Assembly (NCBI GenBank): GCA_945949085.1
Contig: CAMFDJ010000011.1
Span: 1-64,000, forward strand
DNA: 64,000 nucleotides
Direction: 5' to 3'
Origin: an uncultured Lachnospiraceae bacterium
GTDB lineage: Bacteria; Bacillota; Clostridia; Lachnospirales; Lachnospiraceae
In this document: in pieces, positions 1 through 64,000 of the stretch
Layout: each line of letters begins with the position of its first letter
Numbering within the stretch: the first letter of the stretch is position 1
Program-made: the position numbers and the translations under genes
Notes under the pieces: model-generated
The model's database searches: none
Told to the model about the DNA's origin: nothing
The model's input: only the letters and a program-made list of their open reading frames with translations

Positions 1-909
1 CGTGTACTTTCCGGTATCCAGAAAATTCAGGATGGACCACGGATTATAGATATCCTTGTGTTCTCCGAAGATAAAGCCGTCATACCAGCGTTTTACTTCT
101 TCTTTTTCCCCGGAAAGTCCGCATTCATCCAATGCCTGAAATACTTCCTCCTGCGTAAAGCCAAAGGATGTGGCATATTCATCCGATGTCGTCGTAACCA
201 CTTTCAGATTATTCAGATCAGAGAAAATGGATTCCTTGCTGACACGAGTGATGCCTGTCATAATGGCTCGTTCTAAATAAGGATTGGTTTTGAATGTGGA
301 ATTGAACATGCTTCTGGTAAAGGCTACCAGATCATCCCAAAATCCGTTCACATAAGCCTCCTGCATCGGGGTATCGTACTCGTCTAACAGGATGATCACT
401 TTCTTACCATAATAGCGGTACAGGTAGTCCGACAATTTGTGTATTGCCATAGTCGCTATTACTTCCGGCATATCAACACAAACGGATCGAAAAAATGTTT
501 TATCTGCATCTGTGAACAAATCGCTGTCTAATAGAAAAACATTTTTATTATACAAATCTTCAATTAACTGACAAATTCTAAACCTTGTCGATTCATAATC
601 TTTTTCCTTCACATTAGCAAAGGACAGGCTGATGACCGGATAGGTTCCCTGCAACTGCCGGTATTTTTCCTCTTTCCAAATGGAAAGTCCCTCAAATAAA
701 TCCCCTCTGTCTGCATAATCTACAGAGAAAAACTGCTCTACCATGCTGATATTTAAGGTCTTTCCAAAACGACGCGGACGATTGATCAGGGTAACACTGT
801 CTCCGCTGTCCCACCATTCTTTGATGAAAGATGTCTTATCAATATAGAAATAATTTTTTTCGATGAGTTCATTATACTGTTGTATTCCGATTGCTACATT
901 TCTTGCCAT
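1..909 (-). CDS. AAA-ATPase-like / PD-(D/E)XK nuclease family protein (3' part beyond window)
   Basis: Minus-strand reading from ATG at 909 with upstream GGAGGTGC; N-terminus MARNVAIGIQQYNELIEKNYFYIDKTSFIKEWWDSGDSVTLINRPRRFGKTLNISM is typical of the AAA-ATPase_like/DUF1703 family; open at the window start. Confidence 0.85.
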   Translation of the reverse strand, partial: MARNVAIGIQQYNELIEKNYFYIDKTSFIKEWWDSGDSVTLINRPRRFGKTLNISMVEQFFSVDYADRGDLFEGLSIWKEEKYRQLQGTYPVISLSFANVKEKDYESTRFRICQLIEDLYNKNVFLLDSDLFTDADKTFFRSVCVDMPEVIATMAIHKLSDYLYRYYGKKVIILLDEYDTPMQEAYVNGFWDDLVAFTRSMFNSTFKTNPYLERAIMTGITRVSKESIFSDLNNLKVVTTTSDEYATSFGFTQEEVFQALDECGLSGEKEEVKRWYDGFIFGEHKDIYNPWSILNFLDTGKYT

Positions 910-1212
910 TATGCACCTCCGCAAAAAACTGATATAGCAGACTACTGTCTTAAGTATAACGGACGAGAAAGAAAAATACAATTCATTCAGCATGTCATTT
1001 TCATTAGCTTGCATAAATATTATTTCTGTATTCATGAATATAGGAAATGTCCGAGCAAAAACCACACGGGTACGAATTCGTTAGGACAAAGAAATTCCGA
1101 TTTGGCGGAATCAACACTCCGCCAAGCATAATCCTATTATAATATATGACCTGCGCCTTTTCCACCAAAAAGCACCCAGACAATTCTGCCCGAGTACCAT
1201 CAACTCCTATCT

Positions 1213-1392
1213 CTATACTCTTACTTCAAATCCGTTCTTAAATATGAATCTTATATCATCCTTGGCTTTCACAATCACTTCCTGCACAAGGCAGCTCCAA
1301 ATTCCGGCATCATATTCTTCAATAAGTCGTCTTGCTTTTCCAAAGTGCGAATGGCTCCTTTGAATCATTCTCTCTTTGCGTTCATAAGCTTC
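1213..1392 (-). pseudogene. C-terminal remnant of a large serine recombinase
   Basis: Minus frame reads EAYERKERMIQRSHSHFGKARRLIEEYDAGIWSCLVQEVIVKAKDDIRFIFKNGFEVRV*, preceded by an in-frame stop; resembles the C-terminus of clostridial serine recombinases. Confidence 0.55.
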
Positions 1393-1421
1393 TTACAGTT
1401 TTTTAAGGCATTTTTCCGGCA

Positions 1422-1462
1422 AAAGAAAAAACCCCGGAACCAGCGTGGTTCAAGGGGTTTTA
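1422..1462 (-). terminator. Intrinsic terminator, probably the original tRNA-Leu terminator
   Basis: Minus strand aaaCCCCTTGAACCACGCTGGTTCCGGGGttttttctttt. Confidence 0.6.
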
Positions 1463-1478
1463 ACCAAAAAACATGTAA

Positions 1479-1498
1479 TGCGGAAGATGGGACTTGAA
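1479..1498 (+). repeat. Distal att site (direct repeat of tRNA-Leu 3' end)
   Basis: TGCGGAAGATGGGACTTGAA identical to 11246-11265. Confidence 0.9.
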
Positions 1499-1556
1499 GA
1501 TTCTACTAAGCCAAAAAACCTAGGAAAGGAGCGGCTTTCGCAGTATCAATATTCTC

Positions 1557-1577
1557 TAGTCCCCGCTTAGTCCCCGC
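1557..1577 (+). repeat. Tandem TAGTCCCCGC repeats (candidate integrase arm sites, left end)
   Basis: TAGTCCCCGC at 1557-1566 and 1568-1577; related pair at 11149-11167. Confidence 0.5.
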
Positions 1578-1767
1578 ATAAAGCATTTCTCTTTTCTGTA
1601 AAATGATTTTTAATATCATCTGTTGAGAGCGTACCTTCTTGTTCACATCTTTCAATGCTATGGTCTAATCTTGTCAACATATATAATCTTTCAATGATTT
1701 GCATTTCATCCATATCGTCAGATATGCTATTTATTTTATCAATCACAAGTGCTTTTGCATGACTCAT
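1567..1767 (-). CDS. Small protein, orphan antitoxin-like
   Basis: 66-aa ORF; helical, charged, IIERLYMLTRLDHSIERCEQEGTLSTDDIKNHF resembles small type II antitoxin-like proteins; RBS aaaggag upstream; no toxin partner adjacent. Confidence 0.5.
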   Translation of the reverse strand: MSHAKALVIDKINSISDDMDEMQIIERLYMLTRLDHSIERCEQEGTLSTDDIKNHFTEKRNALCGD

Positions 1768-1819
1768 ATATAAAATCTCCTTTCGAATTTGTTGTTAATC
1801 TATTTTACCACATATATTA

Positions 1820-3124
1820 TTATTTTACATTGCTTTTCTCATTTTTATACTTCGCATACAGTCTGATATTTTCTTTGTAGTTTTCCATAAGAAAATCACA
1901 GTTCACGGGGATATGCTCTACATCTCTGTCCGTGATACAGTTAATCAGACATCTTGGCAGTAAACGGCATGACAGACACTTAGGTGGAATATTTGGTTTC
2001 ATCCAGATATCACGCTGGCTGTCTTTGTAGATACCCTCTGTCACAGAACCGATTTTATACTGCTCATTGCCAAGCAGATGTTCACAGCAGTACAGACTGC
2101 CATCGGGTGTGATACACCAGTGGTTTTCCCGACATGCTTCGCATCCCGTTGAATGAGCAGGGAAACCCACGTTAGAATAAAGATTCGTTTTTTCATCATT
2201 TACATAGCAGACTGTATCTTTATAAATCTGATTATATTCTGTTGCATTTACCGATGTCGTATCAGTCGCATCTTCTGTGTACTGTTGTACCCATGCTGTG
2301 TAAAATCCGACGTGGATATTTTGTGCATCCAGATAATCCGCCAGCTGTCTGACCTCATCTTTATTATAATCCGCCACATTCATCCGCACAGATACGTTGA
2401 TATATTTTGTGGCTGTTTTGATATTCTCTATGACCTTGTAAAAATCTTCTTCCCTGCATCCTTTCATTTTGGCATATGTCTTAGGCATTCCGTCAATCGT
2501 TATCTGCATTCTTTTTATACCCAGTTCTGACAGCCTTTTTGCATAGTCCTCTGATAACAATAATCCATTTGTGATAATAAGCTGGTTAAGCGCAATGCCA
2601 TCCTCTCTGGCAAAATCACGGTTGATTTTGTGTACCAGTTTTTCAATCGCATCCATATGTAAAAGCGGTTCTCCCCCGAACCACTTAATCACAAATCGTT
2701 TTACACCCTTAAATGCCTTTGATACACGTTTCATAAAAAGCACGGTATCCTCAATCGTTTTGTCCGACATAAAGTCATTGCATAATAAATCTCTGTTGTG
2801 CTCAAAACAGTAGACACATTTGTAATTGCAGGACATCGTCGGAGCAATCACAAACCAGAGCGTTTCACACTCTATACTGTGGTTCTTTTGGTAGGCATCT
2901 ATCAGCATGTCTTTTGTTTCGTCTGTTTCCTGCTCTGTGACCAGATGATGTTTTATCGCCCGTGCAGGCAGTTCATTTTCTGCCAGATTTTGTCTGCCCT
3001 CTATCAGCGCATATTCTTCTTTGGATAACCAGACAAAGCTGTTGTGTAAACTGTTTGCAATTAGTATCTTTTCAGATTCGGTAAAAATTGGTATATTATA
3101 TTTAGATTCTTTGTATGTTTTCAT
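1820..3124 (-). CDS. Radical SAM/SPASM domain protein (peptide maturase-like)
   Basis: CNYKCVYC (CxxxCxxC) cluster motif, WFGGEPLL, and a C-terminal SPASM Cys set (CEACRENHWC...CC...CLSCRLLPRC...C); ATG at 3124, alternative TTG at 3142. Confidence 0.85.
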   Translation of the reverse strand: MKTYKESKYNIPIFTESEKILIANSLHNSFVWLSKEEYALIEGRQNLAENELPARAIKHHLVTEQETDETKDMLIDAYQKNHSIECETLWFVIAPTMSCNYKCVYCFEHNRDLLCNDFMSDKTIEDTVLFMKRVSKAFKGVKRFVIKWFGGEPLLHMDAIEKLVHKINRDFAREDGIALNQLIITNGLLLSEDYAKRLSELGIKRMQITIDGMPKTYAKMKGCREEDFYKVIENIKTATKYINVSVRMNVADYNKDEVRQLADYLDAQNIHVGFYTAWVQQYTEDATDTTSVNATEYNQIYKDTVCYVNDEKTNLYSNVGFPAHSTGCEACRENHWCITPDGSLYCCEHLLGNEQYKIGSVTEGIYKDSQRDIWMKPNIPPKCLSCRLLPRCLINCITDRDVEHIPVNCDFLMENYKENIRLYAKYKNEKSNVK

Positions 3125-3169
3125 ACTTAGATAATAGTACAAATCAAATGATAAGGAAAGGCTGAAAAT

Positions 3170-3682
3170 ATGAAAGCAAAAATCCTAACTGCTGTGCTTG
3201 GGATAGTTTTAATCGCAGGTATCGGCACAAGTATCTATTTTGCAGTTGATAATAACAAAACGCAGTCTGTGGTTGCAGAGGTTACCGCAGATGCCGATAA
3301 AATAGCCAGTACAAACGACGAACAATCTGCCGACGTTCAAAAGCTCAAAGATGACTATGACGATGCACAGAAAAACGGGCAGGATTTGGTTGCGACTTTA
3401 GAGAATGCAGAGATGCAACAGGATGCCATGTACCGTACAGAAAACGGTTATGTACTGGAAACGATAGCCGAAACCTCGGCAAAAATATCTGTTGAGCAGG
3501 CAGACGTTTTACTTGGTGCATCAGATGAATATGATGTAGCAGAAACACTTGCAAAAGATACACAAATCATCGTGGATGCTAAAGCAACCAACCAGACGGA
3601 AGTATTCTATCGTATCAAAGATACGACGCATTTTGTGAGTGAAAAATCCATTGAATTAGGAGGTACAGACGATGAAGAATAA
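3170..3682 (+). CDS. Membrane-anchored SH3b-like protein
   Basis: N-terminal TM segment (AKILTAVLGIVLIAGIGTSIYFAV), coiled coil, C-terminal SH3b-like region; RBS aaggaaagg. Confidence 0.6.
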   Translation: MKAKILTAVLGIVLIAGIGTSIYFAVDNNKTQSVVAEVTADADKIASTNDEQSADVQKLKDDYDDAQKNGQDLVATLENAEMQQDAMYRTENGYVLETIAETSAKISVEQADVLLGASDEYDVAETLAKDTQIIVDAKATNQTEVFYRIKDTTHFVSEKSIELGGTDDEE

Positions 3683-4433
3683 AGTTGTAAATGCAGTCCT
3701 TGGAATATCAGCTGTAGCATCTGTTGGTGTCAGCGGTTTTTTGTATAGCGAAAATGTAAATCTGAATAACGAACTGGCAGACGTACAGAGTGCGCTCACA
3801 CAGGAACAGGAAACGCAGGCTGAAAATGAAAAGATTCTGTCTGAATATGCATTACTCATTGACGAATGCAATAAAAACGCCAAACACGCACAGGCATCAC
3901 TTGATGAACTGCACGAAAGAATGAACCACATGGAAATCATCGAGGGATATGTGATTGAACCTGTTGATAATGAGACGATGTATGTGCAGGAAGATACGAA
4001 CCTTAGAATCGGACCGAGTACGGATTATAAAGTTGCCGAGGAAATCAAAAAGAATACCGAGGTAACCGTCATCGGCAAAGTAACTAACGCAGAAGGCAAA
4101 ACATGGTATGTAATAAGTTCATCAGATGAAGATAAAATAGAAACAGGTGTAAATGACACAAACATCCTAGGTAAAAACGAAGATGGTACAGATAAACAAC
4201 ACCATATGGTAAGTTCTAGTTTACTTGGAAATAGTAAACCAGCTGCACCAGCTAAACCTAAACAGCCAACAGGTGGTAGTATAAACTGCGATTGTGACAA
4301 CAGTTGTGATGCAAGTGGTTGTGATGCACATTATACATGTGATAACACTTGTGACTGTGACTGCGACAACAGTGGAGGAATGCAATGGGATGATTGTGAC
4401 TGGACAGGTGGTAATGATGGTTGGATATACTAA
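3672..4433 (+). CDS. Membrane-anchored SH3b-like protein with Cys-Asp-rich C-terminal tail (candidate rSAM substrate)
   Basis: TM N-terminus paralogous to the previous ORF; SH3b-like EDTNLRIGPSTDYKVAEEIKKNTEVTVIGKV; tail INCDCDNSCDASGCDAHYTCDNTCDCDCDNSGG. Confidence 0.65.
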   Translation: MKNKVVNAVLGISAVASVGVSGFLYSENVNLNNELADVQSALTQEQETQAENEKILSEYALLIDECNKNAKHAQASLDELHERMNHMEIIEGYVIEPVDNETMYVQEDTNLRIGPSTDYKVAEEIKKNTEVTVIGKVTNAEGKTWYVISSSDEDKIETGVNDTNILGKNEDGTDKQHHMVSSSLLGNSKPAAPAKPKQPTGGSINCDCDNSCDASGCDAHYTCDNTCDCDCDNSGGMQWDDCDWTGGNDGWIY

Positions 4434-4479
4434 GATAATCATAACACATAAATATAAATAAGTCAACACCAAAACACCA

Positions 4480-4514
4480 ATGGACATTCACCCTCCAGTG
4501 AATGTCCATTTTTC
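4480..4514 (+). terminator. Intrinsic terminator
   Basis: aaTGGACATTCACcctccaGTGAATGTCCAttttt. Confidence 0.8.
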
Positions 4515-4565
4515 ATACCCAAAATCCAAAGAAAAGAAAAACTAATTTTCGGAGGATAACCAAAC

Positions 4566-4646
4566 ATGGACACAATCAATATGTACGACGACTCATCAAC
4601 TTTAATAGACAACAATGTATTGAACAATGCCCTACTGCACGCATAG
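4566..4646 (+). CDS. Short ORF of 26 aa
   Basis: MDTINMYDDSSTLIDNNVLNNALLHA* preceded by cGGAGGataaccaaac; not in the ORF track (too short). Confidence 0.35.
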   Translation: MDTINMYDDSSTLIDNNVLNNALLHA

Positions 4647-4763
4647 TGCTAGCGTTTGGCTGACTGCCGTAAGCGCATAAGCGTAGCGGAGCAAGCGTTG
4701 CGGTAGGCATCAGACGGGCGCGTTAAGGCACTAAGTGCATCTGGGCAATACCTTCGCCAAGGG

Positions 4764-4792
4764 GGTGCATGGTCTAGTATTACCCATGCACC
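4764..4792 (+). other. Putative CRESS-type replication origin stem-loop
   Basis: GGTGCATGG-TCTAGTATTAC-CCATGCACC: perfect 9-bp stem, 11-nt loop with nonanucleotide TAGTATTAC at 4775-4783. Confidence 0.85.
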
Positions 4793-4794
4793 TT

Positions 4795-4808
4795 TGTGTT
4801 CTGTGTTC
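4795..4808 (+). repeat. Tandem TGTGTTC repeats beside origin (iteron candidates)
   Basis: TGTGTTC at 4795-4801 and 4802-4808; further TGTGTTT at 4878-4884 and TGTGTTC at 4884-4890. Confidence 0.55.
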
Positions 4809-4990
4809 ATCTCTTGCAAATCCTTATTTTATGGGCGTTACCGCTCTTTTATCTCAACACAGCTGTCCCCGTTTTGCTGTGTTTGTGTTCACTGTCTGTG
4901 TCTATCCTCTTTTATAAATAATCTGGAATAACTTTTCAAAGTATGATATTTTGATATTATATTAAACAAATGAAAAAGCGAGGTAAAAAA

Positions 4991-6205
4991 ATGATAGAAG
5001 AACAGGTATATCATAGTATGCAGATATTCCTTGCATTGTTGAGAGAACTATATAAAATTGTAGCATATCAAAACCATGCAAATAAAAAGAGCATTCAATC
5101 ATTGCTTGATTATCTGCAAATTACGGAACAGGATTATCAGATACTTTTGGGATATAATCGTTTCAATTTTAGTGATAATCGTATTCAAACTTATATTGGG
5201 AAAATTATTCCCAAATTATTGGCAGGCGGTATTTCAAAAGAACTGCTCACAGATTTTGAAATAATCGATGATACTATGGATTGGCATAGTCTTCTTTTTA
5301 CAATGGATGATGATTTGGCAGAAAAATTAGATGCATATCTTTTTTCATTGAAACAATATGCTTATAATCAAGAAATGACATACTCTGATATGTCAGTTAT
5401 TTCAAAACAAAAAATGAAAGAGGAAACAGCTTCAAACCTCGATAGTAAAAAATCGGTTGAAGATAAAGAAGAAGACAGGAAAACACGTGAGGAATTTCGT
5501 GCCAGCATAAAAGCCAACTATATGACGATTAAAAAGAAAGATGATACACCTTTTTATTATGATGTTGTGAAACTGTATCATCATATCAACGGTATTTCTA
5601 CTGACGGAAGCGTCCGCGATTTTGTAGCATCCAGCAAAGCAAATATTATGACCAAACCTTTTCTGCAAAAAGATGTTAAAAATCAAATTATTGACGATTA
5701 TAAATCGTTTGCCCAAAAGAATAATATTCCGATTGAACAAAAGCCTATTCTAACGCATGGGAACGAAAAAGGAAAAACAATTAAATTAGATAACGATGCA
5801 TTATCAAAACGAGCCATCAATCTTTTACTAATTCGTGAAACAATTTATGTGCTTTGTGATATGGATGATATAGATTATGAATTGTTTTATCAGTATATCA
5901 ACGATAATGAGGACGAATATAACCAAAAATTATTAACGAATATGTCATGTAAAAATATTGCAGATATTTTGGAACCGTTTGGATTTTCAAAAAAACTATT
6001 TTCTGCTACAGCTCCTATCCTCTTACCGATGAGTAAATCAGTTAAAAAAATCATTTACGACAGTGGTAATCCTTCTAATAAGAATTTTGATATCGCATTG
6101 TTTGCCGAGCAGTATTATGACAATATGGTCTATAATATTGAAGAAGAAAATGCCCCTCTTGTTTACTCATGTTATAAGTTATTAGAGCAGATAAAAAAAC
6201 AATAA
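4991..6205 (+). CDS. Hypothetical protein (element cargo)
   Basis: Long ORF; RBS gcgagg before ATG 4991 (alternative ATG 4970); followed by a terminator; no family recognised. Confidence 0.7.
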   Translation: MIEEQVYHSMQIFLALLRELYKIVAYQNHANKKSIQSLLDYLQITEQDYQILLGYNRFNFSDNRIQTYIGKIIPKLLAGGISKELLTDFEIIDDTMDWHSLLFTMDDDLAEKLDAYLFSLKQYAYNQEMTYSDMSVISKQKMKEETASNLDSKKSVEDKEEDRKTREEFRASIKANYMTIKKKDDTPFYYDVVKLYHHINGISTDGSVRDFVASSKANIMTKPFLQKDVKNQIIDDYKSFAQKNNIPIEQKPILTHGNEKGKTIKLDNDALSKRAINLLLIRETIYVLCDMDDIDYELFYQYINDNEDEYNQKLLTNMSCKNIADILEPFGFSKKLFSATAPILLPMSKSVKKIIYDSGNPSNKNFDIALFAEQYYDNMVYNIEEENAPLVYSCYKLLEQIKKQ

Positions 6206-6222
6206 AACATATTCTAATCCAG

Positions 6223-6266
6223 AGACATTTGTCTTTACTTTGCGTAAAGACGGATGTCTTTTTTTT
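6223..6266 (+). terminator. Intrinsic terminator
   Basis: AGACATTTGTCTTTACtttgcGTAAAGACGGATGTCTtttttttt. Confidence 0.75.
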
Positions 6267-6281
6267 GCTTCAATTATAAAA
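6260..6281 (+). repeat. 22-bp repeat copy 1
   Basis: TTTTTTTGCTTCAATTATAAAA, identical at 6362-6383; partial copy TTTTTTGCTTCAA at 7882-7894 upstream of rep. Confidence 0.7.
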
Positions 6282-6361
6282 AAGCAAAAGTCAAATTAAA
6301 CTATACTAAATACATAAGTTGGAGCGTTCGAACGAAACAAGCCACCCCCCAAAAAGATATC

Positions 6362-6383
6362 TTTTTTTGCTTCAATTATAAAA
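6362..6383 (+). repeat. 22-bp repeat copy 2
   Basis: TTTTTTTGCTTCAATTATAAAA identical to 6260-6281. Confidence 0.7.
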
Positions 6384-6452
6384 TTTCAAAACGCTTCAGC
6401 TTGTAAACTATTAGTATAAAGTGAAATATCAAAATTTACGGAGGAAAATACA

Positions 6453-6851
6453 ATGAATTTACGTAATGTACGCATTAACCTTGGTTCAGTCGCTCGAACC
6501 ACCAACAGTAAAACGCTTGAGGCAATTAACGCAGGGCACACATACAAGCGTGACGATAACGGCAACATGACCAGAGAGCCAGACACATATTATATTGACT
6601 GCGCGGCTAATCGTGGCGACACACTGCGCGTCAAATTACCGCTTACCTGCGCAGAAAAAATCACTGCCTTGAAAGATATTCTTGACACAAGCGACCAGAT
6701 TGTCAACATCAAATTTCAAAAACTGGAACTTAAAGCCTATGCGCTGATAGGCACAAACGGCAACCTTGTCTCTGGTGTCTCTGCTAAAGCAGAGGATTTT
6801 GAGTACGCTACCGACGACTCCCTCGCTTTGGATGATGACATCGAGCTGTAA
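6453..6851 (+). CDS. Hypothetical protein; possible ssDNA-binding or replication accessory protein
   Basis: GGAGG RBS; 132 aa with an acidic C-terminus (DDSLALDDDIEL); first gene of the unidirectional rep operon. Confidence 0.6.
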   Translation: MNLRNVRINLGSVARTTNSKTLEAINAGHTYKRDDNGNMTREPDTYYIDCAANRGDTLRVKLPLTCAEKITALKDILDTSDQIVNIKFQKLELKAYALIGTNGNLVSGVSAKAEDFEYATDDSLALDDDIEL

Positions 6852-6929
6852 AAAAACAAATATGTAACTTTTAACCAAACGGGGTGGATTTCTCACTTTG
6901 CCACCCCACCATTTTATAGGAGGTTTTTT

Positions 6930-7355
6930 ATGAAAAAAAACAGCAAAACTTTTCTGAACATATTGTTCTACATTTACGTAACCGTTACCTATTATTCCAA
7001 CCTCATGAATATCATCGTACCAAATGACATTCAAAAAGTACCTGTCAGCATATTAGATGATGCCGAAAAAACCATGTTGCGCTTTTCGTTCCAAAAAAAC
7101 AAGAACGGCTCACGCATCCATACGGTTCTGCAAATTGCAGATATCTTAAATGATTATTTGCAAATTGTTTTATTGCCTAATCAAACTGATTTGCAACCGT
7201 TCCAGTGCGGAACCGGTATTCACGATGTAATAGAGCCACTTTATGTAGATATGGTTTTTGAGGACGAATATTACATCAATATCGACGTGATCTTTGTCGA
7301 CAATCCGTTAGCATTCCAGTACATCAAACGTACCTCTGTGCGTTTTGATATTTAA
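6930..7355 (+). CDS. Hypothetical protein
   Basis: AGGAGG RBS, operon with rep. Confidence 0.65.
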   Translation: MKKNSKTFLNILFYIYVTVTYYSNLMNIIVPNDIQKVPVSILDDAEKTMLRFSFQKNKNGSRIHTVLQIADILNDYLQIVLLPNQTDLQPFQCGTGIHDVIEPLYVDMVFEDEYYINIDVIFVDNPLAFQYIKRTSVRFDI

Positions 7356-7372
7356 TCAAGGGGGCATGACCT

Positions 7373-7864
7373 ATGTATCACGATTTCACATCACTGCTTG
7401 CGGGCTTTTACCGCAAGCAACTCGAGAAATGGCGCAATGATGAACTGCTACGCCAACGCCAACAGCAACAACAAAACTATAATTATGCATCACAATTTAT
7501 CCAAGAAGCACTGACTATCATCTTTTCACAGTGTTCACTATCGCACCAGCTGTCGCCCATAGCGCATCAATATGACATTATTCCTTATGGTTTTAATGTC
7601 ACGCAAGAGGACACCGTATATTATTTCCTATGGTCGAAAAAAACAAGTGATGTTATCGGCAGACCTATCCTTGACCAAATAGTTGATAAGATGAACTGCC
7701 ATATAGAGTTTTTCCGCAGACAGTTTTATCTGTCATTTTCAAGGCTACCGTCAGATGACCAGATTTTATATGTGCAGTTGTATCCTGCCATATACAACGG
7801 ATTTCATATCGTGGATTGTATAGATAAAAATACCGACATTGTACTGGCTGTTGTATTTGATTAG
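7373..7864 (+). CDS. Hypothetical protein
   Basis: AAGGGGG RBS, operon with rep. Confidence 0.65.
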   Translation: MYHDFTSLLAGFYRKQLEKWRNDELLRQRQQQQQNYNYASQFIQEALTIIFSQCSLSHQLSPIAHQYDIIPYGFNVTQEDTVYYFLWSKKTSDVIGRPILDQIVDKMNCHIEFFRRQFYLSFSRLPSDDQILYVQLYPAIYNGFHIVDCIDKNTDIVLAVVFD

Positions 7865-7976
7865 TTATTTTTCCAAAGCTCTTTTTTGCTTCAAAAATAA
7901 ATTAGTATTTTTATTCTTTTGTTATTCTTTATTTACGGTCGTAAATATAATACAGTTGCGCAACGGAAAGGAAATC

Positions 7977-9044
7977 ATGTTAGTAAAAGATACTCCCAAA
8001 ATCAGAAGCCGTAAATATCTTCTGACCATTAACAATCCAGCACAGCATAATCTGTCACACAATACTATCTCTGAAACGATAGATAATTCCAAAATAGCTG
8101 TACGCTATTATGCAGTCTGTGACGAAACAGGTTCACAGGGAACATACCATTTTCACGTATTTTTGTATTTTAAAAATGCAATTGATTTTCAAACAATCAA
8201 GGGTATGTTCCCACAGGCTCATATTGATATCGCAAAAGGCACTGCCGAGGAATGCAAAGCGTATTTATTAAAATCGAACAAAAAACACAACAAAGCTGAT
8301 GACGGTTCATATCAGTACAAAGACACCTCTGGCAAAACACATTCTGGTGTCAATCATTCCGATACATTTGAGGAACACGGGGAATGCCCTAAAGACCACG
8401 CAGGCGCACGCAATGATTTGGAGCAATTATACAACTATGTGAAAGATGGTCTCACGAACGCTGAAATAGTGGAGCTTATGCCCAAAACAGGAATCAAATA
8501 TCTGGATAAAATAAATCGGCTCCGTCATGATTATTTAGAGGACAAGTATAAAAACAGCAGGCGGTTGGATTTAAAAGTACATTATATATTTGGTAAAACA
8601 GGAACTGGAAAAACCAGAGATATTCTCGACCAGTATGCAGATTCTGAGGTATACAGAGTAACCGATGCGCAGCACCCTTTTGACAGTTATAAGCAACAGT
8701 CAGTTATCGTGTATGAAGAGTTTCGTTCTTCACTGCGTCTACAAGACATGCTTAATTATTTGGATATCTACCCTGTAGATTTACCAGCCAGATACAGTCC
8801 TAAAGTATGTTGTGCAGAGACGATTTTTGTTGTATCAAACTGGACATTTGAAATGCAATACGCAGAGCTTCAAAAAGACCCTGAACAGAAAGCTTCCTAT
8901 GAGGCATGGGTACGCCGATTTAATGGGGAAGTTAGAGAGTACACTGATTCAGGAATAAAAGTATATAAAACAATGCAGGAATATCTGCATCGAGATACAG
9001 ACTTTGTTTCACTTGATGAATCGGTCGAATTACCATTTGACTAA
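7977..9044 (+). CDS. rep: CRESS-DNA-type replication initiator (HUH endonuclease plus SF3 helicase)
   Basis: Motif I KYLLTINNP, motif II YHFHVFLYF (HUH), motif III AYLLKSNKK (YxxK), Walker A FGKTGTGKT, Walker B SVIVYEEF, motif C TIFVVSNW; start reset from 7839 to ATG 7977 with RBS ggaaagg. Confidence 0.92.
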   Translation: MLVKDTPKIRSRKYLLTINNPAQHNLSHNTISETIDNSKIAVRYYAVCDETGSQGTYHFHVFLYFKNAIDFQTIKGMFPQAHIDIAKGTAEECKAYLLKSNKKHNKADDGSYQYKDTSGKTHSGVNHSDTFEEHGECPKDHAGARNDLEQLYNYVKDGLTNAEIVELMPKTGIKYLDKINRLRHDYLEDKYKNSRRLDLKVHYIFGKTGTGKTRDILDQYADSEVYRVTDAQHPFDSYKQQSVIVYEEFRSSLRLQDMLNYLDIYPVDLPARYSPKVCCAETIFVVSNWTFEMQYAELQKDPEQKASYEAWVRRFNGEVREYTDSGIKVYKTMQEYLHRDTDFVSLDESVELPFD

Positions 9045-9057
9045 TTTATAGTTTCCG

Positions 9058-9210
9058 TCATGGCGCGGATTGCAGGAGTAGGATTTTAAAAATTTTGGTA
9101 AATCGCAGATAGCAGATAGTTCTATCGCTACTGAACTATCACAAATCTGCGATTTATTCGCTCAATATGGATACAGCGCACGCCATCAAAAAATCAGGCT
9201 CCTGCAAATT
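9058..9210 (+). repeat. Structured region with nested and interleaved inverted repeats downstream of rep
   Basis: AAATCGCAGAT (9100-9110)/ATCTGCGATTT (9145-9155), GATAGTTC (9115-9122)/GAACTATC (9133-9140), plus outer TTGCAGGAG/CTCCTGCAA. Confidence 0.7.
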
Positions 9211-9339
9211 AACAAGGAATGTGAAATTTATTATATTATTTTTTTCTTCCTTTATAAAAATTGCAATATAGGAATCTTGCTATGCTATGTACATGTTCAG
9301 GGAACATATAAATCATACGACAGAAAGGAAAAGAAAATT

Positions 9340-9750
9340 ATGAACGATGTAACTTATCAGAAAATGCTCGAGTCGTTTTTTTTAGACTTAGTGCAGCTAC
9401 ATTTACTTGAACAACCAGAAACAGTATCTACATCTACAGAGGATGATGGTGTTGTAATTACTACCGATTGTTTCCAAACTCATCCAAAGGATTATGGCAC
9501 ATTATCAAATTTTGCGGATGTAATTGGTAATCCAACTGTATTGAAACTAGATTATCACACACTTCTGTTTTGGGTTTTGCTTAATTTTTATGGTGTACAG
9601 TGTGAAACACTTGATAACAGAAAACAGGTTGAGATTTTTCTAAAACTTATACCTATGAAAATTATGAATAAAGTTGAGGATAAATATATCCCAACTCAAA
9701 CCTATTTAGCATGTATTCAAATTAAAGATTATAACAACACAAAAAAATAG
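9340..9750 (+). CDS. Hypothetical protein (element)
   Basis: ATG 9340 with RBS gaaaggaaaag; no family recognised. Confidence 0.6.
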   Translation: MNDVTYQKMLESFFLDLVQLHLLEQPETVSTSTEDDGVVITTDCFQTHPKDYGTLSNFADVIGNPTVLKLDYHTLLFWVLLNFYGVQCETLDNRKQVEIFLKLIPMKIMNKVEDKYIPTQTYLACIQIKDYNNTKK

Positions 9751-9821
9751 AAAGGCAAGATACTGCCATACAAAATAAGTCAACCATATATTAAAGCGTT
9801 TTATCTTGATGGTAAAACCAA

Positions 9822-11216
9822 ATGATAAAAAGTTTGCCTGATGAGGCATCAAATTTTATCCAAATGCTGGCTGATTGTGGTATGATTACAGATATTGATA
9901 CTGCGATTAGTCAGTACGAGGAATTGGAGAAACGACAAAGAGAAAAATACGTTATACAAAAAATTGGTTCTGTTTCTAAAGAACCAAATTACAAAAACAA
10001 AACTTTATACAGAAAAAGAGTCACATACCAAGATATCTATAAAGAAATCACTGCTGAATCCTATGATAAATTGATACAAAAAATCTTTGATTTTGTGTCC
10101 GCCTTAGATGATGATAAAACACAATTTATGGATACATCATTTCGTGCCATCTATAAGATTGCGCATATGAATTATGTAAAAACAACCAATCGTTCATCGC
10201 AGACATATGCATCATACGATAATTATTATAAGCGGTTTATTAGTGAAGATTTTGAAAAAACGGACATCAGGACAATGACTGTTGATTATTTAAAAGCTTA
10301 CGCAAAAGAATTGGTTACCAGATTAAAGCTAGACAAAAAGACTTTTAACAAGTTTAAAAGTGTATTAAATATGGCATTCAATTATGCCTATGAATATGAA
10401 ATCATTAAACGTAACCCAGCACCTTTTGTAAAAGCTACCGACTTTGTTGTAGCATATGCCAATCGGTCTATGCCAACAACGGAGACTAAAATATTTACAA
10501 TAGCTGAGCTTGAGAAAATCAAAACAGAAATTCGTAAAAGAATGACCCAGAAAAAATATGGTGCTTTTTATGCACTTGGCTATGCCATTTTGCTATCTAT
10601 TTTAACTGGAATGCGTGCAGCTGAAATATGCGCCCTTAAATGGTCTGATATACAGCTTTATAAACAGCGTATCTGGATTCATTCGCAGCAGCTTAAGGAA
10701 ATAACACCTAAAGGGCAACCTAACACATTCTATGATGTACCATGGACTAAGAATGAAAAAAGAATGGATAAACCGACTGGTCGATATTTCCCGATATCAT
10801 ATGAGTTAAATGCACTGTTAAATGAAATCAGTGAAAAGCAAAGAAAGCTTGGTATAGATTCTATGTATGTTATCTGTGATGAAACAGGTGATAGCATTAA
10901 GACTCCTGCATATGAAACAGGATTACGCAGATTATGCCAATCTTTAGGATTTGAAATTACCAATAATCATGCATTTAGAATGACGCTTAATTCGCTTGTA
11001 TTGATTCCTGCTGGATTTACAGTAACCGAAAGAGCAGCTATGCTAGGGCATTCTGTGCAAACAAATTTAATGTATTATAGTTTTGACCCAAGAGACTCAG
11101 AACTTGAAAAAGCAGACAGATTAAACACATATTTAGAGGGTAAAAATCTAGTCCCCACTAGTCCCCAGTCAAATATTGTGGATATCAGAACAAAAAAAAT
11201 CCCTCAAGCCTTGTAA
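9822..11216 (+). CDS. int: Tyrosine recombinase/integrase
   Basis: Catalytic-type motifs LTGMRAAEICALKWSDI (R), NNHAFRMT (HxxR), MLGHSVQTNLMYYSF (H...Y); next to the tRNA att site. Confidence 0.95.
   Translation: MIKSLPDEASNFIQMLADCGMITDIDTAISQYEELEKRQREKYVIQKIGSVSKEPNYKNKTLYRKRVTYQDIYKEITAESYDKLIQKIFDFVSALDDDKTQFMDTSFRAIYKIAHMNYVKTTNRSSQTYASYDNYYKRFISEDFEKTDIRTMTVDYLKAYAKELVTRLKLDKKTFNKFKSVLNMAFNYAYEYEIIKRNPAPFVKATDFVVAYANRSMPTTETKIFTIAELEKIKTEIRKRMTQKKYGAFYALGYAILLSILTGMRAAEICALKWSDIQLYKQRIWIHSQQLKEITPKGQPNTFYDVPWTKNEKRMDKPTGRYFPISYELNALLNEISEKQRKLGIDSMYVICDETGDSIKTPAYETGLRRLCQSLGFEITNNHAFRMTLNSLVLIPAGFTVTERAAMLGHSVQTNLMYYSFDPRDSELEKADRLNTYLEGKNLVPTSPQSNIVDIRTKKIPQAL
11148..11167 (+). repeat. 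Tandem CTAGTCCCCA repeats (candidate integrase arm sites, right end)
   Basis: CTAGTCCCCA at 11148-11157 and 11158-11167, overlapping the int 3' coding end. Confidence 0.5.
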
Positions 11217-11233
11217 ATTCAAGGTTTGAGGAA
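11202..11233. terminator. Bidirectional terminator between int and tRNA-Leu
   Basis: ttCCTCAAGCCTTGtaaattCAAGGTTTGAGGaa; minus side followed by an 8-T run. Confidence 0.8.
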
Positions 11234-11245
11234 CTCTTAAACCAG

Positions 11246-11329
11246 TGCGGAAGATGGGACTTGAACCCACACGATATTGCTATCACAAGATCCTTAGTCT
11301 TGCTCGTCTGCCAGTTCCGACACTTCCGC
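11246..11329 (-). tRNA. tRNA-Leu(AAG)
   Basis: Minus strand GCGGAAG...CAAGA-CTAAGGA-TCTTG...GGGTTCAAGTCCC...CTTCCGCA; long variable arm; CCA not encoded. Confidence 0.93.
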
Positions 11330-11415
11330 ATGCGATTTTCTCAACGCAAGTAGTATCATAGCATTATACCGGTTGAATGTCAACAATTAATTTCTATTTT
11401 GGACGTATTTTTTGA

Positions 11416-12576
11416 TCAATCCTCATCTTCTTCCTCTGCAATATCACTCTCCGGGATCTCCTGATACATCATGAAGGTGCCTCTGTCATTGACTAAAATC
11501 CCATAATAAGGCTGACTTCGATCATTCTGCATACCCCACTCGTACACAAAATCAATGGTCCCTGTCATCTGCTTTCCATCCACGAAAAATGTGATATCCT
11601 CTCCTTCCATGTACTTCGGAGAACCCGGTTGATGATCGGATTCATCCGAAACTCGATTCTGAAAGTCCGGATGTCCCATTTTTCGAAGAAGCTGTTCTCT
11701 GATTCGGAATCTGTGCTCCATGAATTCCTTTGAATAGAAAGATGCACTGACATCTGCATCAAAATCTAACTTATATCTCTGCGCAATCTGTGCATATCGC
11801 TCTCCTATGGTACACGGATAGATCTCCTCCAGATCTTCCAGTCTGATTGCACATAACATGTCCGGAAATTCCGGAAAAATTTTTGCAAACGTACATCCTC
11901 CATCCACGTTGATGTCATTTTTCCGGTAACTGATCATTCCCGGTTTTGTGTTGGTAATGTCATAGCTTATGTAATCGAGATTAAAAGTAGGCGTATGCCC
12001 GTGCACATGAATCTCATCCGATTCCAGATTGCCACAGTCCATCCGCATCCATAAATTTGAATAATGCTGTTGCTCTGCGGGCAGATCATTGTGCTCATAA
12101 TATGCATGTACAATACGAAATGATATTTCCCGTCCCCAGACGGACTGAATCTTAAGAAGCTTATCATAGGGCATATTTTCAAAGAATTCCAGGTAAGGCT
12201 GCAGATCACGTGGATGAAGCATGCCGGAAATCCCACTGCCGCTGATGTGGTCATGTAACACCCGGTCAATATCGTACTGACATCCCGGCTCAGACCGGTG
12301 CGGCTGCCATGGCTCAATATTTTCAGCATACCATCTGTTGTACGAGTTGATATAGTCTATCGCCATCTGCTCATGGTTTCCCCGAACAGACTGATACTTG
12401 CCATCTGCTGTAATATGCTCCCTTGCCCAGCAGAGCGTCTCCCAGACCATTGGTCCCCTGTCAATGAAATCGCCCACAAAAATAATCTGTGCATCCGTAT
12501 CTTCTGCTTCGATTCTTGCAAGCAATGCCATCATTTCCTCATAACAGCCATGTACATCACCAATCACATAGTGCAT
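11416..12576 (-). CDS. Metallophosphoesterase (PrpE/Ser-Thr phosphatase-like)
   Basis: MHYVIGDVHGCYEEM...VGDFIDRGP...SVRGNHEQM...HGHTP. Confidence 0.88.
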   Translation of the reverse strand: MHYVIGDVHGCYEEMMALLARIEAEDTDAQIIFVGDFIDRGPMVWETLCWAREHITADGKYQSVRGNHEQMAIDYINSYNRWYAENIEPWQPHRSEPGCQYDIDRVLHDHISGSGISGMLHPRDLQPYLEFFENMPYDKLLKIQSVWGREISFRIVHAYYEHNDLPAEQQHYSNLWMRMDCGNLESDEIHVHGHTPTFNLDYISYDITNTKPGMISYRKNDINVDGGCTFAKIFPEFPDMLCAIRLEDLEEIYPCTIGERYAQIAQRYKLDFDADVSASFYSKEFMEHRFRIREQLLRKMGHPDFQNRVSDESDHQPGSPKYMEGEDITFFVDGKQMTGTIDFVYEWGMQNDRSQPYYGILVNDRGTFMMYQEIPESDIAEEEDED

Positions 12577-13121
12577 GTCAATTCATCCTTTTCCTGAAAT
12601 GCTTTATTGTTCCTGATCAGTTCATTCATGGAGGACGGTGTATAATTGTTAATACATGCTGCAGCGTTAAGCGCATGCGCCCTCGTCTTCATAAACTGAT
12701 ATACTTCATCTTTGTTTGCATGGATATGCCCGTAAATGTGCCACGAGCCATGTCTGCACTTATTCCATTCCGCAATCGGGAAATGGCACAGACATATCTG
12801 ATTATTGCCATCTGACACATGCAGCATTTTATCTATGCTTTCCAGATATTTTGCTGCTTCGACGCAGTCCAGTGTGATCTTATCGTGATTTCCAATGATC
12901 AGGTGCTTATGTCCCTTGAGCTGACGCAGGTACCAGTCCGGCGTCTTGTCCGAACGAAAACAAAAATCTCCGATAATATAGACATCGTCCTCTGCAGACA
13001 CTCTGGAATTCCACAGCTTGATCAGACACTGATCCATTTCCTCCACATCCGCAAACGGACGGTGATCAAACCGAATCGCATTTGCATGACCAAAATGCAA
13101 GTCACTGATATATAAATTCAT
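12564..13121 (-). CDS. Metallophosphoesterase
   Basis: ISDLHFGH...IIGDFCF...IIGNHD...YGHIHA. Confidence 0.88.
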   Translation of the reverse strand: MNLYISDLHFGHANAIRFDHRPFADVEEMDQCLIKLWNSRVSAEDDVYIIGDFCFRSDKTPDWYLRQLKGHKHLIIGNHDKITLDCVEAAKYLESIDKMLHVSDGNNQICLCHFPIAEWNKCRHGSWHIYGHIHANKDEVYQFMKTRAHALNAAACINNYTPSSMNELIRNNKAFQEKDELTCTM

Positions 13122-13262
13122 TCTATCGTCTTCCCTTCATCATGTGTCTTAACCCAAAACTATTTTACCTTATAACGATTCAGAATAGGTACGTTACATT
13201 TTATTATTCACTCCACAGCTTTTTTTGCAATGAACCTGTGGTTGAAACGCACTCATCCTGTT

Positions 13263-14375
13263 TCATTCATTACCTTCCAGATTCATTTTCTTTCTCTGCA
13301 GGAGCATAAGGACAAATGCGATGACAAATCCGGCTGCCATAGACAGCAGAAATGTGAGAAATCCGGGACCCACATATGCCACACTGGTCAGAAAACTCGG
13401 AAAGGCAAAAGAATTACAATGTGTCCCCGCCATTCCAACCATCGCGCCGCCCAATGCACCCGCTACACAGGCAGTCAGCATCGGTCTGCCCAGCACCATA
13501 TTCACGCCAAACAGTGCAGGCTCTGTCACGCCGAGCAGCGCCGTAAAGGTCGCCTGGAAGGCAACACGTCTTTTCTCTTTGTTTGCATCTGTTTTTGGAT
13601 ACATTACCCCAACTGCAAATGCTGCGCCGGCCTGCCCATAGACAGCAGCTCCCAGCAAAGGCAATATCACGTCATATCCCAATGTAGCAATATTATTGAT
13701 ACATACCGGTACGATACTCCAGTGTGCCCCGATCACTACCATCGGCTGTATGACAAAACCCATGAATGCGCCGGCAAGAGCGGGACTAAAATCATAGATG
13801 ACAAAGAAAATTCTTGTCAGGAAATCACCGATCCATGTTCCTGCCGGGCCGAATACAAGGAAAGTAAACGGAAGGACAACCAGGCAGCAGACAATCGGCT
13901 TGGTAAAACCGCGAATTGTCTCCGGAATCCATTTATCACAAGGCTTTTCTACGAAATACAGAAGGCCGACTGCAAATAGTACCGGCAGAACCCCTGAATG
14001 ATAGATCGTCGGCGGTACCTGAAAACCAAACAGCGACATAGTCTGCTCCTGCTCTTCCAGTATCGCAACCAGATCAGGATACAGCATCGAGACCGGTATC
14101 AGCATGGAAATAAAGGGATCTGTCTTCCATTGTCTGGATGCCGTATAGGCCAGAAAAAACGGCAGGAAATAAAAGAAGCCGTCCGAACATGCGTAAAAAA
14201 TGTGATATGCTCCACTTTCCATGCTTAACACACCAAAATTTGCCAGCAGCACCACAATACTTTTCAAAATACTCGTCGCAGTTATGATATGAATGATTGG
14301 CAAAAAAATGCCCGTGATCTGTTCCATGATCACGCTTGTCCTTGTCTGCTTTTTTCTCTGTAATTCCATTTCCAT
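13263..14375 (-). CDS. PTS EIIC component (sucrose/beta-glucoside family), stand-alone IIC
   Basis: QITGIFLPIIHIITATSILKSI... GVTEPALFGVN...; start ATG 14375 with RBS ggaaaggtggc; no IIA/IIB seen. Confidence 0.85.
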   Translation of the reverse strand: MEMELQRKKQTRTSVIMEQITGIFLPIIHIITATSILKSIVVLLANFGVLSMESGAYHIFYACSDGFFYFLPFFLAYTASRQWKTDPFISMLIPVSMLYPDLVAILEEQEQTMSLFGFQVPPTIYHSGVLPVLFAVGLLYFVEKPCDKWIPETIRGFTKPIVCCLVVLPFTFLVFGPAGTWIGDFLTRIFFVIYDFSPALAGAFMGFVIQPMVVIGAHWSIVPVCINNIATLGYDVILPLLGAAVYGQAGAAFAVGVMYPKTDANKEKRRVAFQATFTALLGVTEPALFGVNMVLGRPMLTACVAGALGGAMVGMAGTHCNSFAFPSFLTSVAYVGPGFLTFLLSMAAGFVIAFVLMLLQRKKMNLEGNE

Positions 14376-14461
14376 GCCACCTTTCCGGAATATCACTCTG
14401 CAACTGCCTTGCTTTTTCTTCTCTATAAAGCTTTTATCATATCTGCCGTAATTATGCAATC

Positions 14462-14860
14462 TTACCACTTCCATTTCAGACTAAATACACCTTTCTCATC
14501 GACATCAACCACCAACTCGTAGGTATCTGTCAAAAAAAACAGTCGACAATATCGATCCTCCTGATCTCTCCGGATTTTAACGATACACTCTGTTTGTGAC
14601 ATCTCTTGTTCATACATACCCAAAATACAATCCAGTTTTTTCAAAATCTCTTCCTCTGCCTTTTCCTGCTTGCCGACAGGCATATCCTTGTAATAGAGAA
14701 AAAGCTGCCGTTCAACCACTTTGCTTTTGCATTTACACACATGAAAGAAGCTTCCTATCATCATATACAGAATGTAGGTGTTCTGTTGCATTTTTGTGTT
14801 TTTCTTAATTGTTGTTTTCATAGCCATAATCGATCCCTCCATTTGTCTCATTTCTCTCAT
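14462..14860 (-). CDS. Hypothetical protein
   Basis: ORF with a plausible internal start near 14827; no family recognised. Confidence 0.45.
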   Translation of the reverse strand: MREMRQMEGSIMAMKTTIKKNTKMQQNTYILYMMIGSFFHVCKCKSKVVERQLFLYYKDMPVGKQEKAEEEILKKLDCILGMYEQEMSQTECIVKIRRDQEDRYCRLFFLTDTYELVVDVDEKGVFSLKWKW

Positions 14861-15013
14861 TTGTTAAAATGTTTCCTTTTTCAATCTGATTGCCTCAGAA
14901 CTTAAGTAGAAGGCTTGTCATTCTTGAGCCGATAACAATCGCTGCACAGGTATTCTTATCTCGCCCCCTATGCCGGGCGGCATGTGATGTAGTTTTTTGC
15001 ACGCAAAAAAGGA

Positions 15014-15066
15014 CTTAGACAAAACGGCAGACTGCTAGCGTCAACCCATTCGTCTAAGTCCTTTTT
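15014..15066 (-). terminator. Terminator hairpin after glpK
   Basis: AAAAAAGGACTTAGAC...GTCTAAGTCCTTTTT inverted repeat. Confidence 0.7.
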
Positions 15067-15152
15067 CAGTTCAATCCTTTTACCCACAACGGGTGATTAG
15101 AAATATATCACATCTAATATAGTTTTGCAACACTTTTTTAATGATAAGGTTG

Positions 15153-16646
15153 CTACTCCTTTGCCCATGCCAAAGCACATTTTACCGCTCGCTGCCAGCC
15201 CTTCAAAAGCTGCTCTCTTTTCTGCGCGGACATCTGGGCCCGGAAGGTTTTGGAAAGCGCCCAGTTGCGCCTGATATCCTCCGGATCGCTCCAATATCCC
15301 ACTGCAATTCCGGCAAGATAGGCTGCACCCAGTGCGGTTGTCTCCACACATTGCGGCCTCAGGACGTCTACCCCCAGGATATCCGCCTGGAACTGCATCA
15401 GAAAATCATTTCTCGCTGCTCCGCCATCCACCTTCAGACTCGAAATCTTCACGTCCGATTCCTGCTCCATGATATTCAGGATATCATAGGTCTGATATGC
15501 CATGGCCTCCAGCGCAGCCCTGACAAAATGTGCCCTATGGCAGCCTCTTGTCAATCCTACCACCGTTCCTCTGGCATACGGATTCCAGTAAGGCGCTCCA
15601 AGTCCGGTAAATGCAGGCACGATATATACGCCATTCGTATCCTCCACCGAAACGGCATATTCCTCGGATTGTCCGGCATCCTGCAGCATCCCCATCTCAT
15701 CTCTCAGCCACTGTATGCCGGCACCGGCCACAAAAATGCTCCCCTCCAGCGCGTATTGCACCTGATCACCTACGCCTGCGGCGATCGTTGTAAGCAGTCC
15801 GTTTTGCGACTGGACTGCCCTTTCACCCGTATTCATCAGTAAAAAGCAGCCTGTTCCGTATGTATTTTTCACCTCTCCGGCAGAAAAACAGCATTGTCCG
15901 AACAAAGCGGCCTGCTGATCGCCTGCAGCTCCTGCGATCGGGATACCGGTTCCCAACAATCCGGCACTTGTATATCCGTATACACAGCTTGAACCCTGCA
16001 CTTTTGGCAGCATTTTCTCCGGAATACCAAAATAGGAAAGGATGCGCTCATCCCAGCACAGACGATGGATATCAAACATCATGGTTCTGGAAGCGTTCGT
16101 ATAATCTGTTACATGTACGGCTCCCTTTGTCAGATTCCAGATCAGCCATGTATCAACCGTTCCAAACAACAGATTGCCCGCCTCGGCTTCTTCTCTTGCC
16201 CCCTCAACGTGATCGAGAATCCAGGCAAGCTTTGATGCGGAAAAATAGGCATCCGGCACAAGCCCTGTGGCCATCTGAATGTACTGCGTCATACCTTCCT
16301 CCACCATCTTGTCTATCCGCTCTGCCGTTCTCCTGCACTGCCATACAATGGCATTGTAAACCGGCTGCCCTGTATGACGATTCCAGACAATGGTCGTCTC
16401 TCTCTGGTTGGTAATACCGATGGCGGCAATCGCTTCCGCCGTCGCACCGATCTTGCTGACCGCCTCTGTCGCGACAGAAAGCTGCGAGGACCAGATTTCC
16501 ATCGGGTCATGTTCCACCCAGCCCGGCTGCGGATAAATCTGCCGAAACTCCTTCTGTGCCATGCTGCAGACATTCCCCTTGTGATCAAACAGAATACAGC
16601 GGGAACTCGTCGTACCCTGGTCCAGTGCCATGATATATTTTTCCAT
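15153..16646 (-). CDS. glpK: Glycerol kinase
   Basis: [24 protein letters not shown]..., [27 protein letters not shown]. Confidence 0.97.
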
Positions 16647-16817
16647 AAATTCCGAAACCTCCTGTCAGTTTCTTCTATCTTAGCAGACAGTCTTCATGAG
16701 CGTCAAATAATTCTTCTCCCTCCGTGCAAAAGAACCGGAAACTCTGACAAGCTCCCGGTCCTTTTTTGCACCACTGTCACCCAAATTGTGATACATCAGT
16801 TCTTCTAAGCCATGCTA

Positions 16818-16946
16818 CTAATCTTCTGAGTCAGGCAACATCCTATCAGTGATGGCAGATAACACCTTAGCGATCACCCAGCAAATGACCGCAAGTCCTG
16901 CCGTTATACCGATACAAATTGCAAATCCTACTATTTCCGTATTCAT
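16818..16946 (-). CDS. Small membrane protein (42 aa)
   Basis: MNTEIVGFAICIGITAGLAVICWVIAKVL...; RBS aaggagagg. Confidence 0.55.
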   Translation of the reverse strand: MNTEIVGFAICIGITAGLAVICWVIAKVLSAITDRMLPDSED

Positions 16947-17040
16947 AATTTCCTCTCCTTTTCTTATCCATGTGCTGACAGATTGATTACACGCATACAA
17001 AACCTACGCGTATGCATAGGTTCCCTAAAGAAAAAGATGC

Positions 17041-17451
17041 TCAGTCTTTTTGCCCATCCGTATCATGTATGTAACAGATAATGAATTTCAGACTGCGATT
17101 TACAGTCCCGGTAGAATAAAAAAGAAATACTGCATATCCAACACATATTGCGTGAATGCACAGTACCATACAATATGTAAGATTCAGGCGCTCGAAACCG
17201 GTACGCTTTGCCGCGTTTCGACAGATCCATGCCACGTTGCAGACCGCCTGCATTTCATCAGTTCCCAGAAAATCGGGCAAAATGCCGCTATCGGTTTCCA
17301 GCAGAGTACCGGCAACCGTGTTCGGTGTAATGCCCCCTGTTTCCCCTGACAGAGTCGGAATCTGGCAGTCAAGGTCAAAAATGGAGAGAAACGCCATGAT
17401 GACAAGCAGCACCATGCAAAGCACTTCTTTTTTCCTTCTGTCTTTCATCAT
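17041..17451 (-). CDS. Hypothetical membrane protein
   Basis: Start MMKDRRKKEVLCMVLLVIMAFL; hydrophobic segments. Confidence 0.5.
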   Translation of the reverse strand: MMKDRRKKEVLCMVLLVIMAFLSIFDLDCQIPTLSGETGGITPNTVAGTLLETDSGILPDFLGTDEMQAVCNVAWICRNAAKRTGFERLNLTYCMVLCIHAICVGYAVFLFYSTGTVNRSLKFIICYIHDTDGQKD

Positions 17452-17695
17452 TCTGTCTCCCTCCTCTCGGATCATATGGTTACAGGTAATTGCCTGTATA
17501 CAATTCATAATATGCTATCTTACTGCTGTCCTATATCTTATTGCATCACATCCTGCTGTCCCATTCTGCCGCGGGCAAGCCGTATCATTTCATCTCTGTT
17601 TTTAGAATACATACGATTGACCTCATCACTATACCCTATGTACAAATACGGATAATGCATCGCTGCTTTTATATGATAATGCTATGCCCGTAGCA

Positions 17696-18580
17696 TTAAT
17701 CTATCGGTAAGTCCAAAAGTTTCCAGCTTCTCTCTATCATTTCCTTCCCCGGCATGGAATTTAGGAATATAATATGCGGATTTCGTCCGCTGCCATTCTC
17801 CGCTGTCCGTTCGCTTCCGATTTCATCCTGTCCCTCTTCGCTGCGCAGAAGCCCCTTGACAGCCAGCCTGCGCCTAAGCTCCCTTGCCGTTCCCAGACTT
17901 CCGTCAATCAGATCGATGTGAGAGAATCCCCGGGCAACGTTCCCCTCCTCACAGCATTGCACCGGCTGATTCAAAAAATCCCTCAGATGTGGTCTTAAAA
18001 AAGGATAATGGGTACAGCCGAGCACAATCGTCTCCGTGTCAGGTGTCACAAAGGGAAGCAGCACCTCCCTGAAATACTGGTTTAGAAAATCACTTTCCAG
18101 ATCTCCCTTCTCCACAAATTCCATCAGTCCTTCACAAGGTACCGGAATGATATCAGCCTGATCCTCGTATCTTGCCAGAAGCTTATGGAATTTTTCCTGC
18201 CGAATCGTCATGGGGGTTGCCATGACTAAAATCCGACCGCCGTGGCTTGCCTCTACCGCCGGTTTGACCGCAGGCTCTATTCCTACGATGGGAAGCTCGG
18301 GGTAATCCAGGCGCAGCGACCTGACAGCCGCAGACGTAGCGGTATTACAGGCTACCGCCAAACCTTTGATACCCATTGCAAGCAGCTTTTCTACCACTGC
18401 ATACGTCAACTCTTTGATCTCCTGTGTGGGTCTCACTCCATACGGTGCATGCAGCGAATCTCCGTAATATATAAACTTTTCTCCGGGCATCAGCTTAACA
18501 GCTTCCTTGAGCACACTGATTCCACCCAGCCCCGAGTCAATAAACCCGATCGGTAACTCTCTCTCTCTGACTAGTTGCAT
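17696..18580 (-). CDS. murI: Glutamate racemase
   Basis: IGFIDSGLGGISVLKE..., AVACNTATS, VLGCTHYPFL. Confidence 0.95.
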   Translation of the reverse strand: MQLVRERELPIGFIDSGLGGISVLKEAVKLMPGEKFIYYGDSLHAPYGVRPTQEIKELTYAVVEKLLAMGIKGLAVACNTATSAAVRSLRLDYPELPIVGIEPAVKPAVEASHGGRILVMATPMTIRQEKFHKLLARYEDQADIIPVPCEGLMEFVEKGDLESDFLNQYFREVLLPFVTPDTETIVLGCTHYPFLRPHLRDFLNQPVQCCEEGNVARGFSHIDLIDGSLGTARELRRRLAVKGLLRSEEGQDEIGSERTAENGSGRNPHIIFLNSMPGKEMIERSWKLLDLPID

Positions 18581-18644
18581 TTCTCTTTCCTTTTTTCATC
18601 TATTTCTTCCGTCATTTGCATACATCCGGACGAATCTGTGCACA

Positions 18645-20366
18645 TCAGCTATGATAGAGCTTTGCATAAAATCCGTTTTGTGCAAGGAGCTGTTTGTGAT
18701 TTCCCTGTTCAATGATATTGCCATCCTTCATGACAAGAATGATATCCGCATTTCGGATGGTAGACAATCTGTGCGCCACAATAAAGCTGGTTCTGCCTTC
18801 CATCATCTTGTGGAAAGCACGCTGGATCTTCATCTCCGTTCGTGTATCGATTGATGAGGTCGCTTCATCCAGTATCAGCATCGGCGGCAGAGATAACATG
18901 ATTCTGGTAATACACAAAAGCTGTTTCTGACCCTGGGACAGCATTCCGCCATCCTCACCGATCACAGTATCATATCCATCCGGCAATCTTCGGATAAAGG
19001 AATCGGAATAGCTCGCCTTTGCTGCGCGTATCATTTCCTCATCCGTTGCCTCCGGTTTTCCCATCTTGATATTTTCCCGGATTGTTCCACTCTTCAGCCA
19101 TGTTTCCTGCAACACCATACCATAGCTTTGCCTAAGACTCTTTCTCGTCATATCACGGATATCCGTACCATCCACCTTGATACAACCACTATCAACATCA
19201 TAAAACCGCATCAAAAGATTGATCACCGTCGTCTTGCCACAGCCGGTAGGTCCCACAATTGCCACGTTCTGCCCCGGTTTGATATCGATTGTAAAATTCT
19301 CTATCAGCTTCTGTCCTTCCGAATAAGAGAAGCAGACATCCTGACAGGCAATATTGCCTTGTACATCCGCAAGATCTTTTGCTTCTTCGCCGTCCGGTAT
19401 CTGCGGCTGTTCCTCAATCAGTTCAAAAATACGGCCGGCACAGGCTATCGCATTCTGCAGCTCTGTAATCACACCGGAAACCTCATTAAATGGCTTGGTA
19501 TACTGATTGGAATAACTCAAAAAGCAGGACAGGATACCTACACTCATCCTTCCGGAAAGAACGGCAAGCGCACCTGTCAGCGCAACAGCCGCATACACGA
19601 TACTATTGACAAATCGCGTACTCGGATTGGTGAGCGAGGAGAAGAAAATTGCCCGGAGCGAACATTTCTGCAGTCTGTCATTGATCTCATCAAACCTGGC
19701 AATCGCCTCATCCTCGTGATCATAAGCCTTCACAACCTTTTCATTGCCAATCATCTCATCGATCAATGCCGTCTGCTCTCCACGGGTCTCCGATTGCAGT
19801 TTGAACATCGAATAAGTCTTTTGGGCAATAAAGTTAGCCACAAACAACGAAAGTGGAGTAATACATACAACAACCATGGTGATGGCAGGATTCAGACTAA
19901 GCATAATGACAAGTGTTCCCAGTATTGTGACAACCCCTGTAAAAAGCTGCGTAAATCCCATGAGCAGACCGTCTGCAAACTGGTCTACATCCGTAATGAT
20001 CCGGCTGACAATCTCTCCCGTAGAATGTGCATCCAGATATTTCAAAGGCAATACCTGCAATTTATCAAAAGCCTCCTTGCGAATATCGCGCACTACCTGA
20101 AAGGTAACCTTATTATTGATCACATTCATGCACCATTGCAAAATGGATGTCATAAGAACCACAATCCCTACGCGCAGCAGATAACTGCCAATGAGGGTGA
20201 AATTGACACCCTCGTCCGTGATCAGATCGATTGCATCACCGATCAAAATCGGTACATACAATGTCAGTGCCACAATCACCGTTGCAAAGACAACGGAAAT
20301 CATCATCAGAGCCGTATATTTTTTCAAATAGCAAAGTACCTTTTTCAAGGTATCTCTCTGTTTCAT
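18645..20366 (-). CDS. ABC transporter, TM-ATPase fusion (exporter half)
   Basis: GPTGCGKTTVI, LSQGQ, LILDEATSSID. Confidence 0.94.
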   Translation of the reverse strand: MKQRDTLKKVLCYLKKYTALMMISVVFATVIVALTLYVPILIGDAIDLITDEGVNFTLIGSYLLRVGIVVLMTSILQWCMNVINNKVTFQVVRDIRKEAFDKLQVLPLKYLDAHSTGEIVSRIITDVDQFADGLLMGFTQLFTGVVTILGTLVIMLSLNPAITMVVVCITPLSLFVANFIAQKTYSMFKLQSETRGEQTALIDEMIGNEKVVKAYDHEDEAIARFDEINDRLQKCSLRAIFFSSLTNPSTRFVNSIVYAAVALTGALAVLSGRMSVGILSCFLSYSNQYTKPFNEVSGVITELQNAIACAGRIFELIEEQPQIPDGEEAKDLADVQGNIACQDVCFSYSEGQKLIENFTIDIKPGQNVAIVGPTGCGKTTVINLLMRFYDVDSGCIKVDGTDIRDMTRKSLRQSYGMVLQETWLKSGTIRENIKMGKPEATDEEMIRAAKASYSDSFIRRLPDGYDTVIGEDGGMLSQGQKQLLCITRIMLSLPPMLILDEATSSIDTRTEMKIQRAFHKMMEGRTSFIVAHRLSTIRNADIILVMKDGNIIEQGNHKQLLAQNGFYAKLYHS

Positions 20367-20399
20367 GCAAAAAGCCTCCTTCTTACTGCCATGCCAAAC

Positions 20400-22148
20400 C
20401 TATTCCTGCGTCTTGTATTGAGATTCATAGATTTCCCGATAAACCTCGCATTCCGCAAGCAGTGTTTCATGCGTTCCCTGTCCGACAATCTGACCATCAT
20501 CAAGCACAAGGATCTTGTCTGCATCCATGATCGCATTTGTTCTTTGCGATACGATAAAAACAGTTGGCTTATAGGTAAGGCTGCGGATTGCACTGCGAAG
20601 TCTCGCGTCCGTCGCCATATCCAGCGCCGATGCACTGTCATCCAGAATCAGTATTTCCGGCTTCTTCACAATTGCCCTTGCAATCGTCAGACGTTGCCGC
20701 TGTCCACCGGAGAAATTTCTGCCGGCCTGCGCAACCATTCCGTCAAGCCCTCCCTTTGCGCGCACAACATCCTCTGCCTGAGCGATTGCAATTGCCTCCT
20801 TCAGTTCTTCATCGGTTGCATCCGCTTTTCCCCAGCGCAGATTTTCCGCAATCGTTCCCTGAAAAAGAACAGCCTTTTGCATGACAATCGCAATTTTATC
20901 GGAAAGCTCCTGCTTTGCATAATCCTTTACATCGATTCCATCAATTTTGACACTTCCCTGCGTCGCATCATAGAAACGGCAGAGCAAATGAACAAGTGAA
21001 GTCTTACCACATCCAGTTCCGCCGATGATTCCCACCGTCTCTCCTTTCTCTACTTGAAAATTCAAGTCAGAAAGCGCCGGTGCACCGCCGCCTGCATAGG
21101 TCAGGGAGACATCATCAAAGCTGATAAAAGGAGTGACCGCATCCTTGCCTACCGTCTCATCTGCGTGAGCGGTTCCCCTGACAGTCTGCTCCTTCCAAGC
21201 CATACCGGGCGTAATCTCAAACACATCAGCCACACGATTCGCACTGGCAAGTGCCTTATTGATCGTGACGATCAGGTTCGCCAGTTTAATGAGTTCCACC
21301 AGAATCTGCGACATATAATTATAAAGCGCTACGACCTGTCCCTGTGTCAGGATGCCGAGATGTACCTGCACGGCACCGGTTCTGATCAGAAAAATGATAC
21401 AAAAGTTGACGATCACATACGTGATCGGATTCGTCAAAGATGAAATATTGCCGGTTTTCTTCTGCTGCTCTGTCAAGGAATCATTGCGCCCTGCAAAACG
21501 CTGCACTTCCTCTTCTTCCTTGCAAAATGCCCGCAGTACTCTCACACCTGTCAGATTCTCTCTGGCAACAAGCAAAAGTGCATCCAGTCTTCCCTGCACT
21601 TTCTTCATCATGGGAATACTGACCGACATAATCCCAAACACAACAACAGAAAGCAGAATGATTGCAAGCACAAAATACATGGCGGACTTACCATCAATGG
21701 TAAATGCCATGATCATTGCCCCAAACACCACAAAAGGGGATCGCAGGAAAAGACGGAGTACCATATTGACACCGGTCTGTGTCTGATTGATATCACTTGT
21801 CATCCGGGTGATCATGGTCGAAGTGCCGATTGTATCAATTTCCGTAAAGGACAAACTCTGCAAGTGCGAAAAAAGTGCATGTCTCAGCTTTGTCGCAAAA
21901 CCAACCGCCGCCTTTGCGGAAAAATATTGTGCCGCCACAGCACTCACAAACCCGATCAGTGCAAGTGCAAGTAACATCAGACATCTCTGATAAATGAACC
22001 CTTTATCCCGCCCCGCAATTCCATGATCAATGATTGAGGCAACCACCAAAGGCACAAACAGTTCAAACGATGCCTCCAGCATCTTAAACAGTGGTGCCAG
22101 GACACATTCTTTTTTATACTCCCGCAAATACTGTAACAATCGTTTCAT
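20400..22148 (-). CDS. ABC transporter, TM-ATPase fusion (exporter half)
   Basis: GGTGCGKTSLV, FSGGQRQRLTIARA, LILDDSASALD; start reset to MKRLLQ. Confidence 0.94.
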   Translation of the reverse strand: MKRLLQYLREYKKECVLAPLFKMLEASFELFVPLVVASIIDHGIAGRDKGFIYQRCLMLLALALIGFVSAVAAQYFSAKAAVGFATKLRHALFSHLQSLSFTEIDTIGTSTMITRMTSDINQTQTGVNMVLRLFLRSPFVVFGAMIMAFTIDGKSAMYFVLAIILLSVVVFGIMSVSIPMMKKVQGRLDALLLVARENLTGVRVLRAFCKEEEEVQRFAGRNDSLTEQQKKTGNISSLTNPITYVIVNFCIIFLIRTGAVQVHLGILTQGQVVALYNYMSQILVELIKLANLIVTINKALASANRVADVFEITPGMAWKEQTVRGTAHADETVGKDAVTPFISFDDVSLTYAGGGAPALSDLNFQVEKGETVGIIGGTGCGKTSLVHLLCRFYDATQGSVKIDGIDVKDYAKQELSDKIAIVMQKAVLFQGTIAENLRWGKADATDEELKEAIAIAQAEDVVRAKGGLDGMVAQAGRNFSGGQRQRLTIARAIVKKPEILILDDSASALDMATDARLRSAIRSLTYKPTVFIVSQRTNAIMDADKILVLDDGQIVGQGTHETLLAECEVYREIYESQYKTQE

Positions 22149-22308
22149 AATCATTGATTCCTTTATTTTCCTATTTTTCAATCTTCGAACGATTTTAAGT
22201 ATACCACATCTTTTCCTGCTTGCCACCTCTTTCTTTGTATGTTAGTCTATAGACGCATCCGGCAGAATAACAAGCAAATCTTTGGACAGACAGGGGAAGG
22301 AGCACAGT

Positions 22309-23136
22309 ATGCACAAAAGACTATTTTTTTCAGATATTGACGGAACACTGATCCGCAGTGACGGTACCATTTCCGATGCGCTGGCCGCTGCACTTTGTGA
22401 TATGGCAAGGGCAGGACACAGTCTGATCTTAACCAGCGGCAGACCGCTTTCCAGCATCCTCTCTGTCAAAGACTATCTGGAAAATAAAATAGGTACTTCC
22501 TTCCCCGATTCCTATATCATTGCCAACAACGGTACTCTCATTTATGACTGCAAAACAGAAAGGCCGGTTTATGAAAAAACACTCCCCTTTGAGCTGGTTG
22601 ACCTGCTGCAAACAATAGCCGATCAGTTCCATATCCATATCCAGACCTATGCCGGAGATGCCATTGTATGCAAAAGCCGGAACGAGGAAATCAATTTCTA
22701 CAGAAGAAAAATTGCGCTTCCTCTGCTTACCGGCGAACGCTTTACGGATATTCTGCCCTGTGAGCCCTATAAAATGCTCACAATCGGATTGGAAGGCACC
22801 TGCCAGCTCATGCCCCTGAAGCATTATATTGAAGAAAATCTGGCGGACCGCGTACAGGCTATTTTTTCTGGTCCATACTATATGGAACTGATCCGCAGTG
22901 ATGCCGGCAAAGGACAGGCGCTGCATTTTCTGTGCGACTACCTTTCTGTTCCCTACGAGCATTCCTATGCCGCCGGTGACTCTGAAAATGATATTTCCAT
23001 GATACAGGCTGCCGGTATGGGGTATGCAATGGCCGCCGGTGATGAGAAAGTAAAATCCAGCGCAGACAAAATCACTGCGCTGGACTGTGAACATGACGGG
23101 CTTTTGGAAATCATTGATACGATCCTAAAAGCCTGA
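22309..23136 (+). CDS. Cof-type HAD hydrolase
   Basis: LFFSDIDGTLIRSDG..., AAGDSENDISMIQAAGMGYAM; RBS ggaagga before 22309. Confidence 0.93.
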   Translation: MHKRLFFSDIDGTLIRSDGTISDALAAALCDMARAGHSLILTSGRPLSSILSVKDYLENKIGTSFPDSYIIANNGTLIYDCKTERPVYEKTLPFELVDLLQTIADQFHIHIQTYAGDAIVCKSRNEEINFYRRKIALPLLTGERFTDILPCEPYKMLTIGLEGTCQLMPLKHYIEENLADRVQAIFSGPYYMELIRSDAGKGQALHFLCDYLSVPYEHSYAAGDSENDISMIQAAGMGYAMAAGDEKVKSSADKITALDCEHDGLLEIIDTILKA

Positions 23137-23142
23137 TCCGTT

Positions 23143-24258
23143 TTATTTCTTTTTGTGTTTTTTGGCGTATTGCCCGGCCTTCTTCCCTGCCTGCGTCCCG
23201 ATTTTATTCAGGCCGTTCTGGTTGATGTGAATGACGTCACTATAGTAGTATCCGCTCTCATCATAAAGTATTTTGGGCAAGGTGGATACCATGGTAAAAT
23301 GTTTATCTGTTTTGCAGAGCTTTGACTGCGCCCCCATGATCGTATAGCCGCTGTCCGGAGCACTTCTGTCTCTTCCTATCTGAATGATCATCATCTGTTC
23401 CACGCCGACTGTTTTCATCTTCTGATAGATTGCCTTCATATTTTTGATATATTTCGCCTCACTACAGCCCTGCATGGCATCTGATTCCCCCTGATACCAC
23501 ACCATATAAATATGTCTGATCTTAATTTTGTTCTTTTTGAGGCTCTTTTTTGCCAGATTCACCCGTCGTTTTGTTTCCTTAACGAGCCCTCTTTTGAGCC
23601 ACGTATTGGTCGACGATCCGCCCCACGAAGCAGGCACCCCTACAACAGGTGTTTTTGTCTGCTTGTAGTAGCTGATACAAAAAGAAGAAACAAGTGTTCC
23701 GGAAGTGCTGTAAATCTTATCGTCATCGAGCCCCTGCCTGCGGTTCGTTCCCTGTCCAAACGGCTCCTTCATGATGATACAACTTTTACTTCCTGTTGCC
23801 ACATCGAACTCATAAGCGGTTCCGACACTCGGCTGCGGCGCACTGTCCTTGTTGCCACCACTCCCACACATATTACTCTGTCCCGCAAAAATGATCAGAT
23901 CCACTTCATCTGTTACCACTACAGTCACAATGGTCTGCGTCGTCCCTTCCGTCACCGTAACCTTCGCCTCTCCGGCTTTCCGTGCGCGCATCAGGCCGCT
24001 GTTTGCAACCTGTAATATACGCGTATCAGAACTCTCCACAATGGCATCAGAGGCGATGGATGCCTTCACATACCGATATTCTCCGGGCAGCATCCGTATT
24101 TTTTCCTTTTCCCGCACAACGGTTATCGTCTCCTGCGTATCTTCCGCCGGGACATCCCCCTGCACAGGCGTGGCACATACCTGTATTTGCATCTGCACCG
24201 CAAATAATAACCCCAGACAAAGTCCTATGAACCATCCATTCCGCTTGTTTTCTTTCAT
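23143..24258 (-). CDS. Secreted sialate O-acetylesterase-like (SASA) protein with BIG2-like domain
   Basis: Signal peptide, VDLIIFAGQSNMCG, VWYQGESDA; BIG2-like RMLPGEYRYVKASI region. Confidence 0.85.
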   Translation of the reverse strand: MKENKRNGWFIGLCLGLLFAVQMQIQVCATPVQGDVPAEDTQETITVVREKEKIRMLPGEYRYVKASIASDAIVESSDTRILQVANSGLMRARKAGEAKVTVTEGTTQTIVTVVVTDEVDLIIFAGQSNMCGSGGNKDSAPQPSVGTAYEFDVATGSKSCIIMKEPFGQGTNRRQGLDDDKIYSTSGTLVSSFCISYYKQTKTPVVGVPASWGGSSTNTWLKRGLVKETKRRVNLAKKSLKKNKIKIRHIYMVWYQGESDAMQGCSEAKYIKNMKAIYQKMKTVGVEQMMIIQIGRDRSAPDSGYTIMGAQSKLCKTDKHFTMVSTLPKILYDESGYYYSDVIHINQNGLNKIGTQAGKKAGQYAKKHKKK

Positions 24259-24366
24259 TCTCTTAACCTCACCTTTTCAGAACGATTTATCAAAAAGTAT
24301 CTCACATATTTCACACACTATTATCATAACGCATACAATATCAAAAAACAAATCCTATCAGACAGA

Positions 24367-25119
24367 ATGCTTTTTAAAAAAATTTATCCAACTATATTCA
24401 TTGCCGGTGATGGAAAAAATGCTTACCGCTATACAAATCTGATGGAACAGGCAGGTTTCTATCCGGTTGCACTCAGAGACGATTGCAGCGCACCCTACCC
24501 CTCTATGGCAGAGCTTTGCCGTACGCCCTTCGATGTTCTCTTATTGCCCGGAGGCGGCGATTTTTCCGATGCGCTCTATAAACCGGCAGGCGAAGACATG
24601 CCAAATCTCACTGCAGAGGAAGCCGCACTGGATATGATGCAATATGCACTTCTTTCCACTGCCATTTTACTACGCAAGCCTGTCATCGGTATCTGCAAAG
24701 GCATGCAACTGATCAATGTCTTCTTCGGTGGAACTCTGATTTCCGATCTGCCGGGTTCCATGCACTCCTGCCAGTCTGTGGGGCAGCAATCTGTTGATTC
24801 CATGCATCTGATCCGCACGATTCCCGAAGAGGAATATCAGCTCCGCCTCTGCGAAAAAAAAGCAAAAAGCGGCATGGTACAAAACCGGATTTACAGGCTC
24901 TTATCTTCTTTTTCAACAGTGAACAGTTCACATCACCAGGGCATCAACCAGCCCGGCAAAGAACTCATCCCCCTGCAATATGCTCCGGATGGACTGATTG
25001 AAACAATCATACACGCATCCCTCCCGATTCTGGGCATGCAATGGCATCCCGAGCGCTTATCCTCCATGACACCGGACCTCATGCACAAGCTCGTTCTGAC
25101 ACTTCTCTCCATCAGATGA
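24367..25119 (+). CDS. Gamma-glutamyl-gamma-aminobutyrate hydrolase family (peptidase C26)
   Basis: LLPGGGDFSDALY, GICKGMQLINVFFGGTLISDL, MQWHPE. Confidence 0.9.
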   Translation: MLFKKIYPTIFIAGDGKNAYRYTNLMEQAGFYPVALRDDCSAPYPSMAELCRTPFDVLLLPGGGDFSDALYKPAGEDMPNLTAEEAALDMMQYALLSTAILLRKPVIGICKGMQLINVFFGGTLISDLPGSMHSCQSVGQQSVDSMHLIRTIPEEEYQLRLCEKKAKSGMVQNRIYRLLSSFSTVNSSHHQGINQPGKELIPLQYAPDGLIETIIHASLPILGMQWHPERLSSMTPDLMHKLVLTLLSIR

Positions 25120-25129
25120 TCAGATGCCT

Positions 25130-26596
25130 TTATTCTTTCAACACAGCCAGGAGGTAATTCCACATTCTATCCACGGAAGAAATACACAGTCTTTCTTCTG
25201 TGGTGTGGATATCCAAAATATCCGGTCCGAAGGAAACGGCATCAAGATCTTCTATTTTCTGCGCCAGAACGCCACACTCCAATCCGGCATGGATAGAAAG
25301 AACCGTCATCTCTTTTCCAAACATGCTACGATAGATATTTGTCATTTTATCACGCAGCGGTGAATCCTTCCGAAATTCCCATGCCGGATATCTGCCATCC
25401 ACACTGCCTTTTCCGCCATATTTCTCTATCTTTTCCAACAGCAACTGTGCAAGCGCCTCCTTTTCCGCCTCCACACTGCTTCTGAGCGAAAAAGTCACCT
25501 TGAGATTTCCACCATTTTGCAGCCTTACAACACCGATATTCAAAGAAGTCTGTACAAGCCCCGGGAGCGCCGGATCCATCTTCTGTACCCCATTTGGTGC
25601 TTCCGCAAAAAAAGCCAGAATGTCAAAAAGGTCATTTCCGTCAAGACCTGTCATGACGACCGGTTTTCCCTCTCCCGCCTTTTTCACTTCCCCATCCATA
25701 CGTTCACAGACAAAGGAGAGCATCGGATCTGTTTGCTTCCAATCCTCTTTCAGCGACTCCTCCATGGTCGCCACAAGCCCTGTCAGCTGCGATTCATCTG
25801 CGCGGCTCACAAATTCACAGACAGCAGAAGACGGAATCACATTATCCTTTGTGCCACCCTCAAAGGAAAGAAGCGTCATGTCTGCTTCCCGCGCAATCAG
25901 ATAAAGCATCTGCATCATCACCTGATTGGCATTGGCAGATCCTTTGTGTATCTCCACACCGGAATGTCCACCTGACAGGCCTGTAAGCGAAAGCCTGTAT
26001 CTGTCTCCCTCTACCTCGTTCCATGCCGGTTTCCAGATTCCCTGTACGCAGGCGCCTCCTGCACAGGCAACCGTCAGCTCTCCTTCCTTTTCCGAATCAA
26101 TGTTGAGCAGCGTCTTACCCCTCAGCATCGAGAGATCAATCCCGAGTGCACCATCCATTCCAACTTCTTCATCCACAGTGATCACAACTTCAAGTCTCGG
26201 ATGCGGAATGTCTTTTGCATCGAGCAGTGCAAGTGCATAGGCTACCGCGATTCCATCATCGCCACCCAGACTTGTGTCTTTTGCATAAATGAAATCTCCG
26301 TCTACGGCCAGATCCAAACCTTCTTTTTCCATATTTTTGGCACATCCCGGCTTCTTGACCGCTACCATGTCCATATGTCCCTGCAAAATGACGGAAGGCT
26401 TATCTACCATCCCATCTGTGGCTTCCTTGCACAGAATGACATTTCCAAGTGCATCCTGATAGGTCTGCAGACCGCGCGTTGTCCCAAACTCCACAAGATA
26501 TTGACTTATTTTTTCCGTATTGCCTGAGCCATGCGGAATTGCGCAGATCTCCTCAAAGAAATGAAAAACTCCTGATGGCTGTAATTGCTCCAGCAT
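25130..26596 (-). CDS. pepD: Aminoacyl-histidine dipeptidase
   Basis: FFEEICAIPHGSGNTEKIS, LQGHMDMV, VDEEVGMDGA; start MLEQLQ with aggagg RBS. Confidence 0.93.
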   Translation of the reverse strand: MLEQLQPSGVFHFFEEICAIPHGSGNTEKISQYLVEFGTTRGLQTYQDALGNVILCKEATDGMVDKPSVILQGHMDMVAVKKPGCAKNMEKEGLDLAVDGDFIYAKDTSLGGDDGIAVAYALALLDAKDIPHPRLEVVITVDEEVGMDGALGIDLSMLRGKTLLNIDSEKEGELTVACAGGACVQGIWKPAWNEVEGDRYRLSLTGLSGGHSGVEIHKGSANANQVMMQMLYLIAREADMTLLSFEGGTKDNVIPSSAVCEFVSRADESQLTGLVATMEESLKEDWKQTDPMLSFVCERMDGEVKKAGEGKPVVMTGLDGNDLFDILAFFAEAPNGVQKMDPALPGLVQTSLNIGVVRLQNGGNLKVTFSLRSSVEAEKEALAQLLLEKIEKYGGKGSVDGRYPAWEFRKDSPLRDKMTNIYRSMFGKEMTVLSIHAGLECGVLAQKIEDLDAVSFGPDILDIHTTEERLCISSVDRMWNYLLAVLKE

Positions 26597-26713
26597 TTTA
26601 TTCCTCCTGTCTGATTCTGAATTTCTAAACTCCTTTTTCCTCACTACAATTGCAAAACCGGATAGCAGAACTGCTATCCGGTATATCTGTCGTACATAAT
26701 ATCCTATCGTAAA

Positions 26714-27070
26714 TTATGCAATCTTTGATTTTGCAATTTCAGCCAGTGCGCTGAATCCTGCAGCATCATTTACTGCCATCTCAGCGAGCATCTTTCTGTT
26801 AATGTCGATCTCAGCCAGCTTTAATCCATACATGAATTTGCTGTAGGAAAGACCATTCAATCTTGCTGCTGCATTGATACGAGCGATCCAAAGCTGTCTC
26901 ATCTGACGCTTTCTCTCTTTACGGCCAGCATAAGAAGAAGTCAGGGCACGCATAACAGACTGTTTTGCAACTCTGTACTGATTCGATCTTGCGCCTCTGT
27001 AACCCTTTGCAAGCTTTAATACTCTATTGTGTTTTTTCTTTGCGTTCATTCCGCCTTTGATTCTTGCCAT
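26714..27070 (-). CDS. rplT: 50S ribosomal protein L20
   Basis: [29 protein letters not shown]. Confidence 0.98.
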
Positions 27071-27092
27071 GTCAATCTTCCTCCTTACCGAC

Positions 27093-27290
27093 TTATAAAT
27101 ATGGTGTAATCTTCTTCATGTTCTTAACATTTGTTGCATCAGTCATTGCCGGCTTTCTAAGATTTCTCTTAGTCTTAGCAGACTTCTTTGTTAAGATATG
27201 ACGTTTATAAGCTTTATTTCTCTTTAATTTACCTGTTCCTGTTACTTTGAAACGTTTTGCTGCTGATCTGTTTGTTTTAACCTTTGGCAT
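27093..27290 (-). CDS. rpmI: 50S ribosomal protein L35
   Basis: [37 protein letters not shown]. Confidence 0.98.
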
Positions 27291-27359
27291 TTTAAATTCC
27301 TCCTATTTAACTTTGTCCAAATCTATTTCAACTTAAAATTGCTTTAAGTCAAAAGCTGC

Positions 27360-27869
27360 TTATTTCTTTTCGGTCAGAACCATTGTCATGCTTCTGCCTT
27401 CCACTTTTGCGGGTTTCTCCACAGTTGCAATATCCACAAGCGCCTGCGCAAAATCATCCAGAATATGTTTGCTGGAATTCATGTGCGCCATCTCACGACC
27501 GCGGAAACGAAGTGTGATTTTAACCTTGTCGCCCTTACTGATGAACTTCTTGGCTGCATTGATCTTGGTATTCAGATCATTGGTGTCAATATTGGGTGAC
27601 AAACGAATTTCTTTGATTTCGATTGTTTTCTGTTTCTTTTTAGCTTCTTTTTCTTTTCTAGCCTGTTCATAACGGTATTTACCGTAGTCAACAATCTTAC
27701 ATACAGGCGGCTTTGCTGTGGGAGCAATCTTTACCAGATCCAGTCCTGCCTCATCTGCCAGCTTCTGTGCGTCTCTTGAAGACATAATTCCAAGCTGCTG
27801 CCCGTCTTCCCCGATCAGACGAATTTCCTTGTCTCTGATCTGTTCGTTAATCATTAATTCGCTAATAAT
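27360..27869 (-). CDS. infC: Translation initiation factor IF-3 (AUU start)
   Basis: IISELMINEQIRDKEIRLIGEDGQQLG...; GGAGGTGTTTG-ATT with ATT at 27869-27867; ORF-track start at 27926 lies across the leader. Confidence 0.93.
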   Translation of the reverse strand: MISELMINEQIRDKEIRLIGEDGQQLGIMSSRDAQKLADEAGLDLVKIAPTAKPPVCKIVDYGKYRYEQARKEKEAKKKQKTIEIKEIRLSPNIDTNDLNTKINAAKKFISKGDKVKITLRFRGREMAHMNSSKHILDDFAQALVDIATVEKPAKVEGRSMTMVLTEKK

Positions 27870-27894
27870 CAAACACCTCCATAAGAATAAACAT

Positions 27895-28030
27895 AAAAAA
27901 AGTGGATACCATATCCACTCACACAAAATAAACCAAGATCAGTCTCTTGTTTTCTTCATGAACACCTGACAGCCCGATTGCCTCAGGGTGAGAGTGGATA
28001 CTCTGCTTTGCTGTATGCGTTTTTCACACG
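27895..28030 (-). promoter_or_regulatory. infC-rpmI-rplT leader attenuator (L20-leader type)
   Basis: Terminator GTGGATATGGTATCCACTTTTTTT just upstream of infC (27901-27919); 9-nt TATCCACTC/GAGTGGATA complementarity between 27912-27920 and 27992-28000. Confidence 0.75.
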
Positions 28031-28301
28031 CTGAATAAGCATAACACAGATTCCGGCGTGTGTCAACGGATAATTTGATTTTTAAGGAATACATCCCGGA
28101 ATATCCGGAATTGAACCGCCGAGAAGACAGATAGCCGAAAGAAACACCATAACAATCCCTATTATAGCACAAGACTCCCAGACAACAAAACAATTACCTG
28201 TTGTTCTGTTGTCTGAGTGCTTCTGCATATCTCCTCATAATCCCGGTAAGTAGTTACATGCATAATCATCTGAAATAATGCATATCACTTCACTATATCT
28301 T

Positions 28302-28416
28302 TAGCGATTTTTTCGCTAGTATTCCCCAAAAATATGCTGTGCTCCCAAAGGAAGCACCTTGACCATTTTTATTATAGTGAATTTTTCGCTAAAACGCAAT
28401 AGCGAATTTTTCACTA
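28302..28416 (+). promoter_or_regulatory. Three 17-bp dyad operators for an XRE regulator
   Basis: TAGCGATTTTTTCGCTA 28302-28318, TAGTGAATTTTTCGCTA 28375-28391, TAGCGAATTTTTCACTA 28400-28416. Confidence 0.75.
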
Positions 28417-28468
28417 ACCTATAATTTTGATATTCACTATTGATTGCGCGTCGAAAGGATTGTTCTTT

Positions 28469-28681
28469 ATGTATAAAAGAGTGAGAGACCTTCGGGAAGA
28501 TAAAGATTTGACGCAAGTACAAATGGGGGAGATTTTGCATTGCAGCCAGCGTGTTTACAGCAACTACGAACGCGGTGATATTGACATTCCCACCTCAATC
28601 CTGATCAAGCTTGCTGATTTTCATCATGTTTCAGTTGACTATCTTTTAAATCGAACGGATAATCCGTCAACTAATTTCTAA
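28469..28681 (+). CDS. XRE-family HTH transcriptional regulator
   Basis: MYKRVRDLREDKDLTQVQMGEILHCSQRVYSNYERGDIDIPTSILIKLADFHHVSVDYLL. Confidence 0.9.
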   Translation: MYKRVRDLREDKDLTQVQMGEILHCSQRVYSNYERGDIDIPTSILIKLADFHHVSVDYLLNRTDNPSTNF

Positions 28682-28765
28682 GATTATTTTTGCGCCCGCT
28701 TGGCGCCCTTTCTCGCTAACACAAACTGCCACGCAAAATGCGCGGCAGTTTCCTTGTCTGTCTGA

Positions 28766-29080
28766 TTATTTCTGCTTGAATGTCGCACATGCCGTTTCAC
28801 CACAGGCACATGCCTTACAACCACTGATCATGACATTCTGTGCATGGCATTTATAATTGGAGTTATATACACAGTTGGCAGCCTCACAATCAATGCTGAT
28901 CATTCTGCTCGGATGCTCTATTGAGCTCTTCACATGATCCATCTCCTGACTTCTGAAGGAATCGCAGCTTGTCTCATCACTGACATGTGCGTCCTTTCCT
29001 CCCACCATGATATCTCCTTTGCAGCAGTACCTGTTTTCATTGTAGGTACAGGTTGCCACTTCACAAGTTAACATTGCCAT
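28766..29080 (-). CDS. DUF1540-type Cys-rich protein (two repeats)
   Basis: Duplicated CxVxxCxYNxNxxCxxxxIxVxGxxAxxxxxTxCxxF-type units. Confidence 0.8.
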   Translation of the reverse strand: MAMLTCEVATCTYNENRYCCKGDIMVGGKDAHVSDETSCDSFRSQEMDHVKSSIEHPSRMISIDCEAANCVYNSNYKCHAQNVMISGCKACACGETACATFKQK

Positions 29081-29166
29081 CGCTTCTACCTCCTTTTTGC
29101 GTCAAACATGTTACGCTTACAGGATTAGTATGGACGGCAATGCTACTGTTTATTCGCAAATGCATA

Positions 29167-31134
29167 TCAGCGTTTTTTCTCTTCCTCAGGAAGCTCTTCC
29201 CTGATCTCCTTGGTGCGGATCTCTTTGCAGATCTGTTCTACGAATTCCGCAATGCTCTTCTGTCCTTCATTGCCCTCAAAACGGCTTCTGACAGAAACAA
29301 GACCAGCTTCCTCCTCCTGCTGTCCGACTACAAGCATATACGGAACCTTTTCCATACGCGCCTCACGGATCTTGTATCCGATCTTCTCGGAACGATTGTC
29401 TACCGTGACATCCACATCATTCTTTGCCAGTTCCTTGCGCACTTTTTCCGCATACTCTCCGTATTTCTCAGAAATAGGAAGCACACGTACCTGCTCCGGG
29501 CAAAGCCATGTCGGGAATTTTCCGGCATAATGCTCAATCAGCCATGCCAGCGTTCTCTCATAACACCCCATGGAAGTTCTGTGGATGATCCACGGACGAA
29601 CCTTCTCACCTTTCTCATCGATATAGTACATGCCAAACTTTTCTGCCGAAGCACAGTCGAGCTGGATGGTCACCATGGTATCTTCTTTGCCATATACATT
29701 CTTTGCCTGAATATCAATCTTCGGTCCGTAGAATGCTGCTTCTCCGTCTGCTTCTGTAAATTTGATGTTGTTTTTGATCATGACATCACGCAGATACTGC
29801 TGTGTGCTGTTCCAATATTCCTCATCTCCGAGATACTTCTCTGTATTGGCAGGATCCCACTTGGAAAGGCGATAGGTCACATCTCCGTCAATGCCGAGTG
29901 TTTTCATGATATAATTACAGAGCTCTGTACATCTGGTCAGTTCTTCCTCTGCCTGATCCGGTCTTAAAATGATATGTGCCTCTGTGATGGTAAACTGGCG
30001 GACACGAGTCAGTCCATGCATCTCTCCGGAATCCTCATTGCGGAACAGAGTCGATGTCTCCGCCATACGATACGGCAGATCTCTGTAGGAACGCTGTTCA
30101 TTCATATAAATATAATACTGGAATGGACAGGTCATAGGGCGCAGTGCCATTGTCTCCTTATCCTCATCATCCTTATTTAAAATGAACATGCCGTCCATGT
30201 AATGATCCCAGTGACCGGAGATCTTGTACAGATCTGATTTTGCCATCAGCGGTGTTCTGGTACGCACATAGCCCCACTCTTTGTCTTCCAGATCCTCAAT
30301 CCATCTCTGGAGCTTCATGATCATCTTGGTTCCCTTGGGTGTAAAAAGCGGAAGACCCTGTCCGATGACATCAACAGTTGTAAAGAGCTTCATTTCACGT
30401 CCCAGCTTATTGTGATCACGCTTTTTGATATCCTCTAAATGCTCCAGATAAGCGGCGAGTTCTTCCTTCTTATTAAATGCTGTACCATAAATACGCTGCA
30501 GCTGTGCTTTATTGGAATCGCCTCTCCAATATGCCATAGAAGAAGAAATCAGTTTGAAAGCCTTGATCCCTTTGGTACTCATCAGATGCGGTCCTGCACA
30601 CAGATCCACAAATTCTCCCTGATCATAGAAGGAAATCTCCGCATCCTGTGGCAGATCCTGAATGAGTTCTACCTTATACGGTTCCCCTTTTTCTTCCATA
30701 AACTTTATCGCTTCTTCCCGCGGCATAGTGAATTTTGTCAGTTTATTTCCTTCCTTGATGATTTTTTTCATCTCGGCTTCCAGCTTATCCAGATCCTCTC
30801 TGGAAAAAGGTGCATGCTCAAAATCATAATAGAAGCCTTCATCAATAGAAGGACCTATTGCTAATTTTGCATCAGGAAATACGCGTTTTACAGCTTCTGC
30901 AAGCACATGAGAACATGTGTGACGAATGGTGCGCAGTCCCTGCTCGTCATTTGCAGTCAAAATATTCAGTTCGCAGTCTGCATCGATCATGGTTCTAAGA
31001 TCAACTACTTTTCCATTTACCTCTCCTGCACAGGCAACTCTTGCAAGACCCTCACTGATATCCAGCGCAATATCATATACGCTCATTGCCGCTGCATATT
31101 CCTTGCAGCTTCCATCTTTCAGTGTAATTTTCAT
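29167..31134 (-). CDS. thrS: Threonyl-tRNA synthetase
   Basis: TGS domain plus IRHTCSHVLAEAVKRVFPDAKLAIGPSIDEGFYYDF; class II motifs. Confidence 0.98.
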   Translation of the reverse strand: MKITLKDGSCKEYAAAMSVYDIALDISEGLARVACAGEVNGKVVDLRTMIDADCELNILTANDEQGLRTIRHTCSHVLAEAVKRVFPDAKLAIGPSIDEGFYYDFEHAPFSREDLDKLEAEMKKIIKEGNKLTKFTMPREEAIKFMEEKGEPYKVELIQDLPQDAEISFYDQGEFVDLCAGPHLMSTKGIKAFKLISSSMAYWRGDSNKAQLQRIYGTAFNKKEELAAYLEHLEDIKKRDHNKLGREMKLFTTVDVIGQGLPLFTPKGTKMIMKLQRWIEDLEDKEWGYVRTRTPLMAKSDLYKISGHWDHYMDGMFILNKDDEDKETMALRPMTCPFQYYIYMNEQRSYRDLPYRMAETSTLFRNEDSGEMHGLTRVRQFTITEAHIILRPDQAEEELTRCTELCNYIMKTLGIDGDVTYRLSKWDPANTEKYLGDEEYWNSTQQYLRDVMIKNNIKFTEADGEAAFYGPKIDIQAKNVYGKEDTMVTIQLDCASAEKFGMYYIDEKGEKVRPWIIHRTSMGCYERTLAWLIEHYAGKFPTWLCPEQVRVLPISEKYGEYAEKVRKELAKNDVDVTVDNRSEKIGYKIREARMEKVPYMLVVGQQEEEAGLVSVRSRFEGNEGQKSIAEFVEQICKEIRTKEIREELPEEEKKR

Positions 31135-31185
31135 GTTTCTTCAATCCTTTCCTCTATAGCTATCTGTTGTTTTTGAGAAATGCTT

Positions 31186-31410
31186 TTATTCCTCGTCATC
31201 CTCATCAAAATCTTCATCGCAATCGCAGTCACAACAACCACCATTGTTACTTCCATTATTGCTGCCAATTACCACATGCTTCTTAGGTGAGCACATAATG
31301 CCAAGCACCATACCTGACAAAAAAGCCACCAAAATTGTCAGAATAATCTCTGTGGTAGAATACTCCTGATCTGTTAATTTTTCCATTACTTCATTCATTT
31401 TTTCTTTCAT
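31186..31410 (-). CDS. Small membrane protein with Cys/Asp-rich tail
   Basis: One TM (IILTILVAFLSGMVLGIM), tail GGCCDCDCDEDFDEDDEE; between T-box and thrS. Confidence 0.65.
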   Translation of the reverse strand: MKEKMNEVMEKLTDQEYSTTEIILTILVAFLSGMVLGIMCSPKKHVVIGSNNGSNNGGCCDCDCDEDFDEDDEE

Positions 31411-31480
31411 GTTTTGCTCCTTTTTCGCTCCTGAATTGTTTTACATTGCTTCGTTCGCGCTCATTTTCCTTCCTCGCTAC

Positions 31481-31735
31481 AAAAACGTCCCTCACACTAT
31501 AATAGTATAGTGTAAGGGACGTATCATTCATACGCGGTTCCACCCTGATTATCCGTTGCCTGAAACGGACCGCTCATTTATGATGGTAACGGAATCACCG
31601 GACTGTATTAAAGTCACTCCGAGGTGGTCTTCATCTGTTTCGGAAGGAAATACTCACAGCGCAAGGTATTTCTCTCTGTCATCTTCTGCAGATTACTCTT
31701 CTCATCAACGCTTTTACACTCAATTCTGTTTCTAT
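31481..31735 (-). promoter_or_regulatory. T-box leader (thrS operon)
   Basis: Minus strand AGGGTGGAACCGCG (31533-31546) then terminator GTCCCTTACACTATACTATTATAGTGTGAGGGACGTTTTT (31487-31520); upstream AGAGTAA-type Stem I. Confidence 0.9.
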
Positions 31736-31769
31736 AGTATGCCCGTTTCCCAAAAAAGTAAAGCACTTT

Positions 31770-32273
31770 TTAGTTGCGTCCGCAACATTTTTTGTACTTT
31801 TTACCGCTGCCGCATGGACACGGATCGTTGGGATATACCTTCTGATCCTTTACAACTGTCGTAGAAATCTTCTGCTCGTGATAAAGATTCTTTAATGTCT
31901 CCTCGTCAAAGATTTCCTTCCACTGGGGAAGATTGTAAAGCCAATCAGCCTCTGCAGCTACCATTCCTTTGTAAAGAGCAGCCTTGTCAAATACCAGATT
32001 GATCTGGGAATCTTCTTCCATCTCTTCGATATTATTCGGCTCAACCAGAAAATCATTGATACCATCCACAAATCCTGTCATGGTCATGATATCTACTTTA
32101 TATTTGTCTGCAAGTTCCTTTACTGTTCCCACAACCTGTGTATCCGGATCAGAAAGAAGCTGTTCGTAAATTTCTTTTTCTTTCAAAAAATATGCCTGCC
32201 AAAGTCTCTTTAAATCACCTTTGTTTGCTTTTTCAGAATACGCGATGTCGCGCCATTGCTGTAATAATGCCAT
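31770..32273 (-). CDS. SEC-C motif protein
   Basis: C-terminal [21 protein letters not shown]. Confidence 0.85.
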
Positions 32274-32362
32274 TTGTTTTCTCCTTTTCTACATGTACTG
32301 CTTTTGTAGCCATATCTGTAAGACAGTATATACTATATTTCACTTTTTTTCAAACCCTTTTC

Positions 32363-33856
32363 TCATGGCCTTACAGAAAGTTTTTCCGATGTCACTTTCC
32401 CGTCCTTTTTCGACTCACTTCTGTCCACTGTATAACTGCCATCGGACTGTTTCTCCAAATAGATTTCCTCCTGCCAAGACTGCTCATTACTCAAATAAGT
32501 CACATAAGCTCTCTTATCCCTATAATCGATTTTCAGATATTCATAATACGGTCTGTTCTGATTGATCTTTTCATGCGTGACATATTTTTTCAGTTGGAAA
32601 TCGTAATATTTTGCAACAAAAGCCTCAGAACGCTGTTCATCCGACAAGGAGGCGTCCATATCATAGTAGTCATTTGTAAAGATCTCCCTCTCATGACGGC
32701 TGAGTGATGCAAGCATGTCGCATTGTTCATAGGTAGATGCCTTGACAAACTGCTTATAAAACCGATTAATCCGCTCGTCCTGTCCGACATGGAACAGGCG
32801 CGGTACCATAATAATCAGACCCACCGCAACAATTGCCGTAAACGCAATATAATATTGTCTTCTCTGCTTTTCCGCAAGCGCATACCAGAAGGGCTTCCTC
32901 TTTTGATATTTCACCGTCTCCTGCTGACTGTAAAGTGACTTGGTATCCAAATCCTCCGGCTGAAGCGCTTTTTGCAGCTCCTCCATCGTCTGATATCTGT
33001 CAAATCCATAGATACTGAGTGCTTTCATGAGCGCATCGCTCTGAAAAGTCATGATACGGGTCATTGTGTCTGCAGGACGGAGTGCCTCTTCATCCCCATT
33101 GATCCGCAAATAATAAGCCGGCACATCATCTCCCGTTACATAACGGTAGAAGAGGGCCGCAACCCCATAGACATCTGTAAACGGTCCTCTGTCTGCCTCC
33201 GGAAGATACAGTTCAACAGGCGCATACCCATCTCTTCTCACCGTGGGACTGCCAAGGCACTCCCACGCCAGATCCTCGACCGGATTCATCACTTGCTTTA
33301 AGACAACCTTCCGGTCAGTGGTAAGTATGATATTTTCGGGGCAGATACAGCCATGCACAATTCCTTTTTCATGCAATCTGGAAAGCGTATCCATGACAGG
33401 CTCCATCTGTTTCATGATATCTTCTACCGTAAATTTTGCGCTGTGCCTTTTTTGGAAAAAATCCTTCAGACTCTGACCGCTTGTCGCCTCTTCAATCACA
33501 TAAACCGTATTGTGTTCTTCAAAATAGGTCAGCACATTGACAATTCCCTCAAAAGGATACAGCTTGATGAGCTTCTTTGCTCTTGCAATCAGATGCTCCT
33601 TCATACCTTCAAACACAGACTCATCAGAAAGCTTTTTACAGACGATATCATCATCATGATCATAATCCCTGTTCATGATTTCCCTGGGAAACAGCTCACG
33701 AACAACCACCTCGCGCTTACGGAATGTGTCGTATCCGCAGTAAGTCACAGTGATACCGTTATCCTCCGACATACCGTCAATCCGGTATCTGACTTCGCCC
33801 ACCATTGTCCCCGGCTGCAAATATTCCTTTGAAAGTTGATTTCTTTTCTTCTTCAT
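32363..33856 (-). CDS. Membrane-bound protein kinase-like protein (predicted pseudokinase)
   Basis: Kinase fold; catalytic loop reads HGCICPENI (no HRD Asp), DFG not apparent; TM at YYIAFTAIVAVGLIIMV. Confidence 0.75.
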   Translation of the reverse strand: MKKKRNQLSKEYLQPGTMVGEVRYRIDGMSEDNGITVTYCGYDTFRKREVVVRELFPREIMNRDYDHDDDIVCKKLSDESVFEGMKEHLIARAKKLIKLYPFEGIVNVLTYFEEHNTVYVIEEATSGQSLKDFFQKRHSAKFTVEDIMKQMEPVMDTLSRLHEKGIVHGCICPENIILTTDRKVVLKQVMNPVEDLAWECLGSPTVRRDGYAPVELYLPEADRGPFTDVYGVAALFYRYVTGDDVPAYYLRINGDEEALRPADTMTRIMTFQSDALMKALSIYGFDRYQTMEELQKALQPEDLDTKSLYSQQETVKYQKRKPFWYALAEKQRRQYYIAFTAIVAVGLIIMVPRLFHVGQDERINRFYKQFVKASTYEQCDMLASLSRHEREIFTNDYYDMDASLSDEQRSEAFVAKYYDFQLKKYVTHEKINQNRPYYEYLKIDYRDKRAYVTYLSNEQSWQEEIYLEKQSDGSYTVDRSESKKDGKVTSEKLSVRP

Positions 33857-34067
33857 AATAATCCATTCCTTTTTCGCACCGGGTCATTATTTTTCTAATC
33901 CGGCAGACTTAGTATAGCACCTTGAGCCCGTTTTTGCCACCCATTATTCTTCCTCAGCCGAAGAGAACGCAAAAGTTTTTTCAACTTTATTTCTGGTCCC
34001 TTGCCAAATCACTCCAAAGACGCTACACTATTAAAACAGAAAGACATTTTGATAAAGGAGAACCGCA

Positions 34068-34364
34068 ATGTATCACAAGAAACAACGGATCGCCGCCCTG
34101 GTTAGCGTGATCCTCCTCGTACTTTTATATCTCGCCACACTTGTCTGTGCCATTTTTAATTTCGACGGAACCGGCCGCCTGTTTCAGGCTTGTCTGTTTG
34201 CCACGGTCGCCGTACCGATTTTGATCTGGATCTATATTTATCTGTTTGGCAAGCTCCATGACAGGCACACCATCGCATCCTTTGAGTCCAAGGAGGACTA
34301 TGAAGCAAAGAAAGCCATGGAGAAACAGCTTGCCAAAAACAATGACAGCCTGAAAAACAATTGA
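34068..34364 (+). CDS. Small membrane protein, two TM
   Basis: ORF with aaggagaacc RBS. Confidence 0.65.
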   Translation: MYHKKQRIAALVSVILLVLLYLATLVCAIFNFDGTGRLFQACLFATVAVPILIWIYIYLFGKLHDRHTIASFESKEDYEAKKAMEKQLAKNNDSLKNN

Positions 34365-34434
34365 TACCAAAAAAGAACTGTTGCAGATCTCCGCGACAGT
34401 TCTTTTTTTATTTCATTCTATAGATACAATGTTC

Positions 34435-35736
34435 TTATTTTTTCAGCGGGCTCTCTCTGTAAATGATGTCGTTTCTGCCCGGGCCGTTGCTGACCATCGT
34501 GATCGGATAACCGATCTGCTCCTCTATAAATTCCACATACCCTCGGCAGTTCTCCGGAAGCTCCTCAAAGGTCTTGATGCCGCGGATGTCCTCCCTCTGA
34601 TTCTTCCATCCGGGAAGCACCTTCAGAACCGGCTTTGCTTTCTCAAGCTTATGTGTCACAGGGAAGTCTGTTGTCACTTCGCCGTCAATCTCATATCCGA
34701 CACAGACAGGAATCTCATCCAGATAACCGAGTACATCCAACACCGTAAATGCCACATCCGTCGTGCCCTGCAGACGACATCCGTACTTGGAAGCCACACA
34801 ATCAAACCAGCCCATTCTCCGCGGACGTCCTGTCGTCGCACCAAATTCGCCGCCATCTCCGCCGCGTCTTCTCAGCTCATCTGCTTCCTCTCCAAAAATC
34901 TCTGAGACAAACGCACCTGCACCGACAGCAGAAGAATATGCCTTACATACCGTAACAACCTGCTTAATCTCATATGGAGGGATTCCTGCACCGATCGCGC
35001 CGTATGCCGCCAATGTAGAAGATGATGTCACCATCGGATAAATACCGTGATCCGGATCTTTCAGTGTGCCAAGCTGACCCTCCAACAGAATATTCTTTCC
35101 GTCCTTGATCGCCTGATCCAGAAACAGTGACACGTCACATACGTAAGGAGCTACCATCTCGCGGTAGGAATGCAATGTTTCTAAAAGTTCATTGGGATCG
35201 ATCGCCGGTTTATGGTACAGATGCTCTAAGAGAACATTCTTTGTCTCACATACACGCACTACCTTTTCTTTCAGCAAAACTTCATCAAAAAGTTCACTGA
35301 CCTGAAAACCGATCTTTGCATATTTATCGGAATAGAAGGGTGCTATTCCTGATTTTGTGGAACCAAAGGATTTACCACCCAGTCTTTCTTCCTCATACTG
35401 GTCAAACAGAATGTGGTAAGGCATTACCATCTGGCAACGATCAGAAACCAAGATCTTTGGCATCGGCACATTGCGGTCTGTAATGGACTTAATCTCATTG
35501 AACAGTACCGGAATATTCAGTGCAACACCGTTTCCGATAATACTTGTCGTATGATCATAGAAAACACCTGACGGAAGCGTGTGCAATGCGAATTTACCAT
35601 AGTCATTCACGATGGTATGGCCTGCATTTGCTCCACCCTGAAAACGGATGATGATATCCGCTTCTGCTGCCATCATATCAGTGATCTTTCCTTTTCCTTC
35701 GTCGCCCCAGTTAGCGCCTACTACTGCTTTTACCAT
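34435..35736 (-). CDS. purA: Adenylosuccinate synthetase
   Basis: MVKAVVGANWGDEGKGKITDMMA...; start reset to 35736. Confidence 0.97.
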   Translation of the reverse strand: MVKAVVGANWGDEGKGKITDMMAAEADIIIRFQGGANAGHTIVNDYGKFALHTLPSGVFYDHTTSIIGNGVALNIPVLFNEIKSITDRNVPMPKILVSDRCQMVMPYHILFDQYEEERLGGKSFGSTKSGIAPFYSDKYAKIGFQVSELFDEVLLKEKVVRVCETKNVLLEHLYHKPAIDPNELLETLHSYREMVAPYVCDVSLFLDQAIKDGKNILLEGQLGTLKDPDHGIYPMVTSSSTLAAYGAIGAGIPPYEIKQVVTVCKAYSSAVGAGAFVSEIFGEEADELRRRGGDGGEFGATTGRPRRMGWFDCVASKYGCRLQGTTDVAFTVLDVLGYLDEIPVCVGYEIDGEVTTDFPVTHKLEKAKPVLKVLPGWKNQREDIRGIKTFEELPENCRGYVEFIEEQIGYPITMVSNGPGRNDIIYRESPLKK

Positions 35737-36086
35737 AGAAAATCTCCTCGCTTTGTAATTGATTTTACATCCTCGTCTAGTATAGTATATTTTCCGCAAG
35801 AAGTAAAACACTATTTGTATTTCCTTTTTATTTTCTTTAGGATTTTAATAATTTTTTTAAAGGAAAAACACAATTCCAACACAATTTCTCTCTATACTTT
35901 TAATTGTCGAAGGGCAAGAAACCCCCTCACCCTTCCCTTCGATTTGTGTTTCAACTCTTTATATTTTTCATGAATCCCTCAAATGTGCCGCTGCCGCTGG
36001 CGGCGGTCAAAAGAAAAGAAGGAGCTTCCCCGAAAGGAATCTCCTTCTTTTCTTTTATTTGTACTTACGCCCTGTTTCCTTCCTCG

Positions 36087-37538
36087 CTATACGTTTATCT
36101 CGGCTTTTGCTCCTAAAAGCTCTTTGTTGGCATCAAGCACGGGACGAACCACATTTTCAAGGAATTTCTCAACCTGACGCGGTGCTCTTCCCACATAGCG
36201 GGACGGCTCCATGGATTTCTCCAAATCCTCAAGGCTCATATTGAAGGCCTCATTCTCAGCGATCAACGCAAGCAGATTGTTTTCTTTTCCTTCCTGCTTG
36301 ACATTTTTGCCCGCTTCCATGGAAAGCGTACGGATGACCTCGTGGAGCTCCTGTCTGTTGCCACCCATCTTGACGGCATCCATCATGATGTTCTCTGTCG
36401 CCATGAAAGGCAGTTCACTCATCAGTCTCTTGGTAATCACTTTATCATATACAACAAGTCCATCCACCACATTCAGGCAAAGATCAAGTACTCCGTCGAT
36501 TGCCAGAAATGCCTCGGGAATGGAAAGTCTCTTGTTTGCGGAATCATCCAGTGTTCTCTCAAACCACTGCGTCGCAGAAGTGATGGCAGGATTTAATGCA
36601 TCGATCATGACATATCTGGAGAGGGAAGCAATTCTCTCGCTTCGCATCGGGTTTCTCTTGTATGCCATGGCAGAGGAACCGATCTGATTCTTTTCAAACG
36701 GTTCTTCCACTTCTTTCAAATGCTGCAGCAGTCTGATGTCATTGCTCATCTTGTGTGCGCTTGCCGCAATCCCCGCCAGCACATTACAGACTCTCGTGTC
36801 CACCTTGCGGGAATAAGTCTGTCCTGATACGGCATAGCAGTGTTCAAAGCCCATCTTCTGTGCGATCATCGGATCGATCTTATCAATCGTCTCCTGATCA
36901 CCGTTGAAAAGCTCCTGGAAGGATGCCTGTGTACCGGTCGTTCCCTTGGAACCGAGAAGCTTTAAGGTAGACTGTACATATTCCAGGTCTTCCAGATCCA
37001 TCAGAAATTCCTGTGTCCAGAGCGTTGCCCTCTTGCCCACTGTTGTCGGCTGTGCCGGCTGGAAATGGGTAAATGCCAGGGTGGGAAGATCCTTATATTT
37101 ATCGGCAAATTTTGCAAGCTCATCGATCACGCTCACCAGCTTTTTCTTCACAAGCTTCAGCGCCTCATTCATCACGATGATATCCGTATTATCTCCGACA
37201 TAACAAGAGGTAGCGCCAAGGTGGATAATACCGGCAGCCTTCGGGCACTGCTGTCCGTAGGCATACACATGGCTCATGACATCGTGGCGAACCTGCTTTT
37301 CTCTTTCTTTTGCTACATCATAGTTGATGTTGTCTGCATTTGCCTTCAGTTCATCAATCTGTTCCTGCGTGATGACCGGCTTTCCATCCTGCGCTAGTCC
37401 CAGTTCCATCTCTGTCTCCGCCAAAGCGATCCAGAGCTTTCTCCATGTACGAAACTTCATGTCCGGTGAGAAAATATACTGCATTTCCTTGCTGGCATAC
37501 CTCTCGGAAAGCGGGCTTACATATCTGTCGTTACTCAT
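36087..37538 (-). CDS. purB: Adenylosuccinate lyase
   Basis: RYVSPLSERYASKEM..., GSSAMAYKRNPMRSERI. Confidence 0.97.
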   Translation of the reverse strand: MSNDRYVSPLSERYASKEMQYIFSPDMKFRTWRKLWIALAETEMELGLAQDGKPVITQEQIDELKANADNINYDVAKEREKQVRHDVMSHVYAYGQQCPKAAGIIHLGATSCYVGDNTDIIVMNEALKLVKKKLVSVIDELAKFADKYKDLPTLAFTHFQPAQPTTVGKRATLWTQEFLMDLEDLEYVQSTLKLLGSKGTTGTQASFQELFNGDQETIDKIDPMIAQKMGFEHCYAVSGQTYSRKVDTRVCNVLAGIAASAHKMSNDIRLLQHLKEVEEPFEKNQIGSSAMAYKRNPMRSERIASLSRYVMIDALNPAITSATQWFERTLDDSANKRLSIPEAFLAIDGVLDLCLNVVDGLVVYDKVITKRLMSELPFMATENIMMDAVKMGGNRQELHEVIRTLSMEAGKNVKQEGKENNLLALIAENEAFNMSLEDLEKSMEPSRYVGRAPRQVEKFLENVVRPVLDANKELLGAKAEINV

Positions 37539-37575
37539 TCCTATTCTCCTTGTGTGTTATTTTTCTATGAAAAGT

Positions 37576-37605
37576 TTTTAATTGTATTATATAATACAAT
37601 TAAAA
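37576..37605. repeat. Perfect 30-bp palindrome upstream of purB
   Basis: TTTTAATTGTATTAT|ATAATACAATTAAAA. Confidence 0.8.
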
Positions 37606-37633
37606 GTTCTTTTTCATAATAACACAACCCACA

Positions 37634-39079
37634 TCATTTTTCAAACTCTCCGCGAATATCCTCTGTCGGAGGTGTCATCGGATAATCTCCGGTAAAGCAT
37701 CCCTTGCAGATCTCCAGTCCGTCAGCGATCTGTGAGAGCCTGTCTATTCGCAGATAACCCAGACTGTCGGCACCGATGATCTGTCTGATCTCCTCAATGC
37801 TTCGATTGTAGGCAATCAGCTGCTCCCTGGCAGGCACATCCGTACCGAAATAACATGGCCACAAAAACGGCGGTGAAGAAATGCGAACATGCACTTCTGT
37901 CGCCCCTGCCTCACGCAACATTCTTACAATTCGATCCGATGTCGTTCCACGCACAATGGAATCATCGATCATAATAACGCGTTTTCCCTGCACGACCTCT
38001 TTGATGGGATTTAACTTGATCTGTACGCTGCTCTCCCTGCTCTTTTGCTTTGGCTTGATAAAGGTTCTGCCCACATAGGCATTCTTCACAAATGCCGTAT
38101 TGTAAGGAATGCCGGACTGCATGGCATACCCCATCGCCGCACAATTGCCGGATTCCGGCACACCTGTTACAATGTCCGCCTCCACCGGGCTGTCCATTGC
38201 CAGATATTTTCCTGCCATGATGCGGGAGTGATAGACACTGACGCCATCTAAAATACTGTCTGGTCTTGCAAAATAGATATATTCAAAAATACATCTGGCA
38301 TGCTTTTCCTTTGGAATACACATACTTTTGTCCGATTCAATTCCCTTTTCCGGAGAGATCGTCACAATCTCTCCCGGCTCCACATCACGAACGAACTGCG
38401 CACCAATCGTATCAAGTGCACACGTTTCCGATGCAAGTACATATGCCTGGTCACGCTTGCCGATACAAAGCGGTCTGAATCCAAACGGATCTCTGGCACC
38501 GATCAGTTTACGCGGACTCATCACGATCAGGGAATAGGCCCCTTTGATTTTTTTCATGGCACGTCCGACCGCTTCCTCCACACTTTTCGAATTCAGACGT
38601 TCTCTTGCGATGTGATAAGCGATGACCTCAGAATCAATGGTCGTCTGAAAAATCGCACCGGTATAGGCCAGCTCTTCCCGAAGCTCCGGTGCATTGATCA
38701 AATTTCCGTTGTGCGCCAGTCCCAAAATTCCTTTGACATAATTGAGTACAAGCGGCTGCGCATTCTCTCTTGTGGAACTGCCTGCCGTGGAATATCTGAC
38801 ATGTCCTACTCCGATATCCCCCTTCATCGCATCTAAGATCTCCGGCTTGAAGGCTTCGTTGAGCAGTCCCATATCCTTGTACGTAGTCACTTTTCCTTTC
38901 GGCCCGTTTGTCTCACTGACCGCAATACCGCAGCTTTCCTGTCCTCTGTGCTGCAGTGCATACAACCCATAGTAAATGCTGGTGGCAACATCTGCGCCGG
39001 AGAAATCATACATGCCGAAAACGCCGCATTCCTCCTTGATATGAGAATCTGTTGCACATTCTCCATGAAGCTTTTCCAT
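37634..39079 (-). CDS. purF: Amidophosphoribosyltransferase
   Basis: ECGVFGMYDF..., RGQESCGIAVS, VIMIDDSIVRGTTSDRIV. Confidence 0.97.
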   Translation of the reverse strand: MEKLHGECATDSHIKEECGVFGMYDFSGADVATSIYYGLYALQHRGQESCGIAVSETNGPKGKVTTYKDMGLLNEAFKPEILDAMKGDIGVGHVRYSTAGSSTRENAQPLVLNYVKGILGLAHNGNLINAPELREELAYTGAIFQTTIDSEVIAYHIARERLNSKSVEEAVGRAMKKIKGAYSLIVMSPRKLIGARDPFGFRPLCIGKRDQAYVLASETCALDTIGAQFVRDVEPGEIVTISPEKGIESDKSMCIPKEKHARCIFEYIYFARPDSILDGVSVYHSRIMAGKYLAMDSPVEADIVTGVPESGNCAAMGYAMQSGIPYNTAFVKNAYVGRTFIKPKQKSRESSVQIKLNPIKEVVQGKRVIMIDDSIVRGTTSDRIVRMLREAGATEVHVRISSPPFLWPCYFGTDVPAREQLIAYNRSIEEIRQIIGADSLGYLRIDRLSQIADGLEICKGCFTGDYPMTPPTEDIRGEFEK

Positions 39080-39232
39080 ATTTGCTCTCCTTTACTTTTC
39101 TTATGCTCAATTTACCCTTTCGGGCGCTCCAAATTTCTTATAAACGCAGAAAGAGACCTATACAAATTGTATAGGCCCCTTTGTCTATCACATGAAATAT
39201 ATTTTAGCACAGTCTTTTTGCCTGCGCTACCC

Positions 39233-39988
39233 TTATGCATTAAATTTTCCAATAAAATCTCTGACTCTTTCATTTGCAGAATTGAAAATCTCATCCGGTG
39301 TGCCATCCTGCACTACTACACCGTTTTCCATAAATACAATACGATCTGACAGTTCTCTTGCAAACTGCATCTCATGCGTAACGATGATCATCGTCATTTT
39401 TTCCTGCGCCAGCTGCTTGATGACCTTGAGTACTTCACCCGTAAGCTCCGGATCCAGTGCGCTGGTGGGTTCATCAAAAAACAGGATCTTAGGCTGCATG
39501 GCAAGTGCACGTGCAATGGAAACACGTTGCTGCTGTCCGCCGGAAAGCTGATAGGGATACGCATTCTCCTTATCGGAAAGTCCAAGCTGTGCAAGAAGCG
39601 CTCTTGCCCTCTGCCGGGCTTCTTCCTTTGGCACTTTATCAACACTTATCGGGGCATCCGTGATATTCTTCATCACACTGTAATGCGGAAACAGATTAAA
39701 ATTCTGAAATACGAGTCCAAAATAATGATGGAATTTTTTCAGTTCCTTCCCCGGCTGATACCATGCCACTCTCCCATCACTCTTTGCTGCGTATTCTCCC
39801 ATATAGATCAGATCGCCGTCATCCATGCGTTCCAGCATGGCAGCACATCTTAAGATCGTTGACTTTCCGGAACCGGAGGGACCGATGATAGAAACAACCT
39901 CACCTTCCCTTACCGAAAGAGAAAAGTCCTTGATTACGTTTAAGTCTCCAAAAGATTTTTTCATATGATTGATTTTTAAAATTTCCAT
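39233..39988 (-). CDS. Amino acid ABC transporter ATP-binding protein
   Basis: GPSGSGKSTILRC, LSGGQQQRVSIARALAM, FDEPTSALDPE. Confidence 0.94.
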   Translation of the reverse strand: MEILKINHMKKSFGDLNVIKDFSLSVREGEVVSIIGPSGSGKSTILRCAAMLERMDDGDLIYMGEYAAKSDGRVAWYQPGKELKKFHHYFGLVFQNFNLFPHYSVMKNITDAPISVDKVPKEEARQRARALLAQLGLSDKENAYPYQLSGGQQQRVSIARALAMQPKILFFDEPTSALDPELTGEVLKVIKQLAQEKMTMIIVTHEMQFARELSDRIVFMENGVVVQDGTPDEIFNSANERVRDFIGKFNA

Positions 39989-40069
39989 CCAGCTTACCTC
40001 TTTTTCTATCGCAAACTGCGCATCTGCCAAATGACATTCTGTCTGTTTCCTGTAAAAAATCGCATATGA

Positions 40070-40720
40070 TCATCGATAATAACTTAATTTCTTTTCCAGC
40101 TTTTCCATCGCAAAAGCGACCAGCAGGTTAAATATGTAATAAAACAATCCTGCTACCATGAGTGGCAACACCGTTGTCTGCGCAGCCGCAACCTGTTTGG
40201 CGAGCGTAAACATCTCCGCAACTGCCAGAACAAAGGCAAGAGACGTATCCTTGACCAGTGTGATCACCTCGTTGGTGACAGGCGGCAGAATCCTTTTGAT
40301 TACCTGTGGCAGGATGATCTTCACAAAAGTCTGTAGCTTCGTAAACCCAAGCACTTTTGCTGCTTCATGCTGTCCAACGGGAATTGCCTCTATACCGGAA
40401 CGATAAATTTCCGCAAAATAAGCGGCATAATTCAAAGAAAATCCTAAAATAACGGCAATCATGCGATATGCCGAACCGATTTTCAGATTGAACACATAAT
40501 AAGGTGCAAAATATACCACAATCAATTGCAACATCAGCGGGGTTCCGCGCATGATTGAAATATAAAATTTTGCGACCGACCGCACAACAGGATTTTTGGC
40601 CATCCTGCCAAATGCAATCAATAGGCCGAGCGGCAGAGAAAACAAAAGTGTCAGGAAAAAAATTTCTCCTGTAACAATCATACCTGTCGCCAGTTGCTGC
40701 AGCATTATTCCAAAACTCAT
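40070..40720 (-). CDS. Amino acid ABC transporter permease
   Basis: MRGTPLMLQLIVVYF, EIYRSGIEAIPVGQHEAAKVLG; start at 40720 with aaggaggatgcc. Confidence 0.93.
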   Translation of the reverse strand: MSFGIMLQQLATGMIVTGEIFFLTLLFSLPLGLLIAFGRMAKNPVVRSVAKFYISIMRGTPLMLQLIVVYFAPYYVFNLKIGSAYRMIAVILGFSLNYAAYFAEIYRSGIEAIPVGQHEAAKVLGFTKLQTFVKIILPQVIKRILPPVTNEVITLVKDTSLAFVLAVAEMFTLAKQVAAAQTTVLPLMVAGLFYYIFNLLVAFAMEKLEKKLSYYR

Positions 40721-40845
40721 GGCATCCTCCTTATTTGCGAACTTCCATTCTTCGCTCTGACATGTCATCTGCCGAAAAGAAGGTGTCTGCAATAAGACAC
40801 CTTCTCCTGTTATCCTTACAATGCAACTATTACCTTTTCTTTCTT

Positions 40846-41733
40846 TTACTCCACATAGTTTTTGATGCAGGTAACATCTGTAAGCTCCCATTCCTCTGCG
40901 ATCTTATCAAAAGTACCATCCTTTACCATATCAAACAGGGTATTCTGTACCTGGTCGCGAAGCGTCTCATTTCCAAGCAGGAAACCTACGCCGTACTGCT
41001 CTGTTGATAAATAATCATCCAGAATCACAAATTTACCTTCTTCTCTGGATGCCATCTGATAATTTGCCACACCGATATCCATAGCGACTGCATCTACTGC
41101 TCCAGCCTCTAAATCCATGAATGCTGTATTATAATCGGCAAACTGTGTCAGATTGGCAAAGCTGCCTGTCAGCTCTGCATTTTCATTGAGCGCTGCCAGC
41201 GCGGAGGAATCCGCCTGTACTGCAACCACCTTGCCTGCAAGATCTGCCTGCGAAGCAATCCCTGCGTCTGCTGCCACAACAAACACCTGACTGTTATCCA
41301 CATATGGAACAGACCATGTGTAAGCATCCTCTCTGCCATTCATGGTAAAGCCGTTCCAAATACAATCAATGGAGCCTGATGATAACTCCATATCCTTCGC
41401 GTCCCAGTCGATTGGCTGTTTTACAAGCTCCCATCCGTTTCTGTCACACACTTCCTGTGCAAGACTCAGATCGAATCCAACGTACTCTCCGTTGTCATCC
41501 ATGTAACCGTAAGGCGGAAACTCCGCATCAAAACCGACGGTAAATGTCGCAGGCTGCGCGCCGTCTCCTTCTTCCGCATCTGCCGGTTCCTCATCCTCTG
41601 CCTGTTCTGCCACCTCTTCTGTATCGGTCCCGGTGCCCACTGCAGTTTCCTCTGCCGCTTTCTCACCGCCGCATCCAACCAGAAGACTCATGGAAAGTGT
41701 GCCGCACAGAAGCATTGCTATCACTTTTTTCAT
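40846..41733 (-). CDS. Amino acid ABC transporter substrate-binding lipoprotein
   Basis: Lipobox LLVGCGG; FTVGFDAEFPPYGYMDDNGEYVGFDLSLA. Confidence 0.93.
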   Translation of the reverse strand: MKKVIAMLLCGTLSMSLLVGCGGEKAAEETAVGTGTDTEEVAEQAEDEEPADAEEGDGAQPATFTVGFDAEFPPYGYMDDNGEYVGFDLSLAQEVCDRNGWELVKQPIDWDAKDMELSSGSIDCIWNGFTMNGREDAYTWSVPYVDNSQVFVVAADAGIASQADLAGKVVAVQADSSALAALNENAELTGSFANLTQFADYNTAFMDLEAGAVDAVAMDIGVANYQMASREEGKFVILDDYLSTEQYGVGFLLGNETLRDQVQNTLFDMVKDGTFDKIAEEWELTDVTCIKNYVE

Positions 41734-41837
41734 AACTACTTCCTCCTCTTTTTTGCTTTAGCATACTAAATCAAAATACGGAGATATGGTAACATGACAA
41801 TCTGCGTCTGTCAATGATTTTAGCCCGATCCGATCAT

Positions 41838-42620
41838 TCAGTCCTGATTGTGCAAAGATGCCGATGGCAAAAGTCCGCGCTTTCGCAGGAGTTTTTTCTC
41901 TATGACCGAAAATATACAGTTATCAATCAAGACACCAATCGCAACAATAAGCAACATGACCAGCATGACCTGATTGATATCTGCCAGATCTCTTCCTGTA
42001 ATCAATGTCTGTCCCAGCCCAATGGACGTTGTCATCACTTCACCTGCCATCAAAGCCCTCCATGCAAATGACCACCCCTGCTTTAATCCTGCAACAAGCT
42101 GAGGCAATGCGGCCGGCCAGATCACCCTCGTGTATAACTGCTTCTTATTTGCCCCCATTGTCAGAGCAGCCCTGATATAGATGGGTGGTATATTTTTAAA
42201 TGCATTGTCTACAGAAATGGCTATTCCAAAGGCAGACCCTACAACGACGACAAACAGAATCGCCTGTGTTGACAGCCCAAACCACAAAATGGAAAACGGA
42301 ACCCAGCAAACACTGGGCAAAGTCTGTAGCCCCAAAACCACAGGCTTCAGATTTTTTTGCAAATAGGAAAAACGATGCAGCAGAAATCCCAAAGTAAATC
42401 CGATGAGCACCGCAATGGCATACCCGCAAATTCCACGGATCAGAGAATTTGTGATCGCAATCCCCAGCGTTCCTCCTTCCATAAGATCCATAAAACGCTG
42501 AAACACACCTATCGGGGAAGGGACGGAATAGAATTTGCACAAAGAAAACACATCAACTGCAAGCCAATACGCGCCCTGCCAGAATACCATCAATATAACC
42601 AGAAATATCAATATTCCCAT
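41838..42620 (-). CDS. ABC transporter permease (SsuC/TauC-like)
   Basis: Binding-protein-dependent permease with MGANKKQLYTRVIWPAALPQLVAGLKQGWSFAWRALMAGEV. Confidence 0.88.
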   Translation of the reverse strand: MGILIFLVILMVFWQGAYWLAVDVFSLCKFYSVPSPIGVFQRFMDLMEGGTLGIAITNSLIRGICGYAIAVLIGFTLGFLLHRFSYLQKNLKPVVLGLQTLPSVCWVPFSILWFGLSTQAILFVVVVGSAFGIAISVDNAFKNIPPIYIRAALTMGANKKQLYTRVIWPAALPQLVAGLKQGWSFAWRALMAGEVMTTSIGLGQTLITGRDLADINQVMLVMLLIVAIGVLIDNCIFSVIEKKLLRKRGLLPSASLHNQD

Positions 42621-42623
42621 CTC

Positions 42624-43364
42624 TTAGTCCTCCCCTTTCACTTCATCGAGCAATTTGTGGCGCAGGGCCGTAAATTCAGGATCATACACGTGTCTTGGTC
42701 TGTCCAGGGAAATATCCACGACATCTCTGATTCCCCTGACCTGGGGCGACAGAACAACAACCCTGTCAGATAAATACACTGCTTCTTCAACACTATGTGT
42801 AATAAATACAATTGTCTGATGTGTCTTCATCCAAATACTTTGGAGCTGCTCACGCAGCTGGTTTGAAGTCTGTTTATCAAGTGCAGAAAAGGGTTCATCC
42901 ATCAACAGTACATCTGCATGCATGGAAAGAGCCCTGGCAAGTGCAGTTCTTTGACGCATACCTCCCGAAATCTGGTGAATCGGATACTCCCTGTACTCCC
43001 ATAAATTCACCATCTGTAAATAATGGGCAGCACGCTCCATCTGTTCCGTTTTGGAAACCCCGTTCATCTGCATACCGAACAAAACATTCTCCATGACGTT
43101 AAGCCATGGGAACAAACCGTTCTCCTGGAACATAACACATCTGTCAGCCCCCGGCTTTGTCACCCGATTTCCATTGAGTAAGATTTCTCCCGTCGTCGGC
43201 TGTTCCAATCCCGCTATCAGATTCAACAAGGTACTTTTTCCACACCCCGACTTTCCGACTATACTGACAAACTCTCCTTTTTCTATTGTCAGATTGATAT
43301 CTGTTAAAATCGCTGTTTCATCCTGCGCAAATTGTTTGCTGATATGCTTTATTTCAAGTGACAT
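42624..43364 (-). CDS. ABC transporter ATP-binding protein (SsuB/TauB-like)
   Basis: GKSGCGKSTLLNLIAGL, ISGGMRQRTALARALSM, LLMDEPFSALD. Confidence 0.92.
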   Translation of the reverse strand: MSLEIKHISKQFAQDETAILTDINLTIEKGEFVSIVGKSGCGKSTLLNLIAGLEQPTTGEILLNGNRVTKPGADRCVMFQENGLFPWLNVMENVLFGMQMNGVSKTEQMERAAHYLQMVNLWEYREYPIHQISGGMRQRTALARALSMHADVLLMDEPFSALDKQTSNQLREQLQSIWMKTHQTIVFITHSVEEAVYLSDRVVVLSPQVRGIRDVVDISLDRPRHVYDPEFTALRHKLLDEVKGED

Positions 43365-43448
43365 AGTATTCTCCTCTGCCGTTTTCATACAAACGGTAAT
43401 ATTCTTTTCTCTTCGCAAGCTCCCTGCATTTCGACTGCCGCTGCGCGA

Positions 43449-44429
43449 TCACTGCTCATTTTCACGGACAAATAATCCGCTCTGTGGCACTTCAGAGATA
43501 AATCCCTGTGCTTTGCTGATTTTAGCAAACTCCTCTATGGACTGTCTGTTATAGGCATCGTCTACCTTGATTCTTGTAAACGCTTCTGCAATGACATCTT
43601 CTCCCAGCGCCTTCCCTGTCGCTTCCTTTAATTCCCGGTTGATCGACACAAGTGCCTTTTCGGTATCTTCCAAAATCAACTGTGTCACCTTTTGATGTGT
43701 TTCCAGGAAGGCTTCCACGATTTCCGGATGTTTTTCGTAAAACTCCTTTCTGACAACTACAACAGCCACGTCATAGTTTCCTTCCATATAAATTTCATCG
43801 TAATCGAGCACAAGCTCTGCGCCCTTTGAAAGCAGGGTTGCTCCCCACGGCTCCGGAACAAGAGCCGCATCCACATCTCCACGCCCTATTACATTTTCCA
43901 CATCTGCATTGGCAACCGCACTGATTGTGACATCTCCGCCTTCTGTCACAGGCTTTAATCCGTTTTCCTCTAACAGATGCAACAGGGATAGATGCTGCGT
44001 ATTTCCGATTTGCGGAATTGACACGTTTTTTCCCGCAAGCTGTGCCACACTCTTGATTCCCGAATCTTTTCCGGTGATCAGCACAGCACCACCCTTTGTT
44101 GCACCTGCCAGAATCTGCACATCACCTTTTGATTTCACATTTGCGGTTATCGCCGGTACCGGTCCGATGTAGCCAATATCAATATCTCCTGCAAATAATG
44201 CCTCAACCTCTGCCGGTCCTGCATTAAAGGCCGTCCATTTTACCTGTATCTCATCAGGAAGCACATCCTGCAGGCAGTTTTCTGTCTTCATATATAATGC
44301 CTGTGCGTGTGTCACGTTGTTGAAATATCCAATGTGTACTTCGTTATCCTCATCCTGTTTCCCGCAACCGGATAGTGCCATCGCCAAAATACCTGTTACA
44401 ATAAGTGCAATCCATTTCTTTTTCTTCAC
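43449..44429 (-). CDS. ABC transporter substrate-binding lipoprotein (SsuA/TauA/NMT1-like)
   Basis: Lipobox ALSGCGKQ; VHIGYFNNVTHAQALYMK, DIGYIGPVPAI. Confidence 0.9.
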   Translation of the reverse strand: MKKKKWIALIVTGILAMALSGCGKQDEDNEVHIGYFNNVTHAQALYMKTENCLQDVLPDEIQVKWTAFNAGPAEVEALFAGDIDIGYIGPVPAITANVKSKGDVQILAGATKGGAVLITGKDSGIKSVAQLAGKNVSIPQIGNTQHLSLLHLLEENGLKPVTEGGDVTISAVANADVENVIGRGDVDAALVPEPWGATLLSKGAELVLDYDEIYMEGNYDVAVVVVRKEFYEKHPEIVEAFLETHQKVTQLILEDTEKALVSINRELKEATGKALGEDVIAEAFTRIKVDDAYNRQSIEEFAKISKAQGFISEVPQSGLFVRENEQ

Positions 44430-44642
44430 AATCAGATCCTCCTTTACAAAATGCCTGTTTTGATAAACACCCTTTTTCTACAGTGTAACAGATAAAATGC
44501 AACATCTTCATTCTTAAATTTGCAATCGTTTTCACTTCTAAATCTTCTTAATTTTATTACTCTATTTGGACATTGAACAGATATTGTGTTATAATTATTT
44601 GCACGTAAATGAAAACGTTCTCAAATATGGCAGGAGATTTCT

Positions 44643-45728
44643 ATGACTTTAAAACAAATTGCAGCAAGAGCAGGCACCTCTGTTTCCACCGTTTCCCGTG
44701 TATTAAATCATCCGGAGCACCAATGTCATGATCAGGCATTAAAAGAGCGGATCTGGGATATCGCCCATGAGCTTGGTTATACACCGGATATGACAGCGCG
44801 TAATCTTCGTATGGGCGTTATGACCAATCAGAATCCATTTCCCGTTGACATCTTCTTAACCAGATTTGATTCTGTGCATACGGACGCGTTTTTTGATGAA
44901 TTATTACAGATTCTCCGAAAGGAATTATTGGAAAACAATTGTGTTTTTGGCAGTCTGATGACCAGTGTGGATATTTCCTCTCTAAACCAGTCCATGCAGA
45001 TATCCCCCAAAATTCCATATTGGACCAGCGAGAAGCTTACCCGTGAAAAAGAATTGCATACATCTGCATTTGTCACCACGAAAAAGGATACCGGTTTGAT
45101 TGTTTTGGGAAAAATATCAGAAGAAAATTTGCGCACACTGCGCATGCGATATGATTATATTGTAGGGATTGACCGCAATCCGACAAACTATTTATATGAT
45201 GAAGTATTTTGTAACGGCGCAACTGCCACAGAAAAAGCAATCAATCATCTGATCGCTTTAGGGCATCATTCCATTGCCTACATTGGTGATTGTAACTATG
45301 AATCCCGTTATATCGGATATTATCAGACACTTCTCACAAATAAGCTGCCACTCAACCATAATCATATTTTCCCGACCGATCAGACAGAGGAAGAAGGATA
45401 TCTGGCTATGTGCCGCTTGCTTAAGCAAAAAGACAGACCAAGTGCCATCTTTTGTGCCAATGATACAACTGCATTAGGTGTATTGCGTGCGATAAAAGGC
45501 AGAAAATCAAGACAGTATAAACCATCGGTCATCTCCATTGATGACATAGAAGCAGCGAAACATTCAACTCCCTCCTTAACCACAATCTCCATCCCCAAGG
45601 AGGAGATGGGACATCTTGCCCTTATGCTTTTACTGGACAGACGTATGGGGGGACACACGAAAAACATACGTATTGAGCTTCCCTGTCACTTGATTCAGCG
45701 GGAAAGCTGCGACTACTTCTATTCGTAA
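44643..45728 (+). CDS. LacI/GalR-family transcriptional regulator
   Basis: MTLKQIAARAGTSVSTVSRVLNHPEHQ; ggcaggag RBS. Confidence 0.94.
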   Translation: MTLKQIAARAGTSVSTVSRVLNHPEHQCHDQALKERIWDIAHELGYTPDMTARNLRMGVMTNQNPFPVDIFLTRFDSVHTDAFFDELLQILRKELLENNCVFGSLMTSVDISSLNQSMQISPKIPYWTSEKLTREKELHTSAFVTTKKDTGLIVLGKISEENLRTLRMRYDYIVGIDRNPTNYLYDEVFCNGATATEKAINHLIALGHHSIAYIGDCNYESRYIGYYQTLLTNKLPLNHNHIFPTDQTEEEGYLAMCRLLKQKDRPSAIFCANDTTALGVLRAIKGRKSRQYKPSVISIDDIEAAKHSTPSLTTISIPKEEMGHLALMLLLDRRMGGHTKNIRIELPCHLIQRESCDYFYS

Positions 45729-45752
45729 TGTTCACCTGCTTCCGGCAATGTT

Positions 45753-46946
45753 TTAGTGCCCATTTTTTTCCTCGAAATCAGATACTCTCTGCAGAGTTTC
45801 TCTGGCATATTGCGGATAATCTGCAACCATATCCTTAATCTCTTTTTGCGCAGTTTCCGCATTTGCAGTATTAAAGTCAATCTGCTTGCGCAGCTTCTGT
45901 CTTCTTGTTATGAGCGCATGCCGCACTTCTACCATCTCTCGCGGATCAAGAAGTGCATCCACCTGATGCAGCCAGATAAGCGGATCATGCAAATGATAAC
46001 GACGTAACAGACTCACCATCTGCTCCTGACTAAAGCTAAGCTCCTGCATCGTCTCTTTTATGCGGCTTCGTTCTTCTTTTTCAGCCTCATACTGTTGCCG
46101 GAGCTTCTCAAGCTCAGCTGCGGAGGCAATCCCAAATTTCAAATACAGATAATCCAGAAGATTTGTATTATTGACATATCTGATCTTGACTCTGTTCTGC
46201 AGCAAAATCACTTTGTTAAGGCTCCTGGAAGCAGCAATTCTTTCTTTTGACGCATCCGAATACTTCATATATACGGCAAGAAGCGTAAACGCGGCAGCAC
46301 CGGCAATGAGAATATAGCCGATCCGCACATCCATCTGCAAAAAGATCTGCATGCCGAGCAACAGAAAAATGCAGCAAAACACTGCCACCGTACTGATGAT
46401 TGCGATTCCCTTGAGATTTTCCATCAGCACAGCCGCCTCCTGCTTCCGGTACAGACAGGCCTGTTTTTCGCCCTCCAGCTTTTGCAGGTCACTGCGAATA
46501 GCCTGCTGATATTTCTCAGCTTCCCGTAACTTCTGAACACCTTCATCCGTTTCATCACTAAGTCGCTCCATTTTGGCAAAATCCGCATCCGATAATCTTT
46601 CTTTCTTCTCCTCATAGCGGATTTTATCTCTCTCCAGCAGACTGACAGACTTTGCATATTCCATCAGTTTCTCTTTATCCTCCTGCGGTATGTACGAAAT
46701 TTCCTCCATATCCATCAGATAACGATCGACAGTCCGGTATTCCGCTTCACACTGACTGATCTGTTCCTGCGCTTCCCGGATCTGCTCCAGAAGGCTTATG
46801 ACATATTTCTCACGCTCATATGAATCCGAAATATTCACCTGACTTGCATCCACAATGTAAGAGTCCTGTCCCTCTCCCTTCCGGTCCGCATCATCCACAT
46901 TCGTCTGTCTTCTTTTTTTCTTCCAAATCTTTTTCCAAAACTCCAT
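45753..46946 (-). CDS. Coiled-coil membrane protein of unknown function
   Basis: Heptad-rich ORF with two central TM segments. Confidence 0.7.
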   Translation of the reverse strand: MEFWKKIWKKKRRQTNVDDADRKGEGQDSYIVDASQVNISDSYEREKYVISLLEQIREAQEQISQCEAEYRTVDRYLMDMEEISYIPQEDKEKLMEYAKSVSLLERDKIRYEEKKERLSDADFAKMERLSDETDEGVQKLREAEKYQQAIRSDLQKLEGEKQACLYRKQEAAVLMENLKGIAIISTVAVFCCIFLLLGMQIFLQMDVRIGYILIAGAAAFTLLAVYMKYSDASKERIAASRSLNKVILLQNRVKIRYVNNTNLLDYLYLKFGIASAAELEKLRQQYEAEKEERSRIKETMQELSFSQEQMVSLLRRYHLHDPLIWLHQVDALLDPREMVEVRHALITRRQKLRKQIDFNTANAETAQKEIKDMVADYPQYARETLQRVSDFEEKNGH

Positions 46947-46949
46947 CGC

Positions 46950-47714
46950 CTATTCCATCATTTCCCGAAATTCTTGTATCAGACTATGTTCGCCCGGCAG
47001 TATCAGCGCTGCATCAGCCTGCGCCTTTGCCTTTTTTTGTGCTTCTTCGTAAATTTGCTCCACCCGTAGGGAAAGTGCATAATCCTCCGGACTTTTTGTC
47101 GTATACGCAATATATTCCTGTCTGCTCATCAAATAACGCTCACAGAGAAAATGTCCGATCTTCATATCCGGATCGTTTGAAAGAGAATCGCTTTTCTCAA
47201 AAAACGCCGATGCCACGCGGTATTGAAACAGATAAAACGCAGCTTTTGCCATTCGTCCATAAAGCAATGCCTTTTGCTCCCGGTCACCGGTCTGCGTGGC
47301 AAGTGCCCCATATGCCTGAAATGCCGCAAAATACTGTTTCTGTGCAAATCGATCATCTGCACGCCGCAGTCTGCTCTCAAATGGTGTCATTTCTTCATTT
47401 TCCGCCAGAATGTCGCGTATCTTCTTCCACTCTTCTTCCGATACCATGCACGCTCCCACATCAAGGAGCTTACGGCAATACTCCGATAGAGAACATCCGT
47501 TTGCCACGCATTCCCGAAGCTGCGAGACATTCAATTTCAGTGCATGTTCCATAAAGTCAAGCACATCCTGCCTCATCAGAGTCAGATCAACCAGATTTGT
47601 TTTTTTTCTGATCAGATAACACAATTCCTCCAGAGAATAAACAGAAACCTGAAATGCCTCCATCCATAACGGCTGATTCGATTTTTCTCCAACACACCAG
47701 AATACTCTGCTCAT
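46950..47714 (-). CDS. Conserved hypothetical protein
   Basis: ORF contiguous with neighbours (3-bp gap, then 0-bp gap). Confidence 0.7.
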   Translation of the reverse strand: MSRVFWCVGEKSNQPLWMEAFQVSVYSLEELCYLIRKKTNLVDLTLMRQDVLDFMEHALKLNVSQLRECVANGCSLSEYCRKLLDVGACMVSEEEWKKIRDILAENEEMTPFESRLRRADDRFAQKQYFAAFQAYGALATQTGDREQKALLYGRMAKAAFYLFQYRVASAFFEKSDSLSNDPDMKIGHFLCERYLMSRQEYIAYTTKSPEDYALSLRVEQIYEEAQKKAKAQADAALILPGEHSLIQEFREMME

Positions 47715-49016
47715 CTATCGTCCGCCTTCCAATTCAATCGTCTTTTCCACCTGTTGCCCCGATGGTGGGAATATTTCTCCAAATCCTTCATCAGTCACGG
47801 TAACTGCCAGTGTCGTCTCAGACTGCATTTGCAGAAAAAGTCTGATTCGATAGGTGCCGTCTTCCCTTTGATCCAGTGCCCCAAGCGCAATCTGTTCCTC
47901 GTAAGCTGCCCCGCCATTTACAGGAGTGATGAGAAGCGTAATCTCATCGGCTCTTTCCAGCATCAGGGTGATCTCATTTTTGGCATCATACCAGTTCAGT
48001 CCGGCATCCAGCAAAGGACAATATTCTTCCTTTCCACCGCTTGCAACCATAATGCCGATATTATCCTTCAGCATGCCTCGGCCCAAAAATAAATACCCTG
48101 CATCCGTTTCAGACGGCGCAATTTTAGAAAGTCCGCCATAGACAGCTCCCTTACTGTACAGATTATTTCCGGCGTATACCTTCCTGTTGCGACATAATAC
48201 CTTCAGGCTCTCCTGACACCAGTCGCCGTCGAAGCCGCTGCCTACCAAATAAATCGTTGTTACCAGCCTGCCATTTACAAAGTCCGCTGCATAATCACAA
48301 AACTGCTCATCTAAAGCAGTAAGCGCTCTGTCATGCTCTGAGATGGAGGGATAATGCTTTTTCCGCACAAGATGCGGCACTTCCTGTCTTTCTATACATA
48401 CCGTAACCGGTCTTGCCCTGTGATTCATCGTAGTCCTGTAAGAGACCAACATTTCATTCGACAGATCCATGACACCGGTTTCATATCCCAGCATACGCTG
48501 CGGCTGGTGCACCAGATAAGCAAATAAGCATTCCTCATGTGTCTGCAAATAAATCTGCTTTCTGTCCACTTCCAGTCCATCCAGCATACGTTCCACCCTT
48601 TCCATACAATCATTTGGGAAAGGCTCCGCAGTGATCACCAGCATACGGACCGCAATCTCCTGTTGCATCTCTTGTCTTATTTTATCTAGAGCGCCGCGCA
48701 GTATCCGTTTCAGGAGCAGATTACAGAGAAGTGCTGTATCATACTGTTCTTTTTCTATCATCACTTCCTGCTCATTCACAAATCGGCGCCACAGATTTTC
48801 TATCAGGATACCTTGTCCCATCTTTGCTTTTTGGAGGGCGTCCATGCCATAATACCACTGATTCACTTCATGTCTCTTACAGATCAGTGCCTCTACCACA
48901 GTTCCGTCTCCCTTCCCCGACAGCTGAAGTGTTTTTACCGGCGCATTCTCCTGCGCCGGCGCATAAGAGACCTGTACCCCAAACTCATTGATATCAAAAC
49001 CGATTACTACTTCCAT
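47715..49016 (-). CDS. Actin/Hsp70-like fold protein (DUF5716-like)
   Basis: MEVVIGFDINEFGVQVSYAPA..., TIYLVGSGFDGDW resemble phosphate-1/adenosine motifs of the ASKHA fold. Confidence 0.6.
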   Translation of the reverse strand: MEVVIGFDINEFGVQVSYAPAQENAPVKTLQLSGKGDGTVVEALICKRHEVNQWYYGMDALQKAKMGQGILIENLWRRFVNEQEVMIEKEQYDTALLCNLLLKRILRGALDKIRQEMQQEIAVRMLVITAEPFPNDCMERVERMLDGLEVDRKQIYLQTHEECLFAYLVHQPQRMLGYETGVMDLSNEMLVSYRTTMNHRARPVTVCIERQEVPHLVRKKHYPSISEHDRALTALDEQFCDYAADFVNGRLVTTIYLVGSGFDGDWCQESLKVLCRNRKVYAGNNLYSKGAVYGGLSKIAPSETDAGYLFLGRGMLKDNIGIMVASGGKEEYCPLLDAGLNWYDAKNEITLMLERADEITLLITPVNGGAAYEEQIALGALDQREDGTYRIRLFLQMQSETTLAVTVTDEGFGEIFPPSGQQVEKTIELEGGR

Positions 49017-52000
49017 TGCATACTGCCTCCCAGTATTTCATGCAGATAAGATTCATACATATACTCCCGTTTCAGTGTTTCTGCTGTTTTTTCATCTCCC
49101 ATGGAATGACTGAGCATCATGTCATTGAGCAGGCCATATCTTCCGCCACTCTTAAGTCCTGCCATATCACTTTTCTCCACAACACGACTTTCCGTCAGAT
49201 TCTCACCCGTTTCATCCTGCTCCACAAAATAATAACGAAGCCTGTCGGAAAACAATAACAGAAAATGCTTGCAATAATATCCACCTGCCACTTCCGTCAT
49301 GCGCTCCGTCCGATATGCATCTTCCTCCTCTATCATATAATGCAGGAAAACTTTTGTCCCCGGTTTTGTTCTGTACTCCACATAAGTAAACTGTGTGTAC
49401 ATGGAAAGCCATGGAATAAACGGAAGAAAAGCAGCAAAGAATGGAACATACTGTTTCCGGAACACAAACTCTTCCACCATTGTCTGAATCAGAATCTGCT
49501 GTTCCTCTGATAAAGTCCGTTTTTCAGATACTTGATGTGCCATATCATACAGATATGCAAATTTGCTGATCTCATCCATATCACTGTGTTGCAGAAGATA
49601 GCGCTCCAATTGCAAAAGCACACGTCTCTGGGGTTCCTGTTGCCAGATAAAATATGCATATGCATGTCTGCTGACATACCGTTTCAAAACACTATCCCTA
49701 CCACCATGCAATGCATAATAATCGAACACATCCTCAAGCTGTGAAATATAACCATTCCCAAACAAATGCACCAAAAGAATCCGTTCCGCAATGGCTGTTG
49801 CATTGACATCGAAGTCTGTCGCATTCTTCCAGACATCCCTCATCTGCTTGATGTCTCCTTCGAAATACAGACAAAGATATGCCAGCATTTCCTCCGTATA
49901 TTTTCCCTGCTTAAAGCAATAGTAAGTCAGCGCGAGCAGCCTTGCATCACAACCGTTTTCAGGATGCAGATGCCTGCTGAGCAATCTTGCGAGCGTCTTT
50001 GCAGAAATGCCCTCAAATCCGTATTCGAACAGCAACGCAAATGCACTGTCATCTTTTCCGCAAGTGATATAGCAACGGACAAGCTGCCCCTTTTCCCTCT
50101 GATTCATCTGCTGTACGGGATAGAAAGGTAAAAGCCTTCCTAGCTCCTCTGTCATCTCATGCTCTTCATAGTAAGTCAAAAGGCTGTTGAAAAGTGTTTT
50201 TCGAAGCTGCGCCTCCACACTGTTATCCAGCGCTAACTTTTCGTACAATTCCCGTATTTTTTCATCGGACACAGGCTGCTCCTGTGTCAGATAAAACTGA
50301 TAGAGCAAAAATCCAATTGATTGCTCCTTTTTCCTGCTTAAAAACAGCGCAATCCGTTCTGTCTTCATCAGCTTTTTATCCTCCCATAACGAAGGATCAA
50401 AAAATCTGTTTCCATGCGCATCTTCCAGAATGATCGTATATCTTTCCGTATAACAGCTGACAAAAGCCACTCCGTTTTCAAGTGGATATACCTGTTCCTC
50501 TGCCAGCGCATCATGTATCACAATGACATTCCGCATCCCGGACTCTCTTGTCCTGATGCGATGCGCAAACCCTATCCACATCAGATGTTCCCTGGCTTTT
50601 TCCATACCATCTTCTTTTTGCAGCAAATACCCATAGATTACCGCATGTGCCTCACTGATGATATGCTTTTCCATCTGCTGCCAGCCAAATGCTGTCATCT
50701 GCTGTTCATACTGTTCAAAGATTTGGGGCATCTCCTTCTCATGCAGGATGATCCGGCTGTATAGGGAAGCCTTCTTCCTGTCCGGCAGATTGCACGCAAA
50801 GGCGAAATACATCAGTACCGGTTTGGGCAAAGGCGTTTCTTCCGTCTCTTTTTCCGAAAGCATATAATATTCATAGAGTGATGTGATTCGCAGGTTCTTT
50901 GACACCGCATCCTCATACCATGCAAAATACTCTGTTCCTGTCAAACCGCTTCTGATCAGAAGCAGGCACATTGCCTGCAGCGTCTCTTCCTCCGGGAACA
51001 ACCGGTAACTCATTGCAAGCAAATGATAGAGTCCCTTGTCCATTTCTTTTTTTCTTTTCACAAGATCATTCAAATGGTGCGCGATCTCCTCCGTAAAAAG
51101 GCCATAATGCATGGCAAAACGCAGCAGGGATATTTCGAAATCTCCCAGCTTGGTCAGATATCGCAGGCTCTCTTTTGGGATGCGCCAAGCCTCATAAAAG
51201 AATGCGGGAGAGGACAAGCCATTCTCATATTGCTCCTCATAAATGGCAAAACGCTCCAGCGGCCCCGGCGCATCCGGTGGCAAAAGTCTTAGCAAAAAGC
51301 ATATTGCAGCGCTGCCGCCCCTGCCGCTTTTCACATTTTTCCGCAGTGCTTCAAGCGCATCCTCTGCCGCCTGATCCTGCAACAGATTTGCTGCCAGATA
51401 CAGATAATAGGCATACACACTGTCAGATATTTCCTCCTGCTCCAGCATATTTTCCACATGCCCAAGCACCCATCTTGCCTCATTCTCTCTGCCAAGCTTC
51501 ATAAGAACATGCACCTGATAGAGCCTTGCCGCAATATTCCTGCCACCTGCAGCATTCATTTTTTCTATGATTTTTTCCGCTTCTTTCAGACAATCTTCCG
51601 CCAAAGAAGCACCTGTCACATAATCCATGTAACAATGCATCAACGACGCAATACGCTTTTTTTGTCCGCTACGCTCTGTCACCTGCCGATTTTGCTTTGA
51701 CGCCATACGGACAATCACTTCACACACGACATCCTTTCTGCCGTAATGGAACACCACTTTCCCAATGTTATAGCCACTTCTGAGTTTTTCCGGATACACC
51801 AAAAGAGGAACACGGCATATGTGCTGCGAAAAATCTTCCGGTTTCAGCTCGTCCTTTTCACAATGCAAAAAAGCGCCGCTTGTCTCTACTGTCAAACAGG
51901 CGTCTCCCCAACCGATCTGTTCCAGCGTGATCTCTTCCCTCTGCTGCTGATACACATCCTTCAGAATCAGTTTTTCTTCTGCAATACGGTAGCTTGTCTC

Positions 52001-52567
52001 CTTTTTTTTATGTATCGCAGTCAGGAACTGATCCACATTCCATGTATTTCCACGCACTGCCGACAATGCTTTGTACAGTCCGTAATACTGTCTGTCATGT
52101 CCTGTCAGGAGTTTTTCAAAATACGGCGAATAAAAATAAGCCACTGCTTCTTTAAAATTGTCCCTTGCCAGATTGGTGAAGTGAAACAGGTTACGAATAC
52201 TGCCATATTTTTCGCTGCAATAAGCTTTTTCCACTCTGATCACATACGGAATATGGTATTCCAAAGCCGATGAAATGATACTGAATTCGCCCCGTATTTC
52301 TTCTCCTTCATCCAGTCCTCTTGCATCAAACCGGTAAGGCAATTCCCCTTTCGCAGCATAAAGCTCTGCAACCAGACACTGCATCCGATAATGACTGGAA
52401 TAAAAAAGGCAGCGAACCGGGGTGTCCGTCTGAGCGGCAACGGAAATTTCACCGCTCAGAATTTCATTCCCGGATACAGTCAGCTCCAGTCTGCTTTCCG
52501 ACAGAATCAGTGATTCCCCTGTATTTTCAATTGTCTCCTGATCCAGATATTTCTCAACCCTGTACAA
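49007..52567 (-). CDS. Very large (1186 aa) conserved hypothetical protein (DUF5717-like)
   Basis: Long ORF overlapping the next gene by 10 bp; helical-repeat appearance. Confidence 0.75.
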   Translation of the reverse strand: MYRVEKYLDQETIENTGESLILSESRLELTVSGNEILSGEISVAAQTDTPVRCLFYSSHYRMQCLVAELYAAKGELPYRFDARGLDEGEEIRGEFSIISSALEYHIPYVIRVEKAYCSEKYGSIRNLFHFTNLARDNFKEAVAYFYSPYFEKLLTGHDRQYYGLYKALSAVRGNTWNVDQFLTAIHKKKETSYRIAEEKLILKDVYQQQREEITLEQIGWGDACLTVETSGAFLHCEKDELKPEDFSQHICRVPLLVYPEKLRSGYNIGKVVFHYGRKDVVCEVIVRMASKQNRQVTERSGQKKRIASLMHCYMDYVTGASLAEDCLKEAEKIIEKMNAAGGRNIAARLYQVHVLMKLGRENEARWVLGHVENMLEQEEISDSVYAYYLYLAANLLQDQAAEDALEALRKNVKSGRGGSAAICFLLRLLPPDAPGPLERFAIYEEQYENGLSSPAFFYEAWRIPKESLRYLTKLGDFEISLLRFAMHYGLFTEEIAHHLNDLVKRKKEMDKGLYHLLAMSYRLFPEEETLQAMCLLLIRSGLTGTEYFAWYEDAVSKNLRITSLYEYYMLSEKETEETPLPKPVLMYFAFACNLPDRKKASLYSRIILHEKEMPQIFEQYEQQMTAFGWQQMEKHIISEAHAVIYGYLLQKEDGMEKAREHLMWIGFAHRIRTRESGMRNVIVIHDALAEEQVYPLENGVAFVSCYTERYTIILEDAHGNRFFDPSLWEDKKLMKTERIALFLSRKKEQSIGFLLYQFYLTQEQPVSDEKIRELYEKLALDNSVEAQLRKTLFNSLLTYYEEHEMTEELGRLLPFYPVQQMNQREKGQLVRCYITCGKDDSAFALLFEYGFEGISAKTLARLLSRHLHPENGCDARLLALTYYCFKQGKYTEEMLAYLCLYFEGDIKQMRDVWKNATDFDVNATAIAERILLVHLFGNGYISQLEDVFDYYALHGGRDSVLKRYVSRHAYAYFIWQQEPQRRVLLQLERYLLQHSDMDEISKFAYLYDMAHQVSEKRTLSEEQQILIQTMVEEFVFRKQYVPFFAAFLPFIPWLSMYTQFTYVEYRTKPGTKVFLHYMIEEEDAYRTERMTEVAGGYYCKHFLLLFSDRLRYYFVEQDETGENLTESRVVEKSDMAGLKSGGRYGLLNDMMLSHSMGDEKTAETLKREYMYESYLHEILGGSMQWK

Positions 52568-52641
52568 ACGTATTTCCTCTCTCTCGAAATTAGTCCATAA
52601 GTAATTTTAGTATACCATTTTTTCAGTTGCCAAACAATATC

Positions 52642-53967
52642 TTATCCGGGTTCTGCCGCTCTTGTCACACCTACATATATATTGGAGATTTCATACCAGG
52701 TAGGATAATCCACCACACCGGTCTGCGGAAGGCTAAATATCCCCTGGAAAATCCTGACAGCATTCTGTGTCTGCGGTCCATAAACCCCGTCTGCCGTGAT
52801 CACAGGGATTGCCGGATAGTTACGCGCGATGCGCGCAAGCTGCTGCTGCATCTGTCTGACTTTTTCTCCCCTCGCTCCGACCGACAGGTCATATCCCGGC
52901 CATGATGCCGGAACACCGGCAATTGCATCCGCAGTATTGATGTACATATCAGAACCGAAATAATAGCGAATGATCTCAATCGCCGAATATCCCTCATCTG
53001 CCAGATATTTACTTCCCCATTGCTCAAGTCCATCGCAGGTTACCCGGCGGCCATCGCAATAGGACGTGAAAATGGGCTGTTTTACACCCGGTCTGGACAG
53101 ATAATTGGCAAAAATACTGTCCACGATCCGGCTTATATTTTCATAAATGTTTCTGCCGTAAATCCATTTCTGGTCATACGCTGTAGAGTTGGTGATCGTA
53201 AAATCATACCCCTTCCCCCTGTACCATTCCGTAAACACACGGTTTAGGGTAAAGGAAAGGATACACAGCGTGTTGGCATAGATTGCCGCCTCGTTCCACG
53301 TCGCATATATCTCTGAAGAAACCACGTTTTTGATGTAATCTTTATATTTGACATAATAGTTTGATGCAGCCGTATTGTCCGGTGTCCCATTATGTACAAT
53401 GACATACTCCGGAACAACAACTCTGGATAATACGATCTCACCTGTTTCCGCCATGGGTTTGATTTCTGCCTCCGGTATTTTGGGAGGATAATCCCCGTAT
53501 AACGTGTGATCACCGATCACAATGTCCGAATTTACCAGATTTTCCTCCTCAAGGGGATTCATACGAACAGGCTGGATCGAGGTTTCACCGGACAAAATTT
53601 CACTGCCTTCAATGGTCACCGGCTCATACCCCTCCGCCGTTATAGTCAGGTTATAATCAGAATATGGTCTGATCTCTGATGGTTCCTGACTCAGTTCGAC
53701 AGGCGGAGCCGGTAATTCAATATCTCCCGTCTCCCCGCTTTCATTTGTTGTTACCTGTTCCAAAACCGTTTCCGGTGCATTTGTATAGGAAATCTGGATA
53801 CGCGCATTTTGAATCGGTATCAGGCCCAGTGCACTTGTCACCTGTACCGACAATCTCCCTTTATCAATCAGATCGCTAACCTGTGCTGCTTGCAATAATT
53901 TTTCAGACATAAAAAGAGCCTTTGCATTTTTTCTTATTGTATGCAAAGACTCTTTATTTGGTGCCAT
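52642..53967 (-). CDS. Peptidoglycan-binding domain protein, SpoIID/cortex-related
   Basis: C-terminal VSVGARGEKVRQMQQQLARIARNYPAIPVITADGVYGPQTQNAVRIFQ (PG_binding_1); SpoIID-like middle; internal start possible at 53910. Confidence 0.75.
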   Translation of the reverse strand: MAPNKESLHTIRKNAKALFMSEKLLQAAQVSDLIDKGRLSVQVTSALGLIPIQNARIQISYTNAPETVLEQVTTNESGETGDIELPAPPVELSQEPSEIRPYSDYNLTITAEGYEPVTIEGSEILSGETSIQPVRMNPLEEENLVNSDIVIGDHTLYGDYPPKIPEAEIKPMAETGEIVLSRVVVPEYVIVHNGTPDNTAASNYYVKYKDYIKNVVSSEIYATWNEAAIYANTLCILSFTLNRVFTEWYRGKGYDFTITNSTAYDQKWIYGRNIYENISRIVDSIFANYLSRPGVKQPIFTSYCDGRRVTCDGLEQWGSKYLADEGYSAIEIIRYYFGSDMYINTADAIAGVPASWPGYDLSVGARGEKVRQMQQQLARIARNYPAIPVITADGVYGPQTQNAVRIFQGIFSLPQTGVVDYPTWYEISNIYVGVTRAAEPG

Positions 53968-53999
53968 ATTCTCTGAGAGCCGCTTACGCTGCCATTTTG

Positions 54000-54809
54000 C
54001 TACTCCAGATTCAGTTTATGTTCCATGATATAGTGTGTGATAAAATATAGACCTACCGATACGGCACTGATTACCACAATCATAAAGGCAAACACGATGC
54101 ACATGCTCATCATACCTTCCTGCTCGTTCTCAATCTTTATCATAAAGGTAGACAACGGAATACTTGCATAGGAAGAAATCATCTGAATCGCCATATTCAG
54201 CGCCACATATACGCCGACTGCCGCGCCCAGTCTGTGCTTCTTAAACAGCTGACCGATGCTGACAGAGGCATATCCCAGCAAGATTGCCATAATCGTCGAT
54301 ACTACCGCACAGATTGCCATCAGAATAAGCATCAAGCCGCCGCCTTCTATTTCGAAAATCTCACGAAACAGCTCCGCTATTTCTGCAAACACATTGGCTG
54401 CTCCCGCTCCGCTTGCAGCCGATGCCACCATAGATACCACGGATACCATCATGACAACCATACAGATAAAATACCAGATCATTGCCACAAATGCCTTGGA
54501 CCAGATGATCTGATGCGCATTGACCGGAAGTGTGAACATCAGATACCCCTGATCGGTATACAGATTCTTGTAGAACCGATACCAGAAATACAAGCCGGAT
54601 ACCATGGAAAGTGCCATGACCGCAATCACATAAAAGATCATATAACCAAACAGCGTCATCGCAACAATTTCGCTTTCATCGGCCTTACTCCAGATATCAT
54701 TCTGGAAGGTGATGACGCCGATCACTGTCAGAACCAGTACAACACCGTTCAGAAGGGAGAGCATTTTCCAGCAATCCTTCCACTCATAATAAAACAATTT
54801 CTTTAACAT
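54000..54809 (-). CDS. ABC-2-type permease
   Basis: Six hydrophobic segments; adjacent to the ATPase and GntR genes. Confidence 0.8.
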   Translation of the reverse strand: MLKKLFYYEWKDCWKMLSLLNGVVLVLTVIGVITFQNDIWSKADESEIVAMTLFGYMIFYVIAVMALSMVSGLYFWYRFYKNLYTDQGYLMFTLPVNAHQIIWSKAFVAMIWYFICMVVMMVSVVSMVASAASGAGAANVFAEIAELFREIFEIEGGGLMLILMAICAVVSTIMAILLGYASVSIGQLFKKHRLGAAVGVYVALNMAIQMISSYASIPLSTFMIKIENEQEGMMSMCIVFAFMIVVISAVSVGLYFITHYIMEHKLNLE

Positions 54810-55504
54810 GCGAACACCTCCCTGAAGAACGTATCTACTGTCTTACCCTTCTTCTGTCTGATTTCATCCACTGTTGTCTGCATGACAAGCTGTCCGTTCT
54901 TGATAAAAATGACATCGTCCAAAATATTCTCAATATCAGCAATCAGATGCGTACAGATCAGAATGGATGCCTCCGGGTTATAGTTGGTAATGATTGTCCG
55001 GATGATATAGTCGCGTGCTGCCGGGTCAACACCGGCAATCGGCTCATCCAGGATAAACAGATCCGCATCTCTGCTCATCACAAGGATAAGCTGGATCTTT
55101 TCTTTTGTTCCCTTGGATAATGTTTTCAGTCTTGCTTTCGGATCGATCTGCAGCGCCTGTAGCATATTCATGGCTCTGTCCATCTTGAAATCCTCATAAA
55201 AATCAGAAAAAAATGCAAGAAGATCTCCCACAGTCTTTTGCACTTCCAGATACGTGCGCTCCGGCAGGTAAGATACTCTCTTCTTTGTCTCCACACCGGG
55301 CTCACATCCGTTGATCAGTACTACCCCCTCAGTCGGCTTTAACAGTCCGTTCATCATCTTGATCAGTGTCGTCTTACCACTGCCGTTTGGTCCCAAAAGC
55401 CCTACAATATGGCCTCTCTCGATTACGAGATTCAGTCCCGCTACAGCCGGAACACCATTCGTGTAGCATTTTGTCAGATTCATACATTCCACTAATGCAC
55501 TCAT
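54803..55504 (-). CDS. ABC transporter ATP-binding protein (YtrB-like)
   Basis: LGPNGSGKTTLIKMMNGL, LFILDEPIAGVDPAARD. Confidence 0.92.
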   Translation of the reverse strand: MSALVECMNLTKCYTNGVPAVAGLNLVIERGHIVGLLGPNGSGKTTLIKMMNGLLKPTEGVVLINGCEPGVETKKRVSYLPERTYLEVQKTVGDLLAFFSDFYEDFKMDRAMNMLQALQIDPKARLKTLSKGTKEKIQLILVMSRDADLFILDEPIAGVDPAARDYIIRTIITNYNPEASILICTHLIADIENILDDVIFIKNGQLVMQTTVDEIRQKKGKTVDTFFREVFAC

Positions 55505-55884
55505 GCTTCATTCTCCTCCCTTAGAATCCGGTTCACAAACTCCCTCGCTTCTTCTAACTCATAGCCAAGTTTCTTCATTTTCTCAAGAAACTGTTCCACT
55601 TCATTTCTGGCAATTGCTTCTTTTGCTTCCTGTATCAGCATTCCATTCTCCGTCACAACGCGCCCACTGGTACGCATCGTTGTCAAAAGCCCACTGCTTT
55701 CCAGCTCGGTGAATGCCTTCTGCATCGTGTTTGGATTCACGCCTGCCTCAGCCGCCAGTTCCCGGACACTCGGCAGTTTCTCTCCCGCCGGATAATAGCC
55801 GGACACGATACGAAGCTTGATCGTCTCCACAATCTGCGAATAAATGGGTCTGTCATTACTGAGTTCCCAAGCCATATCAGTCAC
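55501..55884 (-). CDS. GntR-family (YtrA-like) regulator
   Basis: PIYSQIVETIKLRIVSGYYPAGEKLPSVRELAAEAGVNPNTMQKAFTELE. Confidence 0.93.
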   Translation of the reverse strand: MTDMAWELSNDRPIYSQIVETIKLRIVSGYYPAGEKLPSVRELAAEAGVNPNTMQKAFTELESSGLLTTMRTSGRVVTENGMLIQEAKEAIARNEVEQFLEKMKKLGYELEEAREFVNRILREENEA

Positions 55885-55999
55885 TCCTTTCCGCTTTGTA
55901 CTACTGTATTAATCATCTAATACAATAATACATCATTTCACGGAATTGTCAAGTCATTTTTCCTCTTTATTTTTTGTTTTTTCGCTTCTTTTTTTCAGT

Positions 56000-56042
56000 A
56001 ACAGAAGAAAGTACCACATCTGCCCGACGTGGTACTTTCCTA
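56000..56042 (-). terminator. Terminator after ilvE
   Basis: GAAAGTACCACatctgcccgacGTGGTACTTTC. Confidence 0.7.
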
Positions 56043-56072
56043 TGTACATGTATGATTGTCACTCAATTGCTA

Positions 56073-57098
56073 TTATCTTACAACCTTGATCCATCCTTCC
56101 GGTGCTTCCAGTCTGCCCATCTGAATACCTGTCAATGTATCATACAGCTTCTGTGTCACAGGTCCCATACTGCTCATACCGCTTGGCAGACAGATTTCCC
56201 TGCCATGATCCACGATCTTTCCAACAGGTGAGATAACTGCCGCTGTGCCGCAAAGTCCACACTCTGCAAAATCAGACAGCTCTTCCAGGTAAACCTCTCT
56301 CTCCTCAACCTCCAGTCCGAGGTATTCCTTGGCAACTACCATCAGAGAACGACGCGTGATGGAAGGAAGGATGCTGTCAGACTTCGGTGTCACAATCTTA
56401 TTGTCTTTTGTCACAAAGAGGAAGTTGGCACCGCCTGTCTCCTCAACTTTGGTTCTGGTTGCTGCATCCAGATACATATTCTCATCGTATCCCTCTTCAT
56501 GAGCCGTTACGATAGCATGCAGGCTCATTGCATAGTTAAGACCTGCTTTGATATGACCTGTTCCGTGCGGTGCTGCACGATCAAAATCACTGACTTTGAT
56601 CGTCAGGGGCTTTACACCACCTTTAAAGTATGGTCCAACAGGTGTTGCAAATACTCTGAACTGATACTCATCAGCCGGTTTTACCCCAATAACGGGATTA
56701 CTTCCGAACATATATGGTCTGATATATAAAGTAGCGCCTGAACCATATGGCGGAACATATGCCTCATTTGCCTCTACTGTCTTTACGACTGCTTCCACAA
56801 ATTTATCCTCCGGATAAACAGGCATTTCCAATCTTCTTGCTGAATCAGCCATACGTGAAGCATTCAGGTCAGGGCGGAAAATGACAATATTACCTTTTTC
56901 CGTTGTATAGGCTTTCATTCCTTCAAATACAGTCTGTGCATACTGCAGCACACCGGCACACTCATTGATGACAATATTGGCATCTTCTGTCAAAACGCCC
57001 TCATCCCATGCACCGTTTTTAAAGTTTGATACAAATCTCTTGTCAGTCTGTACATAACCAAAACCAAGATTTGCCCAATCAATGTTTTTCTTTTCCAT
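56073..57098 (-). CDS. ilvE: Branched-chain amino acid aminotransferase
   Basis: MEKKNIDWANLGFGYVQTDKRFVSNFKNGAWDEG...; start reset to 57098. Confidence 0.95.
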   Translation of the reverse strand: MEKKNIDWANLGFGYVQTDKRFVSNFKNGAWDEGVLTEDANIVINECAGVLQYAQTVFEGMKAYTTEKGNIVIFRPDLNASRMADSARRLEMPVYPEDKFVEAVVKTVEANEAYVPPYGSGATLYIRPYMFGSNPVIGVKPADEYQFRVFATPVGPYFKGGVKPLTIKVSDFDRAAPHGTGHIKAGLNYAMSLHAIVTAHEEGYDENMYLDAATRTKVEETGGANFLFVTKDNKIVTPKSDSILPSITRRSLMVVAKEYLGLEVEEREVYLEELSDFAECGLCGTAAVISPVGKIVDHGREICLPSGMSSMGPVTQKLYDTLTGIQMGRLEAPEGWIKVVR

Positions 57099-57284
57099 TT
57101 TCTTTTGCTTCCTTTCCTGACAATTTATGTTGGAATTTGATTCAGCTATAGTGTACCACCGCCATTTTTCCACTGTCAAGATAACATTTTTTCATACGAA
57201 ACATAACGTATTTTTATATAGCATGCCATTGTACGATATGATATACTATTTAAGAAAAAAAGACTGCAAAAGGGCGGATAAAGT

Positions 57285-58385
57285 ATGAAAAAACTATTCC
57301 AAAAACTGATTGCCGTACTACAGATGGATGTCGGCAAGGAATCCGAATCAAATAATGAGGCAATCCTAATCCGTTTACTCTGCTCGCTCGGCATAATACA
57401 CTATCTGCTGACGGCAGTTGCGCTGGCATTCAATCAATATATCGTACTCTGTCTGGTCCTCATTTTCAGCATAGGTATTTATGTAGGTGCGCTGATCTGT
57501 ACCTATGAAAACAAGACTTCTCTCGCTTCCACATTATATATTCTGCAGACGCTGTTCGTCACCGCAGCACTCAGCCTTAGCATCGGTTGGAAATATTTCT
57601 TTGCGCCGATGTCCATCGTAGTGCTCATGGTACTGTATTTCAGCCTGAATATGAGTTTGAAGAAAAAGGGATGGTTTTCTGTCGGTATGACCATATACCT
57701 CTTTCTGATCTCTGTTGGTTACTTCTATTTGCCAAAGCACACAGAGATTTTTAACAATGTAGCCCTTATGGTTCTGTTTTTAAATATCAGTCTTTCCATC
57801 TCATCCATTTCCGTGATCGGATATTGCTTCTGCCGCAAATTTTCCCAGACAGAAGAAAAAATCCTGCAGTACAACAAAAAGCTGGAACAGATGGTACTGA
57901 CAGACCCTCTGACATCCCTTTGGAACAGACGTGCCATGAATGAGCACTTAAACCACCTTGTTACACAGTATAATAAATATCAGCGTGATTTTTCCATTGC
58001 CATCATGGACATAGACTTTTTTAAACATGTCAATGATGAATACGGACATAGCATGGGGGATTCTGTATTAAAAAATCTGTCAGTCATTTTAGACAATCAT
58101 ATGAAGGATTTCGGCCATGTCTGCCGATGGGGCGGTGAGGAATTCCTTCTCTCCTATGAAAATATGGATTATGAGACTGCATGTCGGCATATGGAAGAGC
58201 TTCGCCGTAAAATCGAAGAACAGGATTACACCTACAAAAAGAGCACCATTCACATTACGATTACCGGAGGGATCGCCGAATTTACCAGCAGAACCACGCT
58301 GGATGCCCTCATTACAAGAGCAGATGAATTATTGTATCAAGGGAAAACCACCGGGCGAAATAAAATAGTCAGTTCGCAATATTGA
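57285..58385 (+). CDS. GGDEF-domain diguanylate cyclase, membrane-bound
   Basis: DPLTSLWNRRAMNEHL..., DIDFFKHVNDEYGH, RWGGEEFLL. Confidence 0.93.
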   Translation: MKKLFQKLIAVLQMDVGKESESNNEAILIRLLCSLGIIHYLLTAVALAFNQYIVLCLVLIFSIGIYVGALICTYENKTSLASTLYILQTLFVTAALSLSIGWKYFFAPMSIVVLMVLYFSLNMSLKKKGWFSVGMTIYLFLISVGYFYLPKHTEIFNNVALMVLFLNISLSISSISVIGYCFCRKFSQTEEKILQYNKKLEQMVLTDPLTSLWNRRAMNEHLNHLVTQYNKYQRDFSIAIMDIDFFKHVNDEYGHSMGDSVLKNLSVILDNHMKDFGHVCRWGGEEFLLSYENMDYETACRHMEELRRKIEEQDYTYKKSTIHITITGGIAEFTSRTTLDALITRADELLYQGKTTGRNKIVSSQY

Positions 58386-58407
58386 CACATGAAAAATGGG
58401 GAGAAAG

Positions 58408-58896
58408 TTATCCTCTTCTCCGGTACTTTGTAAATGCATAGGTCAGATCAAAATAGGTCTGCTCCTCGCTCTCCTGCGTCATTTCCCATTCCGGCAGCTC
58501 GTCCAGATTCGGAAAATAACTGTCAGCCTCATAACTATGATCAATCTTTGTCACAAGTGCCTCATCACAATAAGGGAGGAACTGGCGGTAAATGCTCTCT
58601 CCGCCGATACAATAAACATCCTGCCCGTATTTTTTGCTTTCTTCCATTGCCTCCTCAATGCTGTGCACTACGACAGCACCTTTTACCTTATAATCGATGT
58701 CTCTGGTGATTACAATGTTCGTCCGGCCCGCCAAAGGCTGTCCCTGCGGAAAGCTCTCCAGCGTCTTACGTCCCATGATGATGACCTTTCCCATCGTCTC
58801 ATTTCTGAAGAACTTCATATCGTTCGGAATATGCACCAAGAGGGCATTTCTAAGTCCGATTCCCCAGTTCCGGTCTGCTGATACTATGATTTTCAT
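58408..58896 (-). CDS. folA: Dihydrofolate reductase
   Basis: MKIIVSADRNWGIGLRNALLVHIPNDMKFFRNETMGKVIIMGRKTLES. Confidence 0.96.
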   Translation of the reverse strand: MKIIVSADRNWGIGLRNALLVHIPNDMKFFRNETMGKVIIMGRKTLESFPQGQPLAGRTNIVITRDIDYKVKGAVVVHSIEEAMEESKKYGQDVYCIGGESIYRQFLPYCDEALVTKIDHSYEADSYFPNLDELPEWEMTQESEEQTYFDLTYAFTKYRRRG

Positions 58897-58911
58897 TTTC
58901 TTTTTCTCCTG

Positions 58912-59760
58912 TTAAATTGCGATTGGTATATTCAAAATCTGCGGATGTGTCTCATATCCGTCCACCCTGACATCATTTCTGGTGAACTGATAGAAATCAT
59001 GAATGTCAGGATTCAGCCAAAATGTCGGCGCGGGCAGAGGCTCCCTGGTAATCAGCTCTTTGATGATCGGCACATGCCTGTCATAAATATGCGCATCGGC
59101 GATGACATGTACCAGTTCTCCCACCTTCATGTCGCAGACCTGTGCGAGCATATGCACGAGCACGGCATATTGCACCACATTCCAGTTATTTGCCGCCAGC
59201 ACATCCTGAGACCGCTGATTCAAAATAGCATTCAGCGTCAGCTTGTCATCCCCCTTCTTCTGGGTTACATTAAAGGTCATACTATACGCACAGGGATACA
59301 GATTCATCTCATGCAGATCCTGATGCACATAGATGTTGGTCATGATCCTGCGGCTGAACGGATTATGTTTCAAATCATAGATGACTCTGTCCACCTGATC
59401 CATCATACCTTCTTTATATTGATGCTTCACACCCATCTGATAGCCGTATGCCTTCCCGATTGAGCCGTCCTCATCCGCCCATTCGTCCCAGATGTGGCTG
59501 TGCAGATCATGTACATTATTAGACTTCTGCTGCCAGATCCAGAGCATTTCGTCCGTGGCACTTTTCAGCGCAGTCTTCCGCAACGTCATGATGGGAAACT
59601 CCTTGGAAAGATCATAACGGTTGACAACCCCAAATCGCTTGATCGTATAAGCGCTGCTGCCATCCTCCCAGTGTGGTCTGACCTTTTCTCCTTCCGTACT
59701 TGTGCCGTTCTCCAGAATGTCCCTGCACATCTCTATAAAAACTCGGTCTGCATAACTCAT
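58912..59760 (-). CDS. thyA: Thymidylate synthase
   Basis: LYPCAYSMTFNV, LNQRSQDVLAANNWNVVQYAVL. Confidence 0.96.
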   Translation of the reverse strand: MSYADRVFIEMCRDILENGTSTEGEKVRPHWEDGSSAYTIKRFGVVNRYDLSKEFPIMTLRKTALKSATDEMLWIWQQKSNNVHDLHSHIWDEWADEDGSIGKAYGYQMGVKHQYKEGMMDQVDRVIYDLKHNPFSRRIMTNIYVHQDLHEMNLYPCAYSMTFNVTQKKGDDKLTLNAILNQRSQDVLAANNWNVVQYAVLVHMLAQVCDMKVGELVHVIADAHIYDRHVPIIKELITREPLPAPTFWLNPDIHDFYQFTRNDVRVDGYETHPQILNIPIAI

Positions 59761-59905
59761 CTGCTTTGTTACCTTTCTTTTCTATTTCTCTTCTATTCCA
59801 TTTCAACTTCTTTTCAGATCATTTACATAACAATCCTGCGTACATCTGCTGTGTCAGCGCTATCATTCGCACAATATTTTGTAGAATATCATTGCTGTGC
59901 ACAAC

Positions 59906-61501
59906 CTATCTGTCCCACTTGTCGCAAAGCGCATTGATCTGATCTGCAAACTTGGCAAGATCCTTATTTGCACCACCCTCATTTCTATGAATGACAGCGA
60001 TAAGTCTCTGCCCTGCCGCAAGCAGTCTCGAGAAGATGTCAGAAGCCACTTTCTTCTTCTTGACAGGAACACCCTCTGCCTCGTAAGTGATCGTGTTTGT
60101 CAGAAGATCAACCTCTGTGCCGCTGTAAGGGGCATAGGTGTTATAACCGTATTCATGCTTTAAGCACTGCGCAAAAGAGCTACAGACCGTATCCTCTCCA
60201 TGTACAATGAATACACGCTCCGGTTTCTTTTCAAAGCCGTTTACCCACGCAATCAGGCCGTTCTTATCAGCATGTCCGGAGAGCCCGGCAAGCTGCATGA
60301 TCTTTGCGCGTACTTCAATGGTCTCCCCGAAAAGTTTCACTTCCTTGACACCTTCCACAATGGCACGTCCGAGCGTACCGATTGCCTGATATCCTACAAA
60401 CAATATCGTACATTCCGGTCTCCACAGATTATGCTTTAAGTGATGTCTGATACGTCCTGCCTCACACATGCCGGAAGCGGAAATAATGACCTTCGGCGTA
60501 TCCTCAAAATTGATCATCTTGGATTCGTCGCTTGTGATGGAAAGACGCAATCCCGGAAAGCTGATAGGATTGATTCCCTGCTTCACCAGCTCCATCGCTT
60601 CTTCATCAAAACAGTTGTATATGTTCTTTTGGAAAATACCGGTAGCCTCCACCGCCAGAGGACTATCCACATAGACAGGAAAATCCGGATGCCCCTCTAC
60701 CAGCTTCTCCGCCTTGATCTTACGCAGAAAATACAACATTTCCTGTGTTCTGCCCACGGCAAAGGACGGAATGACAACATTGCCCCCCTTATCAAAAGTC
60801 TCCTTCAGAATCTTGACAAGTTCACCCACATAATCCGGCTTCTCCGCAGCATGGATACGGTCTCCGTAGGTGGATTCCATGACGACATAATCTGCCTCGC
60901 TTGTCAGCGAAGGGTCCTTGATGAGAGGCTGGTTCAGATTGCCGATATCACCGGAAAATACGATTTTTTTTGTAACCTTATCTTCCGTCAGCCACACTTC
61001 AATACTGGCTGATCCAAGCAGATGTCCAACGTCCGTAAAACGGATCTGAATCCCTTCACAGAGCGTAATCATCGTGTCATAATGACATGGCACAATCAGT
61101 TTTACCGTGCCATCCGCATCCTCCATCGTGTAGACCGGTTCATAGCTCTCGTAATTGCCGTTTCTCTTTGCCTTACGTCTCTTCCACTCTGCCTCCTGAC
61201 TCTGGATATGAGCACAGTCACGAAGCATGATGCTACATAAATCAGCCGTGGCATCCGTCATGAAAATCTGCCCTCTGAACCCTCTGGCATACAACAGTGG
61301 CAGCATTCCCGAATGATCGACATGCGCATGTGTCAGGAGTACATAGTCCAGCATAGATTCCTGAATCGGCAGATCTACATTCTCAAAGACATTTACTCCC
61401 TGCTCCATACCATAATCCACAAGGATATGTTTTCCACATGCCTCCAGATAATGGCAGCTTCCCGTCACCTCATGCGCCGCACCAATAAATTTCAGTTTCA
61501 T
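59906..61501 (-). CDS. Metallo-beta-lactamase/beta-CASP RNase-like protein
   Basis: LTHAHVDHSGMLPLLYARGF, beta-CASP segment, GLSGHADKNGL. Confidence 0.93.
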   Translation of the reverse strand: MKLKFIGAAHEVTGSCHYLEACGKHILVDYGMEQGVNVFENVDLPIQESMLDYVLLTHAHVDHSGMLPLLYARGFRGQIFMTDATADLCSIMLRDCAHIQSQEAEWKRRKAKRNGNYESYEPVYTMEDADGTVKLIVPCHYDTMITLCEGIQIRFTDVGHLLGSASIEVWLTEDKVTKKIVFSGDIGNLNQPLIKDPSLTSEADYVVMESTYGDRIHAAEKPDYVGELVKILKETFDKGGNVVIPSFAVGRTQEMLYFLRKIKAEKLVEGHPDFPVYVDSPLAVEATGIFQKNIYNCFDEEAMELVKQGINPISFPGLRLSITSDESKMINFEDTPKVIISASGMCEAGRIRHHLKHNLWRPECTILFVGYQAIGTLGRAIVEGVKEVKLFGETIEVRAKIMQLAGLSGHADKNGLIAWVNGFEKKPERVFIVHGEDTVCSSFAQCLKHEYGYNTYAPYSGTEVDLLTNTITYEAEGVPVKKKKVASDIFSRLLAAGQRLIAVIHRNEGGANKDLAKFADQINALCDKWDR

Positions 61502-61516
61502 AAAAAAGCCCCCTTT

Positions 61517-62239
61517 TTATCGCAGTGCCAGCAGCCTAAGCCCATAAAGCGCCAGCAGATGCAATGGATAAAATAAATAAAAGAAATACTTCAGGTTTTT
61601 ACCCTTCTTTCCATTATAGTGATAAATCAGCAAAAATGCCGGAAAACACAGATATTCCCAGATCATACAGAGATATCCGCATACACAGGCTTTTCGCCGG
61701 TCACTGCGGAACCAGTAAAAAATCAAAAGCAAAAGCACACCAAACGCACTGTAATCCGTCTTTAAAAAATAAGCGAGCAGCATTCCCGCCATACCGATCA
61801 CCATGCCAAGCGAGATACGGAAAATCGGATCGCCCCGGTTACTGTCACGCACCTTTTCAATCAGAAACATCGCAATGCAGCCGATTAAAAGCGTAAAAAA
61901 CACATTCTGCATCTTTCTTTCAAATAAGCCGTCCTGCAAAGCCAGATCAAAAGGTATCTCCGACAACACGGAAAACACTAGGAGCCTTGCCAGATACCGA
62001 TATCTGTTCCTCGTATGATAAAATCCCTCTACCAGCACAAAACAAAAAATAGGGAATGCCGTCCTGCCGACTGCACGAAGCACCTGATAGATGATATCGG
62101 CACCGGCAAAGTCCTGTGTCTTATCATAATAGGAAGTATAAATCACAAAAAAAGCTGCTCCAAAATGATCGATCAGCATGGAAATCACTGCGATCATTTT
62201 TAATCCGGTCGTCGTAAACAGATTCTGTGTCCGGTCCAT
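61517..62239 (-). CDS. TraX family protein
   Basis: TTTGLKMIAVISMLIDHFGAAFF..., RVVGRTAFPIFCF-like motif; start reset to 62239. Confidence 0.88.
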   Translation of the reverse strand: MDRTQNLFTTTGLKMIAVISMLIDHFGAAFFVIYTSYYDKTQDFAGADIIYQVLRAVGRTAFPIFCFVLVEGFYHTRNRYRYLARLLVFSVLSEIPFDLALQDGLFERKMQNVFFTLLIGCIAMFLIEKVRDSNRGDPIFRISLGMVIGMAGMLLAYFLKTDYSAFGVLLLLIFYWFRSDRRKACVCGYLCMIWEYLCFPAFLLIYHYNGKKGKNLKYFFYLFYPLHLLALYGLRLLALR

Positions 62240-62337
62240 AAAAATAAGTTCCTTTCCATATATCATAGTATAACATACCCTTGACACAAATGCCATGCGG
62301 GATTCATTTCTTTTTGCTCACTCCCACCGGAAAATGC

Positions 62338-62378
62338 AAAACCCCGGAATCACTCTGCATCATGTGATTCCGGGGCAC
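62338..62378 (-). terminator. Intrinsic terminator
   Basis: ACCCCGGAATCACtctgcatcatGTGATTCCGGGG. Confidence 0.75.
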
Positions 62379-62473
62379 ACCCTAAACTTATGTAAACCAA
62401 AAGTTATTATTCCGCATCAAGTGCTTTTGCCACTCTTGACTTATCTACTATAACTGTTCTCCAAAAAGTACCT

Positions 62474-63277
62474 TCATTCCTGCAAAGCACCGGTCTCCTT
62501 CTTCCAAACCATCCACGCGGTATATGCAATCACCAGGGCCAAAATCCAGACAACAACTTCAATCAAAGCAATCGACATACCAAGTCCGCTTAAAATAACC
62601 GCCAAAGCATCTAATGTAAAATGGAAAACTAACGCAACCACATACCATTTCATTTTTCCAACCTTCGTTGCCGCAAACCAGACAAGAACAGACAATCCGA
62701 TCTGTGCTGTCACAGCCGCAAATCGCTCAATCGGTGATGCCAGGAACAACAATGGGGATGTCTGGGTAAGTGTGTCAAAAGCAGCCTGCAAAGTTTGCTT
62801 GTTTGCCTCATCCAGCGGCGCCAAAAGTATTTCTGTCGCTCCGGTATTGATGCAGACAGAATAGATGATATTGTTTATCATTCCCATCGTCAGAATCACG
62901 AACGCTTCAAACCCGCCATGTCCCGCTCCATACATGAGTGCATTATGCGGATCGGATAACTTTTTTCCAAGCCAGAATCGCATGGACAAAAGTCTTCCAG
63001 TCTCTTCAAACAAAGCTGCCATCAAGCCGCCATAAACCGCCATGATCCAAAAACTACTTTGCATTGCTTTTCCAAACGGAAGCACAAATAGAACAAGCGC
63101 ATGCACCATCTGTTCCAGAACAAATGCAAAGACAAACATAACCAGACAGCCCACAAAAAAAGCGAGTAAACTTGCTTTGTATTTTTTCTTAAAACAGATC
63201 GCCAAAACAAGCGGAATCAAAATGCCGATCAGCAAATTGAGTACCATAAAAACAATAGATAACATAGGAACTTTCAT
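62474..63277 (-). CDS. YhfC-family membrane protein
   Basis: ALFEETGRLLSMRF, YGAGHGGFEAFVI. Confidence 0.85.
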   Translation of the reverse strand: MKVPMLSIVFMVLNLLIGILIPLVLAICFKKKYKASLLAFFVGCLVMFVFAFVLEQMVHALVLFVLPFGKAMQSSFWIMAVYGGLMAALFEETGRLLSMRFWLGKKLSDPHNALMYGAGHGGFEAFVILTMGMINNIIYSVCINTGATEILLAPLDEANKQTLQAAFDTLTQTSPLLFLASPIERFAAVTAQIGLSVLVWFAATKVGKMKWYVVALVFHFTLDALAVILSGLGMSIALIEVVVWILALVIAYTAWMVWKKETGALQE

Positions 63278-63334
63278 CTTAAGTCACCTCCACGCAGAAT
63301 AAACCAAATCAGTCAACGCCGTATCCTTTCTCTT

Positions 63335-63649
63335 CTAGTTCAAGAATTTCACTGCAGTTCCGTAAGCAACCACTTCTGCAGCGCCCTGCATAACAGCAGA
63401 AGATCCGTATCTTACACCAACCACTGCGTCCGCACCAAGTGCAGTTGCCTCATCTACCATTCTCTTTGTCGCAATCTGTCTTGCTTCATTGAGCATTTCC
63501 GTATAACCGGCAATCTCGCCGCCGACAAGTGTCTTCATACCTGCCATAAAATCCCTACCGATATTCTTTGACTGCACAATCGTTCCTTTCACAATTCCAA
63601 TTGCCTCAATTTCTTTTCCCGGGATACAATCAATACTTACGAGCTTCAT
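63335..63649 (-). CDS. YbjQ family (UPF0145) heavy-metal-binding protein
   Basis: GEIAGYTEMLNEARQIATKRMVDEATALGADAVVGVRY. Confidence 0.92.
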   Translation of the reverse strand: MKLVSIDCIPGKEIEAIGIVKGTIVQSKNIGRDFMAGMKTLVGGEIAGYTEMLNEARQIATKRMVDEATALGADAVVGVRYGSSAVMQGAAEVVAYGTAVKFLN

Positions 63650-64000
63650 CTTCTTCTCCTCCATCAATTTCTTTCATTCTGAGTTTTAATGCGACTATTG
63701 CACCGATGATGACTGCCACAAATGGCAAAATCATAAAAAATAATACGCCGATGGGCAACTGATCGACCGTATTGGCCCAAAGGATCATGGCAATGAGCAG
63801 AATCATAATCATGATCATGACAGCTGCAGATAAAGCAGAACCATATTTTTTCTGTTTGATATCATTCTTTTCAATATCCATAAACTTGGTTCCCCCTTCC
63901 TCCATTTTCTTCATAGAAGAAAGATACTCGGATGCATCCAGGCTTTCAAAGTCCTTTACTTCCTCTGCAAGTCTGTCACAAAGCTGCAGGGAAAGCTGCA
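63630..64000 (-). CDS. Hypothetical membrane protein (5' end beyond window)
   Basis: Frame is open upstream of the ORF-track start: QLSLQLCDRLAEEVKDFESLDASEYLSSMKKMEEGG..., to the window edge. Confidence 0.65.
   Translation of the reverse strand, partial: QLSLQLCDRLAEEVKDFESLDASEYLSSMKKMEEGGTKFMDIEKNDIKQKKYGSALSAAVMIMIMILLIAMILWANTVDQLPIGVLFFMILPFVAVIIGAIVALKLRMKEIDGGEEDEARKY

Follow-up and report, generated by a model that had tools for sequence, protein, structure and literature searches.

The stretch of DNA analysed here (64,000 nucleotides; herein the window) comes from a bacterium that, to judge from its relatives, belongs to the order Lachnospirales, and carries near its left end a repeat-to-repeat unit of 9,767 bp that adjoins a tRNA-Leu(AAG) gene. 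The features of this element, with window coordinates and strand, are as follows.

1479-1498, plus: distal att copy, repeating 20 bp of the tRNA-Leu 3' end (exact repeat, 0 expected)
1567-1767, minus: 66-aa ORF (ORF only; no family at cut-off)
1820-3142, minus: radical SAM/SPASM peptide-maturase-like protein, cargo (Radical_SAM E=9e-19)
3170-3682, plus: 170-aa protein with an N-terminal hydrophobic segment, cargo (100% identical copy on contig C4 of the same genome)
3672-4433, plus: 253-aa SH3 protein with an N-terminal hydrophobic segment and a Cys/Asp-rich tail, cargo (SH3_3 E=2e-7)
4619-4891, plus: candidate origin region, in which GTGTTC-type repeats follow the hairpin on its 3' side (98.9% identical to the C4 element)
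4764-4792, plus: candidate origin hairpin, GGTGCATGG-TC-TAGTATTAC-CCATGCACC (nonanucleotide at 4775-4783, in the loop)
4970-6205, plus: 411-aa backbone protein (no family match)
6453-6851, plus: 132-aa conserved backbone protein (homologues beside related rep genes in L014, L047 and L048)
6930-7355, plus: 141-aa backbone protein (homologues in L014 and L047)
7373-7864, plus: 163-aa backbone protein (homologues in L014 and L047)
7977-9044, plus: CRESS-type Rep, HUH endonuclease and SF3 helicase (Pfam, structure matches, motifs)
9099-9156, no strand: inverted repeat just 3' of rep, with 24-bp arms (83% complementary) and a 10-nt loop
9277-9750, plus: 157-aa ORF, likelier start ATG 9340 (positional equivalent in L014)
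9822-11216, plus: tyrosine integrase (Phage_integrase E=1e-13; PHROG integrase E=2e-33)
11246-11265, plus: tRNA-proximal att copy (exact repeat, 0 expected)
11245-11329, minus: tRNA-Leu(AAG), intact, the attachment gene

The 20-mer TGCGGAAGATGGGACTTGAA has exactly two copies in the window, and a repeat of this length arose by chance in 0 of 300 Markov shuffles. Its right copy is the 3' end of the tRNA, and the integrase, which is full length with the catalytic residues R...HxxR...LGH...Y all in place, ends 30 bp from the tRNA gene. The original prediction of a unit of about 9.77 kb, bounded on both sides by an exact repeat of the tRNA-Leu(AAG) 3' end and with its integrase abutting the tRNA, is thus confirmed. 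That the repeat arose by coincidence or by duplication of a tRNA fragment, with ordinary chromosomal genes in between, is extremely improbable: the shuffles yield no such repeat, the integrase adjoins the tRNA, GC content is 36.6% within the element against 45.2% in the chromosome on its right, and independent related elements have the same layout (below). What speaks for coincidence is the left flank, where gene order is not conserved and which resembles a hot spot of recombination. An AAA-type gene lies in this flank together with a decayed recombinase-like end, so the flank may represent an element that inserted there earlier rather than ancestral chromosome.

A comparison with sister strains, in search of an empty tRNA-Leu site, had been proposed as a check. 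An exact empty site, searched as joined flanks in 60 relatives, returned matches to the tRNA and a few bases only; a syntenic empty site is not demonstrable because relatives do not conserve the genes on either side and the left flank holds remnants of another recombinase. One 30-bp match beside a tRNA-Leu (genome G035) was dropped, since the contig starts inside a related integrase, 60% identical to that of the window element. In the closest species (G001), this tRNA-Leu is likewise present with a terminator-like repeat after it, and the 15 kb covered at this locus contain no related Rep; the arrangement is compatible with an unoccupied site, although it is not syntenic proof of one.

The Rep is full length with intact catalytic motifs, and its best start is ATG 7977, preceded by GGAAAGGAAATC. 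It matches Viral_Rep (E=8e-12) and RNA_helicase (E=2e-4) in Pfam as well as a solved CRESS Rep structure (7lar, E=2e-9), in agreement with the earlier claim of a rep gene inside the element, and it is the only Rep in this genome. The inverted repeat that follows the gene is a candidate terminator or single-strand origin. Among PLSDB plasmids, only p4M of Bifidobacterium has a related Rep (27.6% identity, E=3e-19). Motif III reads YLLK, and YxxK is found throughout the Rep alignment (A4); pCRESS4-8 have YLxH at this position, so the window Rep falls with the p4M-like groups, taken as a set (pCRESS1-3). Like the window element, these have a CRESS-like Rep that combines HUH and SF3 domains and has YxxK as motif III, are integrated site-specifically between direct repeats and lack capsid genes. 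Kazlauskas et al. 2019 (PMC6668415) report that, pCRESS7 and 9 aside, 97.5% of the pCRESS Reps belong to mobile elements that are integrated site-specifically in bacterial chromosomes and have no viral structural proteins. The combination of an integrase with a CRESS-type Rep is accordingly not new, having been published as pCRESS (PMC6668415).

Related Reps occur in 29 of the 392 genomes of the order that we sampled. One related locus, L014, is a syntenic Lachnospiraceae element of 9,209 bp with a 22-bp repeat at the 3' end of tRNA-Leu(CAG); it encodes, in order, an SH3 protein, proteins of 130, 133, 144 and 168 aa, Rep, a 153-aa protein and an integrase. Its Rep is 62% identical to that of the window, and the backbone order is the same. 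Counting L014, 15 related loci have a tRNA close by, and direct repeats were found at 12 of them, so the tRNA-integrated layout of integrase and Rep is, as judged from these genomes, a recurring one. Eleven of the 12 repeats are tRNA 3' ends, 18-45 bp long (tRNA-Leu, -Pro, -Gly, -Cys and -Ser); the exception, L066, has its repeat 22 bp from the tRNA. Scans of the element's genes with Pfam, NCBIfam, PHROGs and PADLOC gave no family match to a relaxase, coupling protein, T4SS, capsid or coat protein, or Zot, which upholds the earlier statement on relaxase, coupling, capsid and T4SS genes. Neither the relaxase or T4SS that would mark an ICE or mobilizable element nor the Zot/pI morphogenesis ATPase of Inoviridae was found. 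We regard it as highly probable that the window element, 9.77 kb long, is an integrative plasmid and belongs to the pCRESS (p4M-like) kind; the earlier reading as a tRNA-integrated plasmid is well supported by this anatomy and by the related elements with tRNA 3'-end repeats.

The hairpin at 4764-4792 is of origin type and is our candidate for the origin of the element. That an origin lies inside the element had been predicted; a candidate was indeed located, ~3.2 kb upstream of rep and not adjoining it. In related loci, the hairpin mostly shares the strand of rep and directly precedes the gene. The 48-nt origin region, folded as single-stranded DNA, has -9.8 kcal/mol (z -3.0), and short GTGTTC repeats 3' of the hairpin are common to the window and L014. 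A hairpin with NANTATTAC is present in 23 of 24 related loci (dinucleotide shuffles expect 0.3; permuted motifs give 0-2). The stem sequences vary yet pair, in 100% of 104 cells and with 42 double changes across 13 sequences, a count that is partly circular because sequences were selected by stem score or presence. Less circular is a genome-wide covariance model search of the 392 genomes, blind to Rep: 23 genomes matched, 17 of them Rep-positive (p=1.8e-17), and with the training genomes removed the figure was 8 of 14 (p=3e-8). For one match (G097), the Rep is probably off the contig, which ends just after the hairpin; four Rep-less matches (G204, G218, G253 and G079) were weak and taken as chance, G204 matching on both strands. 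Plasmid p4M itself does not have the hairpin. In the main texts examined on pCRESS elements, that of Kazlauskas et al. 2019 included, we found no mention of this origin.

The loop nonanucleotide TAGTATTAC is the circovirus form. Circoviruses have this nonanucleotide in a hairpin loop, and short repeats follow on the 3' side, as in the window; unlike them, the window element is bacterial, integrated and ~9.8 kb long, with an integrase and no capsid gene. The origin, besides Rep, thus seems to be common to a bacterial element and circoviruses. An intact bacterial replicon that has both Rep and origin layout in common with circoviruses is relevant to the proposed descent of eukaryotic CRESS-DNA viruses from plasmids of bacteria.

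The same hairpin and related Reps also occur in filamentous phages, which raises the question of whether the element is a defective inovirus prophage, deprived of coat and Zot genes but still in possession of its replication and integration module. Gut inoviruses (bajarodino viruses; Inoviridae PQ006121 and others) have Reps 38-43% identical to that of the window, further related Reps are found with Zot at L015, L055 and L059, and all four of the inovirus records checked have the hairpin. However, these inoviruses have the gene set of a filamentous phage, Zot included, which the window element does not have; Zot (PF05707) is absent from the element and from the whole assembly. No family match to small coat proteins was obtained in the element, such proteins being hard to detect. 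The nearest relatives (L014, L047 and L048) likewise show no Zot, and the backbone genes that they have in common form another set; absence of Zot is thus probably the ancestral state in the subgroup formed by these three and the window element. We consider a prophage origin by loss of these genes improbable, and retain the integrative plasmid as the preferred reading.

A second element was found in the same genome, on contig C4. It is 5.86 kb long, lies at the 3' end of tRNA-Gly(GCC) and is bounded by 13-bp repeats (AGAGCGCGAGACG; L089 positions 10039 and 15895; 0 of 300 Markov shuffles). It comprises two radical SAM genes, a 170-aa protein, an SH3 protein, an origin region and an integrase of its own, and has neither a Rep nor a counterpart of any gene between 4970 and 9750. 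One radical SAM copy is 97% identical to the gene at 1820-3142, and the SH3 protein is similar to the window copy at its N terminus and different in its Cys-rich tail. The origin regions align over 273 bp at 98.9% identity and include an identical 27-bp hairpin, which occurs exactly twice in the genome, once in each element. This assembly has draft status (84.7% complete) and contains ~1.5 kb of identical sequence on two contigs, so a joining error may be involved.

Rep-less elements were also found in other genomes. In another species, a complete one (G213:C6, L120; 3,147 bp) is delimited by a 30-bp repeat at tRNA-Gln and contains only an HTH gene, an origin and an integrase; its origin stem and GTAACC repeats match the Rep element of yet another species (G151, L041) and do not match the Rep element of its own genome. 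A third case (G259:C60) shows an origin followed by an integrase at a contig end, with no Rep in the assembly. Satellites of geminiviruses in plants are Rep-less and are replicated in trans by the Rep of a helper (PMC4756297); like C4 and G213:C6, betasatellites and deltasatellites share the origin nonanucleotide hairpin with the Rep-encoding helper (PMC4756297). Geminivirus satellites are free circles whose trans-replication has been demonstrated, whereas C4 and G213:C6 are chromosomally integrated, encode their own integrases and would be replicated in trans only putatively. We suggest tentatively, judging it slightly less than evenly probable, that the window element is a helper and C4 an integrated satellite replicated in trans by the window Rep, the two Rep-less elements being counterparts of geminivirus satellites. 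Alternatively, the Rep-less elements may be derivatives that have lost the replication module and simply survive without it, or the two elements may have recombined with each other, which homogenised their cargo and origin. If trans-replication is real, bacteria harbour Rep-dependent satellites in integrated form, and a natural helper-satellite pair is already at hand in a single genome. The origin hairpin and the Rep-less companion element are what the present analysis adds to the published pCRESS picture.

For the window element as an integrative plasmid, the following mechanism is proposed. The tyrosine integrase would recombine a 20-bp att core within the 3' end of tRNA-Leu(AAG), such that insertion keeps the tRNA intact and excision would release a circle. 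Rep would nick the TAGTATTAC loop of the 4764-4792 hairpin via the tyrosine of its YLLK motif, its SF3 domain would unwind the circle for rolling-circle replication, and the cassette of radical SAM and Cys-rich protein genes would travel as cargo. We infer excision, nicking, replication and transfer from the sequence. A decaying or immobile remnant of an old integration, now inherited only with the chromosome, is unlikely but deserves more weight than the other alternatives to an integrative plasmid. Searches of viral contigs for the attP junction and the origin as exact patterns gave no match, no circular form was found, and a single draft genome from one time point cannot show activity. Against this stand the full-length Rep and integrase with intact motifs, the identity of both att copies and the fact that cargo and origin, along most of their length, are 96-100% identical to the C4 element, which suggests recent movement or exchange.

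The best NCBIfam match of the 1820-3142 product is TIGR04463 (E=3e-47, yet below the cut-off of that family), and its best scores overall are to RiPP maturases of Cys-rich peptides (TIGR04463, CefB and PapB), all below cut-off. The SH3 protein (3672-4433) is a possible substrate of the radical SAM enzyme. Taking these genes together with the differing tails of the two SH3 proteins, we infer that the cargo may be a membrane-anchored, cross-linked peptide system with a tail that is exchanged between elements. A role of the radical SAM gene in defence was considered and rejected: viperin-like matches are weak, and RiPP-maturase families score far better. In genome G362, a related radical SAM enzyme is flanked by two lipoprotein-like proteins whose Cys-rich tails are similar, and an integrase is encoded nearby.

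Rep proteins ~39 to 43% identical to that of the window element are encoded by inoviruses bearing Zot, the morphogenesis ATPase of filamentous phages (loci L015, L055, and L059; records PQ006121, PQ006124, PQ006184, and PQ006138); the TAGTATTAC hairpin also occurs in those of them checked for a hairpin. The replication module is common to filamentous phages and integrative plasmids. Elements lacking Rep also carry an origin hairpin:

L089 (source genome, G000:C4), 10039-15907: Rep-less integrated element at tRNA-Gly(GCC), same genome as the window element
L120 (G213:C6), 3458-6634: 3.1-kb element, 30-bp repeat at tRNA-Gln

The L089 element has an origin hairpin identical to the window's and near-identical cargo, with its own integrase; the L120 element comprises an HTH gene, the TAGTATTAC hairpin, and an integrase, nothing else, and its origin matches that of a Rep element from a different species (G151).

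The window element and the L089 element each encode, beside radical SAM/SPASM genes, an SH3 protein:

Window, 3672-4433: SH3 protein, Cys/Asp-rich tail
L089, 13320-14090: SH3 protein, Cys/Asp-rich tail

Their N termini are alike, whereas the tail is exchanged. At L090 (7936-9342), lipoprotein-like proteins with similar tails adjoin a related enzyme; this may be an anchored ranthipeptide-like system.

From its left flank, the tRNA-Leu site looks like a hot spot of repeated insertion:

Window, 1-1478: AAA-ATPase-like gene, truncated where the window begins
Window, 1-1478: decayed serine-recombinase-like C terminus

At L073 (G035:C50), 2-112, a partial integrase gene adjoins tRNA-Leu(AAG) at a contig end. 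Its product shares 60% identity with the integrase of the window element, and it represents a further relative occupying the same site.

Separately, a single tRNA-Gly(GCC) at L050 (G401:C11) carries two distinct elements in tandem, each with Rep, origin, and integrase.
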